A program made the position numbers and the translations under genes. Of a stretch of 64,000 nt of DNA, positions 1-64,000 are shown piece after piece (position 1 is the first letter of the stretch; every line of letters begins with the position of its first letter). Under the pieces are notes generated by a model. The model saw only the letters and a program-made list of their open reading frames with translations, made no database searches and was not told the DNA's origin. The DNA lies in contig OY540814.1 in NCBI GenBank assembly GCA_961205875.1, forward strand, positions 24,062,151-24,126,150. The letters run 5' to 3'. The DNA comes from Sialis fuliginosa (lineage: Eukaryota > Arthropoda > Insecta > Megaloptera > Sialidae).

Positions 1-24
1 GAAGTTCTCAATTTAATTAATTTT

Positions 25-305
25 ATGTATAACTCTGACAAATATGCACTGATTTAAACAATTTTTTGTTTGTTTGAAAGAGTATACTCCCGAGATGGTC
101 CCATATAAATTTTATTAGAATCTGATCATGGACTTCCGAAATGGGGGGAGGGGGGGTCAATTCAGCTGTATATTTTTTTATGTAAGTTCGAGCAGAACTC
201 CGATAAATATACATCTATTTGGTTGATTCGTTTTTATTTGAAAGAGTATATTCCCGAGGTAGCCTCATATATGTATATTTTATGAGAATCTGACCATGAA
301 CTTCA
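25..305. repeat. Two imperfect tandem copies of a ~170-bp repeat
   Basis: Two stretches, roughly 25-137 and 185-305, follow the same course. Each has an 'aactc(t/c)g' start, then 'tttgaaagagtata', then 'tcccgag', and ends in 'gaatctga(t/c)catg(a/g)acttc'. A further fragment with 'tactcccgaggtaacccc' lies near 12940. I see no coding potential. It is probably a dispersed transposon-derived sequence. The class is not recognisable. Confidence 0.6.
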
Positions 306-421
306 AAGATACGCCACTCAAAAAAGAAAAAGAAAATTGACTTTTCAGTATTTTCAGGGTTTTTTTTTAAATCGGTTTTATTTTTTCTAATTTTTTTTTA
401 TTATGATAATATCATTCTCAC

Positions 422-895
422 CCCAAGTCCTTAATTCTTCTTTAAGTTGCGTCAGGCCGTCTTCTTTATCTGAGAAATGTTTAGCGTAGAATTTCTCTAC
501 GAGTTCTATTCCGAACACAAGGATAGGTAACGCGGCCTGTTTCCTCTCACGTTCATTTAATCTAGAACCAGGCTTTAACTCTCCAGAAGTCGCAGATGTG
601 TCTTGTAGATGGCATTCGCGCAGAAATTCATTCGTATGGGAACTGGAATTTAGTTTATTAATGTTTAAAAGTTTATTTCTGAATGCTGGTTTCTGATTGG
701 TTCATTTGGGAATTTATACACAAACTAACTTTGTGTAGAGGGGAAAACACGTCATTTGATGTGTCCAATCATAACAAATATAACCTCGACACGAGAAGGG
801 AAATTACGTTATCAGGTATGTCCAAGCTGATTGGTCAAAAGTTACGAGGCTACCTTATACTTTGCATGCCTTAAAATACATAACTGTAAGAAATA

Positions 896-943
<48 letters not shown>

Positions 944-3900
944 GATTGCTATATTCAGGAATGAGATAGTTACATTGAAATGGGGCATAACAAGAACAAG
1001 GATAAACAGTTTTTTAATTGACAACAATATCGAAATTTCGGCTATTTTTATTTTTATAAAAACTTGGCTCCTAAAAATATTTTCAATAGTATGGCCAATA
1101 TTAGTAACCCAGTAATTGAGAAAATAATCAAACGGAATGAAATACCATTCTGTTTTATTCCGGAATCTGAACGTAAAATATATAGCAAATTTCAATCTGA
1201 ATACGATTTATCGGATTCAAACGGAATCAATAATGAAAATTGACAACTAAAAAAACTAAAGCAATGTGGATTGGCAGCACTGCAAACTTCTTCAGACTGC
1301 TTGGACGTAATAAACAATAATTAAACGTAATGAAATTATTGGCAGCGAATACGGAATTGTACAGAAATCGGAATGAAACGTCAAAATTTGATTCCTTTTG
1401 ATTACTTTTTCAATTACTGGGAATAGAACAATAAATATAAATAACTTACTGCCTAAGAGCAGGGAGTGCTCTTTCTTCATAAGCCTCATACGACGACTTA
1501 TTTGCCGACCCTGCCGACTTGTTCCTCCTCCTGAAGGACCCAGTGCGATTGCAGAAACCCCCACTCCCTGAGCTGTTGGAGGTACATCCACTAAGATTAT
1601 TGTTTGTCGGACTTTCTCCACTCGGGGGGCTCCTTGGACAACCTGCAGAAAAATATACGAAAATATATATCTGGCTATTTCTGAATGATACAAAACTTAC
1701 CTGAAGTGTTAACGTTATGCAAAGGCGACGTGTGTCCATGGTATGCAGGTGTGGTTGTAAAAGAAGCCGGGGAAGTCTCTCTGGTGGCCACGGGGGCCCG
1801 ATCACTACCCGTCGGCACGTTTAGAAGGGGCGGGGGAGATGTGAGACCCCCGACGTCACACGGAGCTTTGCTAGGAACAACTGTACTGTCTGTTGTGTCT
1901 GTGAATTCATCGTTCATTGGATCTGGCTAGAAATAATGAGATAAATGATCTTTAGCTTTCTAAAAACGAAAATCGATTCAGTATTTTTCATATCAATTAA
2001 ATATAGATAGATCATACCCCGTTAGGTTCTAGAAGCCGAGTGACTTCCATCTGCTGATAAGCGTTCTTCCTGTAGACGTCTGCTTGATTCTTTTTGCGGC
2101 TAGCCCTCTCGTAATCTTCAACATCGATTGCGTGCCGTTTCTCCAGCTCGTACTTGCCTAGCCGTTCTCCAACTTCCCGTAACTGCTCCATGGCCAATTT
2201 GAGCTTACGGGCGTACTCGAATCTCTCTTCTGTAAAATACAAACAGAACTCAAATTCAAAAGTTATTTTACTTTCTTATACCCAGGCCCGAATTTAGAAA
2301 TTTGCCACCCCTAGGCAGTTGCGAAAATTGCCGCCCCTCCCCCTCCTCGAAACTAACAGTTTAAGTCATAGATGTCAAAATATAAAACTCAGGATCTTTT
2401 TTTTGGTTGTGTCAGTTTCAAATTTTATAAATTTTTATAAAGTTACATTAGGAAACATAAAAACTGAAGACCTTTTTTTTTGTCATGCTTGAGTTATATG
2501 TATAGAGAAATTATTGCTTATGGGTTAAAATTTTTACGTCTCGATTTTCGGATGGCAAACTCATCGATAATAGAATCAAAATCAAATTCAATTCCCATGG
2601 GAAACTTGTTATATTCGTGCACGAATATAACAAGTTTTCAAAGGTTCCACCAAAATTTGCCGCCCTTCAATTCTTGCCGCCCTAGGCAGCTGCCTACTCT
2701 GCCTGCATGGTAAATCCGGGCCTGCTTATACCTATGTATTTCATATTCATCTATATACATATAATAACACTAGCTACGGAATTATTGTTGGATTTTTGAA
2801 AAACATAGTTGAGTTAAATACAAACACGATTAGTTATTATTGTAATAATAACTAATCAACACCAAAATTACCTAACAAAAACGAATCAGAAGAAAAAGTA
2901 CAATTAACTTTTGTTCTGTTTAAATTTAAAAGTTTATTATTGAAAACAAAATAAACAACTGACGGTCAAAGGACTGAATGCCGGCCGAACGCGCGAATAA
3001 TATGTCCCCGTATGTATATTTCAAGTTATTTTCTGAACCAAAAGACCAAATTGGATGTTGTTAAGGGCAAATTATATCTACATTAAGTACTTATGACGAT
3101 GCAATCATTTATTTTGATAAGGATTAATGTTTTGCAGGTCATAAGTCCGCGTAAACAGAACCCAAATATTTTTAATTTTCTTTGTAACATAAAAGCAGTC
3201 GTTGTGGCTTAAATATAAAAGTTAGACATATGGTGTCGCAGAATTTATTTTAGATCTTTTGATTCTACACAATTCTTTACTACATTATTTTGTTTTTTGC
3301 AAAAGAGCGCGTCGGCGGCTAACTTTTTTCCGACTTGATTTACTATTATCGTCACTGCTTAGTTGTTATGTTACCTAACGTAACAAAATATAGCCTATAA
3401 CCTGGCCAGAGAACGGACAGACAGACAGACAGAGGTACACACCCTTAGATATTTTGATTTTAGTTTCACTCACCGGAAACTGCTTGGTATTTCTTAGCTT
3501 CCATTTCTCTGATGATAGTAGCAACGTCTGGATCCACATACATTTCAAATGCCAAATCATCATAAGGTGAAGTATATTGCGGGTTATTTGCATTAACATT
3601 CCCAGAGTTGTTGTTAGGGGTTGTTTCTATTTCTTGTCCCATTATATTGATAGCAATGAGACTTACCTATCAGAAAATTATGTAGGTATATAATATACAT
3701 TAGGGTATTTTTAAAATTTTAATTTTTTCGGTCACATTGGCCTATGTTTTAGCTTTGGATCAAAAGTGAATTGTTCCAAAATTTCAGACTCATAGATCAA
3801 ACTTGTGGACGGCGCAAACCGAGTCTTTTTCCCATTTGATTAACATGGGAAAAATTACTTTTTTTACTTATGCGTGAATATTTCGTTGAAAAATTTATTT

Positions 3901-5097
3901 ATTTTAATTTATTACAGCAGCATATCATAGAGAATTAAATTTCTTACAAAAAAGATTTCAATTGCTCAATTCATAGATCGAGTATTTTTAAAGATATGTT
4001 CGTTTAAACCGTTTAAACATTATCATAAAAAGTAAAATCCAATTTTTATGATAATTTTAAAACAAACATTTCTTAAAATTTATTGGATTTATGAATTGAG
4101 CACTTCATTCTCTACAAAATATTGCCTTGAGAAATTTTCAAAAAAAAAATTTTTCAACGAGATATTCACGCATAAGTAAAAAAAGTAAATTTTCCCATAT
4201 TAATCAAATGGGAAAAAGACTCGGTTTACGCCGTCCACAGGTTGGTCTATGAGTCTGAAATTTTGGGACAAATAACTTTTGATCCAAAGCTAAAACATAG
4301 GCCAATAGGACTGAAAAAATAAAATAAAAAAATACCCTAATATACATATTATTAGTGAAAATATGCTTCAACGTACCTGGTTATGGATGTTATATATATT
4401 TTCATGATTTTTGGTGAGTCTAAGTTTGAGATGATTTCCTATACAGGGCGGGACTGACACAGATTTCAACTCTCTTGATTTAAAGCCAGTACTTTGGTTA
4501 TCAGAAAGTACTATATATCCTAAATAATCAAAGTTCTGTGATCGTAAATCACTTTCAAGTGATTCAGGGACATCGCTTACCCATAATTCTAACTTCTCGG
4601 CTGGAAAACAACTCAGATTATTTTATAAAACAGATATATATTTAATTAAACTTACGGATTAAGTATTGGTGCGCTAAAACTTGTATCCTATGTAAAGTAG
4701 CGGTGCTAGCTAATTTTAATATAATTTCCTGCGGGTAAGTGCACCCCTTCTCTGATTGCCAGCCTCGGATTGTTGGTCCATGGGTGTTTAGTTCCGTTGA
4801 TGGATATTTTTCATCCTCTCCTAAGTAAATTAAGAAAATTAACAAAAAGAGGCTGAGGACATATATGTGCCTGTTCTCTTTACTTTCGGCATACTGTAAA
4901 CATGACTTATAAAACAAAGTAAGCAGAACAGATATGTATATGGCCTTACACATGCATGTGGTTAGGATTACATAACTACATATGTATACATATATATATA
5001 TTAAGGCTTGTTTATTTCACATATTGATTTAATTTAATTTCTTCTATTTTTACTTACCTGACGTAAAGACGACAGAAAACCTTAATTTTTTTGGCAT
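422..5097 (-). CDS. Cep104: CEP104 orthologue (centrosomal/ciliary tip protein), N-terminal half
   Basis: Partial gene; its 3' part lies left of the window. Exons on the minus strand: 5097-5058, 4820-4656, 4600-4377, 3666-3474, 2229-2018, 1926-1701, 1642-1450 and 642-422, all with GT/AG ends and matching phases, giving about 491 residues (human protein about 925). Residues 1 to ~150 match the CEP104 jelly-roll domain: it starts MPKKLRFSVVFTSGEDE and contains 'VLAHQYLI' and 'NIYNIHNQVSLIAINIMG'. Exon 5 (residues ~208-278) is a charged coiled-coil segment rich in E/K/R. A Ser/Asn-rich linker follows. The last exon carries 'LPILVFGIELVEKFY', the start of the tubulin-binding TOG region. In other animals CEP104 sits at ciliary and microtubule plus ends with CP110/CEP97 and EB1. 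It is the tandem downstream neighbour of Dpm1 on the same strand, with a separate start. The ATG at 5097 is chosen because the following residues match the family N terminus. Confidence 0.93.
901..940. repeat. (GA)n microsatellite
   Basis: An uninterrupted GA dinucleotide run of about 40 bases inside the spacer between Cep104 exons 7 and 8. Its translation gives a meaningless Ser-Leu repeat on the minus strand. Confidence 0.95.
2283..2724. mobile_element. Non-autonomous hAT-type element with 8-bp target duplication
   Basis: The ends are CAGGCCCGAATTTAG (left) and, read inwards on the other strand, CAGGCCCGGATTTAC (right). The element is bracketed by a perfect 8-bp direct repeat CTTATACC (2275-2282 and 2725-2732), which is hAT-like. 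Internally it has 'gccgccc' stretches and a perfect 36-bp palindrome (2602-2637). No transposase is readable. It lies in Cep104 intron 4 (2230-3473). Confidence 0.85.
3701..4339. mobile_element. Palindromic hAT-like MITE with 8-bp target duplication
   Basis: The ends are TAGGGTATTTTT and its complement AAAAATACCCTA, flanked by a perfect 8-bp direct repeat ATATACAT (3693-3700, 4340-4347). The arms remain complementary for well over 150 bp; for example 'actcggttt..cgccgtccac' on the right mirrors 'gtggacggcgcaaaccgagt' on the left. It is therefore a long fold-back. It fills most of Cep104 intron 3 and has no coding sequence. Confidence 0.88.
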
Positions 5098-5885
5098 TTT
5101 CCTTAACAATTTATTCTAACACTGTATCTTAAAAAAATACACATTGAAATCACAGCCTGGATAATTAACAACCTGTTATAAACCTCAACATTATTTGTTT
5201 TTATAAAATTACTGCAAGTTCACATTACTATGTGCAAAATATATTGTAGAACATGAGTACATATAGATTATTTGTCACAGGCCTTTTTAATTTAACTCCA
5301 CAGTCGATATTTTCCATAATATTAGTTGAAAATGGTTTGGAAAATATTCCTGCTGCATGAAATTTTAACTGATTTTCGCCAAAATCAATAAATTCACTGA
5401 AGTATCATTGTTGGAAATTGGTTACCACGTTCTACGAAAGATGGCGTTGGTGTCGCACATATCGAAATGATTGTTGGTGTTTAATTCGTCCATTTCATCA
5501 CAGATAGCGTTATTTGTAATTATGAAAATGGTTCATGTCATTGATAATTTTATATGTAAATTTAAATTTGAATAACTTCGCAAAAAAAAATCGTAAATCA
5601 AAAAAACGAAAAGCATTTTTAAGCTGATTTTTTATGCTTTAAAATACAACCAAGCAGACCTTTCTATGATTTTTTTTCTATCAAGTGAGAGCTCAACAAA
5701 TATAAAAATCGGGATGGACTACTAAATTTAAATTGAGAAAAAATATTGAAAAGTAGATATGGTGATTTGAATTTTTAGAAAAAAAATCATTTTAATTTTT
5801 TTGCAATAAAAAAACAATTTAACAAAATAGTTTTTATTATTATGAATATACAATAGATTAGTTTATATTAAAAATTAATAAAAAA
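5098..5885. other. Spacer between Cep104 start and Dpm1 end
   Basis: AT-rich sequence upstream of Cep104. A minus-strand AATAAA (complement of 5833-5838) lies about 50 bp beyond the Dpm1 stop and is a good polyadenylation signal for Dpm1. The rest must hold the Cep104 promoter and 5' leader, but I see no clear TATA or initiator. No gene is visible. Confidence 0.6.
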
Positions 5886-7039
<1,154 letters not shown>

Positions 7040-7796
7040 ATGCTTTCTTCGAAAGCAGGAAAAACAACGAAAGTTGTTGTATGTGGCATGAAAGGTGTTG
7101 GAAAAACATCAATGTTAGAGCAAGTTATTTACGGAAAAGTCGACGCGAAAACAGTAAGATATTTTACAATTTTTCAATTTCTGGGTGTAAGTCGCATTTT
7201 CTCTGTATAGGAATTCCCTCCAACTATTGAAGACACTTATGTAGCGAGTATAGAATCAGAACGTGGTACAAAAGAACGTATTCGTTTCTACGATACTGCT
7301 GGAATAAAACATACACCTACAAGCACTTCTAACGGGCCGATGAACCAACAATTGCCTAGACATTACCTCAATTTTGCAGATGGTTACCTTCTTGTGTATG
7401 ATACAGAAAAATCTGAATCCCTAGATGTTTTAGTGACACTGAAAAAGGATATCGATAAAAATAAAGAGAAAAAAGAAGTACGTTATATTTTGTTAACTTT
7501 TTAATTACGTATTATTTTTTGTATTTTTTTTGTAGGTAACTATAATCGTAGTTGGTAATCAGGTAAGTCCGCATAAAAAACCCAGCTCTCCTACACATTT
7601 AGAGACGACAGTAAGTAAAGCAAGTGTATGGTGTGCTCGCGAGAAAATCAGGCACTTTGTAGTGAACGCCATGCAGAGAAGTTCTCTGTATGAGACGTTC
7701 ATTCATCTAGCGAGTAGACTCAACCCTCCGCCCACTAAATCTACGTTTCCGCAGTTGACTATGGGAAGGAAACTGTCAAAAAATGATAGTAATTAG
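7040..7796 (+). CDS. kappaB-Ras: kappaB-Ras (NF-kappaB inhibitor-interacting Ras-like GTPase, NKIRAS)
   Basis: Complete three-exon gene: 7040-7153, 7211-7477 and 7536-7796, 213 residues. Vertebrate kappaB-Ras binds I-kappaB-beta and slows its degradation, and also restrains Ral signalling. The P-loop GMKGVGKT is at residues 16-23, the switch region 'TIEDTYVASIE' at 43-53, and DTAG at 66-69. An atypical insertion follows ('KHTPTSTSNGPMNQQLPRHY'), then 'DGYLLVYDTEKSESL'. The usual NKxD guanine-specificity motif is replaced by NQVS after 'IIVVG' (residues ~130-138). The tail 'SLYETFIHLASRLNPPPTKS' aligns with the kappaB-Ras family C terminus. There is no CaaX box, as expected for this family. 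Exon 3 contains an internal perfect donor-like CAG/GTAAGT at 7561-7568, but the frame continues through it into family-matching sequence. Confidence 0.93.
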
Positions 7797-10634
7797 AGAA
7801 AATAACTGAAATGAAAGCAATTTGCATATATCTTAAATTTAAAAAAATGTTTTTGTTAATCATAATGAAAATATTAATTACAAAGTAATTAATTGATTAA
7901 AGATAATTTAATTGACTGAAGATTTTATTGCTTTCATTATATATTTATATCTTATATCTATTTTTAATGTATCTGTTAGTTTTATTGCATTTATATATTT
8001 GTTACTTAACATAATATGTGATTAATATTCTTATTATATACTATTTATTTTATGTTATTAATTGATTTTTATTGTTAATATTTCAGTATTATTTTTTTTA
8101 TATATAAAAAATTAAGACTTATTCCATTTTATTAAAAGTTTACATCTTTTTTTACAAATATTTTAAAGCTAGCTTATTTCTTTATTCTGAAATAAGGTTA
8201 TATTAGAAGCCATCTTGGAAAATAGCGTCTATTTTTTTATGTACTCAGTTTTTATTTAAACATTCTAAAAGTTAATATGTTTGTTTTCATTCTTTTTGTT
8301 GATTTTTGTTACTTGATTTCTACTTCAACATTCTAAAAGTTAAGTTATGCATCAATCTTCGGAGTTAATTTTTGATACAGATATAAATAATTAATTAATA
8401 TTAGTTCAGACGCCATCTTAAAAAATGGCGGTCAATGCTTTTTGCATATTTTCAAAGTTTTCAACATAAAATGGTTACCTAAATTGTTTTTTAAGGTGAA
8501 TTTTGGGTATAGATAGATATAAAGAAGTTTAAAAAAATAGGATTATATCGCCATCTTGAAAAATGGCGGCCACCAGAATTTTTTATTGTTGCATATTTTA
8601 GTTAATTGGTGCTTTTTATTTTTGTATGGTAATACTTACTAACGATGTACTTATTCTTTAACTACCTGATATGTTATAAGTTAATATAAATATTTATTAT
8701 TATATACCAGTATTATTGTTTTGTTATAAGAATTAAATATTTAGATATATTTATATGTATCAATATGAATTAATAAAATATTATATTTTATAAGTATAAC
8801 TTCTTTAATTAAAAAAAAGAAATCCTTTCTTCCATACGCCCCTTGTTTTTAGGAAAGTCAAAATTGTTATAAATACGAGATTAGAGCTGGCAGTGAACGT
8901 GTTAATGATTGCTTTTTAATCTTTTTTGTTTGCATTCAATGGAATGAAACTTAGGAGTAAATATTTTACAAGACAAATAGCATTTTCGAAAATTCAGCCA
9001 CTAAAGAGCGGGAGGGGCAGGGGAGGATTGGTGTTAAATTTTTGATATATTTTCATGACCCCCCATTCATCATTATTTCCAATAATATGTATATGGTACT
9101 TTTTGCCGAGAATATCGGTTCTAGGTTTCGCGCGTGAATTTCTGTCTAGTAAAAATGAATTAAATAAGTATAGGATATATGAAGTAATTAATTTAAAAAA
9201 ATTGACCGACGTACCCCCCCCCCACTTTTTATTTTTATAAAATAAAAACTTTCAGATGACCTTCAGATTTTGGTCATGCGAAATATTTAGTTGTTCACAT
9301 ACATACAATAAGTATTTTGTTTCGTTGTCAATAAACCTTATGTACCTACCTAATTTATTTTATTCTAGCAAGTGATTCATAATTTTCGTTATTAATGAAT
9401 TCTATTAAACTGTAATTTGTGCGGATTTGTAAAACAATACACATAATTATAAGTGAAAACGCGGTGGAATAAAGCAATATCGAGCATCAGGTTAATGGGG
9501 ACGCATATAAATTTTTGAATAATCTAATAATTGATACTTTGTGTTCAGATGAAAAATGACAAAACTAATATAAAAAATTTTGCTGTTTTTCATGATTTTT
9601 TAAAATGAAATTCGTAAACATTTTGTACATAAAAATATTTTCTAATATTTTTTGTTTACTTTTTTTCTAATTTTTTGGTCACTCCAAAATGATGTCTAAA
9701 AAAGCGCCTGACGGTAGAGAGTCCTACTCCTCCAAAAAACCAAAAAAATTATTAAAAAACTAGAGGATTTTTTTCGGATGAAAATTAACAAAATGGTGAC
9801 CATTTTAAAATTAAGTGTCAAATTGGGCCTTTTTTCGATAGTTTTTTATCAAAAATATATGAAATTTTGAAATAAAAAAAAGCGGCCAATGGGTGTCAAA
9901 ATGATGTACATTTAAACAAATATTAATGTAACAGCTATTTATTAATTATATTATCATAGCATCTGCAACACATTGTTTCAAATTTTACTTATTTATTTTA
10001 TTACGTGTGTCGTAGTACTTATCATTTTGTTATCATTAACAAGTGCCCATTACTGGTTTAACTTTGTTGATTATTGGAGAAAAAACAGAAACAAAATAAA
10101 ATGCTATAATTTAAAAAACAAACTATATTTGCGGTAATTAAATTTATTTAATTAATAAGTAACATGAATTCATGAGAATTACAAAAAAGAAGCCCATTAA
10201 TCTAATTTAAAAAAAAAAAACAGAATTCCTTGCTCTAAAGCGTCCAAAACTGGTGCCAGTACCAATACCTTATATTTGTTACTAAATAATTTAAATGTGT
10301 GAGTAATATTTGTTTTTGTTTTCTTTCTTAATTTAACATATTTGTTACTATAATGCTAACGCTATCTACTAGGTATTAAATATAAATGACAACCACTGAC
10401 AGATGTAGCGAATGAAATCAAACATATAATGACTTTGACGCATGCGTAGTAAGTAGGAATCAGCGACTTAAAATAAGTGCTGCCAAGTGTACCTCATAAT
10501 TTACATTATTATACATTTATTACCACTGTTTTAAAATATCGAACAATTTCATAACAATTTGACACCTAGCAGATAGCGTTCGCTAAGCGCTAATTTGCAT
10601 TTGCAGCCAAGCAAATTCTTTATAGTACCGGGCA
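7797..10634. other. Intergenic AT-rich region downstream of kappaB-Ras
   Basis: 2.8 kb without a convincing gene. It holds degenerate repeats with YY1/Pho-like palindromes (8209-8569), a C-run near 9216-9225 and long A/T tracts. The 3' untranslated region of kappaB-Ras should lie at its left end. The promoter for XKR exon 1a, if it has one of its own, must lie at its right end or within the adjoining fold-back element. Confidence 0.6.
8209..8569. repeat. Three degenerate repeats carrying palindromic GCCAT..ATGGC sites
   Basis: The motif GCCATCTTG occurs at 8209. At 8412-8431 and 8550-8569 it is followed after a few A residues by AAATGGCGG, forming the inverted pair GCCATCTTGAAAAATGGCGG. AAnATGGCGGC is the classic YY1 recognition sequence, and GCCAT is the core of its insect homologue Pleiohomeotic. 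Surrounding sequence ('cattctaaaagttaa', 'ttgcatattttcaaag') also recurs, so this looks like a decayed tandem array. Regulatory function is not shown. Confidence 0.55.
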
Positions 10635-11099
10635 GCATATTTCCAAAAGCCCGTCCAGTACAGAGCAACGGATGAAAATTGTGCTCTGTAAAGCACTGGA
10701 GTTTGGAAATCGTTTCATTGATATTTGCACTCCAAACCCCAGTCGAGTACAGAGCATACTCAGACTAGAACTAGGTGTGGAATCTCGATGTGGGGCTTAT
10801 AAACTATAGTTTAAAAAATATGCGTTACTTATTATTATATCAAATTAAAACATTTTCGCGTCAGCGAAAATGTAGTATTCTTATATGCTATTTTATTATG
10901 TAATAAATTTTATGGTTGATACGGAGAATAGGGGTACAAGCTTTCACTACTGTCTAACATTAGCCTCAGTCTGAGTATGCTCTGTACTCGACTGGGGTTT
11001 GGAGTGCAAATATCAATGAAACGATTTCCAAACTCCAGTGCTTTACAGAGCACAATTTTCGTTCGTTGCTCTGTACTGGACGGGCTTTTGGAAATATGC
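10635..11099. mobile_element. Fold-back MITE with 9-bp target duplication, 42 bp upstream of XKR exon 1a
   Basis: A perfect 9-bp direct repeat TACCGGGCA (10626-10634 and 11100-11108) brackets an element with terminal inverted repeats of about 150 bp. The left begins GCATATTTCCAAAAGCCCG, and the right ends in its complement. Within the arms, 'gtccagtacagagcaacg', 'ctccaaaccccagtcgag' and 'tacagagcatactcagac' are mirrored on the other side. Long inverted ends with a 9-bp duplication are typical of Mutator-like elements. There is no coding sequence. The unique central part is about 150 bp. Confidence 0.85.
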
Positions 11100-11141
11100 T
11101 ACCGGGCATAAATGATTTAGTTCATTTTATAAATAAGAACA

Positions 11142-12595
11142 ATGGAACCAACTGATATATCTTTAGTATCTGAAATTAATCAAGAAATTACTAACGATGC
11201 AGAGTACAATGAAGACTTTGACATAATAGAACTTAAATTTAAAATTAAAAAGTATAATCCAAAACCAGAAACAGAGAATGATCAAAATACAATTGAACAT
11301 TCAAAAGGTCTTGTAGAAAGTGTTACAAAATATAAAGAAGAACATGAATTTGATACAAATATTGAATTAATAGAAATGGAATTAATAGAAACTGGATCAG
11401 GAGATCCACGATCTTCAAAGTTTGCTAATAATCTATATATTATTGAACTAATCGATTGTATAAAACATAAACTAATAAACGTAAACGAACAAGAAAAATA
11501 TTGTAATCAAGAAGACGTAAATATTTTAAAGATTGTATTCAAGAAATGTGAAGAAGAAATGGTAACTGAAATTACTTTTACATTAGCTGAACCTTTAATA
11601 TTAGATCTATTGTTTGAGACCAAAAATCCTTTGATTATTGAATATTTATTTGAACCTGAATATTCAGGCTACGCATCTCGCAGTTATTGTAAAGTTATAG
11701 AAACCAACCGAGACATTAATCTGGATTTCGATTATGCATCTTGTACAAATCTAAGTGAAGATATTGAAGAAAAAAATGAAGATTTGAACTGTAAATTTAC
11801 ATATATTAAATTAAAGAGTATACCTAATTTAAATGACGAACTAACCGGGTACATTTTTAAAGTAGTACAACCTGTAACATATGAGTTCAGGTATGAGACT
11901 CACAATCAGTTCAAGACTTTAATACTGAATTATATTTCCCGGCCAAAACAGTGGAAAATTCTTTGCCATATTTATAATAGAACAATTTTTGAAGAGAATA
12001 AAATTAATTGTGAAACTGAAAATGATTCAGATTTAGAAAATAATGAAGATTTCAAGATGGCGTCGGAAAATGGCGATGAGGAACCGGAACAAAAAACAAA
12101 CGAAAAAATCGATTCCGATTGTGAAATAAGTGAAATTGAGTTGATAAAAATCGATTCCTCGAAAGGGGATATGTCTGGTTACACATTCCAAATTTCCCCT
12201 CGTTTAAAATTTGAAGATATATTCTTACCCATGATCCCATTGGAAATTGAAAATGTTTTCAAGCCTGTTAAACCTGTGAAGATCTATTTTAAGTCTGAGC
12301 CAGAATTTTGGAGTGTAAGTGGGATTAGTTATGATCAGGTTATTGAAAATAATCGGGATACTAATTTGGAATTCGGTCCGACTTCTGCAAATTTGAATAG
12401 AAATGTTTCAGATTGGGATCGAATATTAAAAATTGTGACGCTGATGGTATCAGTTGTATTTTGTTTATTTGATGTTTACTCTGATATATTCCTAGGCTTC
12501 AAATATTTTATTGATGAACATATACTATACGGGGGCCTAACCTTTGTGTTTATTTTAATACCATCTTTTATCAACACGTATATATTTTACCGCAA
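11142..12595 (+). CDS. XKR alternative first exon 1a (818-residue isoform)
   Basis: An uninterrupted 485-codon frame that runs into a GTAAGT donor. When spliced to 19535-19824, 20161-20325 and 20834-21381 it gives an 818-residue protein in frame. The last ~60 codons (about 12418-12595) are the XK-family start: a hydrophobic helix, then 'FDVYSDIFLGFKYF', then a second helix ending 'FINTYIFYRK'. The first ~425 residues are an acidic, Glu/Asp/Asn/Ile-rich arm with no signal peptide and no domain I recognise. The arm is internally repetitive: 'KVIETNRDINLDFDYAS' (~residues 187-203) recurs as 'QVIENNRDTNLEFGPTS' (~399-415), and 'YIIELIDCIKHKLIN' (~104-118) matches motifs in exons 1b and 1c. XK topology would place the arm in the cytosol. 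It could instead be a stranded fragment of a tandem gene copy. The ATG is the first in the frame. Confidence 0.75.
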
Positions 12596-12650
12596 GTAAG
12601 TAAAATTGTAAACATTTTTTCGACATCTTCAGGAATATTCGCATTGATGA
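12596..12650 (+). promoter_or_regulatory. Conserved intronic block after exon 1a donor
   Basis: GTAAGTAAAATTGTAAA, a T-rich stretch, then ACATCTTCAGGAATATT and 'cgcattgat'. The same block follows the donors of exons 1b and 1c. Similarity ends abruptly after about 55 bases. It could be a leftover of the duplication or a splicing element. Confidence 0.55.
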
Positions 12651-13146
12651 AAAAAAAATTAGTGGACAGAAGCGGAGTATCCAGAGAGGAGAGACGGGGT
12701 ATACCCCTCCACTACAGTGGTGTTACTAGCGTGGAGGGGGTCTGCCCCCTTCCCCTGCATATCTGTAATGGTACCTTTTCTTGCAAATGCCCCCCTCTTT
12801 TTATGTTACTGTATTTATGGTTGAGGGGTGGATAATTTTATAATATCTCACTTTATTGCAAATAGGTTAGATATCTATTGGCGTTTTATTTATTACTCCT
12901 CGATTATCAGCTGCAAAAATATAAACTTTCAAAATGTACTCCCGAGGTAACCCCCTAATACCGCCGCGCGTCGGGGAAGTCGTTATTCTTCGTCAAAATT
13001 ATTTATTGTACAAATGATGTAAAAAGTAAAGAACATTGAATAATTTCATGAAAAAATGTTACTTATGTTAGCAAAACAAATATTTATCACACTATACTTT
13101 TTTTTTCGAAACGAACATTGTACACTAGTGATAGTGTACACTCAGT

Positions 13147-13345
13147 CAGGCGCGGATCTATGTTTACAATTTGGGGGGGGAGTCATGGTCTGAGAAAAGA
13201 CAATTTGAGGGGGGGGTCGTGGACTGTGATATGGACAAAAAAGTTATTTTAGTGTATTTAATAAGTATTTTTTATTTAATTTGTTTAATTTTCTGAGATT
13301 TGGGGGGGTCATGTCCCCCATGACCCTCCAATGAATACGCGCTTG
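13147..13345. mobile_element. Short hAT-like MITE with G-runs
   Basis: The ends are CAGGCGCGGATCT and, inverted, CAAGCGCGTATTC. It is flanked by near-identical 8-bp repeats CACTCAGT (13139-13146) and CACTTAGT (13346-13353). Inside are several runs of seven or more G on the plus strand, which could fold as G-quadruplexes. There is no coding sequence. Confidence 0.6.
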
Positions 13346-13353
13346 CACTTAGT

Positions 13354-14274
13354 ATAGCGTATAAGAAAGTCCCGTGGCACCCATGGCAGTTTTGTAATAA
13401 ACAAAAGGGTTACTTTTAATGTTTAAATTAACCGGTGAGCTATAGAAAAACTTATTATTTATTATCATTAAACGCATCGACTAGTATTAGAAAAAAGACA
13501 AGATTTTCAATAAAAATGTTTCTTACACGCATTGTCGAAAATATTGTGAGCTACTATTAATATAATATAATACTACTGTATTTTATGTGCGCATGCCAAC
13601 TTCTGAGCTTAGTGATCATACAATATTAAAGCGAAAATCGTTTAAAAAAAGTTCGTTTTTCATGTAATTTTATACAAAATATTGTAGGAGTGTACATCAT
13701 TGAGAATTCAATATTTGCAAATTATTAAAATGTAAGTATAGCTATGTTATCTATAATATGTAATAATTACCAATTCCATAGTTTATATTTTGTTCAGTTG
13801 AGGTTAAAATTAAAATTTATTTATAAAATGTCAAAGTTTCCAATATCGTACCTAAAAATAGGTCGGTCAAACATTCCTATGAATTTTTTTTTCTTATTGA
13901 ATAGAAAAGGTCATTCAAACTTACCAAAAAAAAATCAATCTTATGGGTGCTCGCTAACAATTCCATTCTGGGGACATGTGATTGGATGTGGAGGCAATGA
14001 GGAAATATAATATTCCCAAACCGGCATTCATTTTTGTATTAATTAATTTTAAATTTTAATAAGAATAAAAACTCAATATATTACATGAAAGCTATTTTTT
14101 CATCCATATTGTGTTTATAAGTATACGATTTATGGAACTACAGGCACGAATTAGAAAACTTGACTCCAAAATCTTACCTTTTACAAAAACGCTCATATTA
14201 TGTGTTTTTGATCAATTTATTACTTCTAAATAAATAATTTGTGCAAGTAAAGAATAAAACTACATACAATGTAA
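13354..14274 (+). other. Intron/intergenic stretch upstream of XKR exon 1b
   Basis: 'gtataagaaagtcccgtgg' near 13370 matches the 166-bp tandem repeat at 40659-40989, so a fragment of that family sits here. The remainder is AT-rich. An 88-codon frame at 13744-14010 starts MLSII like exon 1b but otherwise resembles nothing. No promoter is recognisable. Confidence 0.45.
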
Positions 14275-15315
14275 ATGTTGTCAATAATCTATAAAATTTA
14301 TTCCGCTAGAATGAAAAAACAAAAAAGTGATACGATATTAGCTACCCCTATGAGGGTACACGCAGGGGAATTTGTTTTAATGCAAATGTCACCCAAGGAC
14401 TACGAGAAAGATTTTAATATTATGGAAGTTACATTTAAGTTATTGAATACTAAATCATTAGTTGAAGAATGTACAAAAACAGATGAAGATCTAAATGAAA
14501 ATGGAAATGATGGTGACCTATGTATGTCCAATTACACTTCCAGCTGAATTTGGTAATTTAAAACTCGTGAATATGGCAGTCAAAATTGAATATTACGATA
14601 ATGCAACGTCTTTAGATTTCGATGAGTTTTATAGAAAGTTCAACATTATTAAACTTATCGACCTAATTAAACAACAAGTAATACATAATATAGAAAAAAA
14701 CCTTAATGACGATAATAAAAAGTATCAAAATATTACGATCAACAGTTTCACAGATGAATGTGAATATATTGAAGTTATTTTAGAATTTACAATGTATAGA
14801 AATGGACTTGATGATAAATTACATTCAATTTTTGATATAAAACTCTTTAATGTATCAATTATGACTGGATTAATTGAATTTCATCATTTTCCTCATAGTA
14901 CAAATTGCAACATCGTGGAACTTATAGATCTAATTAGACAAAAAGTAATACAGGGAACTGATAATCATAAAATTCCAATGACCTATTCGTACATTAAAAC
15001 TGAAAAACCCAAAAAGCCTGCCGGAGGATTTCAGTTTCAATCAGGTCAATTTAATGAAATAATTGAAAGAAATATTACTATTAATTGGGAATTCGAAAGT
15101 TTCAAACAGGTCAAAGATAAAAATATCCCAGAACAGGATCAGAGATTTAAGATTGTGATGTTAATGATAACAGTTGTATTTTGTTTATTTGATGTTTACT
15201 CTGATATATTCCTAGGCATCAAGTATTTTATTGATGAACAGATATTGTACGGAACCCTAACATTTGTGTTTATTTTCATACCTTCGATTGTGAACACGTA
15301 TGTATTTTATCGCAA
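14275..15315 (+). pseudogene. XKR alternative first exon 1b, frame broken by a 4-bp duplication
   Basis: Homologue of exons 1a and 1c. A first frame (14275-14547) matches the start of exon 1c ('ENGNDGDL' in both). It is thrown out of phase at 14519-14526, where TATG is present twice; exon 1c has a single related copy and stays open. The correct frame resumes and runs to the shared AA/GTAAGT donor at 15315 with 'ITLPAEFGNLKLVN', two module motifs ('FNIIKLIDLIKQQVI', 'CNIVELIDLIRQKVI'), 'EIIERNITINWEF' and the XK membrane segment. Translation could begin at an internal ATG (14495), giving 607 residues after splicing to the shared exons. The exon may therefore be a dead copy or a shortened working one. 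Everything after the duplication is open and well conserved, which favours very recent damage or use of the internal start. Confidence 0.65.
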
Positions 15316-15382
15316 GTAAGTAAAATTGTAAATTTTTTTTCAACATCTTCAGGAATATTTGCATTGATTATAAACTCATCAA
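15316..15382 (+). promoter_or_regulatory. Conserved intronic block after exon 1b donor
   Basis: GTAAGTAAAATTGTAAA, a T-rich stretch, ACATCTTCAGGAATATT, then 'gcattgattataaactcat'. It is shared with the block after exon 1c over about 65 bases and with that after exon 1a over about 55. Confidence 0.55.
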
Positions 15383-16322
15383 ATTAATAAAGGGATCAAT
15401 TACATTATCCATGTATATAAATAAATAAAAAATTATTTTAATGTTTCAAAGCTTTTCGCAAATTGAAATTTTATTTATTTTCCGCAAACAAAAAAAAATA
15501 TTTTTTTTTGCAAATTTAATAGGTTGCATGAAATTAAAAGATTTTTTTAGGCATTCTACAATAGCGTATAATTCAATTTTGTGAGTTTGTAAGGGGGGGG
15601 GGGGGGGAGGCAAAATCAATATAGCTCTCCTCATTGAAAATTAAAGACAAATTATATAATAAAATATTTGGGAGGCGTTATTTTATATTTGAATCGCTGA
15701 AAATGTGCCGCACCCAAAAACTGTCTCTCTAGGTCCGGGCCTTTTGGGAAATTCGGCCTTGGATATATAAACACGTGTACTTTGAACATATGTTTACATA
15801 TTATTATTTTATAAATAGTTTGCTGCATGCTCTTTTCGCACACTATTAAAATTACTCGATTACGTAGGGGTAATTTTAACGAAATTTTAGAGCCGCACAA
15901 TTTGATCAAAAAAGTTACATTATATACAAAAATTATTTTTTATTTAAAATTTAAATAAAAACTTCGTAAATATAAAAATAAACTTGCAATTGTAGTTGTG
16001 CGCACGCATCGGATACTTCTCAAAGTGAAACAGTGGTTACCATGGACTAAATCAGTGGCATGACGACTGGGGGGCTATTATCAGAATAAAATTTGGGAAC
16101 TATTTAAAAAAAATTAGTTTGTAAAAGAAGATCCAAATTTTATATTAAAAAGAAGTGTTAGGTTATGTTAACATAATAATGTGAGCTTTTTTTTCTAAAC
16201 ACATCTTTGGGGTCCCCTACGTCACCGGGGGCCCTAGGCAATTGCCTAAAGTGCTTACTGTGTGCCGCACCACTGGATATAGTTAATTGTTATATATTTT
16301 TATAATATGTATACCTAATGTA

Positions 16323-16843
16323 TGTACAATCGGCTCTCTTTTTACGCGGTAGATACGTTCCACAGCATCGTGTATAAAAATCGCTTAAAAAAAACATTGC
16401 TTACATTGTAAAATTAGGGATACGTTCCATATTTTTTTAAAACCGCGTTAAACCAAATCAGTCATTTAAAATTGGCCGAAAATCGCGTAAAAAAAAGTTT
16501 ATGAAATAAATAATGTCTAAAAAAATTAAAAAACACACAAAAAATTACATGTAATACATTAAATTAGTTTGTTTTTTAATTTTATTTATTTAGTCATTGA
16601 AAAGTAACAATATTTTTTTTATTTTTTTTCATCAGAATTATCGTCACTATCTGAAAAAAATTCGGCACCGTTTGTGAACTGATGTAAAATCTTGTTAAAC
16701 GAAGATTTTAATAATAACAAAATAATTATATATTTAAATTCCTTGAATTTCAGTTTCAATTGATACACGAAACGGGGAAACCTTAAATTTGCATGAAAAT
16801 CGCACCACATAACTTCTAATTCGCTTAAAAAGGGACTCTTCTG
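16323..16843. mobile_element. Possible pogo/Tigger-like remnant
   Basis: The left end TACAATCGGCTCTCTTTTTACGCG and the right end, read inverted, TACAGAAGAGTCCCTTTTTAAG are similar and sit on TA. Inside are phrases such as 'taaaaatcgcttaaaa' and 'aaaatcgcgtaaaaaa'. No intact transposase is present. A 63-codon minus-strand frame ending in an acidic Asp/Ser/Glu tail might be a transposase C terminus, but this is weak. Confidence 0.4.
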
Positions 16844-16899
16844 TATAAAAAATTTGAAAATTAGATTTGTTATTAATTACATTTTTACAAATACAGAGT

Positions 16900-17545
16900 G
16901 CGGCATTTAAATTGAGACAAGCAAATAACTTGAAAATAAAGGATTGTGTGGATAAAAGTTTGGTTCAATATCGTTTTAGTGCTCCAAATTAAGGTTGTAT
17001 AATTTAATATTAAGGATATTATTTAAAGGACAATGTTATTCTTTTTTTTATGGAAAGTTATTATATTTAACCAAATAAGAAAGATAGTGACTTTTGAACT
17101 TTTTACTTTTTTTGAATAAATTTGTAAGACAAAAAGTGCTTAAAAAATTCCTATAATTTGAAAAATTATTGTTTTATTTATTTTATTTAAATTTTATTTT
17201 GAAATATTTATCTATGATTCTTTGCATTAAATTACGCCCTTTTTTCTCTTCCAACTTTATTGAAAAATTGACATTTTACAGATTAAATGTTCAAACATCT
17301 CTATAGTTATTTAGCTAAATATAAAAAAAAAATGTATCATAAAAAAGGTTCCCTACATAAGATTTTGCAAGTAGAAGAAGAATAAAAAATATAGGTTTCC
17401 ATTAAAAAAAAAGTGTAGACCTTCAAATAACCTTGAAAACGTCAACAATCCTATTTCTCACTTGAAACCAAACAACATTTATTTTAAAAAAAATCATGGA
17501 GTCCCTTGATCTCAAGTTATTTGCCTTTCTCATTTTAAATGAGAT
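16900..17545. mobile_element. Degenerate palindromic MITE related to the 36696-37566 element
   Basis: Left arm 'catttaaattgagacaag', then 'caaataacttga'. The right arm, read inverted, shows 'catttaaaatgagaaagg', then 'caaataacttgag'. The phrase 'TTTAAATTGAGACAAG' is also the arm of the element at 36696-37566. It lies just upstream of XKR exon 1c. No coding sequence is visible. Confidence 0.5.
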
Positions 17546-17617
17546 ATTATTAAATTATTAATTTATATCACTTACAGTACAACTCATAAAAAGTAAATAC
17601 TATCAGTAAAATCTAAT

Positions 17618-20600
17618 ATGGACCTAAATATGAAGGAGCCAATACAGAGATTTTATTCCATAAGGACAAACATAGACTTCAAGAGAGATTATAATTATAT
17701 GAAAGTTAAATTACTGTTAAAGAATAAATCATCAGTTGAAGAATATACAAAAAAAGAAAATTATGAAAACGACAGTGTGCATTCAACAAAACTCACAGAA
17801 CATATTGAAATAGTAGATAATTGTTCAGAAACAGACGATATAAATAAAATTGACATAAATCAAGCTGATGAAAATGGCATTATAAATACTGGACATGGAT
17901 CAAACGTAGCAGAAAATGGAAATGATGGTGATCTATATCCGATTACATTTCCAGCAATATTTGATAATCTAAAACTTGTAAATATAGAAGTCAAAATTGT
18001 TTATTACGAAAATTCATTTTTAGATTTCGATGAGTTTTTTAGAAACTTCAACGTTATCGAACTTATTGGCCTAATTAAACAACAAGTAATTAATATAGAA
18101 ATAACCAGTAATAAAAATAATCAAAATATTAAGGCCTGTAAATACAATTGCATAGAAAAATCTGATATGATAGTTGAATTTGATTTAATATTGTATAGGC
18201 TAATAACTGATAAACACGTGGAAAATAATCAATCATTAGACAAAAATTCGAAATTGACAAACGAAGATCTAAATAAAACTAATATAAATCAAGATATTTC
18301 AAACGTAGCAGAAATCGAGTCGTTACAATATGAATTATTAAATAAATTAAAAGAAAACCCTAGAAATGGGCATGGTGACAACCTAAATTCAGTAAAAGTT
18401 CAATCAAAATTTGATATAGAACTCGCAGATATATTATTTACAACTAGATGTATAGATATGTACAATCATAATTTTCCTAATCGTAAAATTTGCAGCGTTC
18501 TGGAATTTGTCGATCTAATAGAAATGGCTATTTCTGATAACCAAGATGCAAATCATGAAATTCCAATTATCTTTTCGTACATTAGATCTAATATACCTTA
18601 CATAATGTGTGTAGCTCAATCGGGAATAGGTATTAACGAAATTATTGAAAAAAACCAAACCATCAATTCGGAATTCAATAATTATAAACAAGTTAAGGGT
18701 AAAAATATCCCAGAACATGATCGAATATTTAATATTGTGATGTTGATGGTATCAGTTGGATTTTGTATATTTGATGTTTACTCTGATATATTCCTAGGTA
18801 TCAAGTATTTTATTGATGAACATATTTTTTACGGGTGTCTGACTTTTGTGTTTATTTTCATACCATCGTTTATCAACACGTATATATTTTATCGCAAGTA
18901 AGTAGAATTGTAAAAAAATTTTCGACATCTTCAAGAATATTCGAATTGATTATAAACTCATCTTTATGAAGGATCAAAATATTGACAGACAAAATTACAA
19001 TATTCAAAGCTCTGTACACCGTGACAATTATATTCTGATACAAATGAAAACGCTAAAATATTAAATTTATAATAAAGTTTCAGTTAAGTTTTTATTTAAT
19101 TATTAAAGTAGACAAGATATTTTTCATCATTTGGAATTCGATACTAATTACGTTATAATGGATATTTCAGATCCTTCAACTTATAGAGATTCTACTGTAA
19201 TACAAAATACTAGATACTATATTTTTTTAAATACCGATTGCGATATGGAAACATGAACTATGAAACTGTTGTTTTTGGTTTGGTTTAAAAATGGCTCAAT
19301 TATTCAATACAAATATTCATGAAGACTCAAATACAATTTTAATTCAATGTTAGAAACCCCACAATTTTGTATAGTAATATTATACGCATCTACCGCATAA
19401 AAAAGAATAGATACTGTATTTTTATAAAGTATCGGGAATAAAAATTAGATTATCAAATTTTCATTTATCAATGTGAATATTTCTGAAGTTAAATTATGCA
19501 ATTTAATTAATAACCTTTTTAAATGTTATTTCAGCTATGGTAAATCTAAAAATAAAAGCAATTTGGAACATAAACTAGCACAAACAAAATGGCCGTTATT
19601 TTTCCTATTCTTCTTTCAAATTTCAACGTTTGTGGTAGCCGTCAAGAATCTATATTCTTTCCTTAGAAAGAGTGTCGACAGACAATCTTACGAGTTGAAA
19701 AACAATAACTTGCTACTAATGCAAATAAACGAATGTCTGTTGGAGGCAGCTCCGCAGCTAACTTTAAATATTGTGATTATAATTAGTTCTATTGGACAGG
19801 CAACACAAGATTCCAGTTTTTTAAGTAAGTTTATACACTACTTCGTAAAAAAACAATTGGAGATATTTTTACCCCCAAAAAAGTCACTGAAAGATTCGAG
19901 TTATTTTATACTAGTTTGAGAAATCGAAACACACATTGTTTTATGGTGTATATTTTTAGTTTAAAGTTAAAAATTATAAACCAACGTTTTGATTTTTAAT
20001 TGGTAGATAATTTATAATCTAAGGTTGTTATTCCCCTTTTTAGGAAAACAACTGATAACTTTAAGTAGTTTAATTTCTTCTCCAAATGTTAATTTTTCAT
20101 AAAAGTTAGAATTAAAGATACCAATTTTTATATTCAAGATGAACATTAATTTTCTTTTAGATATCCAACGTTGGATCACAATGGCTGTGTCTTTTGTAAT
20201 GATAGCAAAAATAGCTCACGCTTTTCAGCAAATCGATTGGACTTCAACCGACAATGAAAAACGTCCTGTAAATTTAAAACCAACAGAAAAAATATTTTTC
20301 TATTTTCAAATATTACTCCTTATTGGTACGTGTCACTCAATATATATTTAGAAAAAAATCTATTTCTGATTGTCCACCTTTAATTTATTTTAAATAAAAA
20401 AAAACATCATTTATATTATTGAAAAAATACCTACGTCATAGGGGTATTTATCCTTTAACATAATAATATTAGTTCAGTTTATTATCTAGATTAAATTTTC
20501 TATATTTTAATTTACAATCCAAATTGCGGTTTTAAACTAGTTAAATGCAAAATATTACCAAACTTTTTAAGGAGTATTTACTCCTTATTATTTAATTTCA

Positions 20601-21381
20601 CTATTTTCAGTTTAAAACAATACCAAAAATTCTTAAAGAAGTACATACATATATATATCTTGCAAAATATAATAAAATAAATTTGGAGGTAGTTACCCCT
20701 ACTGATAAATATTTTTTTATTTCTTTTTAGTTTTAATATATTAAATATAATATATATTATTAAATATTACAAAAAGTTATATAGGGGTACCTACCTCTTA
20801 TTAGATAATTATATTATTTTCCTTCTTTTTCAGTTTCAAGGATAATCATCATATCGATGTCATTCATATCTCTACCAATATTTGGATTAGTTAATATAAT
20901 TATTCATTGTATTGCTTTAATATTATACAACTTAATCATAGTCCATAAAAAAATGGCAAACGAGCTTGTTCCAATCCTTTTCGAAATTTACACGTTCGGT
21001 ATTTTGAATATTTACCACCTGTACACTGATTCATATCCGTTTCCTTTAAAAAAAGACACCAAATATGAATTTTTGTTTTATTATATTTTTTGTTTATTTG
21101 AAATTGTAATTGTTGTGATCATTTGGTTTTTCAAAATGGACGTTAGCATTTTAGGTAATGTTTTGTACTACGCTTTGCCATCTTTTGGTATGGCTATATT
21201 TGTTTTGAGTATAGTTTTTATGATAATTTGTAATGAGTATGCTAAAATCGATAAGTCTGAAGTGGGTGATAATATTAAGAAAGAAAATAACGACGAAACT
21301 AAGAAATTTATAATACCAGAGGCTGCAGGGACATCTAAGCAATCTAACGTATTGTTAGGTGATGTATTTCCAAGCACCTAG
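17618..21381 (+). CDS. XK-related (XKR family) membrane protein: first exon 1c plus shared exons 2-4
   Basis: Exons 17618-18897, 19535-19824, 20161-20325 and 20834-21381 join in phase to 760 residues. XK/XKR proteins are multi-pass membrane proteins. Several (XKR8, XKR4, XKR9, CED-8) scramble phospholipids during apoptosis, and XK works with VPS13A. Family marks are the 'FDVYSDIFLGIKYF' segment, 'LTFVFIFIPSFINTYIFY', and in shared exon 2 'INECLLEAAPQLTLNI', the counterpart of the family's FLExxPQLxLQ motif. Exon 3 starts 'IQRWITMAVSFVMIA'. Exon 4 carries four or five hydrophobic helices and a charged C-terminal tail. The core (~395 residues) equals a normal XKR; exon 1c adds ~365 residues ahead of it. 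That arm is acidic and modular ('FNVIELIGLIKQQVI', 'CSVLEFVDLIEMAIS', 'EIIEKNQTINSEF'), with no known domain. The shared exons can equally follow exon 1a or 1b. Scramblase activity is not proven here. Confidence 0.85.
18898..18964 (+). promoter_or_regulatory. Conserved intronic block after exon 1c donor
   Basis: GTAAGTAGAATTGTAAA, an A/T stretch, then ACATCTTCAAGAATATT and 'gaattgattataaactcat'. It is the third copy of the block following the exon 1a and 1b donors. Confidence 0.55.
20326..20833 (+). other. XKR intron 3 with several small hairpins
   Basis: This short intron contains AAGGAGTATTTACTCCTT (20569-20586), a perfect inverted repeat. It also has similar G-rich/C-rich hairpin words: 'aggggtatttatcct' near 20440, 'ggaggtagttacccct' near 20685 and 'aggggtacctacctct' near 20783. 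The meaning is unknown. Confidence 0.5.
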
Positions 21382-21575
21382 CGTAGTGGTATCTTGGTTT
21401 TTAATAATTTGACCTATTCATTAGTCATGACGAAAAAAATGGAATTATTTTATTTCCAAGAGGCTGTGATAAAATTTAAATATTTGCCCCTAACTTTTGG
21501 ACCACTAAATTTTTATTTTTTAACATAGGTAGGTACCTACAAATAAATTCATCTACTAGTTATATACTTGTATAT

Positions 21576-22582
21576 CAGTGGCGAATCGTCCATGGAAGCA
21601 GGGAAAGCAGTGCTTCCCTTACTTTATGGGTAAATTAATACAAATCTGTGTTTTCAGTTAATAAATAATTTAAAAATATTATTAGAATATTCGTCTTTAT
21701 GCGCAACTCAAACATTTTAATCAAAAATAGCATTTAATATTAATTTACACGCTCAGTTATAAAACTAGAATACCTCGATGTCTTATTTTCTTGTATTTTA
21801 GTCGATATTTGTATGACGAGTTGAAGTTCACTGAAGGAAATTTCACTAAAAAATTTCGAATTTTTGATTTCGTTAAAAGTATGTTTATTGTATAGAAAAT
21901 TACGTGAAAAGTTGTTTGTTTCAAACCGCAGGTCTGTATCTCAAACCGTTCTCGAGATATAGCCTCTCAAAGTTTTAGTTTTTTCAAATTTTTGGAGAAA
22001 AAATGCCATAACTTTTGAACGCGTGGTCGAAATTGATTTTAGTTGACGGATTTGAAATCCGCGTGTCAAAATTTATATAATGACATGTATAATACCTTAA
22101 AACTCGAAAAAAAAAATTTCGCGAAAAATCGAAAAAATTCAAAGGGGTATACCTTAAAAAAATGTCGATTTTTGGCCAAATTTTTTTTGTCGGATTTTAA
22201 AGTATTATACATGTCATTATATAGATTTTGACACGCTGATTCCAAATCCGTCAACTAAAATCAATTCCGACCACGCGTTCAAAAGTTATGGCATTTTTTC
22301 TCCAAAAATTTGAAAAAACTAAAACTTTGAGAGGCTATATCTCGAGAACGATTTGAGATACAGACCTGCGGTTTGAAACAAACAACTTTTCACGTAATTT
22401 TTTATACAATAAACATACTTTTAACGAAATCAAAAATTCGAAATTTGTTAGTGAAATTTCCTGCAGTGAACTTCAACTCGTCACAAATATCGACTAAAAT
22501 ACAAGAAAATAAGACGTAAAATCATTTAGTCACTATATAAATATTTATATAAAATTTTTATAAAAAGCTATCTACGCCACTG
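21576..22582. mobile_element. Large fold-back element, copy A (arms ~365 bp)
   Basis: The core 21780-22517 is one near-perfect palindrome centred near 22148. Phrases such as 'gccataacttttgaacgcg', 'tctcgagaacg' and 'cagacctgcggtttg' occur inverted on both sides. The outer limits CAGTGGCG (21576) and CGCCACTG (ending 22582) are inverted, but no clear target duplication is seen, and similarity to copy B continues a little left of 21576. The asymmetrical flank contains 'catggaagcaggg' and 'cttcccttactttatgggt'. Matching 62-codon frames on the two strands are by-products of the palindrome. Confidence 0.8.
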
Positions 22583-23523
22583 CTTTAAGTTCTTTACTTG
22601 TTAAATTCAAGTATAACGTTTAAAAAGTACTTAAGTATCAAGTACTTTTTTACTTTTTTTAAATGTACTTGAATTAAAGTATATTTTAAGTACCAAAAAG
22701 TACTTTTTCAAGTATTTTGCTTGAAGTATTGACAGCTTTAATTCATGGATTCGCCCGTGTGTTTATCAAAATCAATGAATGCCCGCGCGACTAGGTGATC
22801 TAAACATTACGCCATCTTCATATGTTCATGTTTTTGCTCACCCCCCCCCCCCCCCCAAATTGATATTGCCTATAAAATGACGCAGACAAAAAAATCAACA
22901 TATTTTAGGTAATTGTACAAATAGAACTTATAGATTTCTATATAAGTTTATGAAAATATATATTCTATAAAATGTAATAGTATATTATACCACGAGTCAA
23001 TAATGATAGCTATTATTACCGAGGATAATTTTCGAATCGAGCCGCGAAGCGGCGAGAGAGAAAAAACATTCCGAGGTAATAATTGTCATTATTGCGAGTA
23101 GTATACTGTACTTTATCAACGACTATTTGAATTACTTTCATAAAACACAACTGAATACAAGGAATGCAAGCTTCAACAAAACGTCATGTAGAAATGAATA
23201 TGAATAATGATAAAAAAAGGAAACACTTACACATCAACATTTCACTTTTAAAATACTGTTCACCCTCGCGAAGAGGTTTTATAGTCTTTTTCACTACTTC
23301 GTACTAGAATTTTTGTAAAGAATAAAAAATTACAATAAACTCGCTCTGATATCTTACAGCTGTGAAAGTATATGTCAAACGTTAGTTCCGCAAACAGCCA
23401 CTAGGGAAATTACTTGTACCAATATTAGCTTCTATCGTATTTTTCGCATGTAATCACTGATACGTTTCACTCATTTTAATAGACTTTAGAGTTTGTGTAT
23501 TTTGTTTCCATAGTATTTTTAAT

Positions 23524-23571
23524 TTGGTGCACAAGCGGGTATAATGACCATTATACCCGCTTGTGCACCAA
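23524..23571. repeat. Perfect 22-bp stem-loop
   Basis: TTGGTGCACAAGCGGGTATAAT (23524-23545) is followed by the loop GACC and then its exact complement (23550-23571). Nothing adjacent explains it; it may mark transposon ends that collapsed together. Confidence 0.9.
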
Positions 23572-26500
23572 TCACAATTTCTCAAATTATTCATTATTCG
23601 CTCTGTGATTAATATATAGCATTATATAGTAAAAACTACGTATGTAATACATGTATTATATATAAGTTGTGGATAAAAACATAAATTCTATGTGATATTT
23701 AATGTAATGAATTTTAAATATATATGTATATCAAATCTCTCTATATTTGTTGACATTATAGAGACCCATACCCATTAAATATTCAGCATTATTGGAAGCT
23801 GAATTTGCAATATCGCGATTGTATCCTCTCCCTTCCAATCGGGAGGAGGAGTAATATGTCACTCGAAAATTAATTACACTCTCCCTTTTTTAATGATTGC
23901 ATAACTAATTAATTCAATTTAAATATAATTAAAGTACATGGACGTATTTAGTTTTGTTTTAAAGGTATATTTTTAAAATAATTATTTTCATTTATTTATT
24001 TCAGAAAAAAGACACATAAAATGCAAATTAGGTAAGTACTTACGGCCCTGACTTAGGGAAGGAAGATCAGACCTAAAATAGGGCCCCTTACAAAATTTTT
24101 CTAGACAAATAAATTTTCGAACATTTGTTTTGTTTTTATTAATGGGCCCCAAATTAATGATCTCAAAATTTGACTTATTCTTAACAAAAAATTCACGCGC
24201 GTTTATTTCGAAATAATACAGTGGAACCTCGTTAGTACATACTAAGTTACTAACAAAATATTTTAACAAAACCGTAGCAAACCGTACTAATAAGGTTCAG
24301 TTTTTTTTCTTAATACGTGCCTGTGTCAATATTCAATATCAATTATTATATAGTCAAAACTCTAAACTCTAAACTACTTCTAGTCTTATTGTTAGACTTT
24401 CTAACAAAAAAAATATCATCAAAATCTGTTCAATGTTTTCGTGTTAATTTGGAACAGACACAGACAAACAAAACTTGCAAAAAACTATGGAAACTGAGTT
24501 GTTAGGTCCGGCCCTGTCCCAATCTCTGTAAATTAGGGAATATGTAAACAGAAAAGAATGTAAATATTATTCAGCTTATTCGGCGCATGAATGTGATGTG
24601 CTAATAGTTTAACACATGTCGAATCTCTGGAATCATCATCGTTACATACATACATGTGTAATGATGTAATGGTGGAAGGGACTTAACTGAGAGACTTGTC
24701 CCCGTCAGCCCGTCACACTCTGTCGGTAAGGCCAGTTTTCTACTACATCTCGTATTGTCAACTGACTCCAGTGTTTTGTTTCAATTGTTGTAGATTTTTT
24801 AAAAGTGACAGTTATTTTTTTAATTATTGATTGTAATAAAAACTTTATTAACAGTTGTCACTGTTTTTATTTGTTGATAAAATAGTTTGTTCTATATTGA
24901 TTGATAGATAGGTACTTACATTATTTTAAATATTTGAAAGTGAACGTTTTTATTTATTAACAAAAAATCATTATTTTTAAATGTTGGCAACATTTGAATC
25001 TTAAATCGTTTGCTTATTTCAAGTTATAAAGGATTCAAATACATTTTGAAATTGTTTTAAATAAATGTTATTTATCCGATTGCTGGATTCAAATTCTAAA
25101 AGATTTTTCAAACAGGACATTATTTTATTGTGAAATTTTGAATCGTTGAGTCAATTTTACTACAATTAAAAAAAAGTGACCGTTATTTTTCGTAATTTGA
25201 CAACAATGAAGTCTTTATTAGTTTGTATGTGTCTTAATTGTTGAAGTTCATTTAAATATACATTAATGTAAGTTAAATTTAGATTTGTCTTTATTAGTTT
25301 TTGACCTCAAATTTGCATGCAACAATAGAATTTTTATATATACTTATTTTCATCTGATGTAGACCATTCAAGATTTTTCCTTATAACATCTGCCAAAATC
25401 AAAAAATGACCTTAAAAATGTAAACAAACAAATGTTTATAAATAAATAAAGCAGTTCAAACTCAAGGTTGGATTCAGTTTGATATCGTTTAGAATCCATT
25501 TCGATATATATATTGTATATATAATCCTTTGTTAATAATAACATAATTTTTCTAAGACAGTCTGAACATTCGGTATTTGTATTGTGACTATTTTTAAGAA
25601 TAGTTTCTTACCTAATAAGCGTGTTTTATGATTCATGATTCGAGAAAAAATATGCAAATCATATTAATGCATCTTTATGATACTCGGATACATAAAAAAA
25701 GCAAATATTTGAAAAAATAATCATACCACATCGTGTTGTAAAAGTAAATAAATAATTATCTTTTGAACGTTTAAAAATAATTTTTTAGTTTTCGCACGCC
25801 TGCATGTATACAGATACATATTTTATCTTAAAATAGCAAATAAACACATGGGTGGCTACAGTAAGGGGTGAGAGAATGAAATTATTCGTTTTCACTTTTT
25901 TTTGTGTGAAATTAACTTCACTCATTAATCAAAACTAGAAAGCCGATAAAAAGTAGAGTTAGTCTATGTTGCTTGTGAAGAGGTCGTGCACTAAAAACCT
26001 ACTGCCTGAGGTTAAAAATAAATTACTAAAGATAGGTATATAATATAAATCTAAAATTTATTAGCGATTTCTATATTTGCGGGCTGTTTACATGGGGAGA
26101 TTAAAAGCCAGTAGCGGACTAGGGTGGAGAGAGAAAAAAAATGTTTGTAAGATATTGAAAAGTAAAAATATATGATGACTTTTTTAAGAAACAAGTTCCT
26201 AAAATTGATTTAGTCTTTAAAAACTTTAAAACTGCGTAACTAATTATAACTTAAATTTTGTTGGAATAATGTTCCCAAACTTTGATATCATTTTTAAGTA
26301 TATACCCAGTTGCAAAAATTAATTAATATAACATTTTTTTATCAACACTAGAATACAATTTCTTATTAAATATTTTTATAATAAATGGACTAAGTCTTTT
26401 TGGATTCTGAATGATTCATTTGTCCTTTACCCCCCTCCCCTTCATTAATAAGTACAATAGTTCTATTACCGATGATTGTATCATATAGCTAGTTTTTTTT

Positions 26501-26875
26501 ATTATTATCATTATTTATTATATCTATTTATTCCAATTATTAATTATTATACATTGAGTTGTTGTTAATTGGATGCATATATTATTTAACATGTTTTATG
26601 TACATATAAAAGATAAAAGTACTTAATCAATATCAACAATATAAATTAACTATACTTATTACTTCAATTTAAATAATAATATGTATGCGCCAGTGATGTG
26701 TTATCCTATGGGGGCAAATGAGAGATTTTACCTGGGGGCCCGAGCTGCTTTTTTCTACTTTTCATCCAGTTATATATAAAATTATATGAATTTTTTTATT
26801 AATAGTAAGATGTGAAAATTAATTTAATGTAAAAGAAAAACCGTGTTTTTTATAATTTTATAATCGTTTTTTTAG

Positions 26876-27275
26876 AGTTCCGTACCTCAAAATGAAAAAA
26901 ACGTACTCCTTACTTATAGGATCACTTTGTTGTCCGTCTGTCTGTCCATCAAGACCCTTTTTCTCAAGAACGGTTACTTTATGTATCAAGTTGAAATTAA
27001 TATCAAATACAAAGGTTTTTTATTGTCCTGTAAAAAAATGCAATGCAATAAAAAGATACTGATCATCAAAACCTATAGGGTACTTATCCCGTTGACCTAT
27101 AAAATTTGAAATTTGGTACGAAGGAAAATCTCATAGACTCATAGCACAAGTAAAAGAAAAAATCCGAAAATCATTAATTTCTAATTCTACAAAGACGCCT
27201 TGTGAATCAGATCCATTGCCTACGTAACTGACTATTGTCAACAATTAAGTTTTATATAACGATACGGAACCCTCA
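26876..27275. mobile_element. Dispersed repeat of a type common in moths
   Basis: It begins 'gagttccgtacctcaaaatg', continues with 'ataggatcactttgttgtc' and 'gtctgtctgtcc', then 'caagaccctttttctcaag', and ends near 'ataacgatacggaaccctc'. The start (..TTCCGTA) and end (TACGGAA..) are inverted. I recall this family as abundant in lepidopteran genomes; that is memory, not a search result. Confidence 0.55.
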
Positions 27276-27593
27276 AGGCACAAGTCCTACTCGCATTTGT
27301 CTGTCTTTTTCTTAAAATTTATTTTGCCCGGAGAGTAATTTCATTCCACTGAGGAGGGGAAGGGAATCCCCCTGGATTCAAAATTGATTTGAAATTATTT
27401 TAGATGAATGGTGGCCTTGGGACCAACGGGTTAAACAAATAAATTACTAACTACAGTTCAGGAGGGAGGGACAAATTTCCGGTTTATTGACGCCAAAAAC
27501 AATACGTTTTTTATCTACCCGGTATATTGCTATACATACTACTATACAAGGAATGTTGTAATGCATGCATATATCGAAGAAAGTACCTGTTCT

Positions 27594-28309
27594 CAGGGCC
27601 GGATTAACAACGTAGCAGAAGTAGCAAATGCTACGGGCCCCGCGTCTCTGGGGGCCCCGCGACTTTGCGGAAAAATATCTCTTATTGGACTTAACACTTA
27701 CCGTCCAATGGTTGATACGGGGTGTCCAAATCTACAGTAATGAATAATTTAAATTTAGGGTTTCCGATCTCGATTCGATTTAATCGAAAAATCGATTTTT
27801 GAATCTCCGATCTTTGATTTTTTTGATCGATTTTTTTAAATTTGCTCAAATCATATTTTGTTTGTAAAAGTAGTGTTTTATTATACACACCTCAAAAAAA
27901 TTAAGGGGTAGTTAAAAAAAAAAGCAAAACAAAAAATTCAAATTTTCAAACAGTTATATTTCCGCGAAAATTAATTTGATTTGCGTGTTGCAAAGCACAT
28001 TTAAAAGTTTGCGCTTTCTAATTTTTGAATAAAAATTTCAACAAATTTTATCATCCCGTTCCGTTCTTTGCCAGGGGTTAAAAGGGTTCAAAAAAATATC
28101 CCTTAATTTTTTATTAACTTATCAATTTTTTTAAGGATTGTATATTCTAAATCAAGTCAGCCAGCGGCGTAGTTAGGGGGTGAGTAGGGGGGCGGGGCGG
28201 TTAGGTTATTTACTCCCCGAGTTTCACACCCCCCCTCCTAGCGACACCACTACCAAGGGCCTCTTTATAACATTTGCTACGGGCCCCGCACTTGCTTAAT
28301 CCGGCACTA
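27594..28309. mobile_element. Non-autonomous hAT element with 8-bp target duplication
   Basis: The ends are CAGGGCCGGATTAA and, inverted, TAGTGCCGGATTAA. A perfect 8-bp direct repeat CCTGTTCT flanks it (27586-27593 and 28310-28317). Near both ends is 'tgctacgggccccg', so part of the arm sequence appears twice in direct orientation. There is no transposase. Confidence 0.88.
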
Positions 28310-30477
28310 CCTGTTCTGTGCGTGTATGCGTGTGTGTGTGTGTGTCTGAGCGGGAAAACCAAGAGCACGGTACGTATGGAGAAGAGAAACATGATTCCGC
28401 GAAACCAATCAAGAGACGTTTGTCAGATGTTTTTTTCAGAAACCATTCCAGTGTATTTTGTGTTTAATGAGAGAAATAACAGCTCGTGCGTCTGATTCAA
28501 TCTTTAGTGAATTTAGTAATGTATCTATACAAAATCGAGACCACTTAAGTGTAATTTCAAATTAGGCCGATATATAGGAACATATTTAACTTCTGAGTCA
28601 TTCAAAAGTTTGTGTTGAAAACGAAATTAACCAGATTAATCACTATAATTGTTTAATGTAATTTGTATATACAATACCCCAAAGTAATGTCACTTTCAGT
28701 TCCAGATGTTATTTTTTATGCCCCTTAACTCCGAAGCAAGCATCGTTACTTCGGCGTTTGGTGGTAATTGAAAATGTACGTAAATCCAATAATTACGTAA
28801 GAATGATTTTTGTAAATTCGATACTCTTGTAAAGGTTCATAAGATTTTGTGCTCCCACATTCAGTACCGGCATTAGGAAGGGGGGGGGGGGGGGTAGGTT
28901 AGGTGAATGCTATGGTTCGTGCGAACCTCCTGTTAATCAGAAAAAAATTACTTTCGTTTTTTATGAATATCGGTGATTTTCTACTACTCTTTCGATTTTT
29001 AACTGTTTCTTTCAAATATCTATCATATTTCGTCATTTATGGCGCCAATATTCAAATGAACGATAAATTGTTTTTTTTTTCTGATAGTTTAATATTCATC
29101 AGCTAGTGTGCTACTCTGCCAAATAATATTTCAATGGGAATATTAATATTAAAAAAAATGAACCCCCTGGTAAAATTTTGGGAAAGCATCACTGGTTGTA
29201 TAGTATATTTATATGTATAAGTACTGTAAATTAAACGAGTATTTTACAAAAATGACGTGTTGTGTCGTAAATGTGATATTAGACAGAGTTAATTCCGCCG
29301 CGTCTGTAAACAATTCACTTACACTTCCTCGCGCGACCCCTGCCATGAATTTATACCAATTATACAGTAGCGCTTTTAAATCTATGGTCAGGGACAGACA
29401 GACGCACATTACACGTACGTTCAAACGCCAAAACCAACTAACTCCACAATAGAGTCGAGGAAATCAACTTAATAAATTTTAATAATCCCTAATAATTTAT
29501 TGAAGCGAAAATCCGTCGGTTATATTTATTTGTTTGTTTTTTTGTGATAATTATGTAAAAACTTCTAATCGGATTAACTTATTTTTTATCAAAATAATAA
29601 GGAAGGATGTACGTATTATATATCTTTTTTTATCTATATTTTTGCGAGAGGAACCAAGGGCACATTTTTTTTTATTATTGGCCTGCGAAATGTATAAACA
29701 GTGCAAATTTTATAACTTCTAAATTTGAAAAAAATGTCAAGTGTGAGTCGAACCACGTGTACTAATAGTTTTTCAATGTATTCGATTTTGTTAATTTATT
29801 TCAATTTTAATAAAGTTGAGAGCCACTATAATGGGTCGTCTATTAGAAAACAGATGGCTTCAAATGTACTACAATTAAATTATTTTGAATTTTAATTTAT
29901 CATTATACTCGTATATATTCCCATTTTTTCAGAAATTGTCAAAAAATTAAAAATATACGAAAAAATAATCAGGTGCGTCTTAAGAAAAAATTCGAACTAA
30001 TATTTTTTAGTAAAATTGTATAAAATTTAAATGGTTAACCAATATCAGGCAATTTATCTGAACACTATCGGTTTTTATTTAAATTGTTCAATAATTAACT
30101 ACCTTTGGTGAATTTACCACGAGGAAGCACTGTGCATTTACTTGGCATTGTTTTCCATAACTAACCTATAGAAAATTAACGACTTTTCCAAGACTATGCT
30201 AATTTAAATAAATTTAAATATTTGTTATACTAATCGCGCAATTTGTACTGAATTAGTATTCTAAATATATACACAATTGTGTTATGAAGCCACACATACA
30301 GTTCCTCATATAGTTTACTAAATTTGATTACAAAGGAATATATTCAAGGTTGAATTAACATACCTACATCTTATAGGCAAATTAATATAAACAAAACAAA
30401 GTAAAATATTTTTTGTAGGTACAATATTTTAATGTTTCTTTCAGACAGCATAACGATGTGAAATCCAACCACAAAGT

Positions 30478-33400
30478 ATGGGTTTATGCGAGGAGGAAGG
30501 CAATTTTACAGGTGGCGCAAAATGGTTACCCGTACAAATAATCTGCTATGTTGATATCGCCAACATTGTCGTCTCTGCGTTCTTCTCTTACATTCTGATA
30601 CTGGTCCTCATCTGTCTTCGTTATTTCAGAACAAATAGGTAACAAATACCCCCATCCCCACCCCTCCTGATATTATTAATAGACCAGTGTGCAATTACGA
30701 AAGTAACATTACAAAAACAGCATTATTTATTTTAACTTTTCGCTGCTCACGTAGCGAAAAAAAGCAAGATACGATAAAATACCCAGGTACTTTTTGTAGA
30801 GCATAAAATTATCTATAAAAGAGCCTGCAAGGGCATATGTCTAACTTTTTCTGTTAAGACGTGAGAAACGCCCGATAACCCGCGTCAAAATAACGCGAAA
30901 AAAATTGACTAAATCGAAATAGATAACAATTTTAATATTCAACAAAAATTCTGAAAAAATCACATAAGTATCGTCTAAATCGCATATTGAATTTTTTAAC
31001 ACTAATTTGAAGCTTTTTTAATGCATGTTTTCGGTTTGTAATGAATGAAAATTAAAAAAATTAGTCCTTTTCACAATAGTTTGGAGGTGAAAAATTTTAC
31101 CAACCCCCCACCCCCCTCCACAATATCACCAACGCTGGTTATGAAAATCTCGCCCCCATGGTAGACGCCTATGGCTACACCACTATTAAAATTAATTCGG
31201 CATATATTTTTTATAGACAGCAGATTCCTGGTAAACTTTTTTACCCAAATCATGAAACCCGTTTTTTCGTTTCATTGGTATTTTTACTCGCCCAATCGTC
31301 AGATTTAGCCGATGTTTGTTTGAATTTATTACCAAATTTCGGTGATAAATTACGTCAAATACTGATACCCTTGTCCGCCATCTTGTATTTGATTCTGCAG
31401 TTTATTTTACAGGTACAAAAAATCACTTTTTTTTAGTTTGTATGAGTTATGAAGAAATTCATTTTTTATAGGTTCAAATCGAAAGTTCGAAAAGAAATCG
31501 TTGGATTGGGTTATTAATATTCACATGGGGAATCACTGCCATTTCAAGATGTGCCAAATTATTCGTCCTCATCGAAGAAAAAAATGGATTTGAGTGGAAT
31601 TTGACAAGGTTTTGGATAGAAGCGATAACTATATTATGCTGCTGTATTTTTTTAATAATTGACTTATGCAGCTTATACACAGAAGTAATTTTAATTTATA
31701 AATTGAACAGAAAAATATTTAACAATTAACTTTTTAAACCCATTTTAATTCAAAATCTACACTAGCGACAAAAATAACATTTCTTTACCCATATAGCGGT
31801 CGGAAAGCGAACTATTTGACAATAGTAGCAGCGATCTTGCAAACAAATTCGAAAAAATTCAGCATTGTTACAAAAACAAAACAGCATTGTTGTCAAAATA
31901 AATAGGTTTCTTGTTCAATTTAAGCTCAAAAAAATATAATTCAGCTTGTATAACTTTGATTTTTATAGGTACAAATAAAAACTTATCCCATCAATACAAA
32001 TTATGATTGTATAGACGAATTTTCAAAAATATCCTATTACGAAAAGTCAAATTTAGGTGTATATAAACACTCACAAGCCCCTATTTGGTCTCGTTTGACC
32101 TTTGCTTGGCTAACACAACTGATTTTTGGTTCTGAAATAAAAATACAAAGTCTTGGGGATCTTCCAATCGAAGAAACAACCGCCATACAATGTGCCAAAT
32201 TAAGGAAACTACTTTTCAAGTGCGAGGTAATTTAAGCATTTATTTAATTTTAAATATTAACAAAAACATATATTGCATATTTTTTAAGGTTACGTCCAAA
32301 TTAAACTCATTTTGGATGTCCTATTTCAAGTTTTGTTCAAAAAACTTTCTGCTTGGTGGATTTTTGAAGTTTCTAGGTGACTGTATGACTCTAGTCGGAC
32401 CTCTAGGAATCTCAGTTATCATACAATATGTGACGAATAATAAAAACGTTGATATCCAAGCGAGAAATCAAGAGTCTGTTACTGATTTTTTCAGTAACGG
32501 TTATATAATCGGATGTATTATGTTCTTGGCAGCAATATTACAAGGAACCTTATCGCAGTATTCTACGCATCTTGTAAACATAGAAGGGATACGTCTTAAA
32601 GTGGCTTTACAGGTAATTAATTTTTTACGATAAAAAAAAAAATTACATCAAACGTCTTTTTTTTAGGGTTTAATCTACGAAAAATCTTTAAAAATCCATT
32701 CAGTATCTATAAAAGACAATAAGGACCACGAAGATGATAAATCTGACTCAGAATCGATAACGCAAAATGGGACTAGTAAAGAAAATGAACACCCGATGAC
32801 CCAAAATCAAGATAAAGATAATAATGTTACAGATATTGGTACAATAACTAACCTTATGGGTGAGGACGTCTACAACGTTATGAGAGTTATCTGGATAGGG
32901 CATTATACGTGGGCGATCCCGTTAAAGGTAAAAAATTACAAAATATATTTTGTTATATTCTTTAATTAATTTATTTCGCAGATCACTGTCTTGATTTATC
33001 TACTACATGGATATCTAGGAATTAGTGCCGTTATAGGAGCCTTAACGTGCATTGCGACAATGACACCTTTACAATTTATAATCGGCAAGAAAATGGCTAC
33101 CAATATTAAACAAGCAACTGTAAGTTAACATTTATTTATAAAAGACGACAAAATTGGATGCTTAAATATTTGGTAGAATTTCAGTAATATCTAAAAAAAA
33201 TATATACATTTACTTTTTTACAGGAACTCAGCGATGAAAGAATACGTTACCTCACAGAAAGTTTACGAGGAATGTTCGGTTTTAAATTATTAAACTGGGA
33301 AAACTTTCAAGAAAGACGCATTCGAAATTCTAGAAGTGAAGAATTGAAACTGTTAGATAAAGATTCCGCATACTCAGCGCTAATAAGTAAGTCATTTCAA

Positions 33401-36400
33401 GTAATACTGTATTTGAAATACTAACCTTTATTTTATTTCAGCTTTTCTAACGCACATATCAACTGTAATGGTGACTTTAGTAACATTCGGAGTCCATTAT
33501 TTCTTCGAAAAGTCAGAACTAACTGCAGCTAATATATTTTCTGGTCTCGCTCTGTTTAACCAGCTAACCGTCCCTCTTTTTATCTTCCCGGTGACAGTTC
33601 CCATTATAATAGATGCCATTGTAAGTACAAAAAGGCTTCACGAGTTTTTTTCTCAGCCTGAAATCATCTCTGTGTTACCTCAAGTTAATTCAAACGAAAC
33701 TTCAGAAAAGACGGTCAAATGCAAACCGAAAAAGAAAAGCGTGTTCTATTTATCTCATATAGAAGAGGGCGATGAAAATGAACATGAAATCGAACACAAG
33801 GAAGTCAAACTTACCGGAGATTTCCAAGAATTACCAAAAATGAAACAGATAAATCAAGGCGTTAAAGAACAAGAAATTATTTTATCTGTGCAGAATATTA
33901 AATTCTCTTGGATACAAAATCTAAACAAAGCTAATTTAGTTATTAATAATTTAACAATTCCAAAAGGTAATAACATTTATTATTATCTGTATTTAAAATA
34001 ACGAATCTTCGTTTATTTCAGATAAATTAACAATAATCGTCGGTAAAACTGGAAGTGGAAAAACATCATTAATTTCAGCAATCCTCGGTGAAATGTATAG
34101 TGCAAACTTAACTACCCCTACTTCAGAACTGGCTACCACCCAACCTGAACCAAACAAACCGATAATATCATGGCGAGATGGATTAACAATAGCTTACGCA
34201 GCTCAGAAGCCTTGGTTGCTCGAGAGTAACATACGAGAAAACATTCTGTTTGGTTCAAAGTTCAGATCACGGAGGTACCGGCGTGTTCTTGAAGCCTGTG
34301 GACTCAGAACGGAGCTATCAATGATGCCGGATGGAGATAGGACAGGTATTGGGGAGACAACGGGCACAACACTGTCTGGAGGACAAAAGCAGAGAGTTGC
34401 AATCGCTAGAGTGCTGTATTCAAATGCGAGCGTCAATATTTTGGTGAGTTTTTTTTAAATTTTTCTAGATTTATTAACTCTTAACCACCTTGTAAGGTCA
34501 AAATAACGAATTTTTTATAAGTCGAATAACTCCGTTAAAAAAATCAGATTAAATAAATTAAAAATGATTTCAAACTTTATATTTTTTGAGGTTATTCATA
34601 GTTGTTTTTCAATCAAGCCAAAGAAGTATAACTTCTAACGCATGTACATAAGTACACACACTCAATTTTTTTTAATGGTGTCAACAGCTTGAGAACAGTG
34701 TCAATAACTTTGAATATTACCCTTAACGTTACTTAATTTAATTTGCAGGATGATCCTTTTTCTTCCCTCGATTGTCAAGTAACACAGAATATATTTGATT
34801 TAGGAATTAAAAAAATGTTGCTAAAACAAAAACGAACTGTTATACTCGTTACCCATCATTTACAATTGTTATCTTCAGCACATCAGGTGAATTATTCATT
34901 TTAAATTCATCAGAAATTTGATAACATTTGAGATATTCTTTTAGATAATCATAATGGATGATGGCAAAATCAAAGCAAAAGGTTCATTAAACCAGATAAA
35001 ATCCCTTCACCCTGCTTTATATGTGGAACTAACCCAACCCATCGAAATACAAAACCGATCTAAATCTGCAAAAGATCGGTGGTCTTTATTCCGCAATGTG
35101 GCGCAAGCCGGCTTCCAACTTCGCACTTACAATAACAACAACAACAGCTCTGTTAAACGACGGGTAAATAATAGATAAATGTATTTGTTAGAATCAAACA
35201 GAGATCAGCGTTTTCTTCATATTTCCAGCTGTCGTCAAAGAGAGCTCTACTTCGTAAACAGCCAAGTTCAATCTATGGGTCTCGATACAACCTGGCGCAT
35301 GACCTGCCTCTTCCCACGGATGAAAGAGATACTGAGATAGACGCTGTAGTCAGCGGGACGCAGCCGCGAACCAGGAGGGGAGGCTCAACGAGGACTCACA
35401 AGATGGTGACTCGTGCCGTCTCTCTGCAGCCTTCAGGTTTATTTGAGCCAAAGCAAAATATAGCGAGGCAAGCATCTTCACCCATTCTGCACGATCCTGT
35501 AGAAAGCGCAATGACTTGTCCTAAGTCGAGATTACAGAAAGGCGCCTCCTATTCTAAGAGTTCTCTATTTTATACTAAATCCACAAACTCAGTTAATTCT
35601 ATGACAGGATGTTCGGTTCTTCATGAAAATGAGGTCTTGCAATCTTCGGTGGTTAGAAGTAACTCACAGAACTTTGACAGAAAGCTATCGTTAACACGGA
35701 TGCAATCGATTAATTCTGTAACGAGCGAAGAATTTGAAGGTTCTGATATTTTATTATGTTTTTTGTTTTTGGTTCCATTTTTACAATTTATTATATATTT
35801 TACAGATAGTGATATGTCGTATGACTTGTATACAAGTAATATGAAAGAATTAGAAGAGAAAATCGATAGGAAAACGTGGCACAAGGCTTTATTTTTATAC
35901 GTAAGATCGTGCGGAATATTTTACTGCATTGTATATTTACTCACAGCACTCGGTTGGCAAGTCTTCAGGGTCTTAGCAGACTATTGCTTAAGTAACTGGA
36001 CAGAGAATGAGGTAAGTTATACATATAAATAAAAGAGAGTCTTTATGTTTAACCCAGAGATGAAATTTCAAACCAATGGTAATTTTACATAGATCAACTT
36101 TCAAAAATACAAAATTATATTTTTTCCTAGAACTTGTGGTGGATCCTAGAAATTCCTCATTTTCACAGAAAATGTATTTACAATTTTGTCACAATATTTA
36201 CAGGAGAAATTGTATCTGAAATAATGTTTGTTTCTTAGAGTCGGTATTATCTGATCGTCTACTCAATAATCACAGCTATATCGGTAGTACTGTCGATTGT
36301 TAGCAACGTTTTCGGACAAGTCTGTGGAGCGAAGAGCCGGCGATTACTCCACACAAAAATCCTGACTTCTATATTCCAAGCTACGCCCGCCGCTTTAAAA

Positions 36401-39400
36401 TCTATCCCCATCGGACAGGTTTTAAACAGATTTTCTACAGACATGAGTGTTATAGATAAAGTAAGTATTTATTGTATAGATAAAATGAGTATTTATTGTA
36501 CAGTGTGTCCCATTTTAAAACCTCCAAACGAATATCTCCTCAGATAAAGATGCTAGCAGAAAATTTTTCAGACAAAAGTTGTCACATTAATATTTTGAAC
36601 TAAAGTTTCTTATTTTCTCATGTAAATTAATAATAAATAATAAGATAATTTTAATTTTTTGCTAGTGTGGAGGTTTTAAAATAGGACATCCTGTATACCG
36701 GGTGGTCTATTTAAATTGAGACAAGTAAATATTTTAAAAACCAAGAATTTTTAGAGAAAATGTTTGGTACAAAAGTTGCAGGGTTAGGAGGGGGAATACT
36801 AATAAATGTAAAAAATTTGAACTTGAGTGTATGTTTTAAGGTCATTTTGAGGTCAACTTCATTTTTTTAAATGGAAATATATATATTTTTTTACATATTC
36901 GTATTCTACAACAAAAAAGAAATAACTTTTGTCTAAAAAGTTTTTTTTAAATCCCAATTTTAATTTAAAAAAAATATATTTTTTTTTGTTAAAAATATCT
37001 GAAATTAATCTTCTAGAAAAAATGAAACTAAAAATAATGGAAATTTAAAATGTTTTATTAATGTAAATAATAAATATTCGAAGTGATAACCATCAACTTC
37101 AATACATTTTTCAACATGATAATAATTAGATATTTCAAAATAATTCGAAAGCCTAGCCAAACTGGAAAACTGAAAGCCTTTCCAAATAAATTGTTGTTAT
37201 GGAAACTTGAATGGTGTAAAATATCGAAACTTTTTGGATCAAGCGCTATATGAACTACATAAGCTAACTGATGAAGAAAAAAGAAGAATGTGCGGTTTCA
37301 ACAGGAAGGTTTTCGAAAAAACTTTTTAGACAAAAGTTATTTCCTTTTTATTGTAGAATACGAATATGCAAAAATATATATATATTTCCATTTAAAAAAA
37401 TGAAGTTGACCTCAAAATGACCTTAAAACATACACTCAAGTTCAATTTTTTTACATTCATTAGTTTTCCCCCTCCTAACCCTGCAACTTTTGTACCAAAC
37501 ATTTTCTCTGAAATTCTTTAGTTTTCGAAATATTTACTTGTCTCAATTTAAATAGACCACCCGGTATAATGTACTCTAATTTCTATTTATTCTTCTTCTA
37601 GAAAATCAGCACGTCATTCCAACGTCTCTTCCAGTTCTTGTTCCTGTGCGCATCAGCGATCATCGTCAATGCCGTGATAACACCCCTGTTCCTGATACCA
37701 GCCGTGCCTCTGTGCCTCGTTGTGTTCATGGTCCAGAACAGGTGGAGGTCTGCAGCTAAAGACCTGCAACACGCAGATAGCGTGACGAGAACTCCAGCTC
37801 TCGAGCACCTCGCCACGACTTTGAGAGGTCTGTCTACATTACGGGCTCACTCAAAACAGCAGGAGCTCGTGGAGGATATGTACAGGCATCTGGATAGACA
37901 CACGTCGGCGTATTTGGTCCTGAATACGATCAGTAGATGGCTCGGGATTGTTCTGGATTACTTGGGAGGGTTCACGGTGTTGGGAGCAACTTTGACGAGT
38001 GTTGGGGTCACAATGAGTACGAACGGACTCGCTCCGGCTCTTGTGGGGTTGGCCGTTAATTATACGTTACTTGTCCCGATTTATTTAACGTGGGTTATCA
38101 AGTTTGTAGCCGATGCTGATATTTATCTGAGTGCTGTGGAACGTATACAGAGTTTTATTGAAGATGTGCCGCAGGAAAATTATAAAAAAGATTTAGGTAA
38201 AAATTGGAGCTAAATTTAAAATTAAAAAATTGTGCAGTCTTCAAATAGCGGATAGTTCACAACTAACGGGGTGTTAGGCCAATAACCTTAAAATAAAAAT
38301 TAAAGCTTGAAATTTCTACTTTAGGATTCTTTCAATAAAATTTTATTTTCATTAACATCTTAAAAACTTACTAAAAAATTTCAATTTTTTTACAACTTTG
38401 AAAGCGTGTCGAGTTTGGAAAAAACTGCAGATAAATTTTTTCTCTACTAATTTAAAGCTTGAAGTGAGCTTTAAAATCTTGATAAAAGCATAGAGGTTGC
38501 ATGGTTGGTTTTATGACTTAAAACTTTAATAACTCACAAGGGGAAGCAACAGCACGGTTAATGAGAATTTCAATGAGTTTGTGGTTTGTCAAACTAGAGA
38601 AAAAATAAAAAGACACGTGTCCAACAATTTGATCTCATAGGCCTTAATTACAAAGATAATTAACTTTGAAAATTTGTGTATTCAATATAACCGTATATTA
38701 TGTTCGCTCGAAACACGGCCCTGCGGTCAACGCACTGGCGTCTCGCCTGGAAAACGATGGTGCGAATCTCGGTTTTAAGATTTTGATTTTAATTTTTATT
38801 TACAATTATTTTTTATTTTTTTGTACACATTACCTCTTCCACTTGCGTAAAAATCGATAAATTAGACATAAATAAAACATATATTATTATTGACAACAGA
38901 TGTTTGTGGTTTCTTTCAAGTTTGTTTTTATTAAAACTTTTCAATTTATTAATTAAAAACTAATGAGTTGTGTCAATAATAAATTAAATTTACTTTAAAA
39001 CAAATTAATAATTATGTACTGGCGTATATATCAATATTTTCATGTGAAATCATTTTATTTTTTTATTTTCGGGTTTTAATTCTGAAAAAGTAAATTCTGT
39101 AATTTACTAGTTAATGAAAATATTTTTATTTGGTTTAATTTGTGTGTAAATAATTGAAACAAGATTTTACGACAGCATTATTACACGAACATAATACACG
39201 GTTATATTGAATACACAAATTTTCAAAGTTAATTATCTTTGTAATTAAGGCCTATGAGATCAAATTGTTGGACACGTGTCTTTTTATTTTTGCTCTAGTT
39301 TGACATACCACAAGCTCATTGAAATTCTCATTAACCGTGTTGTTGCTTCCCCTTGTCAGTGGAAAAAAAATCATAGAAAAATCATTTTTACCAAAGTTAC

Positions 39401-42302
39401 AGCTATTTAAATATTGCACAATTTCTTACAAAAATAAAAAAAATTATTTTGTAGATGAGAAAGTTCCAGAGAACTGGCCTGAAAATGGGAAAATAGAATT
39501 CCAATCGGTAAATATGAAATACGAAAATCAAATTAACTATGTTATTGAAAACGTTAACGTAAACATAACTGCCGGCCAGAAGGTAAGAACTTAAATAAAT
39601 AATCAATAAATATCAAGCATCTTAAATACATTTTCTAATTTTCAGGTAGGCATTTGTGGCCGTTCAGGCAGTGGAAAATCTTCTCTGGTTCTCTCCCTTC
39701 TTGGAGCGACTCCTATATCATCCGGTCGTGTACTAATCGACGGCCACGACATCTCTAAGATACCTTTGGATACATTACGCACCCGGCTTGCAGTAATACC
39801 ACAAGAAGTTCCCATGTTCTCTGGAACGATACGTCAGAATCTAGATCCCGAAGAGAAGTACAGTGATGCGCAGTTGTGGAGCGCTTTGGAGAAGGCACAG
39901 ATCAAGCAAGCCGTCACCGAGTATCTAGGAGGGCTAGGTTAGTTTTTACTTTCTTATACCATGTATATGAAATATACATTAGTATAAGTAAGTATAGTGA
40001 AGCCGATTTTTTTCGAACTCCGGATTTTGACGGAATTATCTATTTTGACCTTCCCTGAATCCATTCTGACTATTTTCGCCATGATGTCTGTGTGCCCGTC
40101 TGTCTGTCTGTCTGTAAGCGCTGTAACTCAAATACGACAAATCGTAGAAGGGTGATATTTTATATTTAAGATTAATTTTTGGCTGGGAAGAAAACGTCCT
40201 ATTTTTGAAAACGATCTTTCAACCGGATACGGATGTTTACCTACGTCGATTTTTTAATTTTTCGAATTACTCTGAAACAGTACGAAATAGAGAAAAATGG
40301 TCAAGTTAAAAAATGTAGGTAATATCTATATCTATAATTTATGTTCTATTCATTTTTTTGTAAAAACGAATTTAAAAAAAAAAATTATTATAATTCAAAT
40401 GGTTCATAACAGAGAAAAAAATGTATGGGGAATAAATTATAGATAATAACATACTCGACATTTTTTATCTAAAACATTTTTTTCTTATTTCAAAAATAAT
40501 TCAAAAATCCAAAAATTTACAAGAATAAACATCCGTTTTCAGTTATTACGTTTAAAAAAATCACTTGTTATATAAATATAAAATTATTCATTTTGTTCTT
40601 TCTTGTTAGTTTGTTAGAAATGTTTTAATAAACAAAGAATCACGTATACAATTCACTGTTAGGTTAGGTTAGCTTAGGTATAAGAAAGTTCCGTGGTTCC
40701 CAAGGCAGATATTTTTTTATTAAGATAGGACTATAAATCACATTAAGTTCAGAATGGTGTTAAAATATGCGTTATATAGTCTTGTTTTACATATTAAAAT
40801 TTCAAATCATTTCGATGGATCGAATTAGGTTAGGTTAGGTTAGGTATAAGAAAGTCCCGTGGTTCCCAAGGCAGATATTTTTTTATTAAGATAGGACTAT
40901 AAATCACATTAAGTTCAGAATGGTGTTAAAATATGCGTTATATAGTCTTGTTTTACATATTAAAATTTCAAATCATTTCGATGGATCGTTTAATCGTTAT
41001 AGCCTTTGAAATAAAAACAAAAAACAGATATCTGAAATAAATAAAAACATCATCTATTTAATGACATAAAACTTTGTAACTATAAATCACAGAAACTTGG
41101 GAATGGTGTTAAAATGTCCGTTATGCAGTTTAGTTTCTTGTATTAAAATTTCAAATCAATTTGATTAATCGCTTATTAGTTATAGACCTTGAAGTAAAAT
41201 TTAAAAAAACAGTTATTGTTTGTTAATTTTGTTAAACGTTTAGATGGGGAAATATTAGATGGAGGAATCAACCTTAGTGGGGGCGAACAACAGCTGATCA
41301 GTATTGCCAGAGCTATATTATCAGTGGCAAAGATAATAATCCTTGATGAACCAACTGGAGCATTAGACGTACAGACGCAGAAAGCTCTGTTAGAAGTTGT
41401 ACGTGATGTTTTTAAAACTAGCACAGTTATAATGATTGCGGTAAGTATTTGTTTATATTTATGTGTAATCTAGGAATCTCATGTTTTGTTTTCACCATAT
41501 ATATAATAAGACTATATCGCGCATTCTCCATACAAGCAATGATATAAACATGTCCCCATGACTAGGTGATAGCATTATTGGGAAAAGATATATCTGTCTC
41601 ATAAGTTAAGAAAGCCTCGGCTGCGCATGTCTAAAATTTCCGCACTAAATTCAAAATGTTTAAAATTTAATATTCACAAACAATTCACACGTTAGTTATT
41701 TTACAATAGCCACTTATTATTTTCAATTTTTCGTTAATTTATGAATGTTTGTTTCATTTTCTCATCAATTATGTTCTTTTTCACTAAACGTCATTATAGG
41801 ATTATACCGCCATATGCAGTATAACAACCAATAGTGTTCAAGTATTAAAGAACATGCGCAGATCACACCATCTCATTTAACATATTCTATCTTCTAGTGT
41901 GAGACCGACGCCTCTCTTTCTATGCTCAGTATATTCTTTTATATGTATATGGTTTTCACAGATAATGTCCCTAGAAGTTGTAATGGCTCCTAGAAATGTC
42001 CCATATTATATCATTAGACCTTTTGATGGGATGTATCCCGTTTGTTAATGATATGGCTTAAAATGTTTTTTTGTTTTATTTATGAAAATTGAATCCCTAC
42101 TGTACGTAAATAAAAAATTAAATATTAATATTATAAACTCTCTCAACAGCATCGTATAGAGACCATTCTCGAATGTGACAGAATCTTGGTCTTAGAACAA
42201 GGAAGAATTGTTGAAGATAATTCCCCAGAGAAGTTGAAAAATAAGAAGGATGGAATATTTGCAAATATGTTAAAGTCACAAGTTACCTCAAATTCCAGTT
42301 GA
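30478..42302 (+). CDS. Sur: Sulfonylurea-receptor-like ABC transporter, subfamily C (Sur/ABCC8-9 type)
   Basis: Twenty exons in consistent phase, 1773 residues: 30478-30638, 31217-31412, 31472-31684, 31969-32226, 32289-32612, 32667-32927, 32982-33119, 33224-33386, 33442-33966, 34022-34443, 34749-34886, 34945-35163, 35229-35739, 35806-36011, 36239-36460, 37602-38196, 39455-39582, 39646-39937, 41244-41440 and 42150-42302. Order: an N-terminal TMD0-like membrane domain (exons 1-3), TMD1, NBD1 (Walker [10 protein letters not shown] ~754-762; LSGGQ; Walker B ending '[11 protein letters not shown]'), a long Ser-rich linker, TMD2, NBD2 (Walker [10 protein letters not shown] ~1565; LSGGE; '[12 protein letters not shown]'; H-loop 'MIAHRIETIL'). 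NBD1 has Asp-Pro where the catalytic Glu would be, and NBD2 has Glu, the usual ABCC asymmetry. '[15 protein letters not shown]' and '[10 protein letters not shown]' resemble SUR more than MRP. Vertebrate SUR gates Kir6 channels, but in insects the partner is not settled. AATAAA lies at 42481-42486. The alternative is another long ABCC. Confidence 0.88.
35740..35805 (+). other. 66-bp in-frame, stop-free mini-intron in Sur
   Basis: GTTCTG..TTTTACAG. It is called an intron because the donor follows 'GAA TTT GAA G', the 3' end has a good pyrimidine tract, and its removal restores a hydrophilic linker. Retention adds 22 hydrophobic residues without a frameshift. Confidence 0.6.
36499..36695. mobile_element. 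Small TA-flanked MITE in Sur intron 15
   Basis: It starts TACAGTGTGTCCCATTTTAA and ends, inverted, TACAGGATGTCCTATTTTAA; both arms continue with AAACCTCC. It is about 197 bp. It abuts the next element with no spacer. Confidence 0.7.
36696..37566. mobile_element. Palindromic Tc1/mariner-type deletion derivative in Sur intron 15
   Basis: The ends TACCGGGTGGTCTATTTAAA and its complement sit on TA. The arms are about 240 bp each, sharing 'gaggtcaacttcattttttt', 'tgcaactttTGTACCAAAC' and others in inverse orientation. The centre holds coding debris. Plus-strand 37199-37328 reads '..[18 protein letters not shown]' onward, like the segment ahead of the third catalytic residue in mariner/IS630-like transposases. 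Minus-strand 37060-37110 reads '[17 protein letters not shown]', like the C-terminal tail of the same group. The two pieces point in opposite directions, so the element is rearranged as well as deleted. Confidence 0.7.
38537..39355. mobile_element. Fold-back element with tRNA-like core in Sur intron 16
   Basis: The arms of about 170 bp (38537-38705 and 39186-39355) are inverted copies: CAAGGGGAAGCAACA at the left end, and 'gacacgtgtccaacaattt' and 'ttcaaagttaattatcttt' (read on the right or left) inside. The loop opens with a tRNA-like stretch, about 38715-38775. It has an A-box-like 'gcggtcaacgcactgg' and a B-box-like 'GGTGCGAATCTC'. No clear target duplication is seen. The tRNA-like part looks like a degenerate SINE head. 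Confidence 0.65.
40659..40989. repeat. Two-copy 166-bp tandem repeat headed by TTAGG units
   Basis: Copies at about 40659-40824 and 40825-40989 are nearly identical. Each begins with TTAGG units (the second is (TTAGG)4 from 40825), then 'tataagaaagt(t/c)ccgtgg', 'ggcagatatttttttatta', and ends 'catttcgatggatcg'. A diverged part copy follows at about 41080-41171, an inverted fragment lies at about 59612-59697 (Mccc1 intron 9) and another fragment lies near 13370. It is in Sur intron 18. Confidence 0.85.
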
Positions 42303-44255
42303 AATTGGAATCTATTTACATTTTTTAAGGGGGGAGATCATTGGCATCTAATTATTTATTTTTATATGTTAAATAAGGACCCCTTAAATATTTTAATACT
42401 CCCGCCATGCCAAAAAATGATATTTAAAAATTAATATGTTATTGTAATTTATTTATTTTAACCATGTAAATATGTATACAAATAAATTTTATATTATGCA
42501 ATTTTATTTATTTCGTTTTATTTAGACACATTCATCGAAAAAAATGCAATTGAAAATAATTGCAACAATCGACGAAATTTCAACAATGGACTAATAAAAT
42601 TCCCGCTAAATTTTTAGTTCTTCCATATTCCGTTACCTTTACAAAACATCTAACATTTTCAGTTATATTTAATAACTATACTTACTTGAATAACGGCACG
42701 TATACAGGTAAGAGAAAATAAATCATAACTAAATACAGACATCGTTGAAAAGGTTAACTTCCAAATCACATAAATTCACGAACAATCGGACAATCAAAAA
42801 CCCGCCAAAACAATAGAATGTCTGGTTTGAAAAATTCACACCTTGTGGCGCTACTTTTGAATTTATCTGGATTTCTGTCATTATTATTATTATTATTCTC
42901 ATTCTTTGACTTACGCGCTTTCCCATGACATTTATATTATAGCTCTTTGTACAAATGTACATTTTTTTGTGAAACAACCGTGTGAAAATAAAAATATAAA
43001 ATATTTATTAGCATACAATGCGTTGTTATATTTCACCGTGTTTTTATATTACAAAATATAAATATGATTGCAACATTTGAAACATCTTGCTTTTTTTGTA
43101 ATACACGCATATGCGTTTGATATAAACAAAACAAATAAATTAGGCCATTTATTATTTTTATTAGTACATGTGGTTTAAAAAGTCGATAAATAATTTTGTT
43201 TATAACAGGGGGGTACTTAGAAGAAGGAAATAGTCAAAAAGCTTATTGCAAATTAAGAATTTTATTTAAATTAATATTTTTTTATAATTTTAATTCAAAT
43301 GTGTACACGATTTGTTAAAAAATAAATAAACTGGAACAAAAAAAAAATATTACGACCCATTGTTTTAAATAAATTTTATCTATGCATACATAATTTGTGA
43401 AATAATCCAAAGTATTCATTTTGAGAAAAAGAAGCGTTTCCTGCAATTATATTAATTGTTTTAAGTAAAACTGTCCATACATGTAGCTTGTGTAAAGATA
43501 CTCCCACATTAAACCCAGAACCGTACTTAGGTATTTTTAATTAATAATTATACACCATGGACTATCTATTTATAATAGGCTCTCATAAAATTGTATGTAT
43601 AATTTCATAAATGAATTTGCAACAATGGTTTTTTCAAATATGTTATTAAAATGGCTGCTCTAGAAAATTATAATGTAGACATAAATTACTTCAATTTTAT
43701 ATCGACTATCTCACAATTATTATACATTATTACTTCCTGGTGTGTAAAAACTTTATTGGTTTCCCAGTTCACGTATATTAAATCATAGGGTTATTATTAA
43801 TAAAATGTAGGTCATTTGTTTAATTTAGCCGGGCCTGAATTACTCAAGGTATGTAAGAATGAAACCATAAGGGATAATGAATCAGAGCAGTGCAACTACT
43901 GTGGGAAAGAGACAACTCGAGAAACTTTTTTATTTTCATTCATTGATGCCGATTCATGTGTGTGCGTGCGTATGTGTGTGTGTGTGTGTATGCGTGATTT
44001 GAGCAGGAAACACATAACAGAATTGTACAGTAGAGGAAAAGTGCGGTATAGACCTTTCGCATTGCATCTCTGTCTGAAAATCGAATTATTTGTACTGCGA
44101 TAACATTCATGAATGGGTTGAATTTTCAACACAGTTTCGTTTCATAGATAGTGTATGTGTTTGCGTTTGCATGTGTGTGTGTGTGATCGTTGCGACATAA
44201 GTCCGGAAGTGGATTCAGTAAAAAAAATCCGACTGTCTTTTCCAGTGATGGAGCC
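42303..44255. other. Spacer between Sur and RasGAP1
   Basis: The Sur 3' untranslated region ends near the AATAAA at 42481. Next come AT-rich sequence and (TG)n-like stretches at 43957-43990 and 44150-44184. 'ctgtcttttccag' just before 44245 could be an acceptor joining a 5' untranslated exon to the first coding exon of RasGAP1. No gene is seen. Confidence 0.55.
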
Positions 44256-47200
44256 ATGGCTGAAGAAAACCGAAAAGTACGGATTGAAGAGCGATTGAAA
44301 ATCAAAATCGGTACTGGGTTTCAATTCAATTACGATTTTCTCTTTGTTATAGCGTCTTATAACCTTAAATTTCTATGTGCTATTTCCCCACTTTGTAATT
44401 GTTACATGTTTTTACGTGCAAGTGGCAATAATATCGAGTTGTTTTTATGTGCATGTGTATGGTCGAGTCGATTGTTATTATGGTTTCATGTACGGTTTAA
44501 CAGTTGTTTCTGTATTTTGTGACAGGTGAGGCGAAGAACTTGCAATGCCGCAGTCATGGGTCCACATCGCACAGAGATGTCTACTGCACGGTTTCGCTGG
44601 ACCAAGAGGAAATATTCCGTACCACTACAATGGAGAAGACACTCAAGTAAGTGGATTCATTTATTAATTAGATGAACCTCGCTTAATTAATTCTTCCAAA
44701 ACGGAAAGAATTTTATGTGATGAAAACAAGTTTTGAGATATGTCCAATGATATTTTCTATTTTGATTGATATATTCTAATGTTTAGACATAGTTAACTAC
44801 TCTATGTTCTTTAGTTCTGTTAAAATGATGATTTAAAAAAAAAACTAATCGATCAGTATTGTAAATACATTTATTTAATTTTTTGTACTATTTTGAAATT
44901 TCAATGTTTTTATATTTTTGTCAGTTTTTAATCTTTTATTACCTGTATACTAAATTTCAGCTTTCTACACAGGAAAAAATAAATTACATAGATCTAAATT
45001 TTGATATGTAGATCTCCAGATTTGTTTTGAAAACCAATAAAATTGTCAATAAACAATTCCTGCATCACAGGAGTTCCTAAAATCACTACACTTGTACTTA
45101 AAACTTAAAGGATTAAATATACATATCTTCATAACCAGTTTTTGTTACTTGCATTTATTAAATTTTAAAAAATATAACAGAATTAATTAAAACTATATTT
45201 TATATTTATATCATACAGAAATGTGTTTATTTGTGAAGAAGAAACAAATTAAATTAAAAATGTAATAACGTGACAAACACTTTTCCAGCCCATTTTTCGG
45301 CGAAGAGTTCCAATTCGAAGTACCACGTAGGTTCCGGTACCTCTCTGTATACGTATACGATCGTGACCGGCACTTGAAGCAAGACAAAGTGATTGGTAAG
45401 GTTGCGATAAAGCGCGAGGACCTCGGTCAGTACCACAACAAGGACTACTGGTTCCCTATACGTCACGTAGACGCAGACAGCGAAGTTCAGGGAAAAGTAA
45501 ACATAGAAATCAAGTATGAATCAAATAAAAACGACACGTCCGGGCACATAAAAGTACGCATTATCGAATGTATAGATTTGACTTTAAAGAACGGGAACTG
45601 TGATCCATATGCGACTATTGACGTTATATACACAAACGGTAAGAAGCACTCAAAGAGGACGAAAGTCAAGAAGAAGACAACGTGTCCGCAGTTTGATGAT
45701 GCATTCTCTTTTGAAACGTCAGAATGTACGAAGTCTGATTCTAGTTCGGGATGGATTATACCAGGAGAATGGGACGCGTATGAAATATGTGTTACGCTGT
45801 ATCACGATAGTGGAATGGGGGCTGATGATTTGTTTTTAGGGGAAGTTAGGATCCCGTTGAGTGGAAATTCTAAGCAGATTTCGTCACCAAATGCTTGGTA
45901 AGTATTTTGAGAGCTGAACAAGTTCTTAAGTAAAAGTACATTTAATTTGAAATAATTGTACGTATAATTAAATTATTTACCAAACACAAGTACTTGTACT
46001 TAAATACATTTGTGGAAAAATAATTGTACTTATGTACTTAAATACATACAAATGTACTTATATTTTTAATGTAGTTAAGTATATAAAAAGTACTTAAGTA
46101 CATCAAGCTTCAAATTTATAAAAAATGTAATTGTAATTGCAATTACATAAATTTAAGTACAATTACAGAAAGTAATGTTTACATTTTTTGAGTATTTCTT
46201 TTCCATCAGCCAGTGTTGGCTATATTTATGTTATTGTTTTTGAAACACAGGTACTTTCTACAACCTAGAAAGGGCCGTGAGCGTAACGGTTCGACTCTGA
46301 AGGGATCGTGCTCAACTCCACCAGGGACGAGGCTGTCGTGCGATAACTCACTGGGCTCATTGCGGTTGCAGGTTCATTACATTGCAGATCACGTGTTCCC
46401 GAGCGAGTACTACAATCAGTTAAGACACCTGTTGCTGCAGAGCATACACATTAAGGTATGTGAGTGATTTTAAACGCCTGAGTTTGAGGCTAAATCTGTT
46501 AAAAATTACAGCCAATAACATCGAGTGCGGTGTATATCCTGGGGGAGATAGTTGCAAGCAAGGCGGACGCAGCGCAGCCATTAGTTAGAGTGTTTATGCA
46601 CCACGGACAGATCGTTCCTATCATCGGAGCCCTCGCTGATTTAGAGATATCGAAATTAACGTAAGTATTTTGTTATACACTCATCCAGAGCTGTACAAGT
46701 ACTTAAGGTAGGAGGTCCATTTATAATCTTTAAAAATTTCAATTTTTTTTGCATAAAATGTTAGTCAAATATGTGTAGGATATCGTCTTAAAATTTTACA
46801 GCAAAATTCATAGTCCTTCTGAAATTATAGCCTGTGAATGCTACTGAGTTATGAAAACCACTTTTTCCATGAACCTCATACAAGATAACTCAAAAACTAT
46901 TTGATCAATCATTTTGAAGTTTTGCATAACATAATTACCTTCTATGTAAAGTTCTTTGAAATCTATTTAAAAAATTACTTTTTTATTAACAAATATAATA
47001 AAAATTTCATGAAAAATCAAACGTTTTACCATTTTTAAAATTTTTACTTTTCTTTGGAATTTTTAGGTTAAAAATGTAATACTTCTTGTTTCTGATGTTT
47101 CTGATCAATGTAGCAGACGCTAGGTTGTATGCCATGGAACAATTCAGGCAATATTTAAAAAAAATAATTGTTTTTGAAAATTAAAAGATATAATAATATT

Positions 47201-50200
47201 TGCTTATTTTTGGCTACCTACTTTTTTGAGTACTAGTACTTAATTATTTTTCAAAGTATTTTACCAAACACAAGTACTTATATTTATACTTGTAAATTCC
47301 AGTGACCCAACAACGATATTCCGCGGAAACACGCTCGTATCAAAGATGATGGACGAGTCGATGCGTCTGGCAGGGTTGCACTACCTGCACTGCACGCTGC
47401 GGCCTGCACTTGACTTAGTGATACGCGAGAGGCGCCCGTGCGAGGTGGACCCAACCCGAGTTTCAGACCCAACAACGATTGCAACAAACAGGACCAACCT
47501 GCTGGGATACGTTGACTCGGTGTTTGATGCGATTGTTCGCAGTGCCGTCAACTGCCCACCACTACTGTGTCAGATATTCAACTGTCTGAAGGAGAGCGCG
47601 ATTGTGCACTTTCCAGAGAACAGGGAAGTCAGATACTCGGTGATTTCTGGCTTTATTTTCTTGAGATTCTTCGCGCCGGCAATTCTCGGACCAAGGCTGT
47701 TTGATTTGACGACGGAACAGATTGTAAGTGAATTTTAAATTTTTTTAAATTACTGTTAATTCTGTAAAGACAGGAATGTTAAATAATTTTTATGTGATTT
47801 TATTAAAATAAAAAAGAGAATTAGGCCTGGTTTCTCAATATGAGTTTAAACTCCAGATTACGTAAACTTCAGTAGAGCTGAACATCCTCAGCTCTATCAC
47901 AGTGCGCTTTTTTTTATGTCAAATTAAAAATGAATTTCAAATTATATTAAATATTATAAAAAACAAGTAATTTTAGTAAAAGAGAATAGGGTATGTATCC
48001 TATTCTCTTTTGATTCTTTTTTAATTCTAGTAACGTTAGTAGAATTAATAAAAGAATATAGTGCTGTTATAGAATGTAAAAGAAATCAGATGTCACATTG
48101 ATGCTATTTTTAAATTTTGAAAACATTTAAACATGAAAAATGGAAAAATGAATAATGGTATGACAAGACATATTTAGTCAGGTTTTCAAAAACCTGTTGA
48201 CCCCTGATTAATGTTGTGGCTTTTGTTTGTTTCTAGGACAGTCAGACGAACCGCACACTGACACTGATCTCGAAGACGATTCAGTCGCTGGGCAATCTCG
48301 TGAGCGCTCGTTCTGCCCAGCAGTCATTCAAGGAGGAGTACATGGAGGGCGTCCACCGGGCGTTTGCGACCGACACGCACATGCACGCGCTCAGACAGTT
48401 CCTGGATATAATATCGGCGAGCACGAGCCCAGAGCGGGGGTCCATCGACATGCCGGTCCTTCTCAAAGAAGGGTATGTTGAACTTTTTGAGGTTTTTAAA
48501 TAATTGTGGACTAGAGTTTCAGCTTCAAAATGTTTTTTTTAATTTCATTTAGTTTTTTTTTACGAGTTATTTGATTTTAAACAAATCATAATTTGATTTA
48601 TTTTTATTACAATTTTTTTTAATTTTAAAATGTAGTATTTCAGCTATGGAAATACTTTTTTTTCTAAATTTTTATGTACGATTTTTGACCTGAGAAAAAA
48701 TTCTTTCAATAACATAATAATAACGTTTTTAATTTTTTTTTATTGCATTCATTCAAAAAGGATACGGTAAGATTGGTGCTTTATTTAATTATAATATATT
48801 CATTTTGAAATAAACAACAAAATAATTTTAGGGTCATGACGAAACGGGCTCAAGGAAGGAAAAGATTCGGACGCAAGAACTTTAAACAACGATACTTCAG
48901 ACTGACTACCCATGATCTCACTTACTCTAAAACTAAAGGTAAATGAATCATTGAAATTTATATTGGAAGGTAAACATATTGTTGTTGTATTATTTCCAGG
49001 CAAAGACCCACTGTGTCGCATACCCTTAGCAGATATCCTCGCAGTGGAACGTCTTAATGAGGACTCGTTCAAGATGAAGAACATGTTCCAAGTGGTGCAG
49101 CGGGAACGTGCGCTTTATGTGCAGGCAGGGAACTGCGTCGAGCAGAAGGAGTGGGTCGACCTGCTCACCAAGCTGTGTCTCGGTAACGGAGACAGGTTGC
49201 AGCGGTATCATCCTTCAGCTTACCTCAATGGACACTGGCAGTGGTATGATTTTAATTTAAATCTGATTTAAGAAAATGCTACCAAATACATGAAAATTGG
49301 TGAGAATGTTCTCATTAGCATTCTAATTCAATATTAAATATTAAATCGGTTCTTAAACCATTTAGAAAATATTTTAATTTAAATTTAACATATGTTCTTA
49401 TGGAAAACTGATATTAAGAATGGATATGACTGTGATATTTGTAAATTTTAAAATAGAGCTACTTTTATCTCCGATTGTTCTTTAACTCAATGTAACCTTT
49501 GTTTTTTGTAGTTGTCACTCATCTAACGAACTAGCGGCTGGATGTAGTGAGACATCCTCACACGAGACAAACCTGCACACGTCCCTAGACCCAGACAGGG
49601 ACCTGGAGCGCGTCCACTCTCTGCTGGTGGCGCACGTCGTGCAGCTCGAAGCGACGGCCCTCGTGTGTGAGCGACGTCTGTCTGCACACCACAGCGGAAT
49701 CTATGAGTGGTCGCACGTGATCCAGGAGGGAGCTAGAAGTAGCGGCAGCGTCGAGCTCAGAGGCGTAGTGGCCGGGTGAGTTGCGTGTGTAATTGTGTCA
49801 GATAAGATCGGGAGGTGATGATGACAATGTTGTGAGTTGCAGGCACAGTATAAACGGATCTCAACACAGCAGCGTGACCTCGCAGCAGGACTGGACGGAG
49901 GCGGGCGTGCGCGACACTACGGTGACGCAGGAGGAGGCGACGGCCTGTCTCAAGACCATACAACAGCTGCGGGCCGCCACCTACAACCTGGAGCAGCAGC
50001 ACAGGACGTACCTCAGAACTGTAGCCAGGGAGACCAAGTACGGCAGCAAGTAAGTGTTTGTTTCTATTTGTAGCCACAAATCAAAATTAATGTTATTGCA
50101 AAAGTCTGTAAGGACTTTCAAGAGACAGTTTAAAAGTTGTGTGTATAATGCAGGAGTTTCTTGTTATCTATATTCTAAAAGGCAACGTTTCAGAGTGTGG

Positions 50201-50518
50201 TTTAAAAAATTTGTCAATTGCAAGTCAAACCTGGTGTATTAGTGTCTTGTACAGTATAGTTTTTCAATTCAAACTTTACAGATTTCAAACTTTAGCAAAG
50301 TTAAGAACAACAGTGCAATATTATTAAAAAAGTGACAGCACAATGCATTTTCTATTTTTTGAATTATATACGTAAGTGCGGTTAGTGATGATAGTTCTGG
50401 TTGGATATTCATAAACTTACGTAGCCTAACGGTGTTATTTGTATGATTCCCTTACAGACAAGCTCCGATTGGAGATGATAATTATCTTCACGTGGCTTCA
50501 AGACTGATTCAACACTAA
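44256..50518 (+). CDS. RasGAP1: RASA3/RasGAP1-type GTPase-activating protein (GAP1 family)
   Basis: Twelve exons in phase, 892 residues (human RASA3 834): 44256-44310, 44526-44646, 45289-45897, 46251-46455, 46512-46660, 47303-47723, 48237-48472, 48832-48938, 49000-49243, 49512-49775, 49843-50049 and 50458-50518. It switches Ras (and in GAP1 relatives also Rap) off at the plasma membrane. Order: C2A (~10-110, '[14 protein letters not shown]'), C2B (~140-260, '[18 protein letters not shown]'), RasGAP domain (~330-590) with the arginine finger in 'IFRGN' (Arg387) and the FLR motif 'FLRFFAPAI' (Arg501), PH domain (~598-700, '[17 protein letters not shown]'), and a BTK-type zinc motif ('[17 protein letters not shown]'). 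The protein ends '[14 protein letters not shown]', as RASA3 does. Residues ~730-800 are a longer, less conserved insert than in RASA3. The ATG in 'GCCATGG' is chosen because the frame reads directly into C2A; an ATG 8 bp upstream is out of frame. Confidence 0.95.
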
Positions 50519-50937
50519 CTTCCGAAACAATTATCGGTTAAGGTATGTTGTATTTTTTATTATTTATTTCTTATTCAGCTGACTGTTATAAGCGATCATG
50601 TTTTTCGCAGATACGGTGATTGGAAAAAACATCACATGTTCTCAATATTAGAAGCATTTAAACAAAAACTAATATTAGATGTTAAAAGATTTTTTTTTGA
50701 TACTAACTAGATTAATTATTATATTATTACTATAACGTAAAATAGTCTTCCTTGTAGACAAACGCGTACATCTTGCGGCTTATTGAAATAACCGACAAAT
50801 AATGTAGATAGTAATGTATTTATATTATTTTTATATATTTTATAATATTTTACTGGCTGACAATAATAATAATAAAAAAAGAATATGGATTCAAATAAAA
50901 TAATTTGTGTTTAATCCGAATATTTAATTAAACCACA

Positions 50938-51352
50938 TTCTGGCAGATAATGTGTTAATAAAGATGACAAAAAATGATTGAAATATTTTCACTGAATCGC
51001 TAGATTCTGGTGGTCGATGTGTCAATAAAGCTAGTTTCCAGCAAATAGTTTTTATAAAAATGACAAAAAAAAATTAAAACGTGTTAATAACACTACATTC
51101 TATCCACTAACAACATTATTTGATGAAAACATAGTATGGCAATCAATGTTTTAATAATTCTGTATGCCGGCCAGTAATGTGTTAATAAAGAAGAGTAAAC
51201 AAACTATTTTCATAAAATCTCTTTGATTTGAAGAAATAAAAAAACAATAATAACCGATTACAATTGCTTTATTAAATTACTTATTAAAATTATTTACATT
51301 ATTAAAATTAATAATATTTTATGCCAGCCGGTAAAGTGTTAATAAAGATGAC
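50938..51352 (+). repeat. Recurring 'tgttaataaaga' units with polyadenylation signals
   Basis: 'aatgtgttaataaagatgac' near 50949, 'gatgtgtcaataaagc' near 51016, 'aatgtgttaataaagaagag' near 51176 and 'aaagtgttaataaagatgac' near 51334. Each is preceded by a 'tctgg/tgcc(g/a)gcc' phrase and contains AATAAA. They lie just downstream of the RasGAP1 stop and may act as a series of alternative 3' ends. Confidence 0.6.
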
Positions 51353-51939
51353 GAAAGAAAACAAAATCTATTTTCCAATCCGTACGTTTGTGTGTAAATT
51401 ATTTGACGAGGTGTACGCGTTTGATGACAGTTTTTGTACAAATCATTCTACAGACTAATTTATTTGAACGGCAATATTGAAAACGTTGTCATTACTTTGT
51501 ACAGTGTATATGGTACGTTATGTTATTGTTTGGAACATTTTAATGTCCGAATCATTAATGTTATGAGAATTGCCTACCCTCTTACTTGTTTTCAAATCAA
51601 GTACATAGTAACTGTTACAAATACGTATTTTAAAATTAGTTACATTAATAAAATCTGTAAGGTAAATGCTCCCACTGCAACTCTCGTGTTCTGGTCTCAA
51701 TCCACATTTGTTTAATTAGATGTCAGCTGTGCCCAGAAACTGAGAGCTGTTGATTTTAATAAGTACAATATGAAAAAAGTACGTTAGTACTTTGGGTGAA
51801 TTTTTTTTAAAACTATATGATAAAATAGTTTATTTTTTATTATAATTCGAATGTACAAATAAAATCGAAATTAAGTTTATGAAAAATGTATTTAATGATC
51901 TTTATACGTTGTTACGATCTGTTTAAAGTAATTTTTATC

Positions 51940-53380
51940 GGTACTTGTCTATTATATACCCGGCGGTTTGAAAAAACGAAAGTTGTAGAGGACTCAATTT
52001 CCAACAGCTTTTGTACAAAAATGGTACAAAAGTTGAAAATAATGCACCACTCTTCTAATTTTTTAACATTTTTTTGCTTATTATTAGAAATTAATATTTT
52101 TTTTTTCAACAATATTGACTTTATAAAGATTGTAGAGAATTAAATTCTCTACAAAATTGTTATTAACCTTTTTATCGAGAAATGCAAAATACGCGTTCAA
52201 ATCGACAAAAACACAAAATCCAAGATGGCGAACACTTTCGGTAATTAATTTATAGGTAAGAATGTGATTTCAACATCTACTCCGCCGGGGACACACAACT
52301 GCGTCAAAAGTTTCAATTAGGCAGTTTTTTTCGTGAAAAAATCTAAAATGAATGGGTTACAGGTACCTCGCTCAGTGCGACATGTACGTACTCTAATTAA
52401 TGTATCTCCTAAACTAATTTAGATCCCATTCTGAAATTTTTATGGTAAAATTTATATATATTAAGTTTTAGTTTGAAGTAAAAAAAATTGAAATTAAAAT
52501 GGTCGAAGTTATTAAAAATTTTATTTGAAATTTTTACTTCCGGTTTAACACTAGAAAAAAAGTTCCAATTTGGAATCTGATTTAAAAATCAAAAAGAACA
52601 GTAAATTTTCGATTCAAAATACTACATTTATTAATTTATTAAAAACGGCGTCAATAAAAAAAAAATTCTAAAAATACCCTTCCGTCAATCAGGTCAATCT
52701 TTAGAATCCCATAATTTGACAACTAAACCTCAAATAAAAAAAATATTATGTGTACATGATCATATCCTCTAGAAGTACAAATATGCCTAATATGAACCAA
52801 GTTTTTTTTTGGATATTTGTATTTAAAAACAGTAAATATAATTGTTCATTACAGAAGCACAAATTATTACATATAATATTTCTTCATAAAAATTTAAAAC
52901 TGATATCAGAAATCAATGCTTAAAGAAAATACATTTGTTGGTTACACATAAAAAAACACTTGTTTAAAACTATAATTTATAATAATAAAATAATAAAAAT
53001 TTAGATTTAAAACTCAGTACACTATCAATATCAAATGAAAATATTTAAAAACAACTTACAATAAATCAGCTTAACTAAAATAAAGAGTAAATATAGTTTG
53101 ACAGCCATTTATAATGTCAAAGAGTTCCTCACGATGACGCAATCTGCCGTCTCATGCCACTCCCCGCACAGAGTTATGAGGTAACCTTGTACTTTACTAA
53201 CCTTGAATATGAACGAATTTCAGAACCTCACTTTTTTTTCGTTGTCCGCTTCACGTGAAATGCCCCATATGACTTTATTATTCTGTGCATATGACACTTG
53301 CCTTATCTGTATAACTGGTTGTTTTATGTTCCTAGTGATTTTATTTTTTTCAAACCGCCGGGATGTAACAGACAAGTACC
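51940..53380. repeat. Inverted-repeat pair, possible transposon ends 1.4 kb apart
   Basis: GGTACTTGTCTATTATATAC then 'ccggcggtttgaaaaaa' (51940-51976) is matched in inverse at 53345-53380 (read inwards: GGTACTTGTCTGTTACATCC, then 'cggcggtttgaaaaaa'). The interval has no transposase. Whether these are true ends or internal to a larger element is unclear. Confidence 0.55.
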
Positions 53381-54188
53381 TTTTTATTTTTTGACGAAAT
53401 TTAAAAAAAATCAAATCGACCTGATACAAATGACAAAAAACTCAAATCAAACTTTGTTATGAAGTGTCAGTTTGTCTTTAACAGCTGCGTTACGTTATCG
53501 AATTATTAAATCCTTAAACAATGTAACCCAGCTGTCAAATTCACATCAGCACTGTATATCAAAACTAAAATAAAATTTTATTTTTCTGTTACTTATAACA
53601 AATTGTGTTTTTAAACCCTGTATATATAATATATAAATGTTAATAATTTCAGTTCGTTGTTGTAATAATTAACATACAGATTGATCGCAAAGTCTCTTTA
53701 CACGACAAATTTACGATCGTTCTCTATAAAAAACTGTATATACAAAAAATCGGCTGCATTTTTATTAAGTTTAAGATGAATTTATTAAATTAATGTTGTA
53801 AATATCGAATTAAAAAATCAAAAAATTTAATTAGCTTGAGTTATTTTTAATTTTCATGGATCGTACTCGAATATTTCTATCGAATCTACTTTAAGGACTT
53901 CTGGGACAAGTTGAGATTAATCTACTTAAAATATGGGTATTTATTACTTTGATAGTTTGGGCGGTCTTCCCCCTATTTAGTCCAATCTAACGAGGTTTTA
54001 AATTATAAAAAAGCGTACTACGAAAATTAAAATATTCAGTACGATTTATGTTAAAATGAAACAAATATATTTGTTTTTTTCAAACACCAAAAAATTATTT
54101 CAAACAGAACTCAGGAAATAACAAAATAGACGTTACTAGTTTTTAATATTTTAATAATAATTATTTTAATTAATATATTTTTCAAACC

Positions 54189-54733
54189 AAAGGACACCAC
54201 ACTTTTCATTTGTAAAATAGGTCCTGACTGATTTTCAAATTTTGTAAAAAAAATTAGACGTATTATTAAGTAGACCAACCTACTTCCAAAATAACGAACT
54301 TTCAAAAAAATATAATTCAGACAAGTTTCACAATTTCAAATGTCAATTTTTTATTAAATTGACATGTCAATTTTTTACAAGATTCTCGATTTTCAATCAT
54401 TTTTTACTCGAAAACTATCATTTTTAATTTAAACAAGGATTCCCGAATAATTTTTATTAAATTTATAATTTGTTTTCTGCAATTTTTTGTTTATAAAAAA
54501 GTTGCAAAAAATTAATCATAAATTTTAAAAAAACTCTCAAGAATCCTTGCTTAAATCTAAACACTTTTTGCCTTTTGCGATTTTTCTTAAAAAGTGTTAG
54601 TTTTTGAGTAAAAAATTTATTTAAAATCAAGAAATTATATTTCAGACATTTGATACCTACTTCATAATACGTCTAATTGTTTACGAAATTTGAAAAAATC
54701 AGTCGTGACCTATTTTATTTACAAAAACTGTGA
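54189..54733. mobile_element. Palindromic MITE
   Basis: The left arm 'aaaggacaccacacttttca', then 'aaataggtcctgactgattt' and 'ttagacgtattattaagtag', is mirrored on the right (read inverted: 'aaagaacatcacagtttttg', 'aaataggtcacgactgattt', 'ttagacgtattatgaagtag'). The middle also folds back ('aaggattcccgaataatttt' against 'aagaatccttgc'). No coding sequence and no sure target duplication. Confidence 0.7.
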
Positions 54734-55880
54734 TGTTCTTTAAATTAAGTTTAATTTCTTTCATCTAAAAATCATTATTTTTTATACCTATATAAATTTT
54801 AATTTTTATTTAATAATGTACATAGTTTATTTATATGTATTCTTTTTATAAAATAAAAAAAAACTAAAATTAGTTATATTAATGTTTTAAACGTGTATTT
54901 TTAAATGAAAGAAAACAATAATTATAATTTTTTTTATGAAACTTTTTTACCTAGAATTAGTTTTGCATTTAAGAAAAGTGTATTATCATTTTTTAAACCA
55001 GGAAATTCTGCAGTAATACAACTAACCCTTGATATACACGATTGGTTCCATAAAAATACCCCTTCCTTTTTACTGGTTCTTTAAAATATAATCAAAATGA
55101 AAACCGTTTAAAGTTTTGAATTTTTTTTGGCTGTCGTGTATTGAAGGGTCAAATGTATGATATTTTTCTTCCGATAATATATAATTCTAAGATCATCTTT
55201 ACTCACAACATTCGATTAACAGTTCTTTATATAAATAAATGTCAAATAAATGTAACATTTTTAATAATAGTTTGATTTACACATATACAGTTATTTCTTT
55301 TAGCCTTTTCGGGATGGAAAAGTCACTTTAAAAGTTATATTTATGCTATCCAAAAGCCAGAATAAATTTTGGCACCTGAAGAATACAAAAATTGCTCAAT
55401 AATTTTATTATATGGTATCGAAAATTAAAAATTCAGTTTCGAAAAGGTTAAAATCCCGACTAATATTTATTAATTCAGGATCATAATATATTATATCGTG
55501 TATTTTTTCATCACGTATTCGCGATTTAATGTAAAACTCAAATTCTGTGCTTGAAAACCAAAATACCTTAAGATTCCGAACATTATTTCTGACATAAGTT
55601 GTTTTGGGTCTGAAACGCAGAAATATAATAACTGTCTGTGTACAAAGTGAATGTTAATCAATGGTAGAAATAAACGTAGAGATACATATTTATGAAGGGA
55701 ACCTCTTTCGTAAGTGAAAAACATAAATAAATAATATATAAATTTGTATGTATTTTTTATATATATAATTCTATTGGTGTTTACTTTAAAAAAAAATACC
55801 AGTCCAATTTATTTTTATTGGGGATTTTATGAAAAAGTGATATATAATTATTTGTATTCAGTATTCGAAGTAAAATTACA

Positions 55881-56305
55881 TGGGATTATATCCCATAAGC
55901 AAAAATCATTCTTTTATAAACGATATTAAATCTATATTGTACCAAAATGCTATTTACACTGAAAAAAAGTTATGGGATGATATCCTCACTTCCTTAATAT
56001 GGAATAAAGAACAGATTCAAAGTATACCATTTCTTTAAAAAATGTCAGATGGTATTCCACTTCCTTAAAATAAAATAATAAATTATGCTATGGGAATCTT
56101 TCTATACCATGAAAATCTTCTGGGATAATATCCCATTATTATTAAAATGTAGGATGGTATTTCACTTCCTTAATATAACTAAAGATTTTTTTAGATAATA
56201 CTGAAAATCTTTCTGAATCATAAAAATTGTGTGGGACAATATATAAATGTGGAATTGCATCCCACTGACTTTATGGTATAAAACGGTAGTGGGATAATAT
56301 CCCAA
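55881..56305. repeat. Cluster of TGGGAT..ATCCCA palindromes
   Basis: Perfect or near-perfect 15-bp inverted repeats TGGGATTATATCCCA (55881), TGGGATAATATCCCA (56121 and 56291), and broken versions near 55973 and 56233. They alternate with 'ggtatt(c/t)cacttccttaat' phrases at about 55993, 56051 and 56155, so it is a decayed tandem array with a unit of roughly 100-170 bp. Confidence 0.7.
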
Positions 56306-57157
56306 AATATATCCCGTTTTATTTCGAACACTGTGTATGCATATACAGTAAAGTCTTATGCAGTTACAACAGTTGATAATTTATGTCTTCAAACAACATA
56401 CAAATTTCTGACTGTGTTAAATTGCATAACAAATATACATTTACGTCCGTCTGTAACCGGTTGAGAGAGTGTGCCTTCACGTTAATACAACAAACTTATT
56501 TTTCATTTTTAATGTTCTAACAAACAAATTGTTTATAATGCTTTGTTACAATTTCCATTTCAATAAATCTATTAATTGATAATATAATCTGTATTTTATT
56601 TATTTTATTACATATTTCAAATACCCTTCCTTTGAAAGGTGCAGAAAATGTAAGGTGAGACATTTTTTTTGTATTTATAACAATATTAATATAAAAGGGC
56701 ATAAAATTATCTAAATCCAATACTGTTTCAAAATATGCGTATTTTTTCATTAAAGAAATTCAAGGAGTAAGCAAAAAAACAAAAAACAAAACTGGAATCA
56801 CTGGAAGACTATAAAAATAAATGTTTACATGTAACATGTAACTAAAATAAATTAAATTGATCAAATTCTACAAATTCGTTGTATTTATTAATTTAAAAGT
56901 ACAAAAAAACAATATAGAAATATACAATTTTAATGTTTCATACATATTAATATATTCAAATTAATTCAATGATAAAAATATACTACATACAAACGTACTA
57001 AATTTCAGGGTTATTTGATAAAATGTTATCATGTACAATGAATGATATGATTATTTATTATGCTTCCATAAATAATACATGTAACAACTATTACAGTATC
57101 ATTTTAGATATATATAACAACATTTAAGTATCAATTTACATATTTCAAATTAAAAAA

Positions 57158-60100
57158 ATGACTATAGGGAATTATATGTTTATTATTAAAAGGTAATATC
57201 ACTTTATTTATTTTTATTCTTCTTTTATAAATATAAGTCGGTTTAATTTTAGGCCAGAAGTTTGCAGGAGGTATGTTTCCACTATAAAACAAATAAATAA
57301 GTTACTTATAGCGAATAGGGGAGAAATAGCATGCCGAATTATGAAAACAGCAAAGAAAATGGGTATACAAACGGTAGCTGTTTATAGCGATGTGGATAAA
57401 ACTTCCATGCATGTTTCTATGGTATTTATAATTGAGATATTAATAATTTATAAAGGAAATATTTTGGGGGACTCCTATTCAATAAAACATAAACATTAAG
57501 ACGACTTAAGTATGAATGGTCATTTTAAATAGACCACAGTTTTAGAATCACTGAATTAAGTTCATATAAAACGTAAGTCGATTTCAGGCAGATGAAGCAT
57601 ATCGTATAGGTCCAGCAAACTCGCAACAAAGTTACTTGAATAAGAATAAAATAATCGATGTAGCAAAACAAGCGAAATGCCAAGCTATTCATCCAGGATA
57701 CGGTTTTCTCTCAGAAAACACGGAATTCGCTGAGCAGTGCCAAAATGAAGGTGTTATATTTGTCGGTCCCCCTGCTAGCGCTATCAGAGACATGGGGATT
57801 AAGAGGTTTGAATTAATTTTTATTTATTTTTATAGATACGTAAATTGATATTTATTTTGCAGTACGTCTAAAGCAATTATGTCTGCAGCTGGAGTTCCGA
57901 TTATTGAAGGATACCACGGGGAAGATCAGTCTGTAGAGAAGTTAATAGAAGAAGCAGAACAGATAGGTTTTCCTATTATGATAAAAGCGATAAGAGGAGG
58001 CGGAGGAAAAGTCAGTACAATAAATAAATAAATCATCCGTTGCAACTAACAAGTCTGTTTTTAGGGTATGAGAATCGCAATGACCAAATCAGAATTCTTA
58101 TCTTCACTGGAATCAGCCAAGAGTGAATCAATGAAGTCTTTTGGTGATGACAACGTCTTATTAGAACGGTTCATATTTGAGCCAAGGCATGTAGAAGTTC
58201 AAGTGTTTGCAGATACATACGGGAACACAGTTCACCTGTTTGAAAGGGACTGCTCAGTCCAAAGAAGGCACCAGAAGATTATAGAAGAAGCACCGGGGGT
58301 AAGAAAATTATACCTGTCAAAAAAAAATTAAATTAATTTTTTTATCTGTTGTTCCAGCCAGGTATTTCTGCTGAATTAAGAAACCAACTAGGCGCAGCTG
58401 CTGTAAGAGCGGCAAAGGCAGTGAATTACGTAGGCGCCGGTACTGTTGAGTTTATTCTCGATAGACACTCACACAGTTTTCATTTTATGGAGATGAACAC
58501 GCGGCTGCAAGTGGAGCATCCCGTCACCGAGATGATAACAGGTCCAGTTGTTCACTCCACAGAAAATTGATCGAGAGAATAAAATTTGAAATTGTTTTAG
58601 GTACGGATTTAGTGGAGTGGCAGTTGCGGATTGCATCTGGTGAAGAATTGCCGTTAAGTCAAGATGAGATAAAACTAAATGGGCATGCATTTGAAAGTAG
58701 AATATACGCTGAAGATCCTAGTGAAAATTTCATGCCGAGACCGGGGCCTTTACTGTATCTTTCGACTCCTACCTCTTCGAGTGATGTCAGAGTAGAAACA
58801 GGTACATTTAAACAAGAGATGTGCACAAGTATATAAAAATTGTACTTAAGTACAAATACTTTTTCCAATAATTGTAATTAAAGTTTATTTATTATTATAC
58901 AAAACTAATAGAGTGTGACTTATAGGCAAATGCATATTAATTAAAAACTAAATTTTTCAAAATCAAATCTTAGGCCAATAACCTTATATACAATTATTTT
59001 AGAAAAATGTGTACAAGTACATTATAAGTACTTGCAGAGCTCTGACTTAGACAAAAAATTATATATTAATTTTCAGGTGTCCGGCAAAATGATGAAGTAT
59101 CTGTACATTACGATCCGATGATTGCGAAACTGGTAGTTTGGGGACAAAATAGATCTGATGCTCTTGCAAAATTAGCTGCAAAACTAACAGAATACAATGT
59201 AAATATAAAAATAACAGACAATCTAGTATAATTATTTAATTAATATATTTTTTCAGATAGCTGGCGTAGAAACGAATATCAACTTCCTCTTAAACTTATC
59301 CCGACATCCAGAATTTGTAGCTGGTAATGTGCATACTGGTTTTATAGAAAACAATAACGATGGGCTATTTCCGAGTAAAGAAGTGACATCTATGTTGAAA
59401 GCACAAGTAGGGCTGGCTACTGTATTAATTGACCAATTGAATGAGCGGAAAGAGGCAGAAAAAAGGGGAGATTTGAATAACCCTTTTATAATAGAGTCAG
59501 GATTTAGAGTGAACCATAATTTGATCAGAGATCTGAAATTTAGATTTAATGATAAAGGTAAAAAATATTTTTTTTCTTGTACTTCACTGTAATTTCTAAA
59601 TGATTCATCGAAACTATTTGAAATTTTAATACATAAAACTGGACTATATGACACATTTTAACACCATTCTGAAGACCCTATGATTTATAGTTCCCATGTT
59701 CTATATCTATACGATAAATTTTTGTTCATTCACAATCTTTTTTTCAGATGAATTAAGCATCAAAATAAAATACTTAAGTCCTGAAAAATTCGAATTTTTC
59801 TGCGATACTGAGAGTAAATGGAAGAAGCTTGAAGGAAAATTAATCGAAAATGAAAACCACTTAGAACTTATCTGTAACTACAGCGGAGTTATAAACAAAA
59901 CAAAAATAGTATCGATTAATGGAGACATCTATATTTTTAATCAGGTAAACCACTCTAATAATTTTTCTGTTCTGGACCGAACTAAACTAAACATTTTTTC
60001 AGTCGGGAATATGCCGATTCATAGCTGAGGTCCCATCATACATAAAAAACAGCACGGCGTCGTCGGAATCCAACTTAAACTCTGGAGTCTCTCCGATGCC

Positions 60101-60299
60101 TGGAATCCTAGAAAAGATTCTGGTATCGGCCGGCGATCTGGTCAAAGCAGGCGACCCGTTGTTTGTGATAATTGCAATGAAAATGGAGTACGTTGTGAAG
60201 GCTAACAGAGATGCGACCATCAAGAGCGTCAACGGTAAAGTGGGCGAAAGTGTACCAAAGAATTCTGTCATAGTTCAGTTTGTGACGAACGAAGAATGA
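57158..60299 (+). CDS. Mccc1: Methylcrotonoyl-CoA carboxylase alpha subunit (biotin-containing), mitochondrial
   Basis: Eleven exons in phase, 701 residues (human MCCC1 725): 57158-57192, 57253-57421, 57588-57805, 57863-58010, 58065-58298, 58358-58541, 58601-58801, 59077-59198, 59257-59557, 59748-59944 and 60003-60299. With the beta subunit it carboxylates 3-methylcrotonyl-CoA in leucine breakdown. The biotin carboxylase domain starts '[20 protein letters not shown]', with '[12 protein letters not shown]', the ATP-grasp glycine loop 'RGGGGKGMRI' (~185-194), '[14 protein letters not shown]', '[14 protein letters not shown]' and '[13 protein letters not shown]'. The C-terminal carrier domain has AMKMEY with biotinyl Lys663, 38 residues from the end. 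'PMPG' precedes it as usual. The tiny first exon is chosen because it supplies an ATG in phase and a short basic leader ('[14 protein letters not shown]') that suits mitochondrial import; this exon is the least certain. MCC rather than propionyl- or acetyl-CoA carboxylase is indicated by size and by '[18 protein letters not shown]'. Confidence 0.93.
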
Positions 60300-60676
60300 G
60301 TTAAGTTGATTTAATTATTTTTAATTTCATGTTTTCTAGCCAATTAAAATGATTTAACTACCTCAGAATATTTTTGTATCTATATACAGTGGGTAAAAAA
60401 AGGACCCAGAAGCAAAAAGAAATTTCTTTTGGAAAAATCACTATTTTTTTTACCTACTGAATATTATTTTTATATACTTATACAGTTTTTTGTATTTTAT
60501 TTTATAATACTCACAAAATACAGGGCCGACTTCAGAAATATTGAAACTTATAGGGCTATAATTAAAAAAATGAATACAAATATTTCACACAAAGGTAGAA
60601 ACGCCCCAAAATAACATCCACTGTGTATTATATTTTATTTTAATCCAGCTATGTAATTATGTAATGTTTTACAAAA

Positions 60677-60682
60677 AATAAA
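60677..60682 (+). terminator. Polyadenylation signal of Mccc1
   Basis: An AATAAA hexamer about 380 bp after the stop codon, followed by T-rich sequence. It is the best candidate for the 3' end of Mccc1. Confidence 0.5.
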
Positions 60683-60937
60683 TTTCTATCTTTTTTTTGT
60701 TTATTTTCTTTTTCTATATTATAATTTATAATATAAACATCAACAGTAGCATAAATAGGGTTCACAATATGAGGGCTCCCAATTTGATCAAGTCACATTC
60801 TACAAGTGTAGGGGGAACTTTTGATTGGGTTGGTGAAAAAAACAGAAAATAAATTATGTAAGTACGCTACTAGATATTAAAAATAATTATTAGTTAATTC
60901 AAGCTGTAGAAACTTAGCGATTTTACTTTTTTAAATT

Positions 60938-61905
60938 CTTATATAAATATTTATATAGTGACTAAATGATTTTCTTGTATTTTAGTCGATATTTGTATGA
61001 CAAGTTGAAGTTCACTGCAGGAAATTTCACTAAAAAATTTCGAATTTTTGATTTAGTTAAAAGTATGTTTATTGTATAGAAAATGACGTGAAAAGTTGAA
61101 ATTTTCAAACCGCAGGTCTGTATCTCAAACCGTTCTCGAGATATAGCCTCTCAAAGTTTTAGTTTTTTCAAATTTTTGGAGAAAAAAGGCCATAACTTTT
61201 GAACGCGTGGTCGGAATTGATTTTAGTTGACGGATTTGAAATCAGCGTGTCAAAATCTATATAATGACATGTATAATACTTTGAAATTCGACAAAAAAAA
61301 TTTGGCCAAAAATCGACAATTTTTTAAGGTATACCCCTTTGAATTTTTTTCGATTTTTCGTGAAATTTTTTTTTCGAGTTTTAAGGTATTATACATGTCA
61401 TTATATAGATTTTGACACGCTGATTTCAAATCCGTCAACTAAAATCAATTCCGACCACGCGTTCAAAAGTTATGGCCTTTTTTCTCCAAAAATTTGAAAA
61501 AACTAAAACTTTGAGAGGCTATATCTCGAGAACGGTTTGAGATACAGACCTGCGGTTTGAAAATTTCAACTTTTCACGTCATTTTATATACAATACACAT
61601 ACTTTTAACGAAATCAAAATTTCGAAATTTTTTAGTGAAATTTCCTGCAGTGAACTTCAACTCTTCATACAAATATCGACTAAAATACAAGAAAATAAGA
61701 CGTAGAGGTATTATAGTTTTAAAACTGAGCGTGTAAATTAATATTAAATGCTATTTTTGATTAAAATGTTTGAGTTGCGCATAAAGACGAATATTCTAAT
61801 AATATTTTAAAATTATTTATTAACTGAAAACACAGATTTGTATTAATTTACCCATAAAGTAAGGGAAGCACTGCTTCCCCTGCTTCCATGGACGTTTCGC
61901 CACTG
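60938..61905. mobile_element. Large fold-back element, copy B (arms ~365 bp), inverted relative to copy A
   Basis: The palindromic core 60968-61697, centred near 61332, matches copy A at 21780-22517 closely. Its unique flank is on the right ('taagggaagcactgcttccc', 'catggacgttt', CGCCACTG ending 61905), whereas in copy A it is on the left, so the copies are inverted. The left end lacks the counterpart CAGTGGCG and may be truncated. Confidence 0.8.
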
Positions 61906-62590
61906 ATATAGAAGTATATAACTAGTAGATAGTTCATTTGTATGTTAAAAAATAAAAAAATACAAAATTCTGCAACCTAAAAATTACCCTCCCCCCCTCG
62001 GTCCGAGACTGCCCCGCCGGGGCATTTTAGAAATCTGGCAACTAAATTCGTGTAGTATTATAAATTCTTTTGATCAACTTATAATTTTCGTAGACTCATG
62101 GGGAGGATTGATCCCCCCCCCCCCCCCTATCTACGCCACTGGATTATATAGATTTAATTTTTTCGTAGGAAATCAATATTATTAAACAAGGAGAGATACA
62201 TAGAACGTTTACAGAATTATATGTTTCCTTCTCTATTTTAAAAACTTTTGACTTAATTACACATCTTGAAGAAGTTCTCATACTTATGCATTTTTAAAGA
62301 TAAATTAATTATTATGATATTGATTTATTTCTTTTTTAGTTGACACATTGTAGACTGCAAAGCAGTTGTGACAGTATATATTATATTTTATTGTACGTAC
62401 TTTAATAAAAATAAGTTTATTTAACAATTAAATGTCGGAATTAATGTGGTATGTATTTTATTTAAAATTGTATTTATTTGAGGAGAAGGGGGGTAATTTA
62501 TAAAGAGTAGGCGTTAAACTTAATTTCATAACCCCTATTTATTTTTTAAAAATATGATAAAAAATAAATTAATATAGCATCCAAATTCAT

Positions 62591-63087
62591 AAAGGACCCC
62601 GCACTAATCTTATGGAAATTGGGTTTCAGCGAAATGGTCTGAATTTTTTATATGTTACAGCCCTGATCATCCCGGTCGAAAGTCCTAATGGGCACAACTC
62701 TCCATATTGCGTATTTTTACCGCTAGAGGGCACAGTACCTCCATAGTTCTATCACGAGTAACGTAGAATTAAATTGCAAAAAAGCCGTTAGAAAAATCTG
62801 ACATTCGGGATACTTTTTATCGTCGAGTGAAGCCCAGATTCGGATTCGCCGAACCCAGAAACACATGTATCCTGTGAGTCAGATTTTCCTAACGGCTTTT
62901 TTGCAATTTGACTACGCTACTCGTGATAGAACTATGGAGGTACCGTGCCCTCTAGCAGCAAAAATACGCAATATGAAGGGTTGTGCCCATTGGGACTTTT
63001 GACCGGGATGATTAGGGCTATAACATATAAAAAATTCAGACCATTTCGCTGAAACCCAATTTCCATAAGATTAGTGCGGGGTCCTTT
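62591..63087. mobile_element. Fold-back MITE with arms over 200 bp
   Basis: The left end AAAGGACCCCGCACTAATCT and the right end, inverted, are identical. Further mirrored blocks include 'tttcagcgaaatggtctgaa', 'tagttctatcacgagta' and 'ctaacggcttttttgcaat' (read on either arm). The central 60-70 bp are unique. The target duplication is not clear. Confidence 0.8.
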
Positions 63088-63860
63088 ATTTGTATTGAAA
63101 ACAATATATATAGTGCAAGAGATTATTTAGATTTTATAAGGGTATTGACCTCTATAAAAAAAATTGTAGTAGATATATTTTATACGTGACCAAAGTACAC
63201 GAATATTTTTTTTAATCCATCCCCCTAAAAATATATCTTTAACAATATACTGAATCCGCCTTTAACATTTTATATGTATAATACAATTTTTAAATATATA
63301 AAATGTAAGCTATCTCACAACATATACGTGTGTGTCCCTTATCTTATTTAATAAGTAGGTATTTTTTTAATATTAAAATAGATACGAGTAAATTAATTAC
63401 GAAATTAGTCTACACGCAGTTTTAATAGAAATAATTAATTCAGTGATAAATGTGACAATTAACAGAATCTAAAATACATGTATTTAAATTTAGTGATAGC
63501 TCGGAAATATATACATATGTATGTCAACTTATTATTTGAAGAAAAAATGTGGCGATAATAATAAATAAACAAAAGTACATTTACTATCAATACGACAACA
63601 GTTTTATCTCGGTCGACCTTTGTTAAACTGTTACTTCTTCATTTTTCTGAGTCTAGTGCATTTATTGAAGACATTGACACAAGTTCACACATGTGTGTTA
63701 AAAATGTAATAAAACTAAAAAAAGAATTAAAAATTTATCAGTAGTGCACGTTTAGAGATAAATATTTGCGATAATGAGAAAATTTGATTGAATACGTCAA
63801 CCATTTAAAAATATATCTCGTGATCAGTTTGATCAACAATCGTTTTTAAAATATATAACA
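63088..63860. other. AT-rich sequence upstream of the last reading frame
   Basis: No repeat or gene is recognisable. It may be the 5' leader and promoter of the gene that starts at 63861, but no core element stands out. Confidence 0.4.
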
Positions 63861-64000
63861 ATGGGTGTTAATAATATCCCTAAAATCGTAATATCAAAAA
63901 CATCGAGTACAGATTCTTCAACAAACGAACATTCGTCGGAATGGCCGAAGCCCACATACGCGAAACATCGAAGAAGACTGTTGAATCGTCGCAGCCAATC
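63861..64000 (+). CDS. First coding piece of an unidentified gene, cut by the window edge
   Basis: An ATG preceded by 'aacA' (favourable context) opens a frame that stays open to the window end (47 codons). It begins MGVNNIPKIVISKTSSTDSS. Later residues are polar, then basic ('KHRRRLLNRRSQS'). There is no signal peptide or known motif. Codon use in the second half is less AT-rich than the surroundings, which supports real coding sequence. I do not recognise the product. Confidence 0.5.
   Translation, partial: MGVNNIPKIVISKTSSTDSSTNEHSSEWPKPTYAKHRRRLLNRRSQ

Follow-up and report, generated by a model that had tools for sequence, protein, structure and literature searches.

Tandem candidate first exons in an XK-family gene of Sialis fuliginosa and a predicted RNA pairing between distal donors and a shared acceptor

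Tandem alternative 5' units that precede a set of constant exons, and that place differing N-terminal parts on one membrane part, are described for the 5' cassettes of chelicerate sDscam and for the clustered protocadherins of vertebrates (PMC4835542). According to the available sections of that article, the way in which such arrays bypass nearer donors was unsettled in 2016, and a cap-proximal rule is argued not to be strict. A second design is described for 14-3-3zeta, Mhc and MRP1, in which selectors adjoining the alternative exons vie for a single docking site close to the constant exon, the alternative exons being internal and following a constant upstream exon (PMC6071210, available sections). 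The locus reported here, in 64,000 nucleotides from Sialis fuliginosa (contig OY540814.1, positions 24,062,151 to 24,126,150; hereafter the window), has likenesses to both. Tandem variable 5' units are followed by a single set of constant exons, and the flanks of two of the three donors, 1a and 1b, are complementary to one site just upstream of the first constant exon, the third flank (1c) having two mismatches. The locus is unlike sDscam and the protocadherins in that it belongs to the XK rather than an adhesion family and has one exon per unit, and unlike sDscam, for which the available sections of PMC4835542 give no such element, in that a predicted pairing element joins donors with the constant acceptor. 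It is unlike 14-3-3zeta, Mhc and MRP1 as described in PMC6071210 in that the alternative exons appear to be first exons, and in having one degenerate selector among the three and a pairing quality that declines toward the acceptor. We consider it likely, on the strength of the sequence, that this is a single gene of the XK family whose alternative first exons lie in tandem, and in which RNA pairing guides the distal donors to the acceptor at 19535. In the open-access literature we came across no XK-family gene described as having alternative first exons.

The array lies on the plus strand, as do all donors and pairing elements given below. Exon 1a (11142..12595) is intact, with 484 whole codons that encode a 425-residue acidic arm and XK helices 1-2, and exon 1c (17618..18897) is likewise intact, with 426 whole codons for a 367-residue arm and helices 1-2. 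Shared exons 2 (19535..19824), 3 (20161..20325) and 4 (20834..21381, including the stop) follow. Exons 2 and 4 were assigned to XK by Pfam matches, and exon 3, which alone has no Pfam match, by its place in the joined core. The preliminary description of this DNA had proposed that three exons end with the same XK helix-1/2 segment and the same donor in the same phase, and that only one downstream exon set exists, and these proposals hold. The XK-related profile PF09815 matches the three first exons (E 1.8e-6, 7.7e-6 and 8e-6; 27.6, 25.5 and 25.5 bits) and the joined core (80.6 bits) above its curated cut-off of 24.8, and the last 60 codons of 1b and 1c are 78% and 85% identical to those of 1a. 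All three donors (12596..12601, 15316..15321 and 18898..18903) read AA|GTAAGT in phase 2. A spliced query of 655 nt, which takes in no more of exon 4 than its first 100 bases, has seven matches in the genome DNA: exons 2, 3 and 4 once each and three first-exon ends, all at this locus, and a distant match of 79 bases on C1. The same search found no processed retrocopies showing a junction between a first exon and 19535.

The further claim that each exon joins the core in frame stands for 1a and 1c, which give proteins of 818 and 760 residues without internal stops, but it fails for 1b as then drawn, a single frame from 14275 to 15315. The frame opened by the ATG at 14275 stops at 14547 (14275..14547, 90 aa), cut short by the tandem duplication of four bases near 14525, where by eye a TATG unit is doubled relative to 1c. 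The frame that reaches the donor begins at the ATG at 14495 (14495..15315; 273 whole codons, 214-residue arm). Exon 1b today may encode a shorter arm, or it may be a decaying exon. The longest open runs of 1a, 1b and 1c are 488, 274 and 434 codons, against a mean of 87 and a maximum of 146 codons on the plus strand of 300 shuffled 16-kb sequences. As in Xkr8-type scramblases, PF09815 covers helices 1-2 and the core, and a helix-1 DxxxD motif has the spacing, matched as such without alignment, of Xkr8 D26 and D30, which are required for scrambling (PMC8500837, available sections). Unlike Xkr8 as described there, this gene would carry N-terminal arms of 214-425 residues and helices 1-2 in three alternative forms. 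Solved structures gave no sequence match at E 1 or better, and calling the arms cytosolic rests on analogy with the topology of Xkr8, which has eight membrane helices and a cytoplasmic helix near its C-terminus (PMC8500837).

The pairing of the flanks is the strongest sign in the sequence that donors 1a and 1b are joined to 19535. About 57 bases 3' of all three donors are alike, with 6, 8 and 9 differences per 57 bases between copies against 45, 39 and 39 (ungapped) in the next 64, and in 1a and 1b these bases show complementarity to a single site that lies 30-80 bases 5' of the shared exon. In the 1a selector (12602..12658), core 12627-12651 pairs with 19464-19488 in 25 uninterrupted pairs, three of them G-U; in the 1b selector (15322..15369), core 15347-15368 pairs with 19467-19488 in 22, again with three G-U; and the degenerate 1c selector (18904..18951) keeps the register with its two mismatches. 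The single docking site (19457..19505) ends 30 bases 5' of the shared exon. Between 12596 and 19534 there are 19 uninterrupted helices of 16 or more pairs, ten of which survive a low-complexity filter, and among these ten the 1a helix is first (22 Watson-Crick pairs) and the 1b helix second (19), the third having 13. Docking windows are the best partner, among 541 windows, of both the 1a and the 1b flank. Pairing energies with the docking site are -37.2 (1a), -32.3 (1b) and -21.6 kcal/mol (1c), and dinucleotide shuffles of either strand reached the observed energy in 0 of 2000 cases for 1a and 1b and in 14 and 11 of 2000 for 1c, for which a site in exon 2 (-23.3) is a better partner than the docking site. 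The selector 25-mer, at up to three mismatches, has three copies in the 392-Mb genome, each after one of these donors, and the docking 27-mer one. Minimum-energy folds of the contiguous 6.99 kb and 4.27 kb recover all 22 core pairs for 1a and for 1b, respectively. The selectors use the same docking bases, so that in silico one pairing forms at a time: in a competition fold the docking site is occupied by 1a (mean P 0.98; 1b 0.0001, 1c 0.0000), and with 1a removed by 1b (0.98). For 1c, nearest the acceptor, no pairing is predicted within its own intron.

These numbers are to be read beside several others, some of them weaker. By raw duplex energy the 1a pairing ranks 26th of 57,630 window pairs; most of the 25 ahead of it involve stretches judged G/C-rich by eye (12656-12980, 13136-13340, 15556-15620 and 16016-16220), and another inverted pair, 16896:17496, also outranks it. 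Uninterrupted helix length was therefore used instead. Energy alone is in any case weak evidence, since the first intron of a paralog, L014, reaches -40.8 (z -3.3), lower than 1a, with a longest helix of 11 pairs, and intron 2 of the array gene itself reaches z -3.6. Among random pairs in the window, 2 of 20,000 reach 22 Watson-Crick pairs, both within inverted repeats. As controls we scored 20 first introns of other XK genes (17 + 3), with exon-2 starts set by homology rather than by mapped acceptors; L009 and L029 (the array on C13) and L021 were left out, as was L022, which had no first exon at threshold. In favour of the pairing, the longest helix between flank and acceptor was at most 11 Watson-Crick pairs in 19 of the 20, the exception being L017, where a dispersed repeat makes a helix of 27 pairs. 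For the outer helix placed by the duplex program, the probability is low in 1a (0.13) and 1c (0.30), with 1b (0.87) the sole high value. Also in favour, over the 22 core positions 1a and 1b differ once, in a way that keeps the pair, while about 12.5 of 38 synonymous sites differ (Fisher 0.02); the comparisons of flanks and synonymous sites with 1c are not significant (0.18, 0.20). The XK segment has a dN/dS of 0.26-0.37, which favours the first-exon reading; branch tests of selection give 2dlnL of 3.5 (1a) and 2.9 (1b), singly weak, and 6.7 jointly. Similarity between 1b and 1c extends some 25 bases beyond the selector, to 15399 and 18977, so the likeness of the flanks is in part plain duplication.

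The proposal of alternative first exons on one core remains the best reading, strengthened by the pairing of the 1a and 1b flanks with the docking site and weakened by the lack of a continuous frame in 1b. Each first exon would supply a different N-terminal arm with helices 1-2, and the shared exons the remainder. In a transcript started at 1a, the selector after the donor may fold onto the docking site and loop out 6.9 kb, including donors 1b and 1c, bringing donor 1a to the acceptor; in one started at 1b the same pairing would act across 4.2 kb; and 1c, 637 bases from the shared exon, would need no clamp, its selector having presumably decayed. As pairing strength drops with nearness to the acceptor, whichever exon lies farthest upstream in a transcript should prevail. 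Duplication of a first exon together with one arm of an intron stem, the other arm staying single, is the probable origin of the array; the stem supposed for the ancestor was seen in no single-exon paralog scored, a point against this reading. The stronger proposition, for which we judge the case evenly balanced, is that the RNA of this first-exon array encodes a rule by which the constant exon is spliced to whichever exon lies closest to the cap; selectors graded by distance from the docking site would let the transcript's starting exon outcompete all nearer donors. If true, this would be an XK scramblase with interchangeable arms on one core, and the helix a testable means of choosing between versions of one protein. 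The locus is compact, with two or three exons within 8 kb and a defined helix of 22-25 pairs, and a cis-acting answer could thus be tested in a minigene.

Two alternatives retain some weight, though we regard each as unlikely. In the first, 1a and 1b are tandem copies of the first exon that have died or are decaying, 1c alone is coding, and the pairing is a relic of an old intron stem, one arm of which was copied with the exon. The frameshift in 1b fits this, as does the position of 1c, alone close to the acceptor, and duplication is proposed as a source of competing arms by Ivanov and Pervouchine (PMC6071210, available sections). A palindromic, MITE-like dispersed element (10628..11106, no strand assigned) with many genome copies at 98-100% identity ends 35 bases 5' of the 1a ATG; this high-identity transposon and the damage to 1b make it less likely that all three exons are in use today. 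Against this first alternative, the 484 codons of 1a are open. In substitution-only neutral simulations with the branch lengths of the XK segment neither 1a nor 1b stayed open in any of 1500 runs, and 1a did so in none at 0.15 or 0.219 changes per site, in 2 of 1500 at 0.10 and in 34 of 1500 at 0.05, leaving recent death alone as likely. The distal selectors are unbroken while that of 1c has two mismatches, the reverse of the decay expected of dead copies.

In the second, about equally improbable, the exons are internal and mutually exclusive, preceded by an unseen shared leader exon; the pairing mechanism would be the same, and its probability overlaps with that of the first-exon reading. For 14-3-3zeta, Mhc and MRP1 the docking site is likewise placed in the right-hand intron, and AG sites resembling acceptors were seen by eye, unscored, before each ATG, but every exon carries its own ATG codons, blastn finds no homology between the copies 5' of the exons, and no leader exon is known. 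Far less probable is that 1a and 1b are separate short unspliced genes, each encoding an arm and two membrane helices and polyadenylated in the intron: the unspliced frame does stop within the donor (AAG TAA), and there are 9, 21 and 4 AATAAA/ATTAAA sites 3' of the exons, as expected in AT-rich DNA, but the conserved flank past the stop and the pairing near the acceptor would go unexplained. Equally remote is an origin of the pairing arms as ends of an old intronic transposon, for which the L017 intron is a precedent within the family, and which we rejected since selector and docking site have no further copies in 392 Mb at up to three mismatches and the dispersed repeat of intron 1c, of about 100 bases, sits elsewhere (19015..19114, plus strand; 40 of 348 candidates scored).

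Other XK loci of the genome place the array in context. A run of six XK helix-1/2 copies at C13:224 kb was rejected as a larger first-exon array, being a tandem repeat whose pairs are 88-98% alike, where inspection by eye showed no donor and the 17 kb examined contained neither exon 2 nor exon 4, and the cluster at C4:16.31-16.34 Mb was rejected as a shared-core array because its four tandem units each have their own exon 2. The paralog L014 (C2:37.32 Mb) follows the same exon plan, with a donor in phase 2 and, counted from its first ATG, 501 codons in an exon that likewise includes a long arm. Its helix-1/2 segment is the closest of those aligned (50%); unlike the array it has a single first exon, and its longest flank-acceptor helix is the 11-pair one given above. 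A 30% match between 1c and L014 enters the arm (query 143-427, E 2e-7), and as it scores no better than matches to XK alone, arm homology is not established by it.

The three tandem first exons of the XK gene (1a, 1b and 1c, 1a lying farthest upstream) have, as the preliminary description had proposed, a common XK helix-1/2 segment at their ends, and each has the phase-2 donor AA/GTAAGT. Its claim of a single downstream set also holds, as one acceptor before 19535 leads into three further exons on the plus strand, the shared exons 2 (19535-19824), 3 (20161-20325) and 4 (20834-21381), and each of these core exons has one match in the 392-Mb genome (20 contigs; window at C6:24062151-24126150). 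In a DNA search of the whole genome, a spliced query matched each core exon once and the ends of three first exons, every one of these hits lying at this locus, and had one distant match of 79 bases. In profile searches, the Pfam XK-related family matches 1a, 1b and 1c, and the joined core scores 80.6 bits. Helix 1 of all three exons carries a DxxxD motif that is invariant across 16 aligned sequences, these three counted, and has the spacing of Xkr8 D26 and D30, residues required for scrambling in that protein (PMC8500837). Exon 1b (14275-15315) is not the one frame it had been taken for: the frame from ATG 14275 stops, with the stop ending at 14547, and the frame running to the donor begins at ATG 14495. 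By eye, comparison with 1c shows a duplicated TATG unit near 14525, and exon 1b would therefore either give a 274-residue first-exon product from the inner ATG or be in decay.

The broken 5' part of 1b fits a recent death of 1a and 1b, which may have occurred, as does a palindromic MITE-like element of 479 bases (10628-11106) whose end lies 35 bases upstream of the 1a start codon. This element matches 31 other places over at least 460 bases at 98-100% (40 of 194 candidates scored); given these near-identical dispersed copies and its position, the 1a leader or promoter would either have been disturbed recently or lie beyond the element. By eye, a nine-base target duplication accompanies it. Over the last 60 codons dN/dS is 0.26 (1a-1c), 0.37 (1b-1c) and 0.30 (1a-1b), and 0.37-0.54 over the arms, where 1a aligns poorly; single branch tests against neutrality are weak (2dlnL 3.5 for 1a, 2.9 for 1b and 1.5 for 1c), and 1a and 1b tested jointly give 6.7. 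The open frames are more telling on whether the two exons are dead. Under neutral substitution alone (1500 runs per branch length), 1a stayed open in 34 runs at 0.05 changes per site, in 2 at 0.10 and in none at 0.15 or 0.219, and 1b in 171, 17 and none (at 0.15 or 0.254), so selection probably kept both frames during most of their history.

The introns that follow the three donors begin alike. Their first 57 bases show 6-9 differences between copies and the following 64 bases 39-45 (ungapped), the likeness of 1b and 1c reaching some 25 bases farther by blastn. These flanks, the candidate selectors, face a docking site at 19457-19505, just before the shared exon, which is complementary to those of 1a and 1b: 12627-12651 pairs with 19464-19488 (1a; 25 unbroken pairs) and 15347-15368 with 19467-19488 (1b; 22 unbroken pairs). 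The 1c flank lies in the same register but has two mismatches. Among 19 uninterrupted helices of at least 16 pairs in 12596-19534, of which 10 passed a complexity filter, the 1a and 1b helices rank first and second of the filtered set by Watson-Crick pairs (22 and 19, the third having 13); when 20,000 pairs of regions were drawn at random from the window, 2 of them had at least 19 Watson-Crick pairs, both within inverted repeats. By raw energy the 1a pairing ranks only 26th of 57,630. The docking site is the best of 541 partner windows for 1a and for 1b, and is not the top one for 1c (-21.6 vs -23.3 in exon 2). An outer helix of 8 pairs, proposed by the duplex program and starting at the eighth intron base, is likely for 1b only, with probabilities of 0.13 (1a), 0.30 (1c) and 0.87 (1b). 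Over the 22 shared core positions 1a and 1b differ once, in a pair-keeping way, whereas synonymous sites differ at about 12.5 of 38 (Fisher 0.02); the whole 57-base flank gives 0.015 for 1a-1b and, where 1c is one of the two copies, 0.18 and 0.20, all these comparisons being chosen post hoc on data already seen.

Folded alone with the docking region, each flank forms the core helix at a mean probability of 0.98 (1a), 0.98 (1b) or 0.84 (1c). When all three compete the values become 0.98, 0.0001 and 0.0000, and with 1a left out 1b reaches 0.98 and 1c 0.0000. The minimum-energy fold of the contiguous 6.99 kb from 1a contains 22/22 core pairs of 1a and 0 of 1b or 1c, that of the 4.27-kb stretch from 1b contains 22/22 of 1b, and in the contiguous 1c intron the mean probability is 0.002. 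These predictions therefore suggest that such a clamp can hold the distal exons 1a and 1b to the acceptor and does not form for the near exon 1c, 637 bases away.

That the arms are a transposon relic is at odds with their rarity, as, with up to 3 mismatches allowed, the only genomic copies of the selector 25-mer are the three that follow donors 1a, 1b and 1c, the docking 27-mer is present once, and the dispersed 100-base repeat of intron 1c sits away from both; reversed control sequences had 0 genomic occurrences. The XK-related family is expanded in this genome (71 exon-level profile matches exceed the cut-off), and the control loci are part of that family, 20 stretches being taken from the matches listed and 4 later. 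In 19 of the 20 scored first introns of other XK genes, there are at most 11 Watson-Crick pairs, including that of a single-first-exon paralog whose raw energy is nevertheless low (-40.8); one further intron was too short for scoring, and another first exon had no exon 2 within its stretch. The only long helix, in L017, is formed by dispersed-repeat ends (4748-4798 and 6908-6959; 27 perfect pairs) between donor and acceptor, and might affect splicing by accident. Wherever a control first exon was matched to an exon 2, no second first exon lay between the two. Docking/selector systems have been proposed to originate by copying of one arm of an intron stem (PMC6071210); the ancestral stem this requires was found in no scored paralog intron.

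The sequences are observed directly, as are the complementarity and the rarity of the arms; promoters, folding in the cell and exon choice are what we infer. Transcription would start at one of the three exons, and the selector beside the first donor would pair with the docking site, pulling that donor to the shared acceptor and looping out nearer donors. The gene would then make an XK membrane core with helices 1-2 supplied together with one of several arms; if its topology is that of Xkr8, these arms would lie on the cytosolic side. Pairing of selectors with a docking site has been described for internal exons that are mutually exclusive (PMC6071210), and protocadherins and sDscam join tandem 5' units to a single constant set (PMC4835542). 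In the open-access literature we found no report of the two combined, nor of an XK gene with either.

Several XK first exons carry a long N-terminal arm, which can reach about 500 codons, within a single exon and have a phase-2 donor after helix 2. The 1b arm has an internal repeat (14632-14685 vs 14899-14952, 80% over 54 bases) with an 'ELIDLI'-like motif that by eye has kin in 1a and 1c; the arms may contain repeated units. Elsewhere, L009:4471-6639 (minus strand) holds six similar tandem XK helix-1/2 fragments, 339-464 bases apart, with no donor seen in these copies; this array is an exon fragment trapped in a tandem repeat. A long inverted-repeat element is present at 21510-22564, directly after the XK gene, and at 60927-61958 (93% between copies), with a third copy at L018:8007-8989. 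Of the neighbouring frames, 5886-6768 (minus) presumably resembles dolichol-phosphate mannosyltransferase, and 7211-7796 (plus) resembles what we take to be an NKIRAS-type GTPase.
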